From: Spiroplasma endosymbiont of Atherix ibis
GTDB lineage: Bacteria; Bacillota_I; Bacilli_A; Mycoplasmatales; Mycoplasmataceae
Direction of reading: 5' to 3'
Length of the DNA stretch: 64,000 nt
Assembly: GCF_964020005.1 (NCBI RefSeq)
Contig: NZ_OZ026474.1
Span: 682,001 to 746,000 of the forward strand
Both the position numbers and the translations under genes were made by a program. The first letter of the stretch is position 1; the number at the start of each line of letters is the position of its first letter. The notes below the pieces were generated by a model. That model did no database searches, was not told where the DNA came from, and was given only the letters and a program-made list of their open reading frames with translations. Positions 1-64,000 of this stretch are shown here, piece by piece.

Positions 1-847
1 AAATACGAAATATAATTGAACAATAATTTGCAAAATTTTAAATATCAATAGAACATCAACATATAAAGAAAATAAAACTTTAATGAATTTCCTCAATGAT
101 ACAAGAATTATGAATTTAGTGATTTCAGAAATTGAAAAAAATAATTTTCTTAGTGCTTATAGTGCTAAAAGATGATCTTTATATTTTAAATTGAATTATA
201 TTGACCCTTTTAGGATAAATCACAAAAAATTAGAACGTATATTTAAAAAATTTAATCATATTGCATATTATATTAAGAAACAAACTAAACATGAAATTAA
301 AAAATATAAAGAAACTATTAGAAAAAATTATCTTAAAGAAGCAAAAGAAATGGGATTTGAAAACATTTGAACTAGTGACATAAATCAATTTTCAGTTAAA
401 ACAAAAAAAGGTTATATTTGCACAGTTCAAGATAATTTAACTGGAGAAATAATAGGAAAATCTAAAAGAATAGATAATCAAAAAAAAAAAAAAAATTGTG
501 CTTGAAGCTGTAAAAATGGCATATAAAAATAAAAAATATTTAGGTCCAATATTATTACATTCAGATAATGGAAATCAATATACTTCTGAAAACTACATAA
601 ATTTATGTAATGATTTGCAAATCATTAGAAGTTATTCAAAACCAGGAACACCTCATCATAATGGCAAGCATGAAAGTTTTCATAGTCGTTTAAAAGATGA
701 AACTATAAGAACATGTCATATTGAAAACATCAATCAATGCTTAAAAATAGCATGAGCATGATTAGATTTTTATAATAATGATAGAATTAGAATAAATAAA
801 AAATGATAAAAAAAAAAAAAAACGTTCCCTCTATAGGGGGAACCTTC
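1..847 (+). mobile_element. IS3-family (IS150-like) insertion sequence, copy 1, cut by the window edge
   Basis: The right part of the same element seen complete at 10493-11730; window base 1 matches base 10895 of that copy. It holds most of orfB and the right terminal inverted repeat, ending GGGGGAACCTTC at 847. An A16 run at 480-495 replaces the GACAGATT-type sequence of the intact copy and shifts the frame. Another A15 run lies at 808-822 before the inverted repeat. The missing left end should lie just outside the window. Confidence 0.93.
2..809 (+). pseudogene. IS3-family transposase OrfB, frameshifted (copy 1)
   Basis: The 5' part reads in the frame starting at base 2 and the 3' part (from about 498) in the next frame. 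The shift is caused by four net extra bases in the A16 tract at 480-495. In the first frame translation stops at 524. The catalytic residues are still encoded: Asp in TSDINQF, Asp in LLHSDNGNQYTS and Glu in HESFHSRLKDE, but on both sides of the break. TGA codons are Trp (for example near 756). A non-functional copy unless the homopolymer is a sequencing error. Confidence 0.85.
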
Positions 848-933
848 TGGGAAATATTAAGAGAGTGATGACCATATTAATTAATTTGAATTAACCAAAT
901 TTAAGCAATATTGAAGTAAATATTTAAATTAAA

Positions 934-955
934 AACGTCAACTTATGTTGACGTT
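934..955 (-). terminator. Rho-independent terminator after deoC
   Basis: Perfect 9-bp stem AACGTCAAC/GTTGACGTT with a 4-nt loop; on the minus strand it is followed by TTTTTAATTT. It lies 57 nt beyond the deoC stop and closes the minus-strand operon. Confidence 0.8.
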
Positions 956-1011
956 AAATATTTTATTATTATATTACTTTTAAAGTAATTTTAAAAATTT
1001 ATTCAAATATT

Positions 1012-1674
1012 TTAATATCCATTTTTATGCTCTTCACCTTTTATAATTGCAACTCCCCCACTTATACCTAATCTTTGAGCTCCATTTTCAATCATTTTAA
1101 TTGCATCTTCAAAAGCTCTAACTCCTCCAGCTGCTTTTACTTTTGCTTTATCTTGAACAATTGATTTCATTAAAGCAACATCTTCTAAGTTAGCTCCTGA
1201 TGTTGAAAATCCTGTTGAAGTTTTTACAAATTCCAATTTAGCTTCTAAAGCTAATTCACAGCATTTAACAATTTCTTCTTTTGTTAATAAACAATTTTCT
1301 AAAATAACTTTAACACAGTTTTTTGAAGCTGCTTTTTTTACAGCTTTCATATCATTTAAAACTAAATCTCAATTAGCATCTTTTACTGCACCAATATTAA
1401 TAACCATATCAATTTCAGTTGCTCCATTTTCAATTGCTTGTTTTGTTTCAAAAACTTTTACTTCACTTGTTGTTGCTCCTAAAGGAAAACCTACAACAGT
1501 TGTAATACCTACATTTGTATCTTTTAATAACTCTTTTGCATAACTAATGTGACATGGATTTATACAAACAGTTACAAAATCCCATTCTTTAGCTTCATTA
1601 CATAATTTTTCAATTTCCTTTTTTTGAGCATCTGCTTTTAATAAAGTATGATCTATATATCTATTTAATTTCAT
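1012..1674 (-). CDS. deoC: Deoxyribose-phosphate aldolase (class I DERA)
   Basis: 220 residues, the usual DERA length, with one TGA read as Trp after VKDAN. Cleaves 2-deoxyribose-5-phosphate to glyceraldehyde-3-phosphate and acetaldehyde, feeding nucleoside deoxyribose into glycolysis. Visible motifs are the N-terminal YIDHTLL, the acidic [10 protein letters not shown] strand, the Schiff-base lysine in EFVKTSTGF and the second lysine in VKAAGGVR. Start ATG at 1674 lies 2 nt from the stop of the upstream oxidoreductase, so the gene is probably translationally coupled as the last gene of the nagA operon. All catalytic residues are present; probably functional. Confidence 0.96.
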
Positions 1675-1675
1675 T

Positions 1676-2659
1676 TTAGTTATCTCCTAATTTTTCTTGA
1701 TCTTTTTCAACTAAGTTTAAAACTCGAACTGTTTCACAACTAATATCTAGTAAATAATCTCTTAAGTAAAAATCATTTTCATATATCATTTTTAAAAATA
1801 CAGAAATTTCATATTCAAATAAATCTTTGTCATTATTTGATTTATAAATTAATTGAACTTCATCTGAATTTGTATGATTATATAAACTAATCTCTTCTAA
1901 TTGTATAACATTTTTAAAAGTTAATGTTGCTATATCAGAGAGTAATTCATTTTCAATTCTTCCAGCACTTACTTTACTACATACAATATTTGTAAGAACA
2001 TCACTTTCATGTCTTAAAAGAACACAATCGCTCATTCCACTTCCATTTGCCAATTTCTGACCCATAGCTTTTACTTCAATAACTGGTCCAAATAAAGAGA
2101 TACTTAATTCAACTGGATAAATCAAAATATCATAAGTTGATCCTTTTCCAAGATTTGCATCAAATACAGAATCAAACTGACCTAATTTGATTTTTTCCAT
2201 TCTTGAAGAATATTTATTTAAATTTAAATTTGCTATAAACGGTTGATAATTTTTTACAAACTCAAATAAATGTGAAAATTGTGGACAATGAAAAGTTTTA
2301 TATGCTTCCATTAAAAAGACATTATTTTTTTTAGCAATCTCAAATAATTCAACTGCTTGATCAAATAAAAGAGTTAAAGGTTTTTCAAGTAAAACATGTT
2401 TTTGTTGAGTTAAAAAATATTTTGCTTGTTCATAGTGTAAACCATTTGGTGAAGCAATATAAACAGCATCAATTTCATCTAACATTTGATCAAAATTGTC
2501 AACAGCTTTTGCATAAAGCTTATTTTCTCTAATAATATTTTGTGCTTTTGTCTTATTTCTTGAATAACAACAAACTATTTTACAGTTTGGATTTTTAATT
2601 GCAGATTGAATAAAACTCTCTGTAATTAAAGAAGTTCCTATAGTTCCAAATTTAATCAT
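1676..2659 (-). CDS. Gfo/Idh/MocA-family NAD(P)-dependent oxidoreductase
   Basis: 327 residues. The Rossmann start FGTIGTSLI matches the dinucleotide-binding GxxGxS region, and EKPLTL matches the family EKP motif with its catalytic lysine. A more distal in-frame ATG exists, but the ATG at 2659 has a GGAGG sequence just upstream and is chosen. The gene overlaps the end of the preceding membrane-protein gene by 8 nt (ATGATTAA), and its stop almost touches deoC. Sugar or inositol derivatives are common substrates of the family; the precise substrate cannot be read from sequence. Its place between nagA and deoC suggests carbohydrate use. Confidence 0.88.
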
Positions 2660-3221
2660 TATTGTCCTCCATAAATGGGTTAAAATCATCTTTTTTTTCT
2701 AAAACTTTTGTTTTATTTTTAGAAACTTTATTTGCACTTTCTTCATCACTAAATCATATTTTATTAACTAAAGCTTGTTCTTTAAGTCTTGAATAACTTT
2801 CTAAAATTGAAACTGCAACTCCTATTAATAATTGAATTATTAGCAATGTAAATATTAATATAATAATATTTTTAAATAAAAATAAAAACATAAGTAAGTT
2901 AACTAAAGAGATTAAGAAAATCAAAATTATAAGTAAAGAAATAATATAAATTATTTTCTTTTCTTTCTTATTATATTTATAGTTTAATTTTTTATTTATA
3001 TCTCTTCTAATAAAGAAAAAAATTAATATGCTTATAATCGCTGAAATAAATAATAATAACTGAATAGCTAAATATGTTTTTGTATTTAATAATAAATTAT
3101 TATCTTTACCTTTAAAAATATCAATAACTGATACTAATGAAACTGAATAATTAAAAATTAAACCTAAAGTTAACAAAAATTTTATCATTGTGAAACTTCT
3201 AGGATTAATTTTATTTTTCAT
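2652..3221 (-). CDS. Four-helix membrane protein of unknown function
   Basis: 189 residues. Four hydrophobic segments (roughly residues 11-35, 50-72, 89-113, 117-140) are followed by a charged C-terminal tail. The tail is reached only by reading TGA as Trp (NKIWFSDEE). The start overlaps the last 11 nt of nagA, and the end overlaps the oxidoreductase start by 8 nt, so it belongs to the operon. I do not recognise the family. It could be a small integral protein accessory to amino-sugar metabolism, but that is only inference from context. Confidence 0.75.
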
Positions 3222-4353
3222 ATACTATTTTTCCCTCTACTATTGTTTTTAAAACTTGCATGTCTTTGTTTAAAACTACTAAATCTGCAAACTTAGATTT
3301 ATCAATGCTTCCTCTTTGAGCAAATATTTTTAATTGCTTTGCAATATTAATTGAAGTCATTTTAATTAAATCTGTCATTTTAATTTTAGGATTTGCTTCA
3401 AGCATTGTTCTAACATTATAATCATAAGTTGCTCCAGCTCCTGCTAATACTCCACTAATTTTTAAAGAAACTTTCATACCCTTTTTAATAACTTCTAAAT
3501 TACCTAATTTATATTCACCATCTGGTAAACCTTTTGCATTCATTGCATCAGTAATAATACAAATACCACTTGAACCTTTAACTTTATAAATTAATTTTAA
3601 AGTATCTTTTTCAATATGTATTCCATCTGTTATTACTTCACATAAAATATCGTCTTGATATAAACTAAATGTTGCAAGACCAGGTTCATATTGACTCACC
3701 CCACTCATTCCATTAAATAAGTGAGTTACATGTCTAAAACCTACTTCATAATCTTTATAGCATTGATCAAATTTCATGTTTGTATGTCCAACACTTGGTA
3801 AAATATTATTTTCTAACATATATTTTGTAAAACTACCATCTTGTAAATCAGCTGCATAAGTTACAATTCTAATATTGTCATTTGACTCTTTTATTAGTTC
3901 TTTTAATGAATCAATATTTGGTTTTTCTAATAAAGAAACTTCATGAGCTCCTTTTTTCTCTTCTGAAATAAAAGGTCCTTCTAAGTGCAATCCTAAACAT
4001 TTAGAACCAATAGGTTCTTTTTTCATAAATTGAGAAAATTCACGAAGATATTTTTGATTGTTTTCTTTTGAATTTGTTACACTTCCTTGAACATAACTTG
4101 TAATACCTTCAATTGCTACATTTTTTGAAAATTTTTCAAAAGCTTCAACTGTTCCACTTTCAAAATCAACACCATAACCTCCATGAACATGACAGTCAAT
4201 AAATCCTGGCATTAATCAATTACCCTTTAAATCAATACCATTCAAATTAGTATTTCCTTGATTAATTGATTTAATTTTTTTGCCTTCTAATTCTAATCAT
4301 CCATTTTCAATAATTTCAGTTTCTAAAACTATTTTTGCATTTTTTAAAATCAT
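3211..4353 (-). CDS. nagA: N-acetylglucosamine-6-phosphate deacetylase
   Basis: 380 residues, a normal NagA length. Removes acetate from GlcNAc-6-P to give glucosamine-6-P. Metal and substrate motifs are visible: CHVHGG (His about 55 and 57), GLHLEGPF with the metal Glu, SVGHTN, HLFNGMS and the catalytic Asp in ITDAMNAKG. Two TGA codons near the N terminus encode Trp; without them the gene would appear to start at 4212. ATG 4353 follows the ribosome site TTAGGAG. First gene of a tightly overlapping operon (nagA, membrane protein, oxidoreductase, deoC). nagB and a GlcNAc transporter are not adjacent. Confidence 0.96.
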
Positions 4354-4410
4354 ACTTTAACTCCTAACAAATATATTTTAAGTCATTTCCTTGAGTTTTA
4401 AACAAAAAAA

Positions 4411-4430
4411 AATAATACATTCGTATTATT
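4411..4430 (-). terminator. Terminator overlapping the stop of the 4426-5619 gene
   Basis: Palindrome AATAATAC-ATTC-GTATTATT; on the minus strand it is followed by eight T residues. The stem includes the stop codon of the membrane-protein gene. It separates that gene from the nagA operon. Confidence 0.75.
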
Positions 4431-5619
4431 TGTCAGAAAATTTAATAAATCCAAACGTTGCAAACAATGATAAAGTACAAGTAATAAGTGGTAAAAAGGC
4501 GCTTAATCAAGGAAATTTGAACATATAATCTTTTAAAAAAATTGATGTATTTAATTGAATTAAGAAAATTATTAATGTTAATAATAAGATTTGAATAAAC
4601 ATTAATCTATTATAATTAAATCTCTTTATTTTTTTAGCCATAATATAGCCAATTATCATTGGTGAAAATGCAATTGGTATAATTAAAATGCTAACTAGAG
4701 TAATTAAAATTTGTGTTATGTTTGTATAAGGATGTATAAATCCATGAATTATTATTGTAAAAACAAAAGTTATTGACAATATTCATATTCAAGGACTTCT
4801 AATATTTAATTGAATATATTCCTTTAATGAATCAATTCTAATATTTTTTAATCAATTAAAGAATTTTGAAGATCTATTATCTTTTTTTTCAATAAAAATT
4901 GCAATATACATTGATGAAAATACTATTAAACAAATAGAAGATATTGGAAATAAAATAAATAAAAAAACTAAACCCACATTTAATGTTGTAATAATACTTG
5001 AATCATTTAACAATCCGTTTTTTTCTCAATTAAAAACTGTTCCTTTTGATAAATATATTAAGAAAGTCATAATTGAAAATGAGTCATAATTTTCAAAACC
5101 TTGATAGTTTTTATGAAGACTTTTTTGAACTGAACAAAATATGATAATTCCTATAAAAGCAAATAAAAATGTTAAAATAAATGAAACATACATACCAAAT
5201 TTACCAACATTTTTGAATTTATTTACTTCTGAATTTCTTTTCATAAATTGAATTGAAAATAATATTACTATTACTGACATATAAAGAAAAAATACAATTA
5301 ATAAAGTTGGAATGATAATAATTGAAGTTATTGTAAAAACTATAAGTTTAAATGGTTCTGAAGTTGACTTAAGTTCATCAATTCCCCCTATACCAAATAA
5401 AAAAAATGATAATGATATAGGATTTTTAATTGTTGTTTTCAGTACTTCAAAATCGTGTCCTTGAATATTAGTTCAAGAATCTTTATTATTTTCTGATAAT
5501 TTATTTTCTAAAATTTTTGTTACATCGATTAAACTGTAAAATGATCCTGCAACTATAAATGCTGTTGCAAGCAATACAGTTATAATTATGGCAATTATAT
5601 ACGTATTCTTATGTTTCAT
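4426..5619 (-). CDS. Multi-pass membrane protein, unknown function
   Basis: 397 residues when several TGA codons are read as Trp. The ATG at 5619 has a strong AAGGAGG site 7 nt upstream. About eight to ten hydrophobic segments; an N-terminal helix, an extracytoplasmic stretch of about 60 residues containing KLSENNKDSW, and then repeated membrane pairs. No catalytic motif is evident. It lies 32 nt from the end of recD2 and ends at its own terminator. It resembles the many unassigned permease-like proteins of Entomoplasmatales; no function is proposed. Confidence 0.75.
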
Positions 5620-5651
5620 TTTTTTGCCTCCTTCTTATTATATATAAATTA

Positions 5652-7862
5652 TTATTTAATAATCAATGAAATTATAACCTCTTTTAACGTAGTTAATCTT
5701 TTTTTTCCATTTTTATAGCATGATTTTACAAATAAATTATTATCTGAAATAATAATTAATTGTTCTTTTGCCCTAGTAATTGCTGTATAAAGCATTTTTT
5801 TATTCAAAATAAAATTTGATACTTTATTATTCCCATCTAAAACCAAAATAGTATTTTTATATTCACTTCCTTGTGTTTTATGAATAGAACAAGCATAACT
5901 TAATTTAATTTTTTGAAATGAACTATTCCCCATTTCAACTAAACGCTCATTGAAAACTAATTTAGCTGTTTTTAATTTATCTCCAATAAAATTTAATTCC
6001 TTTATATATCCAATATCTCCATTTGAAAGTTCTAAAATTGGATCATTTTCAATATACATTACTTTATCATTTACTCTAAATTCAGCATCAAATCTCTTAT
6101 ATACTTTTGAAGTTACAGGATTAATTAAATTCTGAATAATACTATTTATATTATCAATTCCTAATTGATCTTTATACATTGGAGCTATAATTTGAATTTC
6201 ATTTAACTGTTCTTCTAATTTTGACGGATTCAAATTTAAATAAGTTTCTTTTAAAACATTAATTATTTCATTATAATCTTTTGAAAATACAAAATTTACA
6301 TTTGTAGAGTTTTCAAAATCAAAATCTTTAACAGTTTCATTTTTAATGGCATTAGAAATTTCAATTATTGAATTTAATTCACCCTTATTAGTTTTTTGTC
6401 TATTATTTTTAATAAGTTTTGTAGTTTTAAACTGATTACATTCAATTAAATCCTGATATAAATTACCATAACTTACACTTGGTAATTGTTCAATATCTCC
6501 AACTAATAAAATTTTTTTAATTCCTTTTACTCCTTTTAAAAGTGAAGCAAATAAATGATTATCAATCATTGAACATTCATCAATAATAACTAAATTTTTA
6601 TAAATTGGCTTATCTTCATTAGCTTCAAATATATCATTTCCAGAGTATTGCAATAGTCTATGAATTGTTGAAGTTTTATATCCAGAATCATCTTTTATTT
6701 TTCCTGCAGCTCTTCCAGTTGGTGCAGTGATGGCAAAATTTGAATCATTATAAAGCAACTCATAAATTTTTATAATTCCTGTAATAACTGTTGTTTTACC
6801 AGTTCCTGGACCTCCAGTAATAATTGAAACATCATTATTAATAAAATTTTTTATTGCTTCAATTTGCTCATCATTATATTTAAAATTCTCAATTTCTGTT
6901 CTAGAGGAAATAAACTTTTCTACTTCCTTAATTTTTTCTTCAAAATTAAATTCTTTTAAAAGAGAATTTGATTTATTAGAAAGATTGCATAATTCTTTTG
7001 CAATATATTGTTCATCTTCATAACTTTCTTTAGTATAAATTTTTTCATTTTTGAAATAAAGTATTTTCTCATTTTTAGCAAAAAGCAATTTATTATAAAG
7101 TTCTTTTTCAGATAAATTAAATTGCTGTTTTAATTTTTTTATTAACTCTTCTAAAGAAGTATATGTATTGCCTTCTTTAAATAAAATTTCTTTTACATAT
7201 TCACTAGCATATCATGAAATTCTTTTTTCATCATTTTCTTCTATGCCAAAAGTTAAAGCTACTCTATCAATTTCAAAAAAAGGTTGTAATTTATTTTCAT
7301 TTGCATAATTATAGAAATCTCTTCTTAAAATATCTTCAATAATATTTGAATCTTCAAATTCTCTTTGCAACAAGTTTAAAAACTCCATTTTTAAACTATT
7401 TTTAATAAATATATCAAGTATTTTGCTATCGCCAAATTTTGAACAAACTACATCAAAAATAATTTCTGCTTTTGACTCTGTCATATCTTTAATTTTTAAA
7501 AGTTCTGACTTATTTTCAAGTATTTTTTTAAAAATATCTTCTTTAAAATAATCAACAATATTTTCTGCAAGCCTTTTACCTACAGTTGGAAAAGTTGGAG
7601 AACTTAAATATTTTATTAATCCCTCTCTATCAAAATGCTTAACTTGTGTAAAACTTTTAACTGAGAAATTTTTTTGATTTCTTCTTATATCTTCAACTTC
7701 TTCTCCTGTTACTTCATAAATAACTTGCATTTTCATTAAAGAAATCGGTCCAGTTAAAGTAATAGATTTTTTTTCATTATTAAATAAAATAAAAATAGCT
7801 ATTGCATATCCATTTTCTCCTTTATAAATAAATCTACTTATTTTTCCCTTGTATGTAATCAT
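5652..7862 (-). CDS. recD2: RecD2-like ATP-dependent DNA helicase (SF1)
   Basis: 736 residues. An N-terminal OB/helix-hairpin region (TVGKRLAENIVDYF) is followed by the helicase core: Walker A GGPGTGKT near residue 350, Walker B VIIDECSMID, motif III LLVGDIEQLPSV and the C-terminal motif with SIHKTQGSE and YTAITRAK. This is the RecD2/YrrC arrangement, a 5'-3' helicase acting without RecBC. One TGA (SWYASEY) joins the two halves. ATG 7862 follows a GGAGAAAAAC site. All core motifs intact; likely functional in replication-fork or recombination repair. Confidence 0.93.
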
Positions 7863-7964
7863 AATTGTTTTTCTCCATAATACTTAAAAATATTTTATTT
7901 GCTCTTTTAATTTTAAATTTGAATCAATAATTGTTTTAAAAAATTTAGCTATTATAAATTCCTT

Positions 7965-8254
7965 TTACATTGAGTTAGATTTTTTAATTTTAATATTATT
8001 AATAATTTTCTCTTTATCTAATCAAATTAAATAATCTCTATTATAAAAAGAGGAATAAATTAGTTTAGACGTTGAACTAGTTATAATAAAATCTTGATTA
8101 TTTAAAATAAATGAACTATAGTTATCAAGTATTTCTTTTTTATAGTTATTTGTAAAATAAGATATATCCAAAAAACTATTGAATATTTTTTAGATAAATA
8201 TTTTGCTAAATTTCTATTATCTTTTTCATATAAATCAATAATTTGAATAATCAT
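7965..8254 (-). pseudogene. Small hypothetical gene with a one-base frameshift
   Basis: From ATG 8254 the frame reads 33 codons to a T-homopolymer (8168-8173) and continues in another frame as LDISYFTNNYKKEI to a TAA at 7965. The total is one base short of 97 codons. Codon use and the TGA-Trp codon (LIWLDKE) argue it is, or was, coding. I do not recognise the protein. A single missing T could also be a sequencing error. The 258 nt between here and the next gene (8255-8512) show nothing convincing. Confidence 0.45.
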
Positions 8255-8512
8255 CTTATCACTTATTTCTTAATAATTTAATCATAAATAAAATAAAAAA
8301 AATACCTAGAAAGTATTTATAAATATATTTTGTAAGTATATAAAATATATTTTATTAAAAAGTTGTTTTACTATATTTTCTATAATAAGTTTAATTTTAA
8401 ACTTAAAAGTTTTTTATTTATTTTTTTAGTTTTTATAGTAAGTTACTTTTTGTTATTTAAAATACATATTTATGTCATATAATCAAAGTTTTCAAAAAAT
8501 TAAATCTTTTAA

Positions 8513-10375
8513 CTAAATAAACTTAATAAAAGCTTTTGATTGCTGATTTTCAGATAAAGTAAACAATTTTTCATACTTAAAATTAACTGCTAAATAACCT
8601 AATTTAAAAGTAATAGAATCTGGATTTTTATCCTTTGCTCCTCCTCTAGCAGGTACAAAAGATATATCCTTTTCATTTAAAACATAATCAATTTTATTAT
8701 TAAATTTTAAACCATTACCAGCATGATCATTGTTGCTTAAGTCATTAAAATAATTTGGAAAAATATAAAATATTTTACTAGAATTTTCATTTATGAAATT
8801 AAATATTTTTAATTTATTCATAAGTTCATTATCGAATTCATTTCCAAGACTAATTCAAATAGATCAAAATAAAATACTTAAACTTCCTGAAGAACTTTGA
8901 TTTTCTTTAATATTCTCTTTAATTCTTGAAGCTATTTTTTTATTTCCAATATTCATTAAATAATCTTCATCTGAGTTAAAATTCAGGATATTTAAAATTT
9001 GAATCTATTCCATAAAAATCATGTAATCCTTTTATTAAAGTTTTTGAAGTAAACTAACTTAAAAAGTTAATTTTTTCTTCTACTTTTGAAGAAACATTAT
9101 ACGTTACAGATAAATTAAAATCTGGCAATTCATGAACATATTTATTATCTCCTGAACCAATAATAATATTTATTCCCTTAAGTTTAATATTTCCAATAGA
9201 ACTTGCATTAATAAACTCATTTGTTTTTTGAACTAAATTAAGTTGCTCTTCAGATAATTTTATAATTTTAAGATAATTATTTTTTAAATTAAATAATTCT
9301 TTATTTCATTTATCAATATTCAATTTTGTAAAATATAAGTTTTTTAAAATATCTATGCTTTCTTGCTTATTAGGATCATTTCTAAAAATACTTTTAAAAA
9401 TTTTCTCTGAATTTTGTTGTGAATCCATATAGTTTTCAAAAGACTTTGCAATTTTATTTTCAAAAACATTTAGCAAATTAGTTTTAAAAACTGAATCTAT
9501 GTAAATAGCATTTTTATTAAACTCTAAATTTAAATTTTTAAAACTCGTAAAATACTTTTGTTTAATAAAATCAATTAAATTAGTTTTATATTCATTATTA
9601 GCGTTTATATATTTTTTTATCTCATCAGAAAATTCACCATATCCCTCATAAAAATTTTTATTATCTTTTATATTACTTCATTCAAAATTAGAATATTTTT
9701 TCATTTCATTTGAGACTAAAAAATCCTTTTCAATATTTTTTACAAAATTATTTCCAACTAATTTAAAAGTTTCACTATCTGTTGAAGTATATTTTAAAAT
9801 ATCTTTAAGTTCAAATTTTTCTAAAGAATACTTACCTTTATATTTTATGTTTATTTTATACTCATTTATAAAATTTCCTATATAAACTCCTTGAGACAAC
9901 TCCCCAGATTTTATTTTAAAATTATCATTATAAATAATCTCTACTCCATCAAAAAGCGAATCAATATCTTCTAAAATAACTTTATATTTATTTATTTTTT
10001 TAACTCATTTAATTTTTCAGAAAGTAAACTTGATTTTAAGATTATATTTTCATCTTGTTCAATTTCTTTTTTATCTTTTAAAGTTAATTCCTTTTCTTTA
10101 TTTGAAAAAGATTGTATATTTTCTTTTTTAATAAATAAATGTTTTTTTTCATTTTTTTGTACACCAATAAGATTGTGATTAACCTCATTTTTCATATGAT
10201 CAATATAAATATTTGTAACTTATTTTTGAAAATCTTTTATTATTTCATTTAAATTTTCTTTTGGCTCTTCTGGGTTAGGATTTTTATCTTCTTTTTTTGT
10301 ACCACATCCAATGAAACTAACAGCTGATGAAGCAACAAACCCTACTGTTGCCAACACACTTAATAACTTTTTCAT
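8513..10375 (-). pseudogene. Surface lipoprotein, subfamily A, decayed (module 1)
   Basis: ATG 10375 with AAGGAGG site encodes a signal peptide (MKKLLSVLATVGFVASSAV) ending in the lipobox Cys of FIGCG. The body is paralogous along its length to 21860-23629. It is broken by TAA at 10222 (GAA in the paralogue), a one-base deletion in an A run near 9993, TAG at 9056 (GAG in the paralogue) and an extra T near 8981; the two indels cancel, so total length is a multiple of 3. The C terminus keeps the conserved KDKNPD and FKLGYLAVNFKYEKLF blocks. Probably once a membrane-anchored surface protein; it now yields at most a 51-residue peptide. Confidence 0.85.
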
Positions 10376-10436
10376 ATTTTCCTCCTTTTTTAAGACTTTT
10401 ATAAAACAAATAAAACAATTCAAGTTGATATCACTG

Positions 10437-10468
10437 ATTGTATATATAAAAAAAAAAAAAAAAGTCAA
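10437..10468 (-). promoter_or_regulatory. Homopolymer-spacer promoter of lipoprotein module 1
   Basis: On the minus strand TTGACT (10468-10463) is followed by a T16 run and then TATATA (10448-10443) with TACAAT six bases further on. The -35/-10 spacing is therefore set by the length of the homopolymer (14 nt to TATATA, 20 nt to TACAAT). It lies 68-93 nt upstream of the lipoprotein ATG. The same design occurs in the other three modules. Confidence 0.6.
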
Positions 10469-10548
10469 TGCTTTTTTTTTGACTTCTTTTGAGAAGGTTC
10501 CCCCATTTTAGGAGACACTTTTATATAATAATAGAAAGGAAAAAATAT

Positions 10549-10878
10549 ATGGCTAAAAAAGGACAAAAGTTTAGAAAATGAACTCAAGAAGAAAAAGAAA
10601 AAATTATTGAATTAAGTTTGAATTGCTATTCTCTAAAAGAAATAGCATTAAAATTTAACTCAACTACTGGATCAATTGGAACAATAATTAACAAATATAA
10701 AAATGCAAAGATAAGTGAAGCAAAACCTCGCTTGCCTTATAAAATAGATTACAGCATATCTCAAAAGGCAAATGATTTGTTTATAGGAGTTCTATTCGAC
10801 TATAATAAAGAATTAATTAAGGAGAATAATATTTTAAAAAAGCAATGAGCCTCCAAAGGCGAAACCAAAAAGAAATAA
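10549..10878 (+). CDS. IS3-family transposase OrfA (HTH protein)
   Basis: 109 residues with TGA as Trp at two places (RKW and QWASK). Starts ATG 10549 after AAAGGAAAAAATAT. Residues about 20-50 form the helix-turn-helix of the transposase-8 family (KEIALKFNSTTGSIGTIINKYK), which binds the terminal repeats. The C terminus is a leucine-zipper-like helix (KELIKENNILKK), where OrfA and OrfB are joined by frameshifting. It ends 34 nt inside orfB. By itself OrfA usually represses transposition in this family. Confidence 0.93.
10836..10842 (+). promoter_or_regulatory. Programmed -1 frameshift site A AAA AAG
   Basis: The heptamer A_AAA_AAG lies in the orfA frame, 3 nt before the orfA Trp codon TGA, and directly before the orfB frame. 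An internal Shine-Dalgarno-like AAGGAG is about 10 nt upstream (10819-10824), as in bacterial frameshift signals. Slipping back one base gives OrfAB, the active transposase of IS3 elements. Confidence 0.85.
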
Positions 10879-11699
10879 TTCAGGAATTATTAATAAATAC
10901 GAAATATAATCGAACAATAATTTGCAAAATTTTAAATATCAATAGAACATCAACATATAAAGAAAATAAAACTTTAATGAATTTCCTCAATGATACAAGA
11001 ATTATGAATTTAGTGATTTCAGAAATTGAAAAAAATAATTTTCTTAGTGCTTATAGTGCTAAAAGATGATCTTTATATTTTAAATTGAATTATATTGACC
11101 CTTTTAGGATAAATCAAAAAAAATTAGAACGTATATTTAAAAAATTTAATCATATTGCATATTATATTAAGAAACAAACTAAACATGAAATTAAAAAATA
11201 TAAAGAAACTATTAGAAAAAATTATCTTAAAGAAGCAAAAGAAATGGGATTTGAAAACATTTGAACTAGTGACATAACTCAATTTTCAGTTAAAACAAAA
11301 AAAAGTTATATTTGCACAGTTCAAGATAATTTAACTGGAGAAATAATAGGAAAATCTAAAAGAATAGATAATCAAAAGACAGATTTTGTGCTTGAAGCTG
11401 TAAAAATGGCATATAAAAATAAAAAATATTTAGGTCCAATATTATTACATTCAGATAATGGAAATCAATATACTTCTGAAAACTACATAAATTTATGTAA
11501 TGATTTGCAAATCATTAGAAGTTATTCAAAACCAGGAACACCTCATCATAATGGCAAGCATGAAAGTTTTCATAGTCGTTTAAAAGATGAAACTATAAGA
11601 ACATGTCATATTGAAAACATCAATCAATGCTTAAAAATAGCATGAGCATGATTAGATTTTTATAATAATGATAGAATTAGAATAAATAAAAAATGATAA
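10845..11699 (+). CDS. IS3-family transposase OrfB (DDE integrase domain)
   Basis: 284 residues with several TGA-Trp codons. Normally made as the C-terminal part of an OrfAB frameshift fusion; an ATG at 10845 could also start it. N-terminal HTH-21-like region, then the rve core: first Asp in WTSDITQFSV, second Asp in LLHSDNGNQYTS, Glu in HESFHSRLKDE, with the spacing of the IS3 D-D-E family. The end ARG/NDRIRINKKW is typical. All three catalytic residues are present in this copy. Confidence 0.95.
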
Positions 11700-11764
11700 A
11701 AAAAACGTTCCCTCTATAGGGGGAACCTTCATATATATACTATTTTTAAAATATAAAGTTTATT

Positions 11765-12202
11765 TTAAAAATCAGAATATTTAGTTATCATTATTTTAAA
11801 CATTAATGATAACTCTTTTGTATTTTCTTCGTTAAAACCCATTTCTTTTTCATATTCATTAACTCATTGAGTAATATCTTTAACTACACTTTCTCCTTTT
11901 TGAGTTAAATATATCTCATTTTCATTTGCTCTTGAAGAAACTTTTTTTTCAATATAATTATTTTTAATTAAAGTTTGAATATTTCTATGCATTGTTGAAA
12001 TATTTGTATCTGTTAAATCAGCTAATTCTACTTGACTAATACCTTCAACATTCTTAATAAACATTAAATGTAAATATGCCATTCTATATAGATCTGAATA
12101 TTTTTTTATCATTTTTAAACTTATTCTTTTACTTAAAATAATAATAACTAAGTTACCTTTTACAAGAGTACTTAAATTATCTAAATTGTATTGTTTTTTC
12201 AT
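11765..12202 (-). CDS. MarR-family transcriptional regulator
   Basis: 145 residues, a typical MarR size. The winged helix-turn-helix runs from SQVELADLTDTNISTMHRNI through the wing KKVSSRANENEIYLTQKGE. Start ATG 12202 follows GAGGTG; a GTG two codons earlier is possible. One TGA-Trp (QWVNEYEKE) near the C terminus. It is divergent from an ABC exporter gene, and a 28-bp perfect palindrome between them is its likely operator, so it probably represses both itself and the exporter. The ligand is unknown. Confidence 0.88.
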
Positions 12203-12229
12203 TGACACCTCACAAATACTATTGTAAAA

Positions 12230-12257
12230 TTAACTTGTTTCATATGAAACAAGTTAA
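12230..12257. promoter_or_regulatory. Perfect 28-bp palindrome, probable MarR operator
   Basis: TTAACTTGTTTCAT followed directly by its exact reverse complement. It lies 27 nt upstream of the marR start and 63 nt upstream of the ABC exporter ATG. The core CTTGTTTCATATGAAACAAG resembles symmetric MarR boxes. A binding site is inferred from position and symmetry. Confidence 0.75.
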
Positions 12258-12320
12258 TTTATTTAAAATAAAATTTTATTACTAATATCTATTATAAAGA
12301 AAAATATGGAGAATATAAAA

Positions 12321-14156
12321 ATGATTATTAAAAAAAGAAAAAAAATAGAACTCTATACACACTTATTTAGAGCAATGAAAGACAAGAAACTATTAACATT
12401 TTTAATGTTTATCTTAACAGCTTTAATTGCTTTATTGTTAATTTGAAATATTAAAGCTATTGAATATATTACAGCTCTTTTAGTATCTAAAAGTGTTTTG
12501 GATTCAATGCTTTCAATGAAAACAACTGACATTTATGAAATAATCAAACAATTAGGATTAAATTTTACTCAAGAACAAATTGATAAAATTTGAAATAGTT
12601 TAAACTTTAATTCTAATATCTATGAACAAATAATTCAAAAATTCTTTTATGATTTTATATATTATGATTGGCAAAATATATCTATAATTTTATTTGGGAA
12701 AAATTTTGGCCTATATGATTTATCCTTTTCAATGATTTTTGATGTTACACTTGTTGTAATACTCTCTTATATAAATTTTATTATTAGTGGCCATATTGCT
12801 CAAGCATATGAAACAAAATTTAAAATAAATCTGATAAATAAGATAATTGATCAAGATTTAAATTATTTTAATTCCAATAAAAATGGTCAATTAATTTCAA
12901 CAATAGTAAAAGATAGTTCAATTGTAACTTCTTATATAAAAGAAGCACCAATAATTTACTTTTTATCTGTAATTATAATCTCATTTTCTGCAATATTAAT
13001 GTTTAATATTAGTTGAAAACTAGCTTTATGTGTATTTGGACTACTACTTACTTTTATGTTAATAATTTTTATAACAATAATAATTTCAAATAAAACTACA
13101 AAAAAAATTAGCAAAATATCACAAGATTTAGATAATGAATTAAGTGAAAAAATATATAACATTAGATTAATTAAATCTGTTGGAACTTTTAAAGAAGAAA
13201 AAAAACATTTTGATGAAATGATAACTCATGTTTCAAAAAAGAAAAAGAAAAAATTCTTTGCATCAGAAATCCCTTCTGCATTGATAATTGGAGGTATAGG
13301 AAGTTTTTCAATGGCAGCAATTATCTTTGGAGTATTTCTATTTTATAACCAAACTCAAGCTTTAATTAGTATTATGACTTCATTTACAGCTGGTGTTATT
13401 GTTATGACAATTCCAATTATGCAATTGAGACAAATAATTTCTTATGCACCTCAAGCACGAGTATCTGCTACTAATATTAGTACATTACTTAAAAGTGAAA
13501 TATTTATTCAAAAAGATAAAGAAAAATTAATTAAATAAACAATTAATTCAATTAATCTAAAAAATATAAGTTTTGCTTATCCTGAAACAAATGAATTTAT
13601 TATTAAAGATTTTAATATTGATTTAGTTAAAGGAAAAAAATATGCTTTTGTTGGTCCTACTGGAAGTGGAAAAACTACAATTGCAAAATTATTACTTAGA
13701 TTTTATGATCCTCAACAAGGAGAAATTTTTATTAACAATAAAGTTAAATTAAGGGATTTAAATTTAAAATCATGACTAGATAAAATTGGTTATGTAGACC
13801 AAGAGCCTCAAATATTGAGTGGTAATATTTATGAAAATGTAAGTTATGGTTTAGAGAATAAAAGTCAAGAAGATGTAATTAAAGCTTGTAAAAAAGCTAA
13901 AATTCATGACTTAATTATGAGTTGACCAAATCAATATGAAACAATTTTATTTGAACGTGGAGCACAACTAAGTGGTTGACAAAAACAACGTTTATTAATT
14001 GCAAGATTAATTTTAAAAAATCCTGAAGTTTTAATTCTTGATGAAGCAACAAGTGCTCTTGACAATATTATAAAAACAACTTTTTTATTTTATTTACTAA
14101 ACTTAACCATTACTAGTTTTTTATTTATAAAATTATTTCATCTCCAAAATAATTAA
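12321..14156 (+). pseudogene. ABC exporter (fused membrane and ATPase domains), broken
   Basis: ATG 12321 follows TGGAGAA. Residues 1-405 form a six-helix exporter membrane domain with a large extracytoplasmic insert. A TAA at 13536-13538 then separates it from an in-frame ATPase domain with Walker A GPTGSGKTT, a Q-loop and Walker B ILDEATSALD. The signature motif reads LSGWQ instead of LSGGQ because GGA has become TGA. After SALDN (about 14065) homology ends, so the H-loop is lost; the open frame runs on to 14156 and overlaps the next gene. Three independent defects make function unlikely. Probably a drug or peptide exporter controlled by the adjacent MarR. Confidence 0.88.
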
Positions 14157-15111
14157 AAGTTAATTCTAATTTTCCTGAAAGATAACTTTTATATTCATTG
14201 TTATGACTTTCAATAGTTTCAAAAACTGCTTTATAATAGTTTTTATCTATCTTAGTAATTTTTAAACCTTCAATATCAATATCATTTACCAAAATTGTCA
14301 AATACTGTAGTTTATTTGAAAAATTTAAAGTAACATATTGAGAAAAAATTTGAAAAGGACTTACAATTGTAAGTGTTCCTAAATCATTTTTTACAATAGT
14401 GCCTGCCTCTTTTGCCAAATTATTAATATCAATTTTTTCAGAAGGTAAATTTGGATTTGGACCAACAACATCAAAATCTAATGTAATTTGTCCATAAAAC
14501 TTATCTCTATTATTTTTATCAAAATCTTTAAAATTAAGTATCGCCTTTTTATCTGTTATTGTAATATTTTCACTATTTAGCATTTCTTTTGCAATATCAT
14601 CGATTCTAGAAATTAAGTTTAAATTATTAAAAATCATTTTCATAAGTACAGTTTTTACTCTATTATCTTCAATATTTTTTAAATTAGTTTTCGAAATTAC
14701 ATCTTTTAGATATTTTGAATTAGTTATTTTTTGTTTAATTTCAATTTTATCATTTTTATTTAACTTATTTTTTATAATAAAAATATAATTTCCATTTCTT
14801 AATAAATTATCTTCTAAACCTTTTTCAAGAATCATTTTATTGCGAGTTATATCTCAAGTTAAATTATTTAAATCATATCCAGCTAATTGCAAATGTTTAT
14901 CTAATTCATCAATAAGATCATAAGTATAAATATATTTTTTAACATCTATTTTTTTACTATCAAAACCTTTAAAACCAGATTGTTTTATTAAGTATACAGG
15001 ATCTGGTATTGATATTTCTTCATAATCTGATAAAGATTTACAAGAAAGCACACTAAAAGAAGTTGATGTTGTTATTGAAATAGTTGTTAAAAGCATCAAT
15101 ATTTTTTTCAT
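14125..15111 (-). CDS. Lipoprotein, unknown function
   Basis: 328 residues. The signal peptide MKKILMLLTTISITTSTSF ends at the lipobox SVLSC, so the protein is expected to be lipid-anchored on the outer face of the membrane. One TGA-Trp (LTWDIT). The mature part is hydrophilic and rich in Asn/Lys/Asp; no domain is recognised. It is 9 nt downstream of the giant FtsX-like permease in the same direction, so it is likely in the same operon (lipoprotein, permease, lipoprotein). Intact. Confidence 0.8.
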
Positions 15112-15120
15112 ACAAGTTAC

Positions 15121-18100
15121 CTAACTTTCTTGAACAGCTAATAATAAATTAATTCTTTTTAAAATAAATCAACTTATTATTGAAGCTAATATATAAATAA
15201 TTCACACTAATACAAATGTTAATACACTATATCATCATGTTGTTGCAAAAAATGGAACAACAATACCTGAAGACACTAAATTTGAAGTAACAACTTGAAC
15301 TATTAAAATACCAAATCCTATACCAATTAATGTAGTTAAAAGAACTATAGGAATATACATTCCAATAAATAATTTAATTATATAAAAATCTTTATATCCA
15401 AGTACTTTCAATACAGCTATATTTTTTTGATATTTAACTATTACTAAGTTAACTATTAACATAATTATAATTACACAAATTAATAAGAAAGTAGCTGTTA
15501 CATAGTAAACAACAACTTTTGCATATTTCATTATGCGTGATATTATTTTTAATGCTGCCTCTTTTTGATCAATTGTTTTAATTGTAGAGATTTGATATCC
15601 TGAAATAGTTTGAGAATTTGCAACTCCCCCATTTAAACCATAGCTTGAGAAATCACCAAATTGTTGACTTACATTAATTCCTTTACTTAAATCACTAAAG
15701 GAACTATCATTTGAATTTTTATAATTAAATATCGGATATTCACTTTCAAAAAGTTTAAGTATATCTTCTCTTTTTGAATCTTGTTTAACTCAGTTTTTAA
15801 AATCTTCAAATTTATTTTTATATTCATTTGGAGAATAAACTTTTATTTCTCAGTTTGGAATTTTTTGAATAAACTCTTTTAAAACTAAATTTACATTACC
15901 TTTATCTTTTGGATTAATTCATTCTTTAATAAAATTTTGAAAAAGAATTTGTTCGCTTTTATCATATCCATATATTTTTTTAACATTATCATTTTGAATT
16001 CATGCTTTTGCACTTCCATATTGTCTAGATATTCCAACAACTTTATAAGTTTTATTTTCACTTACTGTTTTTTTAGTAACCCTACCTGAATCTACTTTCT
16101 CAGACATTTCTGTTGGCTTTGTCATTGTTTCAGATGTTGTATCTAAATCTGTATTGTAAACAAATTTATCTTTATTTTGAGTTATTATATTATTTTTTCA
16201 TCCTTTTTGTTTAGAACTTGCAAAAGATCTTGAATACAATTCTTTAGAATTTGTATATCCTCCTTCTCCTTCTGCATCCATTTTTGTTGTATCTCAACTA
16301 TATGGATCTAATTCTTTTTCATCTACAGCTAAAACTTTTTTAAAGTGCTCAATATCTATTCTTTCTCCAACTTTAACTTTTAAAATTTTTGCAAGAGATG
16401 AATTTATAACTATATTATTTTCATCTTCAAAAAGTTTATCTTTTAAATTATTATTGCTGATATCAAAAAGAGATTGAGTTTTATTATTTTTGTTAAGACA
16501 ATATATTTTAAATGCTTTATTTTTAGAAGATGATTTAATTGTGATTCCTAAATCATCTGTTGATGTAATATAAGGTATTACATTAAACAAAGCATTAAAA
16601 TATTTACTTTCATCTAAGAAACTATCTGAAATAACTTTTCTTAAAGCTTCTGGACAACTTGCATATACTCCTTGTAAAAATCCCTGTTGAAGATTATCAA
16701 TAAAATACGCTTTAATTCAATTATAAATAGCAGCTGCATTACGAGCTGTATTTTGTCATCATGTATTTTCATTATTGGCTTCTAAATCTTCATAAAAACT
16801 TTTTTCAAATATAGAATCTTTTCTAATCCTTCCTGATTTTGCTAATACTGGAGTTACATCTCCTCCACTTATTCCAATTTTATTTAACTGCTCATTGCTA
16901 ATTAATTCTTTTAAATTACTTTTATACTGTCCATTTTCAAAATACTCATTTCTTTGAATATTTAAACCTATTGTTGTTTTATATTTTAAATAAAAAACTC
17001 TTAGATTTTCAAAATCCTCTAATTTATCTTTTAAATTATTTTTACTACTAAGTACATCTAAAACTTTTGATACTTCATAATAATGATCAAGTTTATAAAA
17101 TTTATAATCTTTTCAAACACTAGATATTAAAGTTCCTCTTAAGATATAATTGTCTATTCCTTCAATATTAATGTTTAATTTTAAATTAGGATTTGTTAAA
17201 AAATCTTTATTTAAATTTTTATAAGCTAAATCTGATAATGTTGCAACATCCTCTTTTGGAGTAAATGTTGAATATGATATTTGATTATTTAAATACATAT
17301 CAAATATTTCTTGAGCACTATTTAATTTATTCTTTTCTTTACTTAGAGGGTTATATGTTTTATAAAAAGTTGTTGGTGCATTATAAATTGGTGACTCATA
17401 TTCAATTTGATTATCATAATCATTGTCCAAATATTTATACTTTATATAGTTATTTAAAATTGAAGGTGCAATAATACCTACAGAAATTATTGTTGAAGAT
17501 ATCAACATAACTGATGTTATAGTAAACAATCTTGATAATGAAGAAGCCAAAATTGCTCCTTTAAATCTAGAATCAAATTTTTTACTTCTTGTTAATAATT
17601 TTTGAAATTTAAGTTTATATTTATTTACTGTTGATATATTTTCATAATTTATCATCTGTAAAGCATTATATTTATTAAAAACAAAATAGTAAATAGAAAG
17701 TGTAACTATTAGTAAAAATGAAAATAATCCTATAACCATTGTTAATAAACCTAATCAGGAAAAACTAATTTGTACAAAATTTATTGTAAAGAAATTTTTA
17801 AAAATATTTATTATAAATATTTGCATTGGTAAAGCAAGAAGATAACCTAAGGTTCCCCCTATTATTGAAATAAAAATTGGATATAAACAATTGGAAATTA
17901 TAAGTTCATTTTTTTTATAACCAAGAGATAATAAAATTCCATTTTGTCCAAACGTTTTTTGAATATTATTTCTTAAAATTATAGTTAAAATTCATACTCC
18001 AATTAACACAGTTACAATTGTTACTGCATACATAATTATTTTAAAATACTTAATTATTTTCATATACATCTGTGTTCTTAATACAAAAGAGTAATCTTTA

Positions 18101-19233
18101 TCTGCAACATCATAAACAACTTTGTTAGAACTATGAGTTGGAGGATTATAACTAATTGTTAAACCATACTCTTGTGCTTTATTTAGATTTGTTAATATTG
18201 AATTTAATTCAATATTCATTTCTTGACTAATTTTATTTATAAACTTTAGAGAATAATAAACTTCTTTATCTTTAGATGATATTATTCTAAGAGTTTCTTG
18301 TGACTGAGTTTCAGAATTAGAATTTCAAACTCTAAAGTTTTCAATTTCATGATCATCAATAACTTCTTTCATTTTATTTACAATATTTTTTTTAAAAGAA
18401 GTTGTTAAATAAGTTCTTTGTCAACCAAAATTTTTTGGATTTACATAAGCTAATCCTTCATTATTTAAATTTGGTAATGGTGAGTTAGAAGATATTATAG
18501 GCATCATAAAGTCAGCACTTGATCCAAATCCTACAACTTGAAATCAATTCATTGATGAATAGTTTGAACTATTAATTCATTCATTAATATCTTTATTTTT
18601 ATATTTTGAAATGTCAACTGAATTATTTTCACTATTTTTAACTAAAACACTAGAACCAAAAGAATCATCATTTAAACGAATAATATCATTAATTTCAATG
18701 TTATTATTTTTAGCAAACTGTTCAGAAAGATAAACTCATCTTTTCGATAAATCATTTTCTGAATCAATATAACTTTTTCAAGTTTCTAAACTCATTCCTT
18801 TTTTAACAATAAAAACGTCAACTTTTTTGTCTGGTTCTAAGTTAATAACTTTAATACTCTTATTTGAGTCTAAAATAAAATTTCTAGTTTCAGTTCTGTC
18901 AAAATCAAATTTTAAATTACTATTTTTTTTCTCTAAACTATATTTTAAGTAATTTAAAATAATTTCATCTCTTACTTCATTATTTGTAATAGATTTAAAT
19001 TCATCATTTTCTATATAATTGTAGTTACTTTCTGTAAATTGAATAATAGAGTCATGTAAATTACTATTTAATGCAAACTCTTCTCTACTCTTAATTAATC
19101 TTTGTGAAGAAGAATCTGTCATAGTAAATATAAAAACAGATAAAAACATTAACAAAATAACCATTACTAATTGTAATTTATTTTTAATAATGTTTTTAAA
19201 CATGTTTCTAAAAAATAATTTTTGCTTAGTCAA
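15121..19233 (-). CDS. Giant FtsX/MacB-like ABC transporter permease
   Basis: 1370 residues with many TGA-Trp codons and no TAA/TAG. A transmembrane helix near residues 18-38, a large extracytoplasmic domain of about 350 residues, then three helices (around 395-500), a second long extracytoplasmic part, and a C-terminal FtsX core (KYQKNIAVLKVLGYKDFYI) with three or four helices. This duplicated layout is that of the large mollicute FtsX permeases. The start is uncertain: TTG 19233, one base after the upstream stop, or ATG 19203; neither has a clear ribosome site, so coupling is likely. A partner ATPase is not found in the window. Confidence 0.85.
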
Positions 19234-19234
19234 A

Positions 19235-20575
19235 TTATTCTTGTACTACAAATTTATAACCATAAGTTTTTCCCTCTTTTGGAGGTGTTAGTTTTTTAAT
19301 TAATTCTTTATCATTTTCAGGATCTAATTTAGTTGAAACTAAGAAAAATGCCATTTGATCAAATGAATAAACATACTCTCCTCCAGGAAGTAATTCAATT
19401 GTTGGAACTTCATTTTCATTTGCAAAATTAATTGTTGAAAACTTTGTAAACATTTCTTTTGATACTTGATTTTTAAAAGATTCACCTGCTTGATCATAAA
19501 TTTCTGAAACTATTGTTTTAATATTTTTAGAAGAATATGCTTTTTTTGATACTATAAAATCTTTTGAATTTGGTCTATATTCTCCAAAAATCAATCTATC
19601 TTCTTTTGCCAATTTGAATTTAACAGTTACTGTTTGTGAATCAGTTGCTGTAATTATATTATCATTAACTAAAATTTTTTCTTCTCCCCCTCATGATAGA
19701 TTTATTTTAAAATTATCCATAGACATATTTTCTTCTATTTTTGATGCACTAACTCCTGCAATAGCTACAGCAGATGTAAATAAATCTCTTGCTAAATAAG
19801 CAAATAATTTATTTCTATCTCCCAAGTTTTGAAATAACACAGGTAAAGCTATCAAAATATTGTCTTTAGCTACACTATTGCCATGCTCATCTTTATAAGT
19901 TCCATCAAAACATTCTCTTCTGTTATCATATAAAGATCCTGGTAAATAAATATTTCCTATATCTGTAACTTTTAAAACATCATCTGAACTTATATTTTTG
20001 TTAATTGTTAAAATAACTTCTTCAGTTCCTTTTAAAATATTTTGATTTTTTGATTTTATTATAACTCTACTGTTATTGTAATCTATATCTCCTATTTCAA
20101 TATCTTGCTCATTTAAGAAAACTCCGTTCATTATTGCAAATGAAGTTCTTATTGAGTTTTTTGTAACTTTTTTATTTTTCATTACATCTTTTATACTAAT
20201 TGATTTATTTACAACACCATTTTCATCCATTTCTCCTACAAGAATATTTCTAACCAATGATTCATTGTCATCAGATAAATCCAATGCTTTAATTTTATAA
20301 TTAAAAATAATTGGATTAAATTTAGAATTAGATGATGTAGATTTTTTATAAACTAATTGTGCACTATTTTGATTATAATCAAATACTTCAAGTTCATTTA
20401 TATTTGCACTTGGATTTTTCTTTTTATAAGCATTTAAAATAGTTTCAGGTAAAACATTATCCAATAATACATCTTCTGATTCTGGATTTGTGCTAGGTTT
20501 TGTACATGCAACTGTTGTTGCACTTGTAGAAGCAGTTATTCCAACTGCTCCTAATAATGATAATAATTTTTTCAT
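19235..20575 (-). CDS. Lipoprotein paired with the FtsX-like permease
   Basis: 446 residues. Signal peptide MKKLLSLLGAVGITASTSAT with the lipobox Cys in VACTK. ATG 20575 has a purine-rich site AGGAAAGAGAAG about 7 nt upstream. One TGA-Trp (LSWGGEE). The mature part begins with a Ser/Pro/Glu linker. No enzyme motif seen. Its stop is adjacent to the permease start, so the two are cotranscribed, and it may be the substrate-capturing or regulatory partner. Intact. Confidence 0.82.
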
Positions 20576-20659
20576 AATTTTATACTTCTCTTTCCTTTAA
20601 ATTTATACTTAAAAATTTTAAACTTTGAAGTTAAGCCTATAAATATTTTTTTCAAGTTA

Positions 20660-21361
20660 TTATAAAAAATAAATACTTGGTGGAACTGTTGATTTTTTTA
20701 TAGTTCTTAAAGATACAGAGTTTTTTATTGAATACTTCATTTCATTTTCTTGATATAGATAAGAAAGAAAAACTTTAATAGCTTCTTTAAATTCAAATAT
20801 TTTATCTTTAAAATTAAAAGTTTCTAAATGAACCAAAGAACTTAAATATAGTAATTGCATTTCCAAAATAGAGTCATCTTCATAATTTGTTATAATATTT
20901 TTTTTAATAACAAATTTATAAATAAAAGTTAATATTGTTAAAGCAATTATTAAAATAGTAATTAGGGAAATACAAGTTAAAATTCAGATAGTAAACTCAA
21001 TTTGTCTACTTCTTCATATATAAAAATTTATTAAAAATAAAATAATAAAAGGCAAAATTAAAAATACTATTTTAACTAAAGTTTCTAAAGTATCTTTTTT
21101 TATTATTCATCTTAAATTTTGATTATTACTATTAATATCAACAAAGTACATAAATTTACTGAATTGAATAGTCAAAATAAACAACATTATAATCATAAAT
21201 AATGTATTTAAAACAATATTAAAATGTTTGAATATAATATATGTTCTTTTATTTATAAAAACTTGATACTCACTTATAGTTATTAAAAAGAAGTGAATAA
21301 AAATTACTGCTATAAAAAGAAAGTACATTAAATGTTTATTCATTTTTTTTATTTTTAACAT
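20660..21361 (-). CDS. Membrane protein, unknown function
   Basis: 233 residues. ATG 21361 follows TAGGTGA. Four hydrophobic segments (about residues 10-28, 47-68, 95-116, 123-147) and a cytoplasmic C-terminal domain of roughly 85 residues with no recognised motif. Several TGA-Trp codons. Lies upstream of and codirectional with the lipoprotein-permease genes, 84 nt apart. No function can be assigned. Confidence 0.7.
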
Positions 21362-21859
21362 AAAATCACCTACAAAATTTTATAAAATAACTTATAAGTA
21401 TATTTTTTATTATATGAATTTTTATTCATTAAATTTTACAACAAAATAAAGTTTACCCCTAAAATTAATCTTGGTCCTAAACTTAAAGATATATTAACAC
21501 ATATTCTATTCAAATTAAAATAAAATAATTTAAAATATTCAATATATAACTTTGAAAAATATAACAAAATTAGTATTAAAATTAAACAATTAAAATTAAA
21601 GAAAAAAACTATGGCTAATAAAAGACTTGATAAAGCTTTAAAATAGTAATTAATATTATAAAAAAATAAATAAAATAATTATTTACTTAAATAATGAAAT
21701 TTATAGTTACTTTTTAGTTTATTAGATGAATTTTATAGTAAATTTAAAGGATTTGTAGAAATATAAATAGAAAAAAACCAATTAACTAATGCTAACTGGT
21801 AAATTTAAGATATCATATTCTGAGATTTTAATAGATAAATGTTTATATAAATTTTTAAA
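21362..21859. other. Intergenic stretch with no convincing gene
   Basis: About 500 nt, very AT-rich. Only a tiny plus-strand frame starting ATGGCTAATAAAAG near 21611 (11 codons) is present. The one structure seen is the hairpin at 21777-21800. Confidence 0.5.
21777..21800 (-). terminator. Terminator after lipoprotein module 2
   Basis: Imperfect inverted repeat ACCAATTAAC-TAAT-GCTAACTGGT with two mismatches. On the minus strand it is followed by seven T residues, 60 nt past the lipoprotein stop. Confidence 0.55.
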
Positions 21860-23629
21860 CTACATAAATTTAATAAAAAATTTAGATTTTTGATTTTCAG
21901 ATAACTTAAACAACTTTTCATACTTAAAGTTAACTGCTAAATAACCCAATTTAAAAGTAAGTAAGTCAGGATTTTTATCCTTTGCTCCATCTTTTGCTAG
22001 TACAAAAGATACATATTGATTATTAAAAGTAAAATCAATTTTATTATTATATCTAGTAGTATCACTATTTGTATCATAATCTTTTAAATCATTTGAGTAA
22101 TTAAAAAAAATAAACGCTGACATTCTTCAATTATGTATCAAACTGTAAAATTTTGTGTTATTAAAAAATTATTTTATGTTTTGATCACTAAGGTGACTTC
22201 AAAGAGATCAAAATATTCTAGATATAGAACCAGGATAGCTATAAGGTTTAGCAAGATTTTCCAAAATATTAGGAATAATTTTTTTATTTCCAATATTCAT
22301 TAAATAATTTTCATCTGAGTTAAATTCAGGGTATTTAAAACTTGAATCCATGCCATAAAAATTATGCATACCTTTTATTAATACTTTTGAAGTAAACTCA
22401 CTTAAAAAGTCAATTTTCTCTTCTACTTTTGAAGAAATATTATATGTTACAGATAAGTTAAAATCAGATAGTTCATGAACATATTTATTATCTCCTGAAC
22501 CAATAACAATAGTTGTTCCCTTTAATTTAATATTTCCAATAGAGTCTGCACTAATATACTCAACTGATTCTTGTACTAAGTTATTTTGTTGTTCTGTTAA
22601 TTTTAAATTTTTAAGATAATTATTTTTTAAAACAAATAATTCTTTATTTCATTTATTCATATTAGTATTTGTAAAATATAGTTCTTTTAAAGATTCTTTA
22701 TTTAATTCAGTATTAGGATCATTTCTAAAAATAGTTTTAAAAACTGAATCTATATAAATATTATTTTGATTAAAGTTTATATTTAAGTTCTCAAAACTTT
22801 TAAAATAATTGTGTTTAATAAAATTAATTAAATTATTCTTATATTCATCGCTTGAATTTATATAATTTTTTATTTCATCAAAAAATTAACCATACCCCTC
22901 ATAAGTTTGTTTATTTCTTTTTATATTATTTCATTAAAAATTAGAGTATTTTTTCATTTCATTTGATACTAAAAAATCATTTTCAATATTTTTTACTAAA
23001 TTATCTCCTGCTACTTTAAAAATTTCACTATCTGTTGAAGTATATTTTAAAGTATCTTTAAGTTCAAACTTTTCAATATCACTTTTACCTTTATATTTAA
23101 TATTTATTTTATACTCATTTATAAAATTTCATATATAAACGCCTTGAAATAACTCTCCTGATTTTATTTTAAAATTATCATTAAAAATAATTTCTACACC
23201 ATCAAAAAGTGAATCTACCTCATCCAAAATAACTTTATACTTATTAACTTTTTTCAACTCATTTAACTTTTCTGCTAATAATTTTGATTTTAAAATTAAA
23301 TTTTCATCATTTTCAATTTGTTTTTTATTTTCAAAAGTTATTTCTTTTTCTCTATTTGAAAAAGCTTTTATATTATCTTTTTTAATAAACAAATAATTTT
23401 TTTCTGTTTCTGACAAAACAATAAGATTTTGAATAACTTCAATTTTCATATGATCAATATAAATATTTGTAACTTCTTCTTGAAAATCTCTTATAATATC
23501 ATTTAAATCCTCTTTTGGTTCTTCTGGCTTTTCTGGTTTAGTTTCTGATTTTGCACCACACGCAACTACACTAACAGTTGATGAAGCAACAATACCAAAT
23601 GTTGCCAATACACTTAGTAACTTTTTCAT
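21860..23629 (-). pseudogene. Surface lipoprotein, subfamily A, decayed (module 2)
   Basis: 590 codons in a single frame from ATG 23629 (AAGGAGAAAAAT upstream) to TAG 21860. Signal peptide MKKLLSVLATFGIVASSTV, lipobox VVACG. Interrupted by TAA at 22936, 22888 and 22171; the first two are GAA in the module 1 paralogue. Compared with module 1 it lacks about 30 residues near 22740 (after VFKTIF). Conserved blocks include NKYKVILDEVDSLFDGVE, VHELSDFNLSVTYN and FKLGYLAVNFKYEKLF. Formerly a lipid-anchored surface protein; translation would stop after 231 residues. Confidence 0.85.
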
Positions 23630-23681
23630 ATTTTTCTCCTTTTTAAAGACCCTTAAAAAATAATTCAAATTGATATCAATA

Positions 23682-23708
23682 ATTATAAAAAAAAAAAAAA
23701 AAGTTCAA
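23682..23708 (-). promoter_or_regulatory. Homopolymer-spacer promoter of lipoprotein module 2
   Basis: Minus strand: TTGAAC (23708-23703), T16 run, TATAAT (23687-23682). The hexamers are separated by 15 nt consisting only of T. Flanking bases to the IS junction are identical to module 4 (49760-49810). Confidence 0.65.
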
Positions 23709-23732
23709 TACTTTTTTTAACTATTTTTAATA

Positions 23733-23899
23733 GAAGGTTCCCCCATTTTAGGAGACACTTTTATATAATAATAGAAAGGAAAAAATATATGGCTAAAAAA
23801 GGACAAAAGTTTAGAAAATGAACTTTTGTCCTTTTTTAGCCATATATTTTTTCCTTTCTATTATTATATAAAAGTGTCTCCTAAAATGGGGGAACCTTC
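23733..23899. repeat. Perfect 79-bp inverted repeat made of two IS left ends
   Basis: 23733-23811 is the left end of the IS, from the terminal repeat through the orfA start; 23821-23899 is its exact reverse complement, separated by 9 nt (TAGAAAATG, also IS sequence). The rest of the element is missing. Left flank is the same as that of IS copy 5. It could fold into a very stable hairpin and act as a terminator, or it may be a scar of aborted transposition or an assembly fold-back. Confidence 0.93.
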
Positions 23900-23940
23900 T
23901 TTTATTAAAAATAATTTTTTTTTTTTTTTTAATTTTGCAC

Positions 23941-25041
23941 TTATTGTGTAAATAAACTTGTTGCTCCTATTGCGGATGCAACAAGTATTCATATTGGTAT
24001 TACCATAATACTTAAAAATATTGTTAATGTTCCTACATAAGATGCTACTTTAGGTTCTTTTATCATATAAAATAGCATAACCCACTATTGTATTTGCTGT
24101 TGGAGATGCAACAATTGCAATGCTTAAAACTAAAGCTAAAGATGATATTGAAATTCCTGAAATTGATTTAAAAATTAATGAAAATATAATAAATAAAATA
24201 AGACAAATTAAAGGTGTTATAAAACTTTTAACAAAAGAAGCTCATCAAACTAATTTTGATTTAAATGCCTCTTTTATTTCACTTTTTGCCAAAATTGATC
24301 CCATAGAAAATCATGCAAGTGGACTTGCTAAAGGAGCTAGAATTGACAAAATTTGATTTACTCCTGGAATATATTTATCAATTCTACTTATTGAATATTC
24401 TCCTTTAATAATATGAATACCAGGTATTAATTGAAATAGTCATAAAAATATTCCAACAAAAGTTGCAATAATAATAGGATTTTTAAAAACTTTAAAAAAA
24501 TCTCATCATTTTTTCTTTTTATCCAATAATAATTCTTGAATTGTTTTTTCATCATAATATTTGCAGCAGCCGAATACATAAAAATTCAAAATCCTATTAA
24601 AAATAAAAATGAATATAAATCAATTACTTGTTGCTTTTGAGAATATATTGCCTTAATTATCATTACTCCAAAATAAACTGCTGAAGAAAAAGCAACACTC
24701 ATTGCAAGGATATCTTGCTTTGATTTTGTAGTTTTTAGAAAAAAGTACTTTGATCCAAAAGTTAAACTTGTGTAAAAAATAAGACCAATTATTGCTATTG
24801 CCACTGATTCTCAAATATTTTCTGTATTAATATCTATTAAAAAACTTTTTAAAGCTAATGCTGGTAATGCAACATACAATATTATTTTAACAATTACCTT
24901 TTCTCAATTATCAAAAATTAATCGTTTTTTTTGAAAAATAAACCCTATAAATATAACAAGAGAAGTTGCTAATAAAATACTTCAAAAATTAAAGTTTGAA
25001 ACTACATCTACAATAGCTTTTAATGAATTTTTATAAAAAAT
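23941..25041 (-). pseudogene. AEC-family permease (auxin efflux carrier/malate permease type), frameshifted
   Basis: 367 codons in length, near the AEC norm of ten helices. The first frame (from a probable ATT start at 25041, 6 nt after AGGAGAGAG) covers helices up to AAANIMM near 24550. It then shifts to the frame with QLIPGIHIIKGEYS and LASPLAWFSMGSI, and near 24070 back again to KEPKVASYVGTLTIFLS. The two shifts offset each other. The SPTAN motif and repeated five-helix layout support AEC. In-frame Trp TGAs are present throughout. Not functional as it stands. A T16 run follows at 23915-23930. Confidence 0.8.
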
Positions 25042-25068
25042 TGTTCTCTCTCCTATTGTTAAAAATTA

Positions 25069-25659
25069 TTAATTCATTTCAAACATTTCAATAAAAATAT
25101 CATAAACTTTATCTAAATTATTTTTTTCTGTTGATGAAATTGATATAAATTTATCATTTGAATCAAATTCTAAATTTTGTTTTATTATTTTTTCATTTTT
25201 TAGAATGTCATTTTTTTTACATTTATCCTTTTTTGTTGCCACAATAAAAACTTTAATTTTATGATGTTTAAAAAACTTATACATTTCAATATCATCTTTA
25301 GTTGGGGGATGTCTTAAATCGACTAATTGACAAATAAATTTTAACTGTTCTCTACTTGTTAAATATTCATCCATCATTTTAGCAAAAGCTAATTTTTGAT
25401 CATTATTAACTCTTGCATAACCATAACCTGGAGCATCAACTATTCTAAATTGATTATTATTAATATCAAAAAAATTCAATAATCTTGTTTTTCCTGGTGT
25501 TGATGAAGTTTTTGCCAATTTATTTTGATTAGTTAAAGCATTAATAAAAGTAGATTTTCCTACATTACTTCTTCCTATAAAACAAACTTCAGGAATACTT
25601 TCTTTTAATCAACCACTTTTATTTGCAGCTGAAGTAATAAATTTAGCTTGTTTTATCAT
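25069..25659 (-). CDS. engB: Ribosome-assembly GTPase EngB (YihA/YsxC)
   Basis: 196 residues, normal for the family. G1 GRSNVGKS (residues 29-36), G2 STPGKT, G3 DAPGYG, G4 TKKD and a G5-like SSTEK are all present. ATG 25659; a TGA-Trp (SGWLKE) near the N terminus hides this start in the standard code. Needed for late large-subunit assembly in Firmicutes. It lies 27 nt upstream of the AEC permease and follows a short unknown gene. Intact. Confidence 0.96.
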
Positions 25660-25678
25660 AATATTTTATTCTCCACTT

Positions 25679-26002
25679 TTATTTTTGAATTTTCACTAAT
25701 TCTTTTATTATATTTTCAAACTCTTCTGTAATAAAATCAACTTCTACTACTTTTTTATTCTTTTTCAAAACTACTTCATTATAGTAACTAGTTAATTTAT
25801 TAATAAAATTTTGTTATTTTAAAATTTTTTCTTGTAAAATTTCATTAATATATTTTTGTTCTAATTGGATTTGTTTTTCAAGAGATTTTAAAATACTTTC
25901 TTGTATCTCTAAATAATCTTTAAAATCTTGTCTTTTAATTTTATTTAAAGTTTTTAAAGAAAATAACTGTTTTTCTTGCTTATTTAATAATTTTTCTATC
26001 AT
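25679..26002 (-). pseudogene. Short coiled-coil protein gene with in-frame TAA
   Basis: ATG 26002 opens a 62-codon frame rich in Lys/Glu/Leu heptads (LEKQIQLEQKYINEILQ). A TAA at 25816 interrupts it, and the same frame continues for 45 codons with coding character (EVVLKKNKKVVEVDF) to a TAA at 25679, 20 nt before engB. Either one 107-residue gene with a nonsense mutation or a real 62-residue protein. Family not recognised. Confidence 0.5.
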
Positions 26003-26053
26003 TTTGAAAACTCCTTATTAAACTTAATTAAATTATAAAACAAATTTACTAGT

Positions 26054-26611
26054 TTACTTGTTTATTTTCAAGTTTAAACTTTTTAAAAAATCAAACAATT
26101 TTCAATTATAGTTAAGTTTTACAATATCTTCTAATTGTTTTTCATCTTTAAATGTAATAAAAATAATTGTTCTTTTAAGATTGTAACTAATTTCAACAAT
26201 ATCATCTAATTTTATTACTTCATTAAATAAAATTAATTGATTTTCATATTCAAAAGCTACAATTGAAGATTGTTTACTATTTAAAAGAATTATGTATATA
26301 AAAAGTTGAACAGTATAAATTAAATAACAAAATGTGAATATAATACTTAATAATTTAATATCTTTAAATACTAAGCTTATTGCAAAAAAAATTGTCATTG
26401 CAAAAAACATAGGTATAAAACCTACAAAAATATATAAATTAAAGAAATTATACATTTTCTTATTCAAATACTTATTTTTAGGTCAAATTAATCTCATTTT
26501 TTTTAATCGTTTAAAATGATTTGCAAAGAAAAGATATAAAGCTAATGTTGTAAATAACATTAAAATATAGCCAGTAATTGCACTACTTGTTCATGTATTT
26601 GAATATAACAT
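26054..26611 (-). CDS. Small membrane protein with PH-like C-terminal domain
   Basis: 185 residues. ATG 26611 with AGGAGAAATAAAGTA upstream. One helix near residues 13-30, a basic linker, two more helices (about 55-110), then a beta-rich cytoplasmic part (IVAFEYENQLILFNEVIKLDD) like bacterial PH domains. Two TGA-Trp codons precede the apparent internal start at 26467. It begins 5 nt after the stop of the next gene, with its ribosome site inside that gene's end. Function unknown. Confidence 0.7.
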
Positions 26612-26615
26612 TACT

Positions 26616-27152
26616 TTATTTCTCCTTTTTACATAATTCTTTAACAGTTAACAATAAATCAAATTTTTTATTTATAACAATATATTTATCTTCACTTATT
26701 TCTAATTGTATTGAATTTAGTCAAGTTTTTTTAAAATAAACTAAAAGATAATTACAATAAATTATATTTTCTATATTATATTGAAAATATTGATCATTTA
26801 ATTGAATCATTATTCTTTTATTTGTTACATATATTGAGCAAATAAGATTAGATTCTTTTAATTCTTTTTTATAATTTTGCTTTGAAGTCTTATTATTTAA
26901 TTTTACTTTAAATAAATTAATATTATTTTCATAAAAAAAACACTTTTCCTCTTTTGGTAACTCAAAATTTATATTCACCTCTTTTAATTTAAAGTCACTT
27001 TTTTCTTGCTTTAATTGAGATTGAATTAATATATTTTGTTCTTTAAAGTTTTTAAACTTATCTTTAAAAATTAATGCTAAAAGTCCTGTAATTATTACTC
27101 CAATAAGTCATGTTGAAACTATAATAATAATTAGAACATCTTTGTTTGTCAT
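26616..27152 (-). CDS. Membrane-anchored protein with PH-like domain
   Basis: 178 residues. A single N-terminal helix (DVLIIIIVSTWLIGVIITG) with one TGA-Trp, a charged coiled linker, and a C-terminal beta-rich domain containing CSIYVTNKRIMIQLND, a pattern seen in bacterial PH domains. Overlaps the ribosome site of 26054-26611, so the two are cotranscribed and may form a pair. No catalytic residue pattern is seen. Confidence 0.7.
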
Positions 27153-27259
27153 TTTACAAAACTCCTTTTGCTTTATTTATTATAACAACTATGAATTTTA
27201 ATTACTCTTCCTAACAAAATAAAATAATTTAAAGTTATTAATTAAATAGTTAATAATAA

Positions 27260-27286
27260 AAAAACATAGTAAAAAACTATGTTTTT
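27260..27286 (-). terminator. Bidirectional hairpin terminator
   Basis: AAAAACATAGT, A5 loop, ACTATGTTTTT: perfect 11-bp stem. It lies in the 380-nt gap 27153-27533, which otherwise holds no gene, and probably ends transcripts from the reductase gene at 27534-28100. Confidence 0.75.
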
Positions 27287-27533
27287 AATTACTTTATTAT
27301 AAATTTATATTTTTATGTTAAAAATCATTTTAACTAAAACTATTAACAATTTTTTTAATTTTAAATATCTGTGTATAAATAGAATTATTTTCAAATTTAA
27401 GGATATTTTTATTTGTAAGCACCTTAAATTATTTATTATTTAAACTATGGTTTTTTAATTACTATAAGTTTTAATATATCGTTTTAACAAAATTACTAAT
27501 AAATTAAAATTCTTAAACATTAAATGTTGAAAA

Positions 27534-28100
27534 TTATTGTTCTATTCTTTTTAGAAAGTTTTCATGCTCTTTTAAAGTTGATTTAGATAAATTTTTATAT
27601 ATTTCTATAATAGGATTATATAAACCTATTCTTCTCATTATTTGTGCTGTAAGAGCTTCATTTTGTTTTTTATTTTGGTTTCCTGCAAGAGATCACATAT
27701 CTCCAAGAGAAGTTTCTATAATGAAAGTCTTTTCTATATTAATTGAAGGCATTCAATTAATTGGATCATCACCTTCCTTAATTAAAGTTCCTATAAATAC
27801 TCTATCTAGAAATCCTTTTAAAATAGCTGGCATTTCAAAAAAGACTATTTGATAAATTAATACAATTTGTTCACATTCATCTCTTAATACATTCATAAAA
27901 TGTTCCAATGTTGCATCATATTGTCCATAACCAAATAGTTCAAATTCTTCTTTGGTTATTAATGGATTAAATTTCATTTCATACAAGTCTCAAATTTCAT
28001 ATTCTTTATTTGCCTTTTTTAAACCTTCAATAACAGAGTTTGAAATTGCGTGATTAAAACTATTTGGCTTTGGGTTTGCAATAATTATAACTGTTTTCAT
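27534..28100 (-). CDS. Flavodoxin-fold NAD(P)H:quinone reductase (KefF/MdaB-like)
   Basis: 188 residues. The FMN-binding start IIIANPKPNSFNHAIS matches the flavodoxin-2 loop, followed by YQIVFFEMPAILKGFLDRVF, the family motif (Y/W-P...P..LK...D). The end has a conserved helical part. TGA-Trp codons at EIWDLY, INWMPS and GDMWSLAG. It probably transfers two electrons from NAD(P)H to quinones or similar acceptors, a detoxifying role. Monocistronic, with a terminator about 250 nt downstream. Confidence 0.85.
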
Positions 28101-28245
28101 TTTTTTGTTTCCTCATTTATATTAATATAACACTTTTTTTTAATTCTAAAATAAAAATATTTTACTATTTATTATTATATTATTTTAATAAATAAAAAAA
28201 CATAAGCTATATAATTTATATTTTTAAATACTTATAAAAATTCTT

Positions 28246-30021
28246 TTAAAATATATATTCTGTTAATTTCTGTTCATCAAAGTAAATATCCATTTCTACT
28301 ATCCCAAACAAATCAAACTGTAAATAATTAATCTCTTCATAAAAAATTAATTCATCTTTTGCTACTTTTCTTTTTGCAAAAAAAGTTCATTTATATTCAT
28401 TTGAACTATTAAAATTAATAGTTGATAATCTTAAATCATAATTTTTCATGTTTATTGAGTATAAAACATTTAAACTTTTAAAAACATTTCTTGTCATATC
28501 CAATAAACTAAAAGCTTTCTCCAACTCTACAAAATAAAACTGTTGATAATTATTTAAATCTAAATTTATTTCTTTTCCTGTCATAAAGTTATTTATTTTA
28601 TCTTTATAAACTCAAATTTTTCCTTTATTTTTATACCATACTTTAAATAAAAAACTGCTTTCGTTTATTTCATAAGGATTTCATAGTTCTTTATAAACAC
28701 CAAACAATTTCAATGATAAATCTATAAAACTCTCACTAATCTCATCATTTTCTCCATTCATTGAATAAGAAATCGCCAACTTAAAATCAGGCAACTTATA
28801 CTGATAAGAACTTCCCCCTGCTACTCCAACTCCAATAACAGGAGCAACAAAATCTGCATAACCCATAGCCACTGCTAAATCATAGTAACTATCAGTTACA
28901 TTATACTTTTCAAACTCCACAGAATTTAAAAACTTATTTAAAAACTCATCTTGAGCAACTCTATATTTCTGCAAAGCTCTTAAATTAAATACTTGTGACT
29001 TCAAAGTTTCTTTTATTAGCACTTCATCACCTAAAAGAATTTTTGATATAGTTTGTGTATCTTGACCTTCTTTTAACTTTATAGCATTTTCTTTATCAAA
29101 ATTATTCATAATCAAATACTCTTTATTCTCTACTAAAAAATCATTTGATCTATATATACTTCTTTTACTATAACTAATATCTAATGTTGGAAAAGCAAGT
29201 TTAAAATACTTATCTTTAAGTAACTTCAATAAAGCCTGATGAAAATCTTCACTATCATTATAATACTTTTTCAACTCAGCATTTGAATTTACATAAGCCT
29301 CATAATCTTGTTTTGCTCCTTTAATATCACTTCACTTCAAATTCACATACTTTTGTGTTTTTTGTGAAATAAACATATCCTTTGCAATATTTTTATACAT
29401 CACATCCCCTACGTTTTTAAACGACTCACTTTCTGTTGAAGTATACTTCAATGCTCCAAATTGTTTAAACTTCTCAACATCATTAAGCCCTTTATAGTTA
29501 GTCACAATATTATAATCCACTACCACATTACCTATATAACTTCCCTCAACCACTTCTCCTGAATTTATTTCAAAATTATCATTAAAAAGCAACTCAAAAT
29601 GTTCAAAAACCGAATCGATCTCATCCAAAATAACTTTATATTCATTAACTTTTTTTAACTCATTTAACTTCTGTTTTAATAACTTAATTTGAAATAATTT
29701 CTCAACATCACTAGTCAACTGTTTTTTATTTTCAACTGTCAATTTATTCTATGATTTTGAGAATTTCTGAATATTTTTTTTATTCAAAAATTTATAATCA
29801 TTCTTTACATCTTCTAGAGTAATCAAATTACTTGCAACCTCTTTTTCATAATGTTCTGATCATATCTTTGCCACATCCCGTTCAAAATTTCTAACAACCT
29901 GAGTAATATCTTTTTTATATTCTTCTGGTTTCTTCTCAGATTTTGTACCACACGCAACAACACTAACAGTTGATGAAGCAATAACCCCTACTGTTGCCAA
30001 TACACTTAATAACTTTTTCAT
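28246..30021 (-). pseudogene. Surface lipoprotein, subfamily B, one nonsense codon (module 3)
   Basis: 592 codons in one frame from ATG 30021 to TAA 28246. Signal peptide MKKLLSVLATVGVIASSTV and lipobox VVACG. The only defect is TAG at 29751 (IQKFSKS-stop-NKL), so this is the least decayed of the four. Homologous to the module 4 gene along its length: NEYKVILDEIDSVFEH, GSYIGNVVVDY, LPDFKLAISYSMNG. TGA-Trp codons and one TGG are used. Translation would end after 90 residues unless restarted; a TTG at 29742 lies just after the stop. The paralogues suggest a surface antigen family. Confidence 0.82.
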
Positions 30022-30081
30022 ATTTTCCTCCTTTTTTAAGACTTTTATAAAACAAACAAATAATTCAAGTTGATATGTATG

Positions 30082-30107
30082 ATTGTAAAAAAAAAAAAAA
30101 AAGTCAA
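30082..30107 (-). promoter_or_regulatory. Homopolymer-spacer promoter of lipoprotein module 3
   Basis: Minus strand: TTGACT (30107-30102), T16 run, TACAAT (30087-30082). Spacing 14 nt, all T. Located 61-86 nt upstream of the lipoprotein ATG and 35 nt from the IS left end. Confidence 0.62.
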
Positions 30108-30197
30108 TGCTTTAAACCCGGAAAAATAAATTACCTTCCCCGAAGGTTCCCCCATTTTAGGAGACACTTTTATATAATAATAGAAAGGAAAAAATAT

Positions 30198-30527
30198 ATG
30201 GCTAAAAAAGGACAAAAGTTTAGAAAATGAACTCAAGAAGAAAAAGAAAAAATTATTGAATTAAGTTTGAATTGCTATTCTCTAAAAGAAATAGCATTAA
30301 AATTTAACTCAACTACTGGATCAATTGGAACAATAATTAACAAATATAAAAATGCAAAGATAAGTGAAGCAAAACCTCGCTTGCCTTATAAAATAGATTA
30401 CAGCATATCTAAAAAGGCAAATGATTTGTTTATAGGAGTTCTATTCTACTATAATAAAGAATTAATTAAGGAGAATAATATTTTAAAAAAGCAATGAGCC
30501 TCCAAGGGCGAAACCAAAAAGAAATAA
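30198..30527 (+). CDS. IS3-family transposase OrfA (copy 4)
   Basis: 109 residues, nearly identical to the 10549-10878 protein; a visible change is LFDYN to LFYYN (G>T). The frameshift heptamer A_AAA_AAG before the overlap is kept. The HTH is intact, so it could still bind IS ends and act as a repressor of intact copies, although no transposase can be made from this element. Confidence 0.88.
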
Positions 30528-31348
30528 TTCAGGAATTATTAATAAATATGAAATATAATCGAACAATAATTTGCAAAATTTTAAATATCAATAGAACATC
30601 AACATATAAAGAAAATAAAACTTTAATGAATTTCCTCAATGATACAAGAATTATGAATTTAGTGATTTCAGAAATTGAAAAAAATAATTTTCTTAGTGCT
30701 TATAGTGCTAAAAGATGATCTTTATATTTTAAATTGAATTATATTGACCATTTTAGGATAAATCACAAAAAATTAGAACGTATATTTAAAAAATTTAATC
30801 ATATTGCATATTATATTAAGAAACAAACTAAACATGAAATTAAAAAATATAAAGAAACTATTAGAAAAAATTATCTTAAAGAAGCAAAATAAATGGTATT
30901 TGAAAACATTTGAACTAGTGAAATAACTCAATTTTCAGTTAAAACAAAAAAAGGTTATATTTGCACAGTTCAAGATAATTTAACTGGAGAAATAATAGGA
31001 AAATCTAAAAGAATAGATAATCAAAAGACAGATTTTGTACTTGAAGCTGTAAAAATTGCATATAAAAATAAAAAATATTTAGGTCCAATATTATTACATT
31101 CAGATAATGGAAATCAATATACTTCTGAAAACTACATAAATTTATGTAATGATTTGCAAATCATTAGAAGTTATTCAAAACCAGGAACACCTAATCATAA
31201 TGGCAAGCATGAAAGTTTTCATAGTCGTTTAAAAGATGAAACTATAAGAACATGTCATATTGAAAACATCAATCAATGCTTAAAAATAGCATGAGCATGA
31301 TTAGATTTTTATAATAATGATAAAATTAGAATAAATAAAAAATGATAA
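30494..31348 (+). pseudogene. IS3-family transposase OrfB, nonsense copy 4
   Basis: TAA at 30890-30892 replaces a GAA of copy 2 (KEAKE). Just after it GGA is GTA, and the first catalytic Asp in TSDITQ has become Glu (GAC to GAA). The second Asp and the Glu remain. The frame then runs to TAA 31346-31348. Confidence 0.9.
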
Positions 31349-31356
31349 AAAAAAAA

Positions 31357-31390
31357 AAAAAACGTTCCCCCTATAGAGGGAACGTTTTTT
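31357..31390 (+). terminator. Perfect terminator at the altered right end of IS copy 4
   Basis: AAAAAACGTTCCC, 8-nt loop, GGGAACGTTTTTT: 13-bp perfect stem ending in a T run. It replaces the normal right inverted repeat and would stop transcripts leaving the IS before the restriction gene. Confidence 0.8.
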
Positions 31391-31533
31391 TTAATATTTT
31401 TTTATAAACTTATAAAAAAATGATAAACTTATAAGTATATTTAAATAAAATAATTATAAAAAATTTCTTTGAAATAGAATATAATAGTTTAATTTACTTT
31501 ATAATCAATAAGTATAAAGGAAACTTAGTTAAC

Positions 31534-32865
31534 ATGGATGACAAACAATATAAACAATATTTATTAGAAATATATGAAATAGCTCAAAAAGCTAAAGGAA
31601 AAACTTTAAGAGAACTTGCAAATAAAAATATTGATAAAATAAGATATTTTGACAATAAAGATAAAGTAAAACATTTTCTTCAACAAGCAATATTTAATAT
31701 GCCTCTATTAAGTAAAGTAGAATATACTTTTGAAGATCTTCAATTAGAATTAAAGCCAGTTGCTTTAAAAAGAAATAAATATGATGAATTAATAGTAAAA
31801 GAGCGTTTACTTTTAAATGATATTTACTATGATGAAATAGTAAATGAAATATTTAAAGATTCGAAATGTATTAATAGAAATCAATTACTTTTAATCATAA
31901 CTTATATTTATGATTACGAAAAAGATTTTTTGGATTTTAAAATTCATGATGCTTTTATAATAGATATTTCTAGACAAAAAGAATTTTTATTAATAGTAAA
32001 TGACTGAATTGCTATTCAAGAGAAAGTAAAAAAAGGAAAAGCAGAAGAATTAAATGAAGGATTTACAAAAATTCTTTGCTCTTCAACTAAAAGTCAAAGT
32101 AGAATTGATTTAAAAAAACAGCCCTATTCAAATGTACTTGCAAGATTTAGAAGTTATTCATTTAATATTAATTTTTTAAAAGAAATTATTTCAAGGCACA
32201 AAAATAAAGTTGAATATATTAATGAAATTTTTGAAGAAAAAGAAATAAAAGATATTGTTGAATTTAAACATGAACAAATTGAAGAATATATGACAAGTAT
32301 AATTGGAAAAGATATTTCAAATTATACACAATCAAAAGCAAACCAAAAACATCAAATTGCTTTTGAAAAATTTTTAAAAGAGAATAATCGTGATTTATAT
32401 AATTTTTTAAAAATTACAAATTTTAAATTAATACATAAGTTAACTCAAAACAGTAATTTACAAGAACAAATTACAACCAATTATGAATTAGACCCTTTTG
32501 AAATAATGAATGATGAATTTGAAGAAAGTACATTTTATCAAGATATAATATTAAAAAATTATTTAGTAATTATGATTGAAAAAGATACTAATAAAATACT
32601 AAACTTTAAACTATTTAATTTAAATGAACAAGATATAAAAAATGCTCAATTAGTTTTTTATAATACTAGAAAAGAAATTGAAAAATTAATCAAAGAAAAT
32701 AAATTAAATAAAGAAGAGCCTAATTTTGTAAAAACAAAAGATAATCTATCAATTAGTTTAAGAAAAAGTAAAAAAAATGAATATGCAACTTATAAAGTCA
32801 ACGAAAAAGATTTTAAGCTTCCTGCATATGAATTTATAATTAACAAAAATGTAATTTTTAAATAA
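31534..32865 (+). CDS. Sau3AI/MutH-family restriction endonuclease
   Basis: 443 residues with one TGA-Trp. The N-terminal KGKTLRELA is the MutH/Sau3AI signature helix, followed by LELKPVALKR (E-x-K of the catalytic D-ExK core), KERLLLNDIYYDEI, and the second conserved block GKAEELNEGFTKIL...KKQPYSNVLARFRSYSF, as in Sau3AI. The C-terminal half resembles the second, regulatory MutH-like domain. Sau3AI cuts before GATC; the specificity here is inferred. ATG 31534 follows AAAGGAAA. Intact. A cytosine methyltransferase lies at 37194-38447 on the other strand. The first catalytic acid is not obvious. Confidence 0.82.
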
Positions 32866-32897
32866 AAAAATCTCTATTTTAAAATAGAGATTTTTTT
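32864..32897. terminator. Bidirectional terminator between Sau3AI-like gene and spiralin-like gene
   Basis: A 34-bp perfect palindrome with A7 and T7 ends (core TCTCTATTTT/AAAATAGAGA). It overlaps the last bases of the restriction gene stop and serves both convergent genes. Confidence 0.88.
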
Positions 32898-32923
32898 ATT
32901 ATTAATAATTGAAAATTAATAAA

Positions 32924-33787
32924 CTATGATCTAGCAATTACTAAATCTAATTTACCTGAAACTAATGTTGAAGTTACAACTGCTTCGATTACAATTGATC
33001 CATCTAATGATGTACCAGCATTTATTTTAGTAATTTTAACATCTGTTGTTAATGCTACTTCTTCAAGTCCTTTAACTGTTTTTAAAGCCCTAATAACTTC
33101 ATCAACTGTTGTATCATTTGTTGGAGTTAATAAATTTTTAACTGTTGATAAATCAACTTTTACTAATTGATCAATTTCAAAAGTTTTTGAAGCTTCAACT
33201 AATGTTGAAGTTCCAACTGCTTCGATTTTAATTGATCCTTTTGCACTTAAAGTAGCATTTGTTTTAGTAATTTTAACATCTATTTTTTCTACTACTTTTT
33301 CAAGTCCTTTAAATTTTTTTAAAGCTGCAATTACTTCTGCATTTGTTGTAGAATTTGTTGCTGTTAATTTAAAATCAGCTGTATCTAATTTAATTTTTCC
33401 TGTAGATGCTTTTTTAGCTTCAATTTTAACTGAAACTGATGAAACTGTTTCTTCACTTTTAGTTGAATCTTTAACTTTATGAATAACATCAACTGTTTCT
33501 TTAACTTCTTTATCTTTTACTTTATCTGCTGTAGTTGAAACTACAATAATTACTTCTCCTGCTTTTTGTGAACCAGCTTTAACTTCTACATTTAAAACTG
33601 AATCTTTAGCTAGTTTGAAAGTAATTGTTCCATCAGCTGTAATTTTACTTGTTTTAACTGAAAATTCTTTTGATAAATTAGTTTCACTTAAAGTAACATC
33701 ACTTGCTTTGTTTCCACAAGCAACAACTGTTGCACTTGTAGTTGCAACTAATCCTGCTGCACCTAATAATCCTAATAATTTTTTCAT
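32924..33787 (-). CDS. Spiralin-like surface lipoprotein
   Basis: 287 residues. Signal peptide MKKLLGLLGAAGLVATTSAT with lipobox VVACG; ATG 33787 after GGAGGAAAAAA. The Thr/Ser/Val/Lys-rich mature part lacks Trp and Cys. It holds two related segments of about 80 residues: KKFKGLEKVVEKIDVKITK...GSIKIEAVGTSTLV and KTVKGLEEVALTTDVKITK...GSIVIEAVVTSTLV, like repeats in spiralin proteins. Probably an abundant surface antigen. GC is higher than neighbours, typical of highly expressed genes. Intact. An A16 run (33921-33936) lies 134 nt upstream. Confidence 0.82.
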   Translation of the reverse strand: MKKLLGLLGAAGLVATTSATVVACGNKASDVTLSETNLSKEFSVKTSKITADGTITFKLAKDSVLNVEVKAGSQKAGEVIIVVSTTADKVKDKEVKETVDVIHKVKDSTKSEETVSSVSVKIEAKKASTGKIKLDTADFKLTATNSTTNAEVIAALKKFKGLEKVVEKIDVKITKTNATLSAKGSIKIEAVGTSTLVEASKTFEIDQLVKVDLSTVKNLLTPTNDTTVDEVIRALKTVKGLEEVALTTDVKITKINAGTSLDGSIVIEAVVTSTLVSGKLDLVIARS

Positions 33788-34038
33788 TATTTTTTTCCTC
33801 CATAATTTGCCCGACTAACACAATCAAGCTTAATATAATTATAAATTTAAAGTTTCTTGTTTTTTAAAATATATTAAAAGTAAAAATATTTTATAATAAT
33901 AAAATTTTTTTTTTGATTTGAAAAAAAAAAAAAAAACTGTTTTATTAATATATAATATATTGATTAATTTTCTATTTTCTCTTCTAGAATTTCAACTTGT
34001 TCTTCTAAAACTTCTACATTTTCTTCTAATTTTTCAAT

Positions 34039-34455
34039 TTATTTTTGCATATTAATTATTTCTTCACTTAAAAGCTCATTTTCATTTTGTATTTCTGTTA
34101 CTGAAATTTCTTCTAAATTTTCATTTATTTTTTTATCTTTTTTTAATCTATTTAAAGTAATTTTGTCTTTAACTTTATTACATATAATAAAGATTAAAAT
34201 AAATAATGATGCACCCATTACAGCTAAATTTGCACACCCTACTTGTAAGTCTGGTGTTTCTTTTGTAAAAAATGCATAACTTGTTCATATACATGAATTT
34301 AAAAAAGTTAAAAAGAACATTATTGGGGAAAGTGCTTTAGTATTTTTTGTAATACAAACTTTAATAACTTGAGGCATTAACATTGAAAAGCTTGTTGCAA
34401 ATCCAATTCATCCAAGAATTAAACTAGCCATTTCTTTACTTTGTGATGAAAGCAA
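34039..34455 (-). CDS. SemiSWEET/PQ-loop membrane protein with coiled-coil tail
   Basis: 138 residues to TAA 34039. Three helices with the PQ-loop MPQVIKVCITKNTKALS, the layout of SemiSWEET sugar transporters, which dimerise to form a pore. The start is TTG 34455 or ATG 34431. The cytoplasmic tail is acidic and heptad-rich. Past the TAA the same frame continues 24 codons (IEKLEENVEVLEEQVEILEEK) to TAA 33964, so the stop may be a recent nonsense truncating only the coiled coil. Core helices intact. Confidence 0.78.
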
Positions 34456-34469
34456 TAAAATAATAAAAC

Positions 34470-34510
34470 CCCCTTTAACTTTTTTATAATAACAAATAAG
34501 TTAAAGTGGG
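34470..34510 (-). terminator. Hairpin between GmrSD-like gene and SemiSWEET
   Basis: AAGTTAAAG(T)GGG pairs with CCC CTTTAACTT around a 16-nt loop with one bulge. On the minus strand it is followed by TTTTATTATTTT. It may end the defence operon. Its GGGGG 3' arm is also the only ribosome-site-like sequence for the SemiSWEET start, so the structure could limit its translation. Confidence 0.6.
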
Positions 34511-34596
34511 TCAAATTATAATGTTTAATGATTGAATAAAAAAATAATAAATAATTATAAAATAAATTAAAATTTTATAAATGTGAATTATCAAAT

Positions 34597-37194
34597 TTAA
34601 TTATCTTTTCAAATATCACAACAAATTTTTGTTAATTGTTTAGTTCTTTTTTTGATATTATCTTCATAAAAATTATTAAAACTTCTTAAACCTGTTAATT
34701 CTAAAAATTCATCTTTATAACCTTTAAACTGATATGAATTAAGAATTTTTCCTTCTTTTGAATATTCATAAATTTTATTATTAAAAGTTTTATTTTGAAT
34801 TTTAGAGTTTGATTTACCTTCAATACACATTAAATTACCTAATTTATTTAAAAACTTAGTTTTTCATCTCTTTGCTTCTTCTAATGTTAATTCATGATCA
34901 CTTCATACAATTATATCTTGATATCACTCTTCATTAGGTTTTTGAGGAATTATATGTTCAAGCGTTCTTTTTTCATATTTTGTATCAATATAATTATAAT
35001 CATCTCCAAATAAGTTCTTATTATTAGATAAATAATTCTCTATTCTATATCCTATAAGAGTTGCTATTTTATTTGATATATCATATTCCATTAAACTATT
35101 TTTAAATCTTTCTAAAGAAATTCTATTATTTAATTCATCTTCATGTTCTCCTATAAATAATTTTCTTATAAAATCAGGAGTTATAATTCCATTTCCTAGC
35201 TCTTTTAAGATATTAAGATCAATATATTGAGAAAGGGATTGACCTTTATAATTGGAAACTTGAAGTCGTACTTCATATTTTTCTATTTCAAAAAAAACTT
35301 TTCTTATTTGTTTTGTAATTTCTTTATTTGTTTTATTGTTTTCATAATCAAAGTTTATTAAAATTTTCATTAATAGAGGATAATAAATTTCTCTACCTTC
35401 TAACATGGTTAAAATATCTTTAAATCTATATGTTAAATATTCTAATTTATTAAATGAATTAGAATCTGAAACAGAAATATACATATATATGTATTTACCT
35501 AAATCTATAAATAGTTTTCTAGATTCTTCAAAAGATTTTAAATTTCTATTATTAATAAAATCAGAAATTAAGGTTTCTTTAAAACTTTCAAAAGCTGAAT
35601 CAGCTTCATATTTTTTTTCTTTCAATCTTAAAAATACATTTATAAAACTATCCATTTTTGATGTAGGATTTTTAAAATTTTTAAATTTTGAAATAATTTC
35701 TTCTTCAAAAGTAAATTGTAACTGTTGTTCGTGTTTATCAACTATTTGATGATTTATATGCATAAACAAAAAATTTTTTATTAAATCCATAGTAGAAAGT
35801 TGTAAAGATTTAGTATTCAAATTTTCAAATAAAGTATATTCGTTTGAAATATGGTCTATAGTAACAGAGAGAATTAATTGTTCATAAATTTTTTTAAAAA
35901 AACTATTTAAATTGTTTTCATCAAAATTTCTAATCATATTAAAAACTGCAATTGAATTTGTAAATACTGAAGTTGTGGTTTCTTGAATTTGTTCACCTTT
36001 TATAATGTTGTTAAATGTTCTAAAATCACTGTTAGTATCTATTCTTTTAAAGGTCTTTGATATTGCATTTTCATCATATTGATCAAGATTAAATAAATTA
36101 TATAAAATATCGGGTATTTTATAATCCTTTATCAAATATACATTATATATTTGTCTTAAAATTATTAAACAAGTTGTTAATCTTTGTTGTCCATCAATTA
36201 ATTTATTGTTTAATCTATCTCTAAATGAAATAAATAATACAATACCTCCAATATAATGATATTTTCCAGAATCTAAATTTAAAATATCATTTAAAAGGCC
36301 TATTGCAAGTTTCTGATCTCAATTATATTGCCTTTGATAAATAGGAATTGCAATTTTTGAATTATCACCAGTTTTTAAAAAATAATGATTTATAAACTCT
36401 CCAAAAGAATAATTCTTTGAATAAATTAACTCTTCACCACTTCAATTCATAGGTAAATTTATAATATTTTCTTTACTAACTTTAAACCTTTTAAAATTAT
36501 CATAAATAAACATATTTTCTACATCATTGATTTTGTAATAATCAATTCACTCTTTTTCAAAAATATACTTATAACAGGCTTGAATTATTTTTTTATTATC
36601 ATAAATTCCTTTTACTTTATATGTTGTTAGCAATCTTTTAAGAGATTCATTATTTTTTATATCATCTAAATTATCAACTAAAAAATCTGCCTTATTATCA
36701 CATTTAGAAATAGCTTTATTAATTGTATTTTTTATCTTTTAATCAATATCATCATAAGTTAATTCATTTTGTATTAATGTAGCAATAGAAAATCCATTAT
36801 AAAAAGTGTGTTCATTTTTAAAACTGTATTCAGTATAACCATTTAGTCTTTTTTCAATAATTTCTCTTGCTTGTTTTTCTAAATCTTCGTCAAAACCATA
36901 TTCAACAATAAAATCATATTCAAAAAAAGTATCTAGTTTTTCAATGAATTCAGCATTTTTTAATTTAATAAATCCTAATGTACATCAAACTCTTAAAATT
37001 TGTACAAATGTACTTCTATCTCCTTTTTTAATTATATTAATATCTTTTTTATTTATTTTAACTTTTAATTCTTTTCCTGATGGAGTAAGAGAAAAATTTA
37101 AAATATCTCCTTTTTTAAAACAATTAGTTTTTATATAATCTTTTATATAAATATTAAAATTTGTTGCAATATTTCATGCGTTTCCTGATCTCAT
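34597..37194 (-). pseudogene. GmrSD-like DUF262/DUF1524 restriction protein with one nonsense codon
   Basis: 866 codons in one frame from ATG 37194. Residues 1-151 are an extra N-terminal domain, then TAA at 36741. In frame beyond it come the DUF262 motifs IPIYQRQYNW and LIDGQQRLTT (a ParB-like nucleotide-binding fold) and, near the C terminus, the DUF1524 HNH-like motif LEHIIPQ...LGNLMCIEG...NKTFNNKI. GmrSD proteins cleave glucosylated-hydroxymethylcytosine phage DNA. ATG overlaps the methyltransferase stop (TAATG), so the two are coupled. The nonsense codon is probably an old GAA. Internal restart cannot be excluded. Confidence 0.85.
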
Positions 37195-38447
37195 TATTTT
37201 TTTCCTTCTTTCATCATATTATTAAAAAGAGCTACCAATACATTTACTGCAATTGAATTTCCTGCTTGCCTATAAAGTATTTCTTTTCTTTTATTAAAGA
37301 CTGTAACCTTTTCAAAATCATCTTCTGTAAATCCCATTAATAAAAAAGTCTCTCTAGGAGTTAAAAATCTATAATTGGATTTACCCGTTTTTTCTAATTC
37401 TTTTATTATTTCTGTCTCCTTGAGAACAACAATACCTGCATTAGGGTGTCTATCTTGTTTTATTGTAATAGTTCTTACAAAACTAAGATATCTATGCTCT
37501 CCTTTTATAATTTGAAATATTTTAGGATTTTCTTTATACATTTTTCTTCTACTCGGTGTATTATTTGGCGAACAAATTTTAGCTTCATTTTTATATTTTT
37601 GTATTGAATAATTTATTTTTAAAATTTTTTTTAGTTGTTTATTAATTTTAAATTCTTTAGATACATCTTCAATATCATCTGAATCATTTATGAAATTTTC
37701 TATATCTAATAAAATTTCTTCATTTTTTAATATACTAATTGCAAATACTCTTTTTCTTTTTTGTGGTATTCCATATTTACTAGCATCTAATATATAAGTT
37801 TTTGTTTCATAACCTAAAAAAGCTAAAAACTCTAATCATTCAATATAATCATCTTTATGTTTATTAGATATCATATTTTTAACATTTTCCAATAATAAAT
37901 ATTTAGGTAATTTATTAAGTTTTTTTAATTCTTTAAGTATTCTTTCAATTTCTCATAGTAAACCACTTCTAGTATTAGACCCTTTTGCCATTCCTTGATT
38001 AAAACCATGAAAACTTCCTGCAACAGATAAATCTTGACAAGGAAAAGAATAAGTTAATAAATCAAACTCTCCAATATTATTAATAAGTGTTTTTCCAGTT
38101 ATTTCTAAAATACTTCCTTGATTATTGCAATTGATTAAAGAGCTATATAATAACTCTCTAACTTTTCTAGGTTGTCTTAATATAAATTTTTCATAAGCTG
38201 GTTTTTTTCCATCATTTGAAAGAGTATATTTTGCAATAAAGTTATTAATTTCATCATCGCCTAGCTTTTCTGCTATATTTTTATTATTATGATGTATAGC
38301 ATTATAACTTAAATTTGCTCAAATATCTCATTCACTTGTTCCAGCTATTTTATAGTCAAAACCCTCTACATTTTCTTTAAGTATTTCTAATGCTTTATGT
38401 TGTGCTCCAATACCAGCAAATGTTTCAAATACTCTTAATTTACTCAT
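37194..38447 (-). CDS. DNA (cytosine-5) methyltransferase
   Basis: 417 residues, uninterrupted. Motif I FETFAGIGA (7-15), motif IV PCQDLS with the catalytic Cys about 137, motif VI LLLENVKN, motif VIII QKRKRVF, a variable target-recognition region (about 240-330), motif IX-like RFLTPRE and motif X QAGNSIAVNV. Three TGA-Trp codons near the start. Modifies a specific DNA sequence; the target is not readable, but pairing with the Sau3AI-like enzyme would make GATC plausible. It is between the PLD-helicase and the GmrSD-like gene. No good ribosome site; a poly-A promoter-like element lies upstream. Confidence 0.93.
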
Positions 38448-38470
38448 AAAAAAATACCCCGCTAAGAGTA

Positions 38471-38497
38471 ATTTTAATTTTTTTTTTTTTTTTACAA
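38471..38497 (-). promoter_or_regulatory. Poly-A spacer promoter candidate of the methyltransferase
   Basis: Minus strand: TTGTAA (38497-38492), then the rest of an A16 run, then TAAAAT (38476-38471). Spacing 15 nt. It sits 24-50 nt upstream of the methyltransferase ATG and just past the helicase stop. The -35 is a weak match, so this is tentative. Confidence 0.4.
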
Positions 38498-38505
38498 GAG
38501 GTTAA

Positions 38506-41500
38506 CTAATTAATTTTAAAAATAAATTTTGGTTTTTTATGAATTTTTTTCTCAGATCCATTTTTAACTTCTTTTCTATCTATTATTTTTTCAATTTTTT
38601 CAATAAAAATTTTTGCCTTATCTCCCTTTTCACTTCTAAGTTTTTCATCTGAAAAGAAAATATAAGTTTTATATTCTTTTAAATTCATCATATTTTTTTG
38701 CACTTCTGTAATTTTATTTAAATCAAATTTTCAATCGTCTGGAGTATCTCAATATAAAATTTGCTTTTCATAATCATAAATATTACCATGTCCAAACTTT
38801 GTTGAAATTGTATTGGTTGAAGCATCAATTGCAAAAATTTTATCTTCTTTATTACTAATAATTCCCCCTACACCTTTACCTTTAAATTGATTATCTTTTA
38901 TTGTAATAGAACATAATGCTTGAAATTGATTATGATTTAAATGCAAACCTTTAAAACTTTCAATTTCATTATTTAAAATTTTTTTTAATAATTTCTCATT
39001 ATTTAATTTAAATTTTAATAAGAAAGTAATTTCTTTTAAAAGAATCTCATTTTCAGGATTAAAAATAGATTTAAAAGCAAAATTTAAATCATAGTAAAAA
39101 TTATCTTTTTTTGTTGGTGAATAATAAAAAGAAGCTAAAAATACTTTGTTTACAAGTTTATTATTTGAAATTTTTTTATTCTCTATTATTTTTAAAATTT
39201 CTTTAATTAAATTTTCATTATTAAAGAAAATAAATTGACGAATTCGTGTTGGATTATTAGCTATTTGATTTTCTTTAAAATATGTTTTTTCAAGATTATA
39301 AAATTCATAGATACTAACTTCTTTATCTTTAAAAAATGATTCATAATCTTCAAATATTCCAGTTCTATATTCATCAATAATTGCTACATATAAATTATGT
39401 TTTTCATACTCTTTAAGTTTTTTCAAGAAATCTTCTTTAATAAATTTTGAAAGTATAAAATTACAATCTCCTGGTAAAAAGTTATTAATATGATCTATAT
39501 TTTTTTCAAATTCACTTATTTTTAAGTCACTTGTAAGAACATTAAAAGCCATTAAAGGATTATATTTTTTATTTACTTTAATATCAACATTATTTACAAA
39601 ATCATATATTTGTAATCTTTTATCAGTAACTTTTATCAATCCTCTACCAAGCTGTTGCAAATAAATTAAAATAGAAGCAGTTGGTCTTAAAAACATTACA
39701 GTATCTATTTCAGGAACATCCACACCTTCATTTAAAATATCTCTTACACAAAGAAAATTTATTTTTCCACTTTTAAAGTCTCTTAATATTTTTTGTCTTT
39801 TTTCTTTTGTAATTTTTTCAGAAACTAAAAATTCGCTTCTTTCTCCCTTTTCATTTAAGTATTGTGATAAATCTTGTGCATGTTATATTGAATTACAAAA
39901 TAATATAGCTTTAATATTTCTAGAATTTGTACCTATATATTTTTTTATGATTTTCATAAATGAATTCATGTCTCTCTTTAATATTTAAAACTTTATTTAA
40001 TTTTTCAGTTTTCAAAATATCTATATTTGTTAAATCAATTGAATCATCTTTTATAAAAAAATAATCAAAATCACTTAATAATTCTTTTTCAATAGCTTCA
40101 AGTAATCTTAAATTTGCTGCGTATTAATCATCAAAATAAATATTTACATTTACATTATCAGTTCTTTCTGGAGTTGCAGTTAATCCAAATATTTGTTTAG
40201 TGTTTGGAAGTACTAATAAATATATTTCTTTAAATGTATCTGCTTCAACGTGGTGTGCTTCATCAAAAACTACAACATCAAATTTCTTATTTATTAGCTT
40301 TTCTTTTCTTCTTATTAAAGTTTCTGTATTTGTAAATATTCAATTTTCTTTTAATATATCAACATTATTATTTCTACTATCATAAAATTCCAAGCCAAAA
40401 TCATAAATTTCAAGATAATCTCTAAAATCTTTAACAGTTTGATCAAGTATTTCTTTTGAAGGAGCTATATACAATAAACTTGGTTCTTCTTTTTTTCAAA
40501 GATTTGCAAGAGCCTCATATGTAAAAATCATGGTTTTAGTTTTACCTGTTCCTGTAGCCATGACAAGTAAGTGTTTATTTTTTCCATTATTCACTCTATT
40601 TAAAATATTTTCTACAATGTCTTTTTGATAAGTATATGGATCTATTCCTTTATTTTTTGTATTTAATCTTTCAAACTGAATTGACATATTTTCTTCATTT
40701 TCTAATATAGAAACATTAATTTCTTCTAATTTATTATTTTCTAATTTTTGATGCATTATTATTTGTTGAATCTGTTCATTATCTTTTATATCAATTAAAT
40801 CACTTGATTTAAACAAGTCATCAAATTCTTTTCTATATTCTTCAATAATTTTTTTATCTTTAAATTCACTAATTCTTAAGTTATGTTCTTTTCCAGTTAC
40901 TAAACCTGTTTTTGTAAAATTACTACTTCCAACATATAAAGAACTAAAGTCATTTTCTCTATTAAATAAATAAGATTTTATATGTAATCTTTTTTCACTT
41001 TTTTTAAATATATTTTCTATTTTAACTTGAATTATATTACTATAGTCATTAACTAGTTTTATTAAATCTTCTAAAGCTAAAAATTTTGAAGTACCATCAT
41101 ATGTTGTTGCTATTATTTTTAAGGATTTTATGCTTGAATTATTTTCTAAACTATTTCTTAATATATTTATCATATGATTTGAAATAAAAGGCGAAATTAT
41201 TTGAATATCATTTGATGTTTCAAATTCCTTATTTAAATTAGATCATAAATTCTTTTTAATAAGTTTATTTGTACTTATCTCTTCTAATCTATTAATTTTA
41301 ACCTCTTTCTTTACTGCTCTTAATGAAGTTCACTTATCTTCCTTTATTAAATTATTTAAAAATATTATTTTATCTTCTATTGTATTAAAATTAGATAAAT
41401 TTTCTTTAATATGTCTAGAAAATTGATTTGCTAATCATTCATCATCAATATTTTCTAATTCTCTAATATCATCTTCTTGAAAAAATGGTAGTTATTTTTC

Positions 41501-41542
41501 TCTAATTAAAAGATCATATATTCCCTTTTTAAATTTTTCCAT
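38506..41542 (-). pseudogene. PLD-nuclease/DEAD-box helicase (DUF3427-like) defence protein, broken
   Basis: About 1013 codons. Residues 120-220 hold a phospholipase-D nuclease motif (LHIKSYLF...YVGSSNFTKTGL). Then an SF2 helicase with Walker A MATGTGKTKT, DEAH box VVFDEAHH, motif III GLTATPERTD, and motif VI LQQLGRGLIK (normally GRGLR). A long C-terminal region of the DUF3427 type follows. Broken by TAA at 41494, 40126 and 39885 and by a two-base loss in GAGAGA near 39970. The stops fall where Glu is expected (for example FCNSI-stop-HAQ). Such proteins accompany restriction systems. First gene of an operon with the methyltransferase and GmrSD-like protein. Confidence 0.85.
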
Positions 41543-41601
41543 AAAAAATACCTCTATATAAAAAGTTTAACAGGATTAACTTTTTAAATAAATACATAAT
41601 A

Positions 41602-41626
41602 AAAAAAGTAGACAATCTACTTTTTT
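41602..41626 (-). terminator. Terminator after 41671-42228
   Basis: AAAAAAGTAGA, 3-nt loop CAA, TCTACTTTTTT: 11-bp perfect stem with T run. It lies 45 nt past the stop of the upstream minus-strand gene and 60 nt upstream of the helicase. Confidence 0.82.
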
Positions 41627-41670
41627 ATTTAAGTTAATTTAAAATGCTTTTATATTTTCTCTTTAATTTT

Positions 41671-42228
41671 TTATGCTAATAATTCATCTGATTTTGTTAA
41701 AAAATCTGAATTTAAATCAAATGCTGTTAAATCAATTTCAGATGAGTATGAATCCTTTTGGTTTTCAACTTCTTTTGAATTTAATAAAAGCATATAACTT
41801 TTAATTTCTAAAATAAGGTTTTCTAAATCATTATAAACATCTAATTTTTCACTATCACTTTTATTCATTAAATCTACTTTTTGATTTAATTGATTAATTT
41901 TATTTTGCACTAAAATTTTAATTTTCTTATTTTCAAACTCATTTTCAACTTTTTTATCAATAATTGTTAATTGATTTTCTAAATTAAAACTTATATCATT
42001 TAAACTATTTTCTAAATTATTTGAACATTCATCTTCTAATGAAAAATCATTTTTTTGTTCTTTTTTAAAATTTGTATTTAAAAAGTTACTTTTATTATTA
42101 TAAGTATATTTTTTTAAACTATTAATATGCATTACTGCTTGATGAAGATATTTATACTTTGCAATTACAATATTGCCAATTAAATTAATAACAAAAAAAT
42201 CTTCTTGTATTTTTTTTATAAAACACAT
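41671..42228 (-). CDS. Hypothetical acidic coiled-coil protein
   Basis: 185 residues with no interruption. ATG 42228 has a strong GGAGGG site 5 nt upstream and the gene ends before a strong terminator, so it is a real transcription unit. An N-terminal beta-like part (FFVINLIGNIVIAKYKYLHQ) precedes a long Asn/Lys/Glu-rich helical region. No signal peptide or membrane segment. Codon composition resembles the neighbours. Function unknown; lies beside the defence operon. Confidence 0.65.
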   Translation of the reverse strand: MCFIKKIQEDFFVINLIGNIVIAKYKYLHQAVMHINSLKKYTYNNKSNFLNTNFKKEQKNDFSLEDECSNNLENSLNDISFNLENQLTIIDKKVENEFENKKIKILVQNKINQLNQKVDLMNKSDSEKLDVYNDLENLILEIKSYMLLLNSKEVENQKDSYSSEIDLTAFDLNSDFLTKSDELLA

Positions 42229-42332
42229 AAAATTCCCTCCTTAAATAAGTAAAGTTTCTACTAACCATTGCTATTATATCAAATTACAAAGCAATATCAT
42301 TTTTAATTTTAATTAGATTAATGAAAATAAAA

Positions 42333-42354
42333 AAATGTAGAATAATCTACATTT
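42333..42354 (-). terminator. Hairpin terminator
   Basis: AAATGTAGA, 4-nt loop, TCTACATTT: 9-bp stem followed by TTTTTATTTT on the minus strand. It would end the transcript running from the PTS through the small membrane protein. Confidence 0.72.
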
Positions 42355-42381
42355 ACAACATCTCAATAAAGTTACATTTTA

Positions 42382-42634
42382 TTAAATTTGAACAAATTCA
42401 AATTTAATCTTATAATTTACATCTTGAGTTACTTCTCAAAGTTTTTATAATTTCTGTTATAAATTCTTTATTATTAACTGTGATACTTCTCTCTAATAAT
42501 TATTATCTCAGGATTTAAAAAGTTAATTGAATTGAATACCACTTCTTTAGAAAATTTCACGCTCTTAATTTAAAAGCATTATTATTTTATTCTTTTCTAA
42601 TAGTTTAAAGTTATTTTTAAATATTTGATCAAAA
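42382..42634 (-). pseudogene. Possible ROK-family sugar kinase remnant
   Basis: A short stretch reading EVVFNSINFLNPEIIII is typical of the C-terminal part of ROK kinases/regulators (..NPE.I..GG). It is followed by several stops and frame changes, with further coding-like pieces (NNKEFITEIIKTL) in another frame. Only the last quarter of a gene is left. The call rests on one motif, but the location next to a PTS operon is compatible. Confidence 0.35.
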
Positions 42635-42829
42635 TTAAAAGAAACATCCACAAACTATTATTAATAAACCTGATACAAATAAGATTATAGGAATACTGTC
42701 TAAAAAATACTTTACAATACCTTTTTTTATACAGAAATTATTATTTTGTTTTTTCAATAAAAAATATGATAAGAAACCTAAAACTATCAATAATAATCCA
42801 AAAAATACATATATTAATATACTAGTCAT
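42635..42829 (-). CDS. Small two-helix membrane protein
   Basis: 64 residues. Two hydrophobic helices (residues 3-24 and 42-62) linked by a basic loop KKQNNNFCIKKG. The start overlaps the last 8 nt of the MreB-like gene, so it is cotranscribed. No homologue recognised. Confidence 0.55.
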   Translation of the reverse strand: MTSILIYVFFGLLLIVLGFLSYFLLKKQNNNFCIKKGIVKYFLDSIPIILFVSGLLIIVCGCFF

Positions 42830-43544
42830 ATATTTTTATTAGCTTACTCATATTTTCGTTGTATTCAAATTCTGAATTATTTATTATGTTTAAAAGGTTT
42901 TTATAAAAAATATCAATATTTTCTAATAATAATTTATTATCTAAATTTTTAATTAGAATATTTTTTCCTGTATCTATTTCTTTTATTTCTATATCTAATT
43001 TTTTATTTTCACTTAAATCATTAAATAACTTCATTGTTTTAGAAGTATTTAATAAACCATTTTTATTTAAATAAAAGAATCTATTTAAATATCTTAAAAT
43101 TTTAATTATTCCTAAATCAAAGTAATTTATTATTTTAGAAGTTAAATTAAAGACATTAGTTTCTAAATTTCTAACCTCTAAATAAATTTCTTTGTTAGAT
43201 ATTATTTTAATAAAATCAATAACATCAATTAAATCAATTTTCCCTTTGATATTATTTTCTCTTATACAGTATCTGTTTACAAGATAAGCTTGTTTTATAT
43301 TTAGTTTCTTTAAAATATAGTCTAAAAGTATATTTAAATCATCAATTGAAGTCACTTGTAAACTTTCAACAGGAACAATAGCTAATAAATTTATATTATC
43401 TGATAAATGTTCTTTTGCTTGTTTGCCTATATAAAGTAATTTTTCATTTTTTAAATCTCTTAAAATCATTGAAGATTCTCTATGAATTACTTTTTGATCT
43501 TTATAAACTAATATTTCGTTTCAATCAATATCTATATAATGCAT
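42822..43544 (-). CDS. Divergent MreB/actin-like protein
   Basis: 240 residues; ATG 43544 with GAGGTG 6 nt upstream; a TGA-Trp at residue 8. The N terminus (YIDIDWNEILVYKDQKVI...YIGKQAKEHL) matches the start of MreB (IGIDLGTANTLVY...GKEAKEML), and NINLLAIVPVE follows the next strand. The phosphate-1 loop is degenerate and the protein is about 100 residues short of MreB. The rest does not show the second phosphate or adenosine motifs clearly. Probably a non-canonical actin-fold protein. It overlaps the phosphatase gene by 13 nt. Confidence 0.5.
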
Positions 43545-44050
43545 TCTAATTCACCTCAGCTTTTTGTTGATAAATCTTTTATTTGATTAAAAGGAAAATT
43601 ATGTTTTAAAAAACTGTAAACTCCAAAATTTAACTTCATAAAAGAATAAAATTGATCTATATACTTTGTTAAGGCTTTTTGAAAATTATCATTTCTAATT
43701 TAACCTTTAATAACTAAATAAACAAATATAACTGATGAGCTTCTAGAAACTCCCAATTGACAGTGAGTATAGATATAATTTTTATTAACATTTTCTTCAA
43801 TAAATTTAATTGCTGAAGCAAATAAAATATTGTTAAAATCTCTTTCACTGTGAGAATCTAATAAATTTATAGCTAATTTTGTTTTTGTTTTAACAAAATT
43901 ATCTTTATTACAATACTCTATTTGTTCTTCTTTTTGATTTAGCAATATATCATAATAAATATTGCTTATTTTTAATTGAAAATTAGCATCTACTTTATTT
44001 GAAAATTGATCTCCAAGATATAAATTATTTAAAATTTTTTTAAAAGCCAT
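43532..44050 (-). pseudogene. Dual-specificity protein phosphatase with internal TAA
   Basis: 173 codons from ATG 44050. Residues 1-115 include the phosphatase loop HCQLGVSRSS (C-x5-R-S) and the general-acid-region aspartate in NLLDSHSE. TAA at 43702 is followed in the same frame by IRNDNFQKALTKY and FPFNQIKDLSTKSW, the expected C-terminal helices of the fold, to TAG 43532. The loop is complete before the stop, so a truncated protein could retain residual structure. The start is 1 nt from the PTS gene stop. Regulatory Ser/Tyr phosphatase in an operon with a PTS gene. Confidence 0.75.
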
Positions 44051-44051
44051 A

Positions 44052-45701
44052 TTAGTCCTCCAATCCTAAATATTCTTTTGCCAATGTTGCAATATTTGTA
44101 ACTCTACCTCCATAAATAATTTGATATTGATCTGCTATTTGTTTAATTCCAAAAGGATTAGTTTTATTTATAATATCTTCATTAAATTTTGTTTTATCAT
44201 ATAAAGTTACTCTCAATCTTGTAATACAGTTAGTTAAGACTTTTATATTTTCTTTACCATCTAAACCTTTAACAATAATTTCTATTTCTTCTAAATCTTT
44301 ATTTTTTTGAGTTTTTTCTAAATTCTTATTTTCTATTTTATTTTCATTCTCATTATTTTGTGTTTTTTTAATATCCATACCAATTAAAGCAGCTTTTCCA
44401 TCTCTTCCTGGTGTATTTAAATTAAAGTATTTAATTGAGAAATAAAATGTAGTAAAATAAACTCCCACCATTATTGGCCCTATTATAAATACACCTCAAA
44501 CATTTTGAATATTTTTAAAATTTACTCCATTAACAGCAATTCAAGTTATTAAACCACTTCCCCTAGTTGAAACTTGAGCAAAATTGCAAACATACATCAA
44601 AAGATATGTAATACCTGTAAATAGTATATGAAGTGCATACAATCAAGGTGCTGTAAATAAAAATGTAAACTCTATTGGTTCAGTTGTTCCGGCTAAAAAT
44701 TAAGCCATCATTGCTGAAATTATAGAACTTCCAACTATTTTTCTATTAGCTTTTGGAATAATAAAGTATAGAGCAAGTGAAGCTCCCAATAAACTAAACA
44801 TATTTGTTGGAAATGTTCCATTTATAATTCAAGTATTTTTTGCAGTAATAAATTGATTTGCACCCAATTTAGCAATTGCTACATTATAAATCCCTTCAAT
44901 AGTTTTTCCTGTTGGATCAATTCATGTTGTTCCAACAGATGTGTAATATAAAAAGTAATTGACAACTTAATGTAATCCAAAAGGAATTAAAGCTCTATTT
45001 GCCATTCCATATAAAAATGGCGAAGCAGGACCCATTGATGCCAATCCTTTTACAAATGAAACTAAACCTTTTGAAATATAAATTTAACAAATTCCTAAAG
45101 GCATTCCTATAAATCAGGCAACTAAAGTAGAAGCAACGGGTGAAAATATAGGTCCACCAAAGAATGCTAAATATTTTGGAAATTTTAATTTATAAGTATA
45201 TTTATGAACAATAAATCCGATCAATCCTGCAATCATTCCCCCAAATGCATTATATTGAAAGGACATAACACCAAATATAATTGCTAATCCATTTATTTTT
45301 GGACCATCACCAACTAACATTTCAGGATAAATTGAATTAATCATTAAATTAGCTGAAAAGTGCATTGCAGCATATGCCATTAAAACTGAAAGTGCAGCAG
45401 CTATTTTTTCAGATTTAGCCAATCCTGCTGCTAATCCAATTGCAACTAAAAAATCTATATTTGTAATTGCTATCATACCAATATTTTTAATAGCATCAGC
45501 TATTATTTTGACAGTTCCTTCATAAGTTCCAGCTTGAGTTGCTATTACTTGCATAGCATAGCCTAAAGAGCCAATTAATGCTAATAAAGGAATTACTGTT
45601 ACTGGAACCAATATTGCTCTTCCAAAAGATTCCATACCACTTCGATTTTTAGATAAACCTTTTTTAAACCTTAATCAATGAACATTATCTATTTCTTTCA
45701 T
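44052..45701 (-). pseudogene. PTS glucose/GlcNAc-type EIICB permease, three nonsense codons
   Basis: 549 codons, one frame. ATG 45701 follows GGAGGTAAG. The EIIC domain begins GMESFGRAILVPVTVIP and has ten hydrophobic segments and the family signature LAGTTEPIEF; the EIIB domain near residue 493 carries the phosphorylated Cys in LTNCITRLR. TAA codons at 45086 (LGIC-stop), 44969 (GLH-stop-VV) and 44702 (MMA-stop-FLAG) break the EIIC part. It imports and phosphorylates glucose, GlcNAc or related sugars. Substrate cannot be fixed; an RpiR-type regulator sits just upstream. Confidence 0.9.
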
Positions 45702-45786
45702 TTTTTTCTTACCTCCACATTTATTTAATAATAAATATGAAAAAGTATTTAAAAAGTTTCTTTCCTTTTTTCTTAAAATATCGAAA

Positions 45787-46578
45787 TTATATAAAGTTTT
45801 TTGACTTAACGTTTTCAAAAAACTCAATACTATTATTTTCTAATTTTTCAAATAAACTTAATATTAAATTATCCATTAAATACATAACTGTGTATTTTTC
45901 AATTATAGGATTTGCTTTTTGATTTATTGAAAAATATTTTTCAACATTCCCATAAATATGAAAATCTATTAATTCTTTTGACAAAAAATTAGAATTTGCT
46001 GTCAAAGCACATATAAAATTATGTTCTTTTATAGAATTAATAATATTTAAATATCGATTAACTTTAGAGTTATTTCCAGAAATAGAAATTACAAATATTA
46101 CAGCATTTTTACTATCAAAATTTTCTTCATTATATAATGAAGAAACTAAAGAGCAGTTAAATCAATATTCTAATAAAGTAAAATAAAAATATTTTGCTAA
46201 AATTGCTTTTTTTCCTGTTGAAAAAATAATTACTTTACCTTTATGTTTTGATAATTTATCTGCTACATTTTCTATTAAATCATATTTTAATGTATTACTA
46301 GATAATTTTAAGCTGTCTACTAAACTATTGTAAAAATCATTTTTAATATCTTTATTTTTTTTCAAATGATATTGTTTTAATAAATATTCTCTAAATTCTT
46401 TAAAACCACTAAATGAAACATTTTGGCAACTTTTAGTTATTAAAGATTCACTAACCTTTAATTGATTTGCAATTTGTTTTATACTCATTGTATCTAAAAT
46501 ATCAATATTGTTAATAATATAATTTATAACTTTTTTCTCACTTAAAGAAATATTTTTATTATCAATTAAATTTTTCAT
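45787..46578 (-). CDS. RpiR/MurR-family transcriptional regulator
   Basis: 263 residues, intact. N-terminal HTH (IKQIANQLKVSESLITKSCQ, residues 32-60) and C-terminal SIS phosphosugar-binding domain (KVIIFSTGKKAILAKYF; VIFVISISGNN). One TGA-Trp. ATG 46578 after GAGGTAAAG. Lies directly upstream of, and codirectional with, the PTS gene, so it probably senses the phosphorylated product of that transporter. The regulator is intact although its likely target is broken. Confidence 0.88.
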
Positions 46579-46623
46579 CTCTTTACCTCATTACTTTTAA
46601 AAAATTTAATAATATTACTCTAT

Positions 46624-47358
46624 TTATTTTTTAAAAATAAATGTAACTGTTTTTACATTTAAGTTCATTTTACTACCATAATTGATAATAAATATACCAT
46701 CTTTAAATCCTTTTGATGCTAAAATTTCACAAAATTCTTGTGCTCCATATCAAGATAATTTAAATTATTGAGTTTCTTTTAATTCATTATTTACAAAATA
46801 ATCTATTTGATTAATTGTATATTGTTCTACTCAATTAATTTCTTTTGATAAATTTTTTACTAAAATATCTTGATTTTCAAAATGATGAGTAAATTCATGC
46901 TTTGATCCTGCTTTAAATTCAATGGGAAATATTAAATCAATTATAAGAGTTCCATTATCAGTTAAAGATTGATAAAAGTTATCTAATACTTTTAAAGCTT
47001 TTTGTCTTGTTTCTAGCAAATTAAAACTTGCATTAGGCATTATTATATATTCATATGTATTTTTTTCAATATAATTTTCTAAATCATGACAAATTAAATT
47101 TGCTTTCAAATTTTCTTTTTTTAAATTTTATTTACAAATATCAATCATTTCTTGTGATTTATCTATTCCTGTAATATCTACTTTATATTTTAAAAGTGGA
47201 ATAAATAATCTTCCATTTCCAACAACTGCTTCAAGTACTTTTCCCTCTATTGGTAATAGTTTAAACTTGTAAAACTCAAGATCTTTGTCAATACTTGTTC
47301 CAGGAGTTTTTGTTACATTATAAATTAAACTACTTATTTTTTTGTAATAATTTTCCAT
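46624..47358 (-). pseudogene. Class I SAM-dependent methyltransferase, two nonsense codons
   Basis: 245 codons from ATG 47358. Motif I is KVLEAVVGNGRLFIPL, followed by the acidic strand end VDITGIDKS. TAA at 47130 (DICK-stop-NLKK) and at 46767 (KETQ-stop-FKL) interrupt it. The central part (MPNASFNLLETRQKALKVL) and C terminus remain in frame with a TGA-Trp. It resembles small UbiE/YcgJ-type methyltransferases; substrate unknown. Confidence 0.75.
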
Positions 47359-47867
47359 GAAAATTCCTCTACTTTTTAAAATTCTTTTAAAAATAATAAT
47401 ATAAAATAAATGTTAAATTTTATGAACTATATAATTATCTAAAGAATTATATATATTCCTTATTTTTTTTAAAACTTTAACATAAAAATTTAAATTAAAA
47501 TATTGTGACTATATTTGAATAACTCTAATTTATTCTTGAATGCCTTTTTCAAATTTTTAATAGATATGTTTTTTATAATAATAATATTAAAGAAAAATGT
47601 AAATAATCTAATTAACTTATATAATTCATTATATCTTTCAATTCAAATTTAATAATACCTTATAGACACTCATTTAATTTTCTAACTATAATATTTGTTA
47701 AAACTTTACCATACAAACTAGTAATTCTTGGTTTATATATAAAGTTTTTTACTACTTTAAAGAAGTTTTTTTGCAAATATCTCTAATTATTTAAAAATAA
47801 ATTTATAACTTTTAAAGAAAATAAAAAACCAATGTAAATTGGGTCAATAAACAATAATTAAATATTC
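47359..47867. other. Intergenic stretch, possibly holding a fully decayed gene
   Basis: About 510 nt. On the minus strand around 47600-47790 one frame reads YKPRITSLYGKVLTNIIVRK before a TAA and then FELKDIMNYIS, which looks coding-like but is too short to identify. A weak hairpin (CCAAT/ATTGG then T6 on the minus strand) at 47829-47842 may end the lipoprotein transcript. Nothing else seen. Confidence 0.35.
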
Positions 47868-49698
47868 TTAAAGAATAGCAATTTTATTATATGTATTTAT
47901 TTCTTCTCTATTAAATTTAAATTTAATTTTAATTACTCCAAATAAATTTAATATCATATAATCAAAATTTTTAAAAGGTTTTTTATCAGATACATTTTTT
48001 AATAAGAAAAAAGGATCTAAAGAAAAATTATCTTTTCCTTCTTGAGAAATAAAATTAAATTCAACATCATTTTTTAAATTGTCATCAACATTTTTAATTG
48101 AAAAATACACATTCTTTTCTTTTAAATATTTATCAGATATTCCTAATCAATTTAATCTTTCTGACTTTTCAGTATAATATTTTCTACTAAAAGTTGTTAA
48201 CAAATTATTAATCTCTGAATTTTTTAAATCTGAAAATTGTTTATGATAACTTAAATCTCAAATATTATGATAAGAAACAAATTGTCATTCAAAATATCAA
48301 TTTGATGAACTATGATGATGATTAGTATAATATAATTCAGTATAAATTTTAAATAATCTTGAGGAGAAATCTACAAGAGATTTATAATTTTCATCTGTTA
48401 GTCCATTTATAGAATAAGAAATAGCTAATTTAAAATCAGGCATTTGATGATTATAAGTTAATTCACCAGTTCCTATTTTTATACTAGGTCCAACAAAATC
48501 TACATAACCCATTGCTATTGCAAGCTTATAACTATAAGTCTTTTGATATTCAGATATTTCATTTTTATTTAAAAAAGTATTTAAAAAAATATTTTGAACA
48601 GTTTTATAATTATCTCTAAATTTTGATCATTTTAAAGCATTAAATTGATCTCTCATTAAAAAATTATTTACATTTTCTTTTAAAGATCTAATCATATCAA
48701 TAGATTGTTTTTTTTGTTCTGAATTTGCCAAATCGAAAGTTACGATATCTTCATCATTTTTATATAAATTATTTATAACTAAGTAATCCTTATTTTGTTC
48801 TACAAAATCATCTGTTTTATAAATACTTTTTTTATCATAACTAATTTACATTGATGGAAACTGTTGTTTAAAATATTTATCATTAATTATTTTTAACAAT
48901 GAATTATGAAATTCATTATTTTCATTATAATATTTTTTTAACTGAGCATTAGAATTTACATAAGCTTCTGAATTATCTTTACCTTGTTTAATATCACTTC
49001 AATTCAAATTTACATACTTTTGCGTTTCTTGTGAAGTAAACATATCTTTTGCAATATTCTTATGCATTGCATCTCCAACTTTTTTAAAAGATTTGCTCTC
49101 AGTTGAAGTATACTTCAAAGTTCCTAATTGTTTAAATTTCTCAACATCATTAAGTCCTTTATAGTGAGTTACAACTTTATAGTCCACTATCACATTCCCT
49201 ATGTAACTACCAGAAACTATTTCCCCTGAATTAATTTTAAAATTATCATTAAAAACCAACTCAACATGTTCAAAAACAGAATCCACCTCATCAAGAATTA
49301 TTTTATATTTATTTACTTTTTTAAGATCATTTAGCTTCTCTTCTAACAATTTTACTTTAAACAACTTCTCAACATCATTTGTTAATTGTTGTTTATTTTG
49401 AATTGTCAACTTATCTTTATTTTCTTGTTTTGTAAACTTCTGAATATTATACTTATTCAAAAACTCATTTCCCTATTCCATACTCTCAAGAACAATCAAA
49501 TAACCATCTACCTCTTTTTCATAATGCTCTGTTCATATTTTTGTCACATCCTGTTCAAAATCTTGAACTATTTGAGTAATATCTTTTTTAGGTTCTTCTG
49601 GAATTTTTTTATCTTCTTTTTTTGTACCACATCCAACTACACTAACAGTTGATGATACAACAACACCTACTGTTGCCAATATACTTAATATTTTTTCA
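47868..49698 (-). pseudogene. Surface lipoprotein, subfamily B, decayed (module 4)
   Basis: ATG 49698 is followed after two codons by a one-base loss relative to the paralogues, so the signal peptide (LSILATVGVVVSSTV, lipobox VVGCG) is out of frame with the start. The body then runs in one frame to TAA 47868 with TAG at 49475 and TAA at 48848. Close paralogue of 28246-30021 (NKYKIILDEVDSVFEH, GSYIGNVIVDY, MPDFKLAISYSING). No full product possible. Confidence 0.82.
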
Positions 49699-49759
49699 TT
49701 CTTCCTCCTTTTTTAAGAGCTTTAAAAAAGCAAATAAACAATTCAAATTCATATCAATA

Positions 49760-49786
49760 ATTATAAAAAAAAAAAAAAAAGTTCAA
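49760..49786 (-). promoter_or_regulatory. Homopolymer-spacer promoter of lipoprotein module 4
   Basis: Minus strand: TTGAAC (49786-49781), T16 run, TATAAT (49765-49760), spacing 15 nt. The sequence from here to the IS junction is identical to module 2 although the two genes belong to different subfamilies. Confidence 0.65.
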
Positions 49787-49810
49787 TACTTTTTTTAACT
49801 ATTTTTAATA

Positions 49811-50667
49811 GAAGGTTCCCCCATTTTAGGAGACACTTTTATATAATAATAGAAAGGAAAAAATATATGGCTAAAAAAGGACAAAAGTTTAGAAAATGAA
49901 CTCAAGAAGAAAAAGAAAAAATTATTGAATTAAGTTTGAATTGCTATTCTATAAAGGAAATAGCATTAAAATTTAACTCAACTACTGGATCAAAAATTAA
50001 CAAATACAAAAATACAAAGATAAGTGCTGCAAAATCTTACTAGCCTTATAAAATAGATTACAGCATATCTCAAAAAGCAAATGATTTGTTTGTAGGAATT
50101 CTATTTAACTATAATAAAGAAATTAACTAAGGAGAATAATATTTTAAAAAACAATGAACCTACAAGCGCAAACCAAAAAGAATTAAACCAATTATTAATA
50201 AATACAAAATATAATAGAATAATAATTTGCAAAATTTTAGATATCAATAGAGCATCAGCATATAAAAAAAATAAAACTTTAATGAATTTCCTCAATAATA
50301 CAATAATTATAAGTTTAATTATTTCAGAAATTGAAAAAAATAATTTTCTTAGTGCTTATAGTGCTAAAAAATAATCTTTATATTTTAAATTGAACTATAT
50401 TGACCCTTTTATAATAAATCACAAAAAATAGAACGTATATTTAAAAAAATTAATCATATTACATATTATATTAAGAAACAAGCTAAATATGAAATTAAAA
50501 AATATAAAGAGACTATTAGAAAAAATTATCTAAAAGAAGCAAAAAAAATGAGATTTGAAAACATCAATCAATGTCTAAAAATAACATGAGCATGATTAGA
50601 CTTTTATAATAATGATAGAATTAGAATAAATAAAAATAAAAAAACATTTTCTCTATAGCAGGAATCT
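49811..50667 (+). mobile_element. IS3-family insertion sequence, copy 5, deleted and degenerate
   Basis: Left inverted repeat intact. orfA begins at 49867 but has an internal deletion (GGATCAAAAATTAAC) and a TAG (50041). orfB has several stops and lacks exactly the 360-bp segment that in copy 2 lies between two 10-bp repeats TTGAAAACAT (11251 and 11611), removing the whole DDE core. The right end is degenerate (CTCTATAGCAGGAATCT). The oldest copy in the window by divergence. Confidence 0.9.
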
Positions 50668-50701
50668 AAATTTAATATAGAAATTTTTATTAAAAACTAA
50701 A

Positions 50702-50724
50702 AAAACCAACTTTATGTTGGTTTT
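50702..50724 (-). terminator. Terminator after the Cys-rich microprotein
   Basis: AAAACCAAC, 5-nt loop, GTTGGTTTT; on the minus strand followed by a T-rich run. It lies 12 nt past the microprotein stop, showing that the transcript includes it. Confidence 0.8.
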
Positions 50725-50735
50725 AAAAATTAATA

Positions 50736-50837
50736 CTAACCGTGGTTACTGTCAGTTGAACACATTTGACATTCAGCACAGTTATCATCGAAGTCACAAG
50801 AACAATTACAGTCTTTACAATCTTTATTACATTCCAC
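50736..50837 (-). CDS. 33-residue cysteine-rich microprotein (metallothionein-like)
   Basis: GTG 50837 with AGGAAG 10 nt upstream, TAG 50736, then a strong terminator. Eight of 33 residues are Cys, spaced C-x3-C-x2-C-x-C-x-C-x5-C-x2-C-x2-C, with Asp/Glu between (for example CKDCNCSCDFDDNCAEC). The AT-poor, Cys-rich composition is unlike any shadow frame and far above the Cys content of the neighbours. Upstream in-frame GTA, ATC or a TTG could also be the start. It is the last gene after mtn. A metal (zinc or copper) binding role is likely but unproven. Confidence 0.72.
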   Translation of the reverse strand: MECNKDCKDCNCSCDFDDNCAECQMCSTDSNHG

Positions 50838-50891
50838 GATTACTTCACTTCCTTTCAAATATATTTTATTACTTTTTAAGTAAATATTCTT

Positions 50892-51551
50892 TTACTTTAA
50901 AATTTGCAATAAAATTTCACTAATTTTTATACTACCTTGCTTTAATACTAATTTAAATTGTTCCTCATTGCTTCCACTATCAATATGATCACTTATTACT
51001 TTAAGAGCTATTAAAGGTTTTTTAAAAAGATATGCTCCTTGATAAAATCCAAAACTCTCCATATCAAATACTGTAATTGAATTACTTAAAGGTTTTATTA
51101 TAGTATTTATTTTTTCTTGTGAATTAATAAATACATCACTTGAACAAATATCTACTTTTTTAAAATCTTGAAAAATTTCTAATAACTTTTTATCAGAAGA
51201 ATAAAATTCTTTCATTCTAGGAATTTGACCCATTTTATAACCAAATCCAGTAGCATCAGCATTACCAAGATAAGAATTTTTAACTACTACTGGTTCTAAT
51301 AAAAATAAATCTTTACAAAAAGTTCCTACAAGTCCAACATTAATATAAAAATCAATTTGATATTTATGATTAACATAAGAAAAACAACTTGTAGCATTAA
51401 TTAAACCTATTTTAGAAATTGCTATATAAATATTATCTTTTTGATATATTTCAAAGTATTTATTTTCTAATAATTTAGCATTAAGTTCATTTATTAAACT
51501 TTGTGCTTCATCTTTCATAGCAAATAAAATTGCTCAGTTTGCTTTTTTCAT
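50892..51551 (-). CDS. mtn: 5'-methylthioadenosine/S-adenosylhomocysteine nucleosidase
   Basis: 219 residues. ATG 51551 follows AAAGAGG, and its A is shared with the stop of the nadD gene (TAATG). A TGA-Trp at residue 6 (KANWAILFAMKDE) precedes the more obvious start. Family features: the AILFAM start, INVGLVGTF for the purine-site strand, VFDMESFGFYQGAY with the nucleoside-binding Met-Glu, and ALKVISDHID with the catalytic Asp. Hydrolyses MTA and SAH to adenine. Intact. Confidence 0.93.
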
Positions 51552-52651
51552 TATTTTTCCTCTTTAATTCAATAATTATAAGATTCAATTAATTTGGCAC
51601 CAATTGATTCTTTTGAATGTTTTTTAATAGCCACTTCATATTGATTTTTAAGCAATTCTTTAAAGCCAGTTAATAAATCTGCTTTAACAAGTGATCTAAA
51701 ATTCTCTACACCTTCATATTGTCTTTCTATAGAAATTTTATCAGCACAAAATATTATCATATCTAATATGCTCATATTTTTAGATGCTACTGTATGGTTA
51801 AAAACAGCAGATATTATTTCTTGATCATCTAAAAGTCAATCATTTTTCAAGTGATATGCTCCTACAAAAGAATGTCATACTGGTTCAGGTTCTTTTAAAA
51901 GTTCTTTATTATTTTTTAATAAACATTCTTTCATTTCTTTTTCACTTCAGCGTTTTGCAATATCGTGTAATGTTCCTGCCAATAATGCTTTTTGTAAATC
52001 AACATTATTTAAAATAGCCAATTCTAATGCCATTTGACCAACATTTAAAGAGTGAAAATATCTTTTTTCATCCATTTTACTTTCTAATCTTTCATACAAA
52101 TACATTAATTGATTATTTACATAATCATTTATTTCTTTTATTTGTAAATTTAAATCTTCTAAATTTCTTATTTTTTTTGAACTTAAATAATTATTTTCAA
52201 ATTCAAAAATTTCTAAATTATACTTTTTAACAATTTTTTGATTAAATTCTTTTGTTCTTAAAAAAACTTTAAAATCAATTTCTTTTATAAGTTCATCAAA
52301 TTGATCTCACTTTTCAAAATTATCTAATTGATCTGATCCCATAATAAAAGAAAATTTTAAATTAGGATATTTTGCTTTGTAATATTTAACAGTATCATAA
52401 GTAAAACTTGAACTATGTTTTGATATCTCATATGTTTCTATTTTTACATAATTTAAATTTTTTGTTGCAATTTTTAACATTTCTAATCTTTGAATAACAC
52501 TTGAAGATGAAAGTACTTTAAAAGGATTAATATATGCAGGAACAACTCAAACTTCATCAAAATTTAATTTATTTTTACAACTTTTAATTATATTTATGTG
52601 ATCTGTATGAACAGGATCAAAACTTCCACCAAACAAAGCAACTCTTTTCAT
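51551..52651 (-). CDS. nadD: Nicotinate-nucleotide adenylyltransferase fused to a YqeK-type HD phosphohydrolase
   Basis: 366 residues. The N-terminal half has the nucleotidyltransferase motif ALFGGSFDPVHTDH and the later SSKKIR (SxTxxR-like) motif; it makes deamido-NAD. From about residue 190 an HD domain (YFHSLNVGQMALELA, LAGTLHDIAK) as in YqeK (Ap4A hydrolase). The fusion is a known mollicute arrangement. ATG 52651 follows AAGGGATAA, inside the end of the Cof gene. Several TGA-Trp codons. Intact. Confidence 0.93.
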
Positions 52652-52655
52652 TTTT

Positions 52656-53513
52656 TTATCCCTTACTAATTAGTTCTTTTAAATATTTACCAACACCATT
52701 ATTATCAATATGATCAATAACTTTTCAAGCTTCTTTTTTTAAATTTTCAACAGCATTTCCAACTGCTATTCCAAATGGCAATTCACTAACCATTTCTATA
52801 TCATTATTGTTATCTCCTATTACATGAATATTTTTTAAATCAACATTCATAATTTCAGCTCATTTTCTTATACCACTAGCTTTATTTATTCCTTTTGGCA
52901 TTGCATCAACTAAAATTCTTGATTGAATTATTGTTGAAGGATGATATAAATTTTTAGACTCTAAATATTTTTTTAAGCTTTCAACTTTTACAATTTCTTT
53001 TTGAAAATCAAGTGAATACATTAATTTAACTGTTTTATGAACATCATTTTTAACATCTTCAATTAATTCATTATAGTTATTATATAAAATAAATTCTGGC
53101 TGATCTTCTTCAAGATAATGACCAGAAATTTTTTTATATGCCTTAACTCTTTCTGCAGTTTTAAGTGCACATAAAGTTGTTGCAGTATATAAAGAAAAAC
53201 TTAAATCATTTTTTATTGAGTATTGTAATAATTCAATTACTAAATCTTTATTCATTACATGTTCATAGTACACTTCTCAAGTTACAGGATCTGTGATTGC
53301 TCCTCCATTTGAACTAATTACAGGTAAAGTTACATTTAATTGTTTAATGTAATACTTCATATTTTGAAATGCTCTTCCTGTGACAATAAAGAATTTATTA
53401 TTTGATTCTTTTTGATAATTATTTATATCATTAACTGTTTCTTCTAATATTTCAAAGTCATTGTTTTTAACAACAGTTCCATCTAAATCGCTTCCAATAT
53501 AAGGTAATTTCAT
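52656..53513 (-). CDS. Cof-type HAD phosphatase
   Basis: 285 residues. HAD motif I GSDLDGTVV (catalytic Asp pair), motif II IVTGRAF, motif III Lys in MPKGINKASGI and motif IV IGDNNNDIEM. The large C2 cap between residues 85 and 190 is that of Cof/YwpJ sugar-phosphate phosphatases. ATG 53513 is chosen for the GGAGG at about 10 nt; an upstream in-frame ATG is less likely. Two TGA-Trp codons. First gene of the operon with nadD and mtn. Intact. Confidence 0.92.
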
Positions 53514-53667
53514 AATCTTATATCCTCCAAAAATGATTCTACAATATAATAAAAAAATAACCATAGTCAATTAATTAAAATAACTATTTTTAAGAATAAA
53601 ACTTGATATAAACTTTTCTAATGTTAATATTTTTAAAATAAAGAAAAATCATTCTAAATTTTTGAAT

Positions 53668-53907
53668 TTATATTTTTTTATAATCTTTTAATAAACAATT
53701 TTCACAATAGTTTTTAACTCTATTTAATTGAGTTATTAGCATATAATTAGAATTATTTTCACATGTTTCACATTTATTTTTATTTGCAATTTTTACATTT
53801 AATTCTTTAATTGCACACTATTTACAAATTAAAGTGATAACATTTAGTTTACTTATTTTCTTAAAATCAGCTTTATTTTTGCAATTAATACATATAAGTT
53901 CTTTCAT
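53668..53907 (-). pseudogene. Small zinc-ribbon protein gene with in-frame TAG
   Basis: 80 codons from ATG 53907. Four Cys pairs (CINC, CK-stop-C, CETC, CENC) suggest two zinc ribbons. A TAG at 53820 sits inside the second pair, probably once CKxC. Frame and spacing are otherwise kept to TAA 53668. Family not recognised. It could be a decayed DNA- or RNA-binding protein. Confidence 0.5.
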
Positions 53908-53983
53908 TATTATCATCTCTTTTCTAATAAATTAATTATATTTTAAATATCTCTAAAGAAATTTATTTTTTAGTAAATTTCTT

Positions 53984-54022
53984 AAAAAATAACTAAAAAA
54001 TTTGATTTTTTAGTTATTTTTT
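53984..54022. terminator. Strong bidirectional hairpin (17-bp perfect stem)
   Basis: AAAAAATAACTAAAAAA, loop TTTGA, exact complement ending T6. It isolates the zinc-ribbon gene from the ncRNA candidate. Part of the 3' arm also supplies the ncRNA -35 region. Confidence 0.8.
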
Positions 54023-54030
54023 GATATATT
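54002..54030 (+). promoter_or_regulatory. Promoter of the ncRNA candidate
   Basis: TTGATT (54002-54007), 17 nt, TATATT (54025-54030). Predicted start near 54037, at the base of the first hairpin. Confidence 0.5.
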
Positions 54031-54036
54031 TAATAT

Positions 54037-54276
54037 TGTCCTTTTGGACACGACTATGATAATTAAAAAATCTAAACAGATTACATCAATTGTCTGTTAT
54101 TTGATTTTTTAATTAATATAATATCCTTTCTTTCGATTTAGGCCACTTATATTTATCATAGTCCATAAGTGGTCTTATTACTCATTCATATCTTTTTAAT
54201 TATTAGCAAATCAATTACATATGCGAAAGCATGATTAATAATATAAAAAAATGCACTTTATAAAGTGCATTTTTTT
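54037..54276 (+). ncRNA. Candidate structured non-coding RNA with pseudoknot
   Basis: No open frame. From the 5' end: hairpin TGTCC-TTTT-GGACA (54037-54050); 12-bp stem 54061-54072/54103-54114 with an inner 6-bp stem; a 10-bp hairpin 54141-54150/54165-54174 whose 14-nt loop contains 11 nt (54153-54163) perfectly complementary to 54052-54062, forming a pseudoknot; a GNRA hairpin ATGC-GAAA-GCAT (54221-54232) closed by ATTATTA/TAATAAT; and a 32-bp palindromic terminator. A G-U pair in the 10-bp hairpin and the GNRA loop favour the plus strand. It does not show the conserved motifs of RNase P, tmRNA or SRP RNA. Confidence 0.55.
54245..54276. terminator. Perfect 32-bp palindromic terminator
   Basis: AAAAAAATGCACTTTA followed directly by its exact complement ending T7. 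It ends the ncRNA candidate on the plus strand and may also serve the minus-strand lipoprotein gene that ends at 54354. Confidence 0.82.
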
Positions 54277-54353
54277 GTACTATTAATTAATCGTAAACAG
54301 TTTAATAGATTATAATTATATTTCTATCTTTCTTTTTAATCTTTTAAGTTTAT

Positions 54354-56639
54354 CTACAAATATTGATTATAATCTGGATTTTTTTTATTTTTAGAAACAT
54401 TTTTTTCTCAATATTTTATTAATAAATCCTTTCATTTATCAGATATTGCAATTCTATAATTAAATTGATTATATGATTTTTTACTACTTTTTCATCATTT
54501 ATTAATATTTTCAATATCTTGATCTATAGATTTTCCAAAAGTATTAACAGTACCTGCAAAAATATATTGAGTTTGAGAATAATTTCACAAAGTCTCAATT
54601 CCTTGTACAAAAACATTTTCTCTTATTGTAGAATTAATTCACTCTTTATAATCATTTGTTATTAAATTTATTTGTTTGTTTTTAAGTAGCTCATAAAATG
54701 CAATATCATCATCTGCTTTTGCAAAATTAGTATATAAATTAATACTTTTTTTTGAAAAATCCAAACTTACATTTTTAGTGTGAATTTCAAGCTCATCACT
54801 ATTTTTTGCTTTTTCAAATACTTCATGTAATTTATAATTTGAATATTTATTAATTAAAGCTGCTAAATGATAAATTCTTCATGACTCAGCAACTGCTTGA
54901 TCACTATTTTTTGAACCTAATTCCATAGCTTCTTTTAATTTTTCTAGCATTATTGCTTCTAAATTAGCTTGGTTTAGAATGCTAGATGTTGAATCAAAAC
55001 CAAATATATCTAATTCTAAACTTTCATTTGGCAATAGTGATTGATATTTATTTAAAACATTATAAGTTTCTATATTATAAGCTTTATTCATTAATCTTTG
55101 ACTTAAAAAAACATTTCTAAATCCTTTATCTGCAATATACTCATCTTCTGCTCTAGAATCATCAGGAGAATATCATTGTTTTTCACTTCCATCAACTGGA
55201 GTTACTTTTGATCAATAATGAACTTTAAATTTATATGAAGAATCATAGCCAAAATCTAAATAATCTGAGAATTTTACTAAAGCTAAATTTCCTTGTTCAT
55301 TAGTTTTATATAAATTAGCATTTAATCATCCTGTAAAAAAAGCATACTGTCCAGATTCTGGATTATCTTTTTCTCTTGAATCTTCTATGATAGCTCTAAA
55401 AGAATTAAAAAATTCATCTTTATTTACTGATACAAATTCATTATTTTCTGATTGTAATGTATCTATCATATTTGCAAATTTTTTTAATAATTGATTATCA
55501 ATTCATGAATTTTCTTGTGTTATTCTTTTAATATTTTGTTCTAATTTTAGTATCATAGATTTAATAATTAAATCAGCTTCTATTAATTGTTCTTTTATAA
55601 AAACTGGATTTCCATTGCTATCTATAAGATTTCTTCTGTCAATTGAATTTTTAAGCATAACAGCATAAATTTGATTTTTAACAATATTTTCTACTTGTGT
55701 ACTGCTCATTCCTTCACTTAAAAAAATAGGATTATCCAATAGATATTGATTTAAAATAGATTCAATTTCTTTTTGAGAATTTTGTAAAACCATATTTGCA
55801 AAATCTAAGTTAATTACAGTATTATTAATAAAATCAGTTGCACTTGGTGAATAATTAAAAAAGCCTGTAGGTAATTTTGAAGATTCTTTTGAAAGAAGCT
55901 TTTCAAGTTTAAATAAACTTGAAGAATTTGCATATCCTTGATAAATCATACCTTTATTTGGATTTTTTTCATCTAAGAATGAATCTTGTGAATTTGGAAT
56001 ATAAGATGTATCATCACCTAAATGAATTGCCTCTTCATTTGAATCTTTAGGTTGTACTTCTCCATCCTTGTTTGACTTAAGTTTTCTGTTTATATTAACT
56101 CTAGCATAAACTGGATCTTCTATTCCATTTCATCCCAACAATTCTTCATTTAAAAAAGTAACTGATAAAGATCAATTGCTATCTTTTTTAGTCATTCAAC
56201 CACTTACATTATTAAAAAGTGCTAAACTTGTATTTTCATCTTTTACTAAATCTTTTATTGCTCACTGTGATTGTCATGATAATTTATTTGCAATTCATTC
56301 ATATCCCGGTACTTTTGAAGAAATTTCATTTAAAAACTGATTAGACATTATATAAACACCTAAAGTTTTTTTAAGTACTGCTCCATTTGGACTTTTATTA
56401 ATTAGTTCTGTTAAACCAATTGCTTCTACTACTTTATCAATATTTTCATCAGTCATTAAAGAATTAATACGAACTCCATTTTTTACAAGCTGATCTTCTG
56501 TTAAATTGTATATTGATACTATTTTTTCTTGATCAGTATGACTAAGTGACATGTCAAGACCACCATTACAAGCAATAACAGTTGATGAAGAAACTATTGT
56601 TAAACTAAGCACACCTAAAAACGAACATAATTTTTTCAT
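54354..56639 (-). CDS. Large lipoprotein, unknown function
   Basis: 761 residues, uninterrupted, with many TGA-Trp codons. Signal peptide MKKLCSFLGVLSLTIVSSST ends at the lipobox VIACN. The mature part is Asn/Ser/Lys-rich with several aromatic clusters (WSLSVTFLNEELLGW, KFKVHYWSKVTPVDG) and no recognised domain. ATG 56639 follows AAAGGAATG. It lies 37 nt after a codirectional membrane-protein gene, so the two form a unit. Unlike the four IS-linked lipoproteins it is intact and not related to them in the visible motifs. Confidence 0.82.
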
Positions 56640-56676
56640 ATCTTAACATTCCTTTCAAATTTATTTTATTATACTA

Positions 56677-57411
56677 TTATTTTTTACTATTTGTTTTTTT
56701 ACTTTTTTTACTTTCTAATTTTTGAAGTTTTAATTCACGTTTTTTTTCTTTTTGTATCATTCTTCAGCGTTTAAATGATTCAATAAGTTTTTGAATTTGT
56801 TTTCCAATTCAACAAAGTCCCATTCAAATAATTCAAAATAAGATAATTGTTGCAAAAAGACAACCTATTGCATAATATACAATTGCACTTGCTCCTGCAA
56901 TTCTTTCTGCAAAATTATTACTAAAAGCTCCTGGAACTGCTTTGTATGTTTGATGTGGAAGTATTCCTCCCCCATTAATATAAGTTAAAAGTCCTGGAAT
57001 TATTAAAAATAAAATTGCTATTCCTGAAAAGTGAATAAAAGTTGTTCAATATAAATATTTATCTTTTGGTACATTAATAAATTTATCACTTAATTTTTCT
57101 TGAATAAATCAATTTGCAAATGTGAAATACAATATTGGAATAATTGGAATAATTGGAAGGCAACCAATAACTGTTGCTGCAAAAATGAAACCTTGTGCTG
57201 AATTTGGCTCTATTCGAGATTCTCAAAATAAAAAATATAGTCCTTTAATTCAATAGTAAAATCCACCATTTTTATGGGGCACTGCATAAGAAAGACTTAA
57301 CATAATTATTTGAAAAATAAATAAACTCACAATTATAAATATCATTCAAAAAATTTTATACAATCTTTTATATGGTTTTAATTTTATTAAGAAATTACTA
57401 AATTTTTTCAT
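56677..57411 (-). CDS. Membrane protein paired with the large lipoprotein
   Basis: 244 residues. Four or five hydrophobic segments (about 19-42, 76-97, 122-142, 170-195), the loop ILPHQTYKAVPGAFSNNF between the last two, and a strongly basic C-terminal tail (KKEKKRELKLQKLESKKSKK). Several TGA-Trp codons. ATG 57411, divergent from ispH with 118 nt between starts. No family recognised; it may assist the downstream lipoprotein. Confidence 0.72.
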
Positions 57412-57529
57412 ATTTTTGCTCCATAATAATATTTTAAAGGAAAATATTGTTTATAAATTAAGAAAAAGTAAAAAAGATAATATTTATTTACTAATTTTAA
57501 ATAGTAGAATAAATAGTGTGAGGTGCTTT

Positions 57530-58414
57530 ATGAATGTTTTAAAAGTAACTCCAAGAGGTTTTTGTCTTGGAGTAGTAAAATCAATAAAAATGGCAAAAGA
57601 TGCAATTAAAATGTATCCTGAAAAGAAAATTTACATGATAGGTCTTTTAGTCCACAATAAAATAATTGTAAAAGAATTAGAAGAGCTTGGAATAATTGCT
57701 ATTGATGATTGAAAAAAATCACGTTTAGATATAATAAAAACAATTCCTAAAGGAAGTGTTGTTATTTTTTCAGCTCACGGAACAGATCCTAAAGTTATCA
57801 ACTTAGCTCAAAAATTAGAATTAATAATTGTAGATACAAAATGTGAATGAGTTTTGGAAACAGAAGAAGTTATTCAAAAATATCTAAATTTACAATATGA
57901 TATTGTTTTTATTGGAAAACACTATCATCCAGAAACAATTGCTTTAACTAGTTTAGATGAGCAAAAAATTCACTTAGTAACTAATTTAGAAGAAGTAGAA
58001 AATTTAAATATTGTAAATACAAATATTTTTATAACAAATCAAACAACTCTTTCAATAATTGATATAGATTTAATATACAAAAAAGTAAAAGAAAAATATC
58101 CTAATGTAGTTTATAAAAATGATATCTGTGAAGCAACTCTTGTAAGACAACAAGCTGTATTAGATTTGAATCCCAAAGAAGTTGATTTATTGTATGTAGT
58201 TGGAGATGAAAGAAGTAATAATACTTTAAAATTAGTTGAATTAGCTGAAAATAAAGGTATTAAAACTATTAGAATAAATAGAAAAGAAGAAATAAATTTA
58301 GATGACTTAAAAAATATAAATAAGGTAGCTGTTACTGCTGGAGCATCTACTTCAAGTGTTATTCAAAACCAGTTCATTAAATATTTAGAAGAATTAAAAA
58401 ATGAAATCAATTAA
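57530..58414 (+). CDS. ispH: 4-hydroxy-3-methylbut-2-enyl diphosphate reductase
   Basis: 294 residues. ATG 57530 follows GAGGTG; an upstream in-frame ATG near 57416 lacks such a site. Last step of the MEP pathway, making IPP and DMAPP with a [4Fe-4S] cluster. Cluster Cys are in PRGFCLGV, TKCEWV and NDICEATLVRQ; HPET follows GKHYH and SAHG is the substrate-binding loop. The second motif is unusual: DTKCEW where most enzymes have DATCP. Other MEP genes are not in the window. Only intact plus-strand housekeeping gene here. Confidence 0.95.
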
Positions 58415-58429
58415 ATAATTTCATTTTTT
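58396..58429 (+). terminator. Terminator overlapping the ispH stop
   Basis: AAAAAATGAAAT, 10-nt loop, ATTTCATTTTTT: 12-bp stem ending in T6. It includes the last codons of ispH. Confidence 0.75.
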
Positions 58430-58604
58430 AATTCTTCTTTTACTTTAATTACGGTATCTAATTTAGTTTCTTATTTTATTCTACTATATTCATATTTAGC
58501 AATTAAAAATAAAATATCACAAAAAAATAGCTGCTAAAAAAGAAATAATTATACTAAATATTAAAACAATTTTCTTTTTTTAAATAATATTTTACCAGAT
58601 ATTT
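58430..58604 (-). pseudogene. Possible remnant of a one-helix membrane protein
   Basis: On the minus strand KKKIVLIFSIIISFLAAIFLW reads as a membrane helix, then the frame breaks and continues in another frame as ETKLDTVIKVKEEL. It follows nif3 in the same direction. Short and damaged; weak call. Confidence 0.3.
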
Positions 58605-59399
58605 TTAATAAATTATAAATGTATTTTTAATATCAAATGCACTAATTTTAACTTCATTTCCAAATGTTTTTAATAATTTGCTTCTTAAATCATCAATAAA
58701 ATGATTTTCCATATAATGACCAAGAGTTAACATATCCATATTATTTTGATCAGCATAAAGTCACTCATTTCATTTTGCCTCTCCTGTTACAAAAAAAGTA
58801 TTTTGTAACTTTAATTCCATCATAGTTGATGCTCCACTACCAGAAGTTAAATAAATTTTATCAATTTCTTTTTCTAAATTAAAGTTTCTTGTTAATAGTG
58901 CTTGTTGTTTGCCAAATATAAACTTTAATTTTTCAATTGTTTCTTTTAAAGTAAATGATCTTAATAATTTAATTTTGTAACCTTCATTAAATAGACCAAC
59001 TTTATCTACACTTTTAACATTTAATTGTGTTTCAATTAAATCAACAATATTTTGTTTATCACTATTATCATAATTTGTATGTATTGAAAAAATTTGAATT
59101 TCGTTTTTTATACACATATCATAAATTTCTTTTTTTGCTAAATTTTTCATTTCAACTTCAAAATCCATAAACAAAAATGGATGTCTACTTATAATAAAAT
59201 TTGATTTTTTTTCAATTGCATATTTAACAACTTCTTTTGTAACATCAAGACAAATAACTATATGTTCTATTTCATCTTGACTTTCCAAGTTGTAAACTTC
59301 TTCTAATTGAAAACCAACTTTATCTCATTCAGCTGCACTTTTTTGTGGAAACATATCATTTAAATAATTAGTTAAAGCATTTGCTTTGATTTTATTCAT
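58605..59399 (-). CDS. Nif3/DUF34-family protein
   Basis: 264 residues. Nif3 features: AAEWDKVGFQL near the N terminus (usual WDN-GL pattern), ICLDVTKEVV, ISRHPFLF and SIHTNYDN (metal-binding His), and C-terminal VTGEAKWNEWLYA and LTLGHYMEN with further metal ligands. A conserved dinuclear-metal family whose role is uncertain; annotated elsewhere as GTP cyclohydrolase I type 2-like. Its start overlaps the trmK end by 8 nt, the usual Firmicute neighbour. TGA-Trp codons present. Intact. Confidence 0.9.
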
Positions 59400-60087
59400 T
59401 TATTAAAGTTCTCCTTTTTAAAAGTTTACTAATTTCTTTTTTTCGCTTTAAAGTAACTTTATATTTTTTATCTTTTTTAGGAATTTGTTGTAATAGTTTA
59501 AAAAGTTTTTGTTCTTCTTCTAATCATTTTTGTAGAAATACTTTATTTTTTTTATCTTTAATTAATAATGGACCAAATAAAATATCCTTTTTATTTTTTA
59601 TTTTAGTTCCTGCAAATTTATTTATTTTAATAATTTCATAAATAATTTTATTATCTTCAACAATTAATTCTTTTTCTACAAAATACTTTTTGTCTTTAGT
59701 TCATTTTCTAATTGGTTCTAAATTTGTATTTGAAGCAATAATATAAGAATAAATATTCTCATTATCTTTTTTAAGAATATCCAAAATAGAAGCTGAACCC
59801 ATTCCTGCTATAATACAAGAATCTAATTTTATTTTATTTAATATTGTTCATTCAATACCATCTGCAAGTATTGTTTCAACTTTATCAGCAACACCAAAAG
59901 AAGTTAAATTATTTTTTGCTACTTTAAGTGGGCCTAATGCTACATCAGTTGCATATATTTTCTTTGCTTTGCCATCTTTGGCCAAATAAATAGAAAGATA
60001 TGCATGATCAGTTCCAATATCTGCAACTACTTCACCTTCTGTTATTAAACTAGCAAGTGAAAATAATCGTGGAGTAAGAAAACTCAA
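59392..60087 (-). CDS. trmK: tRNA (adenine(22)-N1)-methyltransferase
   Basis: 231 residues. TTG start at 60087 follows AAAGGA at the rpoD stop. SAM-binding motif VVADIGTDHAYLSIYL, then ATDVALGPLKVA and the GMGSASILDIL motif IV region (usually GMGG). C-terminal coiled coil rich in Lys/Glu. Methylates A22 of tRNA. Gene order rpoD-trmK-nif3 is the conserved Firmicute one. Intact. Confidence 0.93.
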
Positions 60088-60088
60088 T

Positions 60089-61483
60089 TTATCCTTTAAA
60101 GAAATCTTTTAAAGCTTTTGCTTTAGGATTTGATGCAGATGGTTTAAATTTTCTAATTGTTTTTGCTTCAATTTGTCTAATTCTTTCTCTTGTAACTTTT
60201 AATTCTTTACCTACTTCTTCTAAAGTTTTTGGAGAATCATATTTTGCAAGATGAAATTGAATAACAGGATTGTTGTATTTTTGAATTTTTTCAATTGATG
60301 TGTCATAGTGAATATCTAAATCTGCAATTACTTGTTTTAATTGTTCACAGTTTTCATCTTCACAATCTTCTGCAAGTCTAACTAAAGTTCTTAGTTTAGT
60401 TGGCAATATGCCAAATCTCATTCTTACAACTTTTTCTTCTCTTGGAGCTAAAATATCATTAAATACTTGATCAATAACTTCTCTTAAAGCTTCTTTTTCT
60501 GCGTACTCATCTGGAGAAGAAATATCTTTATCTTCAACAAAATCTCCAAAATGTGTATCATCTTCATCACCAAATGGTTTTTCCAAACTAACTGGTTCAA
60601 TAGATAATTTCTTAATTTCAATAACTTTTTGTGAAGTGATTCCTTTTCCAAAAGTTTTTGCAATTTCTTTTGATGTAGGTTCTCTTCCTAATTCCTGAGT
60701 AAGTTGTCTTTCGATTCTTGTAAGTTTATTGATAGTTTCAACCATATGAACTGGAATACGAATTGTTCTTGCTTGATCGGCAATAGCTCTAGTTATAGCT
60801 TGACGAATTCATCATGTTGCATAAGTTGAAAATTTAAATCCCTTTTTATAGTCGAATTTATCAACAGCTTTCATTAAACCAATATTTCCTTCTTCAATTA
60901 AATCAGCAAAATCTAAACCTCTATTTAAATGTTTTCTAGCAACTGAAATAACAAGTTTTAAATTAGAAGTAATTAATTTATCTCTTCCTTCTTTTGCTAT
61001 TTCTGGATCTAAATCTTCTAGCATTTTTGCATATTCAACTTCTTCATCTTTAGTTAAAATTTTTGAAGAACCTATTTGATTAAAATATGATTTAATAATA
61101 TCTTGAATTTTAGTTTCATTACTAATTCCACCCACTCTATATTTAACAGGTGTATTATTTTCATTTGCTTTTTTTAGATCTTTTCTTTCTTTATCTCTTT
61201 TTCTAAATTCTCCTTCAAGTTCATCAGCATCATCATCTATTTCTTCATCTATCTCATCTTCATCATCATCTTCATCGATAAAATCATCTGTAAAAACTAC
61301 ATCTCTTTTAGCAAGTTCATCAAAAAGTAAACTTACTTCATCTTCATCAATATCTTGAAATTTTTTAAAAATAACTTCTTGAATTTCTTCTTGAGCTATT
61401 TCATTGTCATTTTTATCTAAATAATTTCAAAGATATTCTTTAAAATCTTCTATTGTTTCAAATTTTTTTAAATTTAGTGCCAT
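60089..61483 (-). CDS. rpoD: Primary sigma factor RpoD (SigA)
   Basis: 464 residues. Acidic N-terminal region 1.1 (Asp/Glu-rich, [12 protein letters not shown]), region 2 ([47 protein letters not shown]), region 3 ([13 protein letters not shown]) and region 4 ([22 protein letters not shown]). Between MRFGI and PKTLEEVG lies an insertion of about 55 residues with a CEDENC motif that most sigma-70 factors lack. The TGA-Trp pair WWIRQA joins two pieces. ATG 61483 overlaps the dnaG stop (TAATG). Intact. Confidence 0.97.
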
Positions 61484-63435
61484 TATATTTTTCTCCTTTT
61501 TTCATAAATTTTGTTTCTATCTTTTAATAACTGCTCTATATGTTCTGCAAATTGAATTTTAAGTTCTGGATCTTTTGTTAAATTTATTTTTTCATTATAA
61601 GTTTTTATTTCATCTTCAATATTGTAAAGTTCTATTGCATCAAAACAATCCTCTACACCTTTTTTTGATAAAGTTTTTTGCATTGAAGAAAAATGCCTAT
61701 TTTTAATTTCATATATATATTCACAATATTTAGGGCCAAATTCTTTTAAGTCATTTGCTATTTGTTCTCAATTATGACCAAAATACTTATTTTCTTTATA
61801 ATGATTAATTATAAATTTTAGTATTTTTTTGACCCCTACAGATTCAATAATATTAATTTTTTTTAATAATTCTTCTTTTAAAGAATCATTTTCCAATAAA
61901 TTTCAAATTAAAGCTGCTTCAGCAAAATTTTTTGAACTTTTACTATTAATATTTTTATATTTAGTTTCTTCAATTTTTTCTTTTTTAATTGTATCATATG
62001 CATACTCTGGAATTTCAAAGTTAGAAGTTTCTTCTTCAACATAACTGTTCATCATTCTATTTATATAATCTTCATTATTAATAAAATTATTTTTATAATG
62101 TTCATTTAAATTAGGTTTATCTAATTTAAATGATGAAGGTTTTATTTTTTCTTTTTCTTGATTAAAAATATTTCTAATTATATTTTTTTCAAGTTTAGTG
62201 ATTTCAGATAAATTTAGTATTGTAGAATCTATTATACTTTCGTTGGATTCAAATTTTAAAATTGAAACAACTTTATCAATGAATTCACTAACTTTAATTG
62301 AATTTTTTGTATCAAGATCTTTTGAAAAATATCTTGTTGCAAAATTTGCTGGATGAATAGAATTTTCAATCATTTGATTGATTAAATTCTTTTCTCCTAA
62401 TTTAACAAGTTCATCAGGATCCTTTCCTGTATTGTTTTCAATTACAGTTACATCTATTTTTTTTTCAAGTAGAAATTGAGATATTTTTAAAGCAGCATTA
62501 ACTCCTGCTTTATCTCCATCCAAGAATAATTTGTATCGCTTAGCAACTCTTGAAAAAAGTCTTATATGATAATCACTTAAACTTGTTCCCATAATAGCTA
62601 CAGTATTTTTTATATCAATAGATTCCAAACTTATTACGTCCATAAAACCTTCTAAAATAATAATTTCATTTTTTATTCTAGCTTCTTTTTTTGCACAATC
62701 AAAATTATAAGCTAATTGTGATTTTTTAAAAATTAAGTTTTCACTACTATTTTTATATTTTGGACTTTCATTTGAATCGATCACTCTTCCAGAAAATCCA
62801 ATTATATTTCCATCTTCATCTGTAATTGGAAATATTAATCTATTTTCAAAAGCACAATTATAATCAATTCCATTTTTATAAACTACTCCTGATTCAAAGA
62901 TATTTTCTTGAGAAAAATCAAGTTTAATTAAATAATCATAAATTTTTACTTTATTAGGACAAAAACCAATTTTAAATTTCTTAATTTCTGCATTAGTTAT
63001 TTTTCTTTCTTTTAAGTAATTTCTTGCTTTAGCTGATAAAGAAGAAATTAATAAACCATTAAAAAATTCTGATGCTGCTTTATTAATATCAAATAAAATA
63101 CTTTCTTTTGAATTATATTTAGGCTTATCATCAAAATCCTTTAAACCTTCAATTTTAATTTTGAAATCTTTTGCAATTAATGATAATGCTTTAAAAAATG
63201 TTATATTGTTAAATTCTTGAACAAATGTAATAAGATTTCCACCTGTTCCACAGACAAAACATTTAAATATTTTTTTATCTGGAGATACATTTAGTGAAGG
63301 ATCTGAATCATCATGGAAAGGACAAATAGAAACATAATTTCTTCCTTTCTTTTGAAGATCAATATATTTGCCAATAACATCAACAATATTGGCTTTATTT
63401 AAAACTAAATCAATTTGCTGTTGTGAGATTGACAA
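61483..63435 (-). CDS. dnaG: DNA primase
   Basis: 650 residues. N-terminal CHC2-type zinc finger (CPFHDDSDPS...FKCFVCG), primase core (GFCPNKVKIYDYL, FSGRVID), TOPRIM motifs (ILEGFMDVI, LFLDGDKAG), and a C-terminal helicase-binding region. TTG start at 63435 with a strong AAGGAGGG site 8 nt upstream. Two TGA-Trp codons near the C terminus. Makes primers at the replication fork. Classic macromolecular-synthesis order glyS-dnaG-rpoD. Intact. Confidence 0.97.
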
Positions 63436-63450
63436 ATTATCCCTCCTTAC

Positions 63451-64000
63451 TTAAATTAATTTTTCTACCAAATATTTTTTAATTTTTGTAATTTCAATTC
63501 TCTCTTGACTCATTGTATCTCTATTTCTTATAGTTACACAATTATCTGTTAGTGTGTCAAAATCAATTGTTATACAAAATGGAGTACCTATTGCATCTTG
63601 TCGTCTATAACGTTTTCCAATATTACCTGTTTCATCAAAAGTTGCATCAAAATCAACTAAAAGTTCTTTATAAAGTTGATTAGCTTTTTCATTTTGTTGT
63701 TTTTGTAAAGGCATAATTGCAACTAAATAAGGAGCAAGTTTATAAGGTAATTTCATTACAATTCTTTCTCCATTTTCAATTTTTTCCTCAACATAACTTT
63801 GACAAAAAATTGCTAATAATAATCTTTCAAGTCCAACACTTGGTTCAATAACATTGGCTAAATATTTTTTATTTGTTTCTGGATCTAAGTAAGTTAAATC
63901 TTGACCAGAATACTTTTGATGCTGATTTAAATCAAAATCACTTCTATGAGCTATACCTCATAATTCTCCTCTTCCAAATGGAAAATCAAATTCAATATCT
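63451..64000 (-). CDS. glyS: Glycyl-tRNA synthetase, C-terminal part (cut by window edge)
   Basis: The last 182 codons of the class II alpha2-type enzyme. Visible: FDFPFGRGELWGIAHRSDFDL (motif region near the active site), NVIEPSVGLERLLLAI with class II motif 3 (GLERLLLA), and the anticodon-binding domain (LPYKLAPYLVAIMPL, QDAIGTPFCITID). One TGA-Trp (ELWGIA). Ends 15 nt upstream of dnaG. The start lies beyond 64000. Confidence 0.96.

Follow-up and report, generated by a model that had tools for sequence, protein, structure and literature searches.

The usual classification places GmrSD enzymes among the Type IV restriction enzymes, which act against modified DNA, and the known members, according to the parts of the literature drawn on here, do cut such DNA; cleavage of DNA with 5hmC, glc-5hmC or 5mC is a defining trait of the family. 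Two other described systems are among the closest to the one presented here. SauUSI carries a coupler and an SRA reader at residues 618-953, as given in the consulted part of its description (PMC7913695), and at the DCM5 locus of M. hominis a 979-aa DUF1524 protein is encoded downstream of a C5 methyltransferase, for which the authors, in the sections consulted, suggested a role in defence (PMC10305163). The window (the whole 64,000-nucleotide stretch analysed, from the Spiroplasma endosymbiont of Atherix ibis, a small wall-less bacterium) contains a run of three minus-strand genes, for a PLD-helicase, a C5 methyltransferase and a DUF262/DUF1524 (GmrSD) protein. This gene set is partly broken here; many relatives have it full-length. 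The earlier note on this DNA could not name the combination as a described system, and our literature search likewise returned no paper describing or naming it.

The locus in the Atherix ibis endosymbiont

With UGA read as tryptophan (code 4), as the genome requires, the three genes were recovered on the strand, in the order and at the positions previously reported (Table 1). The methyltransferase is the sole intact gene of the run; it scores above the TIGR00675 cut-off, and its catalytic PCQ and ENV motifs are invariant across 16 homologs. The GmrSD frame holds both domains, with 91.5 bits for PF03235 (cut-off 33.2) and 55.3 bits for PF07510 (cut-off 23), and its start codon takes up the final base of the methyltransferase stop codon (TAATG), in agreement with the one-base overlap described before. 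The open protein of 866 codons proposed in the earlier note is not encoded: codon 152 is TAA, which splits the frame into a 151-aa ORF and a second ORF. The PLD-helicase is a pseudogene: it has TAA stops at 41494-41492, 40126-40124 and 39885-39883, and its reading frame shifts near 39941-39948, within a poly-A run. Of the proposed operon the gene order holds, but neither the helicase nor the GmrSD frame is open. The helicase matches ResIII, RE_NgoFVII, PLDc_2 and Helicase_C in Pfam and is 81% and 85% identical, in two frames, to an uninterrupted ortholog from another genome, G109 (tblastn). The PLD and ATPase parts of this ortholog align to residues 40-614 of 7clg (E 4.8e-53); the alignment stops at residue 614 of 953, and in two helicase orthologs an SRA methyl-reader was not matched in Pfam up to E 1.

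Constraint on the GmrSD frame is relaxed in the window's lineage (38 S/24 N vs 48/8 in the sister, p 0.0036), and that on the methyltransferase is unchanged (15 S/6 N vs 28/10, p 1.0); compared directly inside the window's lineage, the two genes do not differ significantly (p 0.44). In this strain, restriction appears to be decaying and methylation to be kept. Such decay would proceed in a safe order, the nuclease being lost first with the methyltransferase still constrained.

The Sau3AI/MutH-like gene, previously described as an intact enzyme convergent to the operon, does have an open frame, but Thr65 occupies the Asp position of the D-x-E-x-K centre, seven residues ahead of Glu72-x-Lys74, and two genes separate it from the run. 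In the catalytic Asp column, Thr is found in the window's genome (G000) and in G109, G057 and G103, and Asp in G165, G168, G183 and Sau3AI. The protein reaches 157.2 bits with NF040973, under the equivalog cut-off of 300. No M.Sau3AI-like (GATC) partner was recognised among the genome's two C5 methyltransferases; the second of them, considered for this role and rejected, shares only 27-30% identity over partial length with three Sau3AI-adjacent methyltransferases, which are mutually 57-62% identical. Because the active-site Asp is lost, two genes intervene and an M.Sau3AI-like partner is missing, the gene is not supported as an active part of the system and is probably a neighbour outside the operon.

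Table 1. Features of the locus (positions in the window).
Feature	Position	Strand	Remarks
Sau3AI/MutH-like protein, 443 aa, open frame	31534..32865	+	PF02976 E 1e-19; 4pxg E 9.2e-20
Thr65 codon, column of catalytic Asp	31726..31728	+	alignment; Asp in Sau3AI 4pxg aligned through L079
Spiralin-domain lipoprotein	32924-33787		between Sau3AI-like gene and operon
PQ-loop protein	34039-34455		between Sau3AI-like gene and operon
GmrSD frame, 866 codons	34597-37194	-	interrupted at codon 152
DUF1524 / GmrSD_C (HNH) region with EHIIP	34627..35109	-	PF07510 E 8.3e-15
DUF262 / GmrSD_N region with DGQQR	35764..36363	-	PF03235 E 1e-25
Remaining GmrSD frame (DUF262 + DUF1524)	34597..36738	-	ORF from TTG 36633, 678 aa
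N-domain, 151 aa, W7-N-I-A-T11-N ... Q65	36739..37194	-	cut short by TAA 36741-36739; one-base overlap of its start with the methyltransferase stop; conserved Thr and Gln
C5-cytosine DNA methyltransferase, 417 aa, family A1	37194..38447	-	intact; PF00145 E 5.6e-53
PLD-nuclease + SF2 helicase (SauUSI-like) pseudogene	38506..41542	-	ATG 41542; own stop 38508-38506

Recurrence of the gene set and the N-domain

A search for the same three-gene order in other genomes, as the earlier note had suggested, recovered it full-length in 11 of them; the arrangement is thus beyond chance, the intact versions expected elsewhere do exist, and the possibility that the three genes never co-occur is set aside. 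In a census across the order, a same-strand GmrSD was present within 1.5 kb at 58 of 74 loci of the window's methyltransferase family. The census started from 81 methyltransferase places, from which G223, G253, G281, G093 and the second G254 site were left out, as were a truncated ORF (L242, 164 bits) and the locus in the window itself. As judged from sequence, the adjacency that is one mark of a cognate Type II methyltransferase is therefore found at these 58 of 74 loci, which speaks to adjacency alone and not to cognate function. Many of the methyltransferase and linked GmrSD genes overlap, by 7-34 bases. An adjacent helicase is absent at 47 of the 58 linked loci, and five of 20 fetched helicase contexts lack this methyltransferase family, one of these copies being broken. 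The SauUSI-like helicase is probably an accessory that only some members have.

The extra N-terminal domain that had been assigned to the GmrSD protein (N-domain) is real and turned out to be its most informative part. It comes in three settings: linked GmrSDs may be fused to it, a neighbouring gene may encode it on its own, and in other Mollicutes it begins HNH endonucleases whose genes come after a methyltransferase of the same family. These HNH proteins, 403-419 aa in length, are encoded directly after the methyltransferase gene, and one of them exceeds the cut-off of the NCBIfam model NF045952 'putative restriction endonuclease'. Profile matches stood at 98.8% for the accessory-HNH set and at 98.2% and 97.3% for the N-domain sets, with controls at most 6.5% and 0.63%, and the homology was also detected by plain hmmsearch (E 2e-11). 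By a signature regex, the N-domain lies within the GmrSD at 31 of the 58 linked loci, in a separate gene at 16 and in neither at 11; these counts are affected by N-domains that are plain by eye but missed (L066, L210, L229, L246) and by the chance matches to which a short regex is open (the own start of L065, upstream ORFs of L081 and L209). In L209, L216, L230, L239 and L241 the N-domain has its own gene, coding for 176-193 aa, ahead of a shorter GmrSD, and L225 has two proteins (177 + 798 aa) in place of the single fused one of L218 and L222 (980 aa).

None of 19 unlinked GmrSD ORFs carries the N-domain; they stem from 20 control loci, mostly the top of the match list and not a random draw, two of which lack a GmrSD ORF and one of which has two. 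The DGQQR motif lies at residue 187-448 in linked GmrSDs, fused or extended, and at 66-95 in unlinked ones. At the control loci L260 and L266 a neighbouring ORF matches the loose regex, and at L273 one short ORF matches the HNH-endonuclease profile.

The predicted structure of the window's N-domain alone had a mean pLDDT of 52 and was used for no search. In a model of the L088 endonuclease (pLDDT 83.7), the HNH domain resembles VcaM4I (Z 11.2, rmsd 2.7, 117 aligned), and structural matches of its N-domain reached just Z 2-3, partly with winged-helix chains, from which no fold is claimed. No useful match came from PDB profile searches with the accessory family. With neither a confident fold nor a solved relative, DNA binding by the N-domain is an assumption. 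DpdG was rejected as a relative (3 of 17 members, best E 0.0012, 18.3 bits vs a cut-off of 80; 0 of 8 accessory proteins), and an Endonuc-MspI match in one protein (E 0.0059) was dropped.

Proposed function and alternatives

Based on these comparisons, we consider it fairly probable that the gene set represents a methylation-protected restriction-modification system of Mollicutes, in which the N-domain would recognise the target and GmrSD would be the nuclease, driven by NTP. The C5 methyltransferase would mark a short site on the host's chromosome; the N-domain (~100-200 residues), fused to GmrSD or encoded alongside, would bind and read the same site if unmarked; and the DUF262 half would spend NTP, licensing a cut by the DUF1524 (HNH) half. 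The upstream SauUSI-like PLD-helicase, often added in the window's own family, might serve as a translocating second nuclease or partner. It is the N-domain held in common with HNH endonucleases which suggests that GmrSD is the restriction half of such a pair. The earlier note was puzzled by the coupling of a GmrSD to a methyltransferase unless the former spares self-modification; the coupling is confirmed, and the explanation may need to be recast, with GmrSD perhaps being the restriction half. A target motif was not indicated by depletion among 63 palindromic patterns (restricted to palindromes with enough expected sites) in 80 kb each from five genomes with and five without the methyltransferase: differences were small at most and uneven, the largest being for CTTAAG and TAGCTA, and GCNGC and GATC were not depleted.

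Protection by methylation has to be weighed against the behaviour of the better-studied GmrSDs, which cut modified DNA, and of SspE, which needs its own modification, in the accounts consulted. Thus, the N-domain might instead read host 5mC and arm or switch on GmrSD against invading DNA, in the manner of SspABCD-SspE, where the DUF262/DUF1524 protein SspE depends on the host phosphorothioate mark (PMC9646914, as far as excerpted). Among PDB entries, SspE chains rank with the best matches to the GmrSD set (E 1.5e-23), SspE models match a linked GmrSD (E 2.4e-20), and a loss of the nuclease first would fit a licensed or toxic effector as well. We nevertheless regard methylation-licensed defence as unlikely: the N-domain is common to type II-like HNH proteins paired with the same methyltransferases, and there protection is the usual logic.

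It appears quite improbable that the locus is merely a defence island in which two Type IV enzymes, GmrSD and SauUSI-like, sit beside a solitary methyltransferase, each acting alone on foreign modified DNA. Characterised GmrSD and SauUSI are modification-dependent in the sources consulted, and the helicase and the methyltransferase-GmrSD pair do occur without each other; the helicase part of this explanation is stronger than the GmrSD part. The frequent same-strand adjacency, the overlapping genes and the confinement of the N-domain to linked GmrSDs among those compared argue against it, and an independent GmrSD that cuts 5mC would put its own host at risk next to an active C5 methyltransferase. 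We hold it to be least probable of all that the GmrSD of this strain is split and not dead, the 151-aa N-domain and the 678-aa remainder being two working proteins with the helicase alone lost. The TAA does sit at the end of the N-domain, separate and split forms exist naturally, and linked loci commonly lack an adjacent helicase; yet the nearest ATG/GTG/TTG after the stop is a TTG 105 bases on, with no overlap, unlike the natural two-gene forms, constraint on the frame is relaxed, and the operon's helicase has four lesions.

Should unmodified DNA be what the linked forms restrict, DUF262/DUF1524 would amount to a general NTP-gated nuclease module that is directed to its target by an added domain, and among the 'GmrSD' and 'Type IV' annotations of small-genome bacteria some would be mistaken. 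This might explain mycoplasma C5 methyltransferases without an assigned partner or motif, with DCM5 and MAG4030 as candidates from the sources consulted, and might point to a barrier to DNA uptake in organisms that are hard to transform. Whether a nuclease family that depended on modification was reversed in this way, a swappable, HNH-shared recognition domain having turned GmrSD into the NTP-driven half that restricts in methylation-protected systems across Mollicutes, in some cases with a recruited SauUSI-like enzyme whose methyl-reader is unrecognisable, seems to us an evenly balanced question.

Comparison with known systems

Like SauUSI (Type IV; PLD, SF2 helicase and SRA reader), the helicase, here a pseudogene, joins a PLD nuclease and an SF2 helicase in one chain, but in the orthologs compared nothing matched the coupler or the SRA reader, and the gene sits in a methyltransferase operon. 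CglI and NgoAVII likewise combine a C5-type methyltransferase with a PLD endonuclease and a DEAD helicase, and the window's PLD region matches RE_NgoFVII (E 1.5e-10); however, their PLD and helicase are, in the descriptions consulted, separate proteins, with no GmrSD. M. hominis DCM5 is a candidate member of the family, although its methyltransferase is degenerate (253-256 aa) and its partner is not called a GmrSD in the consulted part of the paper (PMC10305163). SspABCD-SspE and other modification-linked DUF262 proteins share the tie between a DUF262/DUF1524 protein and host modification, but the window's type involves base methylation instead of phosphorothioation and an N-domain in common with HNH endonucleases, whereas SspE, as described in the excerpted source, relies on the mark. 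With GmrSD and BrxU of Type IV the locus shares both Pfam domains above cut-off and the DGQQR and EHxxP motifs, NTP use being assumed from the family, and differs by the N-domain before DUF262 and the C5 methyltransferase partner. The MAG4270-family endonuclease of Type II systems has a single HNH domain without DUF262 and is 'putative' in the curated model, but it is paired with the same methyltransferase family and begins with the same N-terminal domain.

Gene layout of the operon and its recurrence in the order

The genome to which the window belongs comprises 1.07 Mb in one contig. Translation table 4 was necessary for the window, and in-frame UGA, lipoprotein signal sequences and a Spiralin domain fit a Spiroplasma-like organism. 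Under this code the minus-strand run of helicase, methyltransferase and GmrSD (DUF262, PF03235, plus DUF1524) described in the earlier note was borne out, as was the one-base overlap, the methyltransferase stop and the GmrSD start sharing a base in TAATG.

Features of the window around the operon (genes resolved under translation table 4)
Feature	Position	Strand	Remark
Transposase remnant	30075-31348	+	three frames, immediately ahead of the Sau3AI-like gene; last piece matches the integrase core domain rve (PF00665, E 1.4e-13)
Sau3AI-like gene	31534-32865	+	Thr at the active-site Asp position (31726-31728)
PLD-helicase	41542 to 38506	-	first of run; TAA at 41494, 40126 and 39885
C5 methyltransferase	38447 to 37194	-	second in run
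GmrSD frame	37194 to 34597	-	third in run; TAA at 36741

Among 298 genomes of the order, GmrSD protein matches were obtained in 53 and matches to the C-terminal half of the helicase in 246, most of the latter being, as we read their low scores, probably general helicases. Gene contexts were examined in 20 genomes picked for GmrSD or helicase matches. The three genes, which the earlier note had suggested searching for elsewhere, occur together on the same strand and in the same order in 11 of them (L062-L072); four (L078-L081) have the methyltransferase and GmrSD without an adjoining helicase, and five (L073-L077, one copy broken) have the helicase without the pair. An independent search with a methyltransferase profile returned 81 places in 76 of the 298 genomes. 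At 58 of the 74 loci examined, which cover four families of the order, a same-strand GmrSD lies within 1.5 kb (19/21 at methyltransferase scores of at least 500 bits, 37/45 at 270-500 and 2/8 below 270), and at 47 of these 58 no helicase adjoins. Since PF03235 occurs in 161/298 genomes, mostly in one or a few copies each, this adjacency is probably not a coincidence arising from how widespread the gene is. The gene set is real and recurrent, and partly broken in the window genome.

Among the loci examined outside the Mollicutes, the GmrSD profile matched near the related methyltransferases at two only: L106, where the match is on the opposite strand, and L121, where it scores 24 bits. A recurrent protein of about 684-756 aa lies upstream of these methyltransferases (L094, L097, L102, L106, L121, L128), and in five of the six loci a protein of about 303-310 aa comes before it; this is perhaps another restriction partner.

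A domain shared among the methyltransferase partners

In proteins of the window type, the region ahead of DUF262, here termed the N-domain, starts W-N-I-A-T-N; most second-tier GmrSDs linked to the methyltransferase start W-x-I-G-T-[NSD] and carry an S-T-x-x-Q stretch farther along. Where the GmrSD lacks the N-domain, the domain is found instead in a separate accessory gene (about 176-250 aa), which lies either between methyltransferase and GmrSD or past the GmrSD. A profile of 15 second-tier domains, none of the window's own type, recovered the protein of the sister genome G109 with an E value of 2e-11, as well as the accessory genes. It had no match in the loci of unlinked GmrSDs, and the 19 unlinked GmrSD ORFs examined all lack the N-domain. 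Aligned with hhalign, the second-tier domain scored 98.2% against the window-type domain, 97.3% against the accessory family and 89.4% against the HNH proteins described below, with all nine controls at or below 0.63%. In an earlier comparison the accessory family had scored 95.9% against the domain and 98.8% against the HNH proteins, and the domain 74-87% against the HNH proteins, the highest of 27 controls reaching 6.5%. Two between-type genes (ACC2, in L071 and L072) were weaker, scoring 77% and 73% against the domain sets, 42% against the accessory family and 10% against the HNH set.

The HNH proteins come from MAGs of Ureaplasma and Mycoplasma (L087, L088, L100, L105, L136). They are encoded after a methyltransferase of the same family, are 403-419 aa long and have the N-domain at the N-terminus (the L136 copy is cut off at a contig edge). 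All four full-length proteins scanned have a C-terminal HNH_2 domain, and the one compared with NCBIfam exceeded the cut-off of NF045952, 'MAG4270 family putative restriction endonuclease'. Different nucleases joined to one methyltransferase family via one domain is how a target-recognition module would be expected to behave.

A third kind of partner after this methyltransferase family, of 426 aa, was seen in L085 (11235-12515); its N-terminus is similar by eye to the N-domain, and its C-terminus has a weak, below-cut-off match to NOV_C (PF13020, E 0.0035). L225 has separate ORFs for the N-domain (177 aa) and GmrSD (798 aa), which are fused in the relatives L218 and L222 (980 aa); the split seen in the window has an independent counterpart there. 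The ten GmrSDs of alignment A2 without a fused N-domain (L065, L067-L072, L078-L080) all have a helical N-terminal region with R-x4-H, in nine as RN-x3-H (by eye), which we take to resemble the motif of HEPN domains.

Lesions in the window and the Sau3AI-like gene

Compared with its closest relative, the uninterrupted G109 ortholog (1011 aa), the window helicase is disrupted by three TAA codons and, within a poly-A run, by one frameshift. The GmrSD frame, previously counted as an 866-codon protein, is interrupted by a single TAA at codon 152; the methyltransferase is intact. All four nonsense codons are TAA where G109 has Glu (GAG, GAA, GAG, GAA), reflecting either mutational bias or a small-number effect. 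When substitutions were polarised with outgroups, GmrSD had 38 synonymous and 24 non-synonymous changes in the window lineage and about 48 and 8 in the sister lineage (p 0.0036, Fisher test), and the methyltransferase had 15/6 and 28/10 (p 1.0). Differences between the lineages were not significant for the helicase (p 0.19) and Sau3AI-like gene (p 0.10), nor was that between methyltransferase and GmrSD inside the window lineage (p 0.44). From lesions and counts together we conclude that the nuclease side is in decay and the methyltransferase retained.

The Sau3AI-like gene is kept a few kilobases from the operon in same-genus relatives (L062, L063, L068); in L078-L080, where it also lies near the operon, a C5 methyltransferase of its own is beside or near it. 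The enzyme had been considered intact, a view at odds with the replacement of the active-site Asp by Thr in the window genome, G109 and two further genomes (G057, G103). A nuclease that actively cuts GATC is expected to be lethal unless a matching methyltransferase is present, and no such partner was found in the window genome: of its two C5 methyltransferases, the second was rejected as not of the Sau3AI-partner type. The protein is thus probably not an active GATC nuclease, an argument that would be weaker if the operon methyltransferase marks GATC. As it is conserved (dN/dS 0.11 to G109) despite the probable loss of GATC cleavage, it may serve another role. The family lacks the catalytic Asp yet is conserved in the window and in the homologs of L062, L063 and L068, and is possibly a repurposed DNA-binding protein.

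Proposed function and comparison with known systems

From the anatomy of the loci we infer the activities and targets of helicase, methyltransferase and GmrSD, and we consider a methylation-protected restriction-modification system the best reading and a rather probable one: the shared N-domain would read the target for GmrSD, which would act as the nuclease, and methylation would protect host DNA. The main rival, methylation-licensed action as in Ssp, appears unlikely to us. No description of a C5 methyltransferase-GmrSD restriction system was found in the open-licence literature. GmrSD proteins are regarded as modification-dependent in PMC4619093, PMC10952713 and PMC12707154.

The helicase resembles SauUSI in its PLD and ATPase parts: the G109 ortholog aligns to SauUSI (7clg) from PLD through ATPase with an E value of 4.8e-53. 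The alignment ends at SauUSI residue 614, however, before the coupler (618-805) and the SRA methyl-reader (806-953) delimited in PMC7913695, and two orthologs had no match to SRA or DUF3427. Judged by sequence, the helicase is a SauUSI relative whose C-terminus is different or unrecognisable. Closest in print is the DCM5 locus of M. hominis (PMC10305163), for which defence was suggested; the same paper terms MAG4030 a DCM5 homolog, and PMC9465063 reports that no motif was found for MAG4030. As in the operon, a DUF1524 protein (979 aa) there follows a C5 methyltransferase, but in M. hominis that methyltransferase is degenerate.

Follow-up and report, generated by a model that had tools for sequence, protein, structure and literature searches.

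What is encoded in the intergenic DNA around positions 54037 to 54276 of the window, that is, of the whole 64,000-nucleotide stretch analysed here from the Spiroplasma endosymbiont of Atherix ibis? The segment has no open frame, and a sequence-only reading had proposed in it an undescribed structured RNA with a loop pseudoknot, either new in this clade or a very divergent version of a known one. The locus is almost certainly a real and conserved RNA gene. Judged by its own promoter and terminator and by a structure with compensatory changes in relatives, it is a bacterial intergenic ncRNA gene.

Organization of the RNA gene and its neighbourhood

The gene and its component parts, as delimited in the window, are the following.

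54002 to 54030, + strand: promoter (−35 TTGATT at 54002-54007, 17-nt spacer, −10 hexamer at 54025-54030)
54038 to 54276, + strand: whole RNA gene, ~240 nt (homologues, profile, covariation)
54038 to 54049, + strand: P1, 5′ hairpin GUCC-UUUU-GGAC (96% of cells paired)
54052 to 54062, + strand: pseudoknot 5′ strand, GACUAUGAUAA (in 20 of 20 species, covarying)
54060 to 54115, + strand: P2, long hairpin (fold-based)
54081 to 54092, + strand: M1, in the P2 loop, UUACAUCAAUUG in the window (alignment and folds)
54120 to 54136, + strand: M2, near-invariant CU-rich single-stranded linker AAUAUCCUUUCUUUCGA (alignment)
54141 to 54174, + strand: P3, hairpin with the pseudoknot 3′ strand in its loop (double changes in all 10 pairs)
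54153 to 54163, + strand: pseudoknot 3′ strand, UUAUCAUAGUC, within the P3 loop (covariation)
54175 to 54214, + strand: M3, near-invariant stretch of ~40 nt, UUAUUACUCAUUCAUAUCUUUUUAAUUAUUAGCAAAUCAA (alignment)
54221 to 54232, + strand: P4, hairpin AUGC-GAAA-GCAU (fold and alignment)
54245 to 54276, + strand: intrinsic terminator, 14-bp stem and 4-nt loop (terminator scan)

The proposed promoter TTGATT-17-TATATT was located at 54002-54030 with an extended −10 element containing TG, TGATATATT, and it is conserved in the aligned relatives. Judging from its position, transcription probably starts at or near 54037/54038. The two strong terminators between which the RNA had been placed fared differently. 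The downstream one is present at 54245-54276, although its 32 bp should read 32 nt, and in aligned relatives a terminator hairpin likewise follows the RNA. It is flanked by T runs on both sides and could thus serve both strands. The upstream one is a palindrome of A and T alone that runs into the −35 box; the terminator scan makes no call on it, and it is not retained in relatives. The small hairpins GUCC/GGAC (P1) and GCGAAAGC, the GAAA-tetraloop hairpin, were both confirmed, the latter (P4) reading AUGU-GAAA-ACAU in two species. The outermost 3 bp of P2 compete with the pseudoknot.

Upstream lies a divergent set comprising a HAD-family hydrolase gene (52656-53570) and a decayed small zinc-ribbon-like gene. 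The remnant of the latter (family F2, 53686-53920, − strand) is apparently broken by an in-frame stop, and open F2 frames adjoin the RNA in nine relatives. Another family, F1 (~400-570 aa), is the divergent upstream neighbour on the − strand in many relatives (L005, L012, L014, L018, L021) and in a sister-genus metagenome-assembled genome (MAG; L114); it has no match in the window's genome, and the one member tested had no Pfam match. F1 and F2 come and go among relatives, while the RNA stays. Downstream, a convergent gene (54354-56639, − strand) encodes a large lipoprotein whose N-terminus resembles spiralin (an NCBIfam match below the cut-off), and is often kept as the neighbour of the RNA.

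Conservation of the fold and of unpaired stretches

The segment had been singled out as more structured than the DNA around it, and folding bore this out. Without its terminator, the RNA has a better fold than all 200 dinucleotide shuffles (z = −4.2), and with the terminator z reaches −7.2, compared with +0.9 for a nearby control stretch of equal length.

Compensatory changes in relatives, named beforehand as the test of the proposal, were strongly evident for both the pseudoknot and its host hairpin P3. The 11-bp pseudoknot read from the letters, 54052-54062 with 54153-54163, was recovered and covaries. Pairing in the pseudoknot and P1 was counted on a plain MAFFT alignment built without structure. 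Together, the two have 93.5% of their cells paired, where shuffling gives 83% and sliding 28-35%; for the pseudoknot alone the figure is 92%. Cells in which both partners have changed number 36, whereas shuffling yields 11.7 and sliding no more than 9. Double changes occur in 8 of the 10 pseudoknot pairs. For P3, the counts come from an alignment fitted to the P3 model and are biased towards it: 95.7% of cells paired, and 63 double-change cells (shuffled, 19.7; slid, at most 12) spread over 10 of 10 pairs. The same hairpin was also recovered from eight deeper sequences aligned without structure. By this comparison of sequences, the RNA structure is under selection, pseudoknot included.

P2 is variable in sequence and length among the 20 species. 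In single-sequence folds, M1 nevertheless falls into its apical loop in 15 of them, versus 2.8 expected with shuffled flanks. M2 (ACAUCCUUUCUUUCGA) and M3, which follows the pseudoknot, are nearly invariant across the 20 species, apart from a 1-nt deletion in M3 of the homologue L022; in the unpaired stretches it is the sequence itself that is under selection. M1 (ACAUCACUUUC) does not vary among the deeper species, where it reads UACAUCACUUUC, but has decayed or drifted in the subclade of the window. M1 and M2 are alike and look like two copies of ACAUC(A)CUUUC. M2 is complementary to the purine-rich, Shine-Dalgarno-like sequence AGAAAGGA, and contains UCCUUUCU, which we take to be the end of the 16S rRNA 3′ tail.

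Distribution and relation to known RNA families

The genus of the window was judged to be the Spiroplasma Apis clade, whose genomes include those of S. diminutum, S. taiwanense, S. culicicola and S. apis. A blastn search with the element hit the window's genome and every one of the other 19 genomes in the genus, and a sequence profile found one copy in each of the 20 (E 8e-23 or better). A covariance model run over 298 genomes of the order recovered these 20 at E < 1e-9 and, weakly, one more, G025, a sister-genus MAG (Spiroplasma sp. isolate feces_b_bin.14). When the G025 sequence was included in a second covariance model, its own E was 0.0012, and nothing else scored below 0.3 among 40 non-genus genomes of the family. 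A looser sequence pattern searched over genome contigs also recovers this MAG.

Inspected by eye, the MAG homologue (loci L104/L114) has nearly every part of the RNA: P1 (GUCCC/GGGGC), a perfect 10-bp pseudoknot, GUCGUAAUAA/UUAUUACGAC, whose letters are unlike those of the window, P3 (AAUUGUUUU/AAAACAAUU), AACAUCCUUUCU in M2, AAUUACUCAUUCAUA in M3, the small hairpin and the terminator. M1 was not recognisable. The homologue occupies the same locus, between F1 and the lipoprotein family F0. In other genera, the sequence and covariance models detected only this MAG, their limited reach meaning that absence is to be read as “not detected”; of the weaker matches there, those inspected lie mostly inside coding frames. 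Genus g6 has the neighbour protein F1 with no sign of the RNA beside it, and searches of plasmids and viral contigs for the RNA found none. As far as detected by these searches, the family appears confined to the Apis clade plus a single sister lineage.

Covariance-model searches assigned no known family to the RNA. At the gathering threshold of Rfam 15, neither the window nor eleven homologues matched any family, and the best below-threshold matches to the window fall mainly on the terminator. RNase P RNA, tmRNA and SRP RNA are likewise single-copy structured RNAs of the same genomes, but each is a separate gene with a good score, and the window RNA fits none of their models. The type B RNase P model (RF00011) matches elsewhere (G000 352200-352550, 241 bits), and the SRP RNA gene (RF00169) lies at G000 8349-8446, over the cut-off. 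ARAGORN finds no tmRNA in the window; the real one is at G000:C1:80235-80647, with the tag EEKNEFEMPAFMINNASAGVALAA according to the same program and variant tags in two relatives. A very divergent form of these three RNAs is thereby excluded, and a divergent form of 6S RNA or of another Rfam family, being without a model match, is unsupported. No match to the 6S RNA model (RF00013) turned up in the window's genome, and 6S RNA was undetectable in all six genomes tested, namely the sister-genus MAG and five from the genus. We also found no description of this RNA in the literature searched. It is a genuine new RNA family, absent from Rfam, while the kind of RNA it represents is already known; the comparative data thus support the proposal of a new structured RNA of the clade with a loop pseudoknot.

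Published expression data are available for S. diminutum and S. taiwanense, in which intergenic RNA-seq reads were assembled under coverage cut-offs and the contigs annotated with Rfam, ARAGORN and Bcheck (Lo and Kuo, PMC5726471). In each species the ncRNA loci reported as highly expressed were the same two, those of tmRNA and RNase P RNA (PMC5726471). The window RNA is not among them, and nothing documents it as very abundant during log phase. SRP RNA, encoded by both species, is missing from the list as well, and small RNAs may thus have escaped the method.

Candidate functions

Our preferred reading, to which we assign a probability of roughly 0.4, is that this independent gene specifies a regulatory RNA of the Spiroplasma Apis clade that acts in trans. 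Its mode of action would be pairing with mRNAs, which we propose tentatively, at somewhat under even odds. The pseudoknot and P2 would keep the pyrimidine-rich M1 loop, the M2 linker and M3 open; these stretches could then pair with purine-rich ribosome-binding regions of mRNAs and lower translation, as a multi-site antisense regulator built like LhrC of Listeria. In LhrC, the working parts are CU-rich motifs, which sit in a loop, in a linker and in the terminator loop (PMC4132741). Like the window RNA, it is an independent intergenic RNA with its own terminator, and its CU-rich motifs are unpaired in loop and linker, as are M1 and M2 in the predicted structure. Unlike LhrC, the window RNA has a pseudoknot, is single-copy and is a predicted regulator only, and the comparison implies no sequence homology. 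The UCCC motif of LhrC is absent, the conserved motifs reading ACAUCACUUUC and ACAUCCUUUCUUUCGA. RsaE, RNAIII and FsrA belong to the same class of C/CU-rich antisense sRNAs to which the window RNA is likened.

Target searches lent no support to pairing. A search for a long antisense target of M3 (AAAAAGATATGAATGAGTAA), which allowed up to 2 mismatches and covered 20 genomes, 13 of them in the genus, gave only the RNA itself and isolated matches. One of these, in L127 (G011:C1:921900-923300, 665-684, − strand), agrees in 19 of 20 positions at the start of an uncharacterised gene, within a blastn match of 93% over 30 nt; present in one genome only, it may be a species-specific target or a chance similarity. 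The long M2 complement returned, within the genus, the RNA itself, scattered matches and a repeat in one genome. The repeated sequence, TCAAAAGAAAGGTTGTT, occurs at least 7 times in G016:C1 (678985, 708429, 718810 and others) and is probably part of a repeated element. M1, M2 and M3 showed no preference for Shine-Dalgarno regions beyond composition: for M2 at gene starts, z lay between −0.8 and −1.1, and the positive control, the 16S tail, reached −2.8. Among 200 ortholog triples (~390 kb from each of three genomes, plus the window), no significant conserved target was found, the best M2 target being borderline, with 4% of 25 shuffles as good. Three further observations speak against antisense action, namely the 40-nt invariance of M3, which exceeds the need of seed pairing, the decay of M1 in the window's own subclade, and the absence of the RNA from the highly expressed ncRNAs of the published RNA-seq. 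Since the in silico target tests are unsupportive, antisense action is rated only slightly above a protein-binding role.

Such a role, as an RNP scaffold or sponge in which M1, M2 and M3 recognise a putative protein that the RNA titrates or organises, is a serious rival, to which we give a somewhat lower probability. The failure of target searches to give an mRNA target agrees with it, as do the apparent duplication of one motif in M1 and M2 and the near-invariance of M3 over ~40 nt and of M2 over 17 nt next to covarying helices, a pattern typical of RNPs. However, there is no constantly linked protein gene, given that F1 and F2 come and go.

M1 and M2 might instead imitate the 3′ tail of 16S rRNA and titrate either mRNA ribosome-binding sites or a protein that binds the tail, making the RNA a clade-specific regulator of the ribosome or of translation initiation in general. 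We consider this improbable; if true, the RNA would be a pseudoknot-scaffolded global translation controller in bacteria stripped of most regulators.

Weaker still is the idea that the RNA does the work of 6S, or is some other housekeeping RNA that took its place in the clade. This would account for an RNA that is universal and single-copy in a clade where 6S escaped detection in the six genomes, and 6S is also an autonomous non-coding RNA of similar size (~190-240 nt). The architecture differs, however: the window RNA has a 5′ pseudoknot domain with open linkers, its ends are unpaired, and the long end-to-end stem with a central bubble is missing. Neither the window nor eleven homologues match any Rfam family, 6S included.

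It is very unlikely that the locus is a short coding gene or a dual-function RNA whose conserved 3′ part specifies a small hydrophobic peptide. With TGA read as Trp, a frame of ~25 codons from a GTG near 54170 can be traced by eye in the window copy, but the relatives read share no start and the frame would cross the M3 deletion of L022. Comparison with the relatives shows no conserved reading frame. In M3, first, second and third codon positions are all conserved; elsewhere in the RNA, apart from the unpaired stretches, it is mainly base pairing that is kept. Least credible is a role in cis, as leader or attenuator of an adjacent gene, for which the intergenic position upstream of divergent genes could be cited, because the element is bounded by its own promoter and strong terminator, the next downstream gene is convergent and so cannot have the RNA as its leader, and the RNA persists while its upstream neighbours change.

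Regulatory proteins are very scarce in Mollicutes, and only a few of their non-coding RNAs have been described. The RNA described here has been kept through genome reduction in every sampled species of a diverse clade, and presumably its function is useful. Being one locus with clear bounds and near-invariant candidate binding sites, it offers a handle for direct tests of RNA-based regulation in Spiroplasma.
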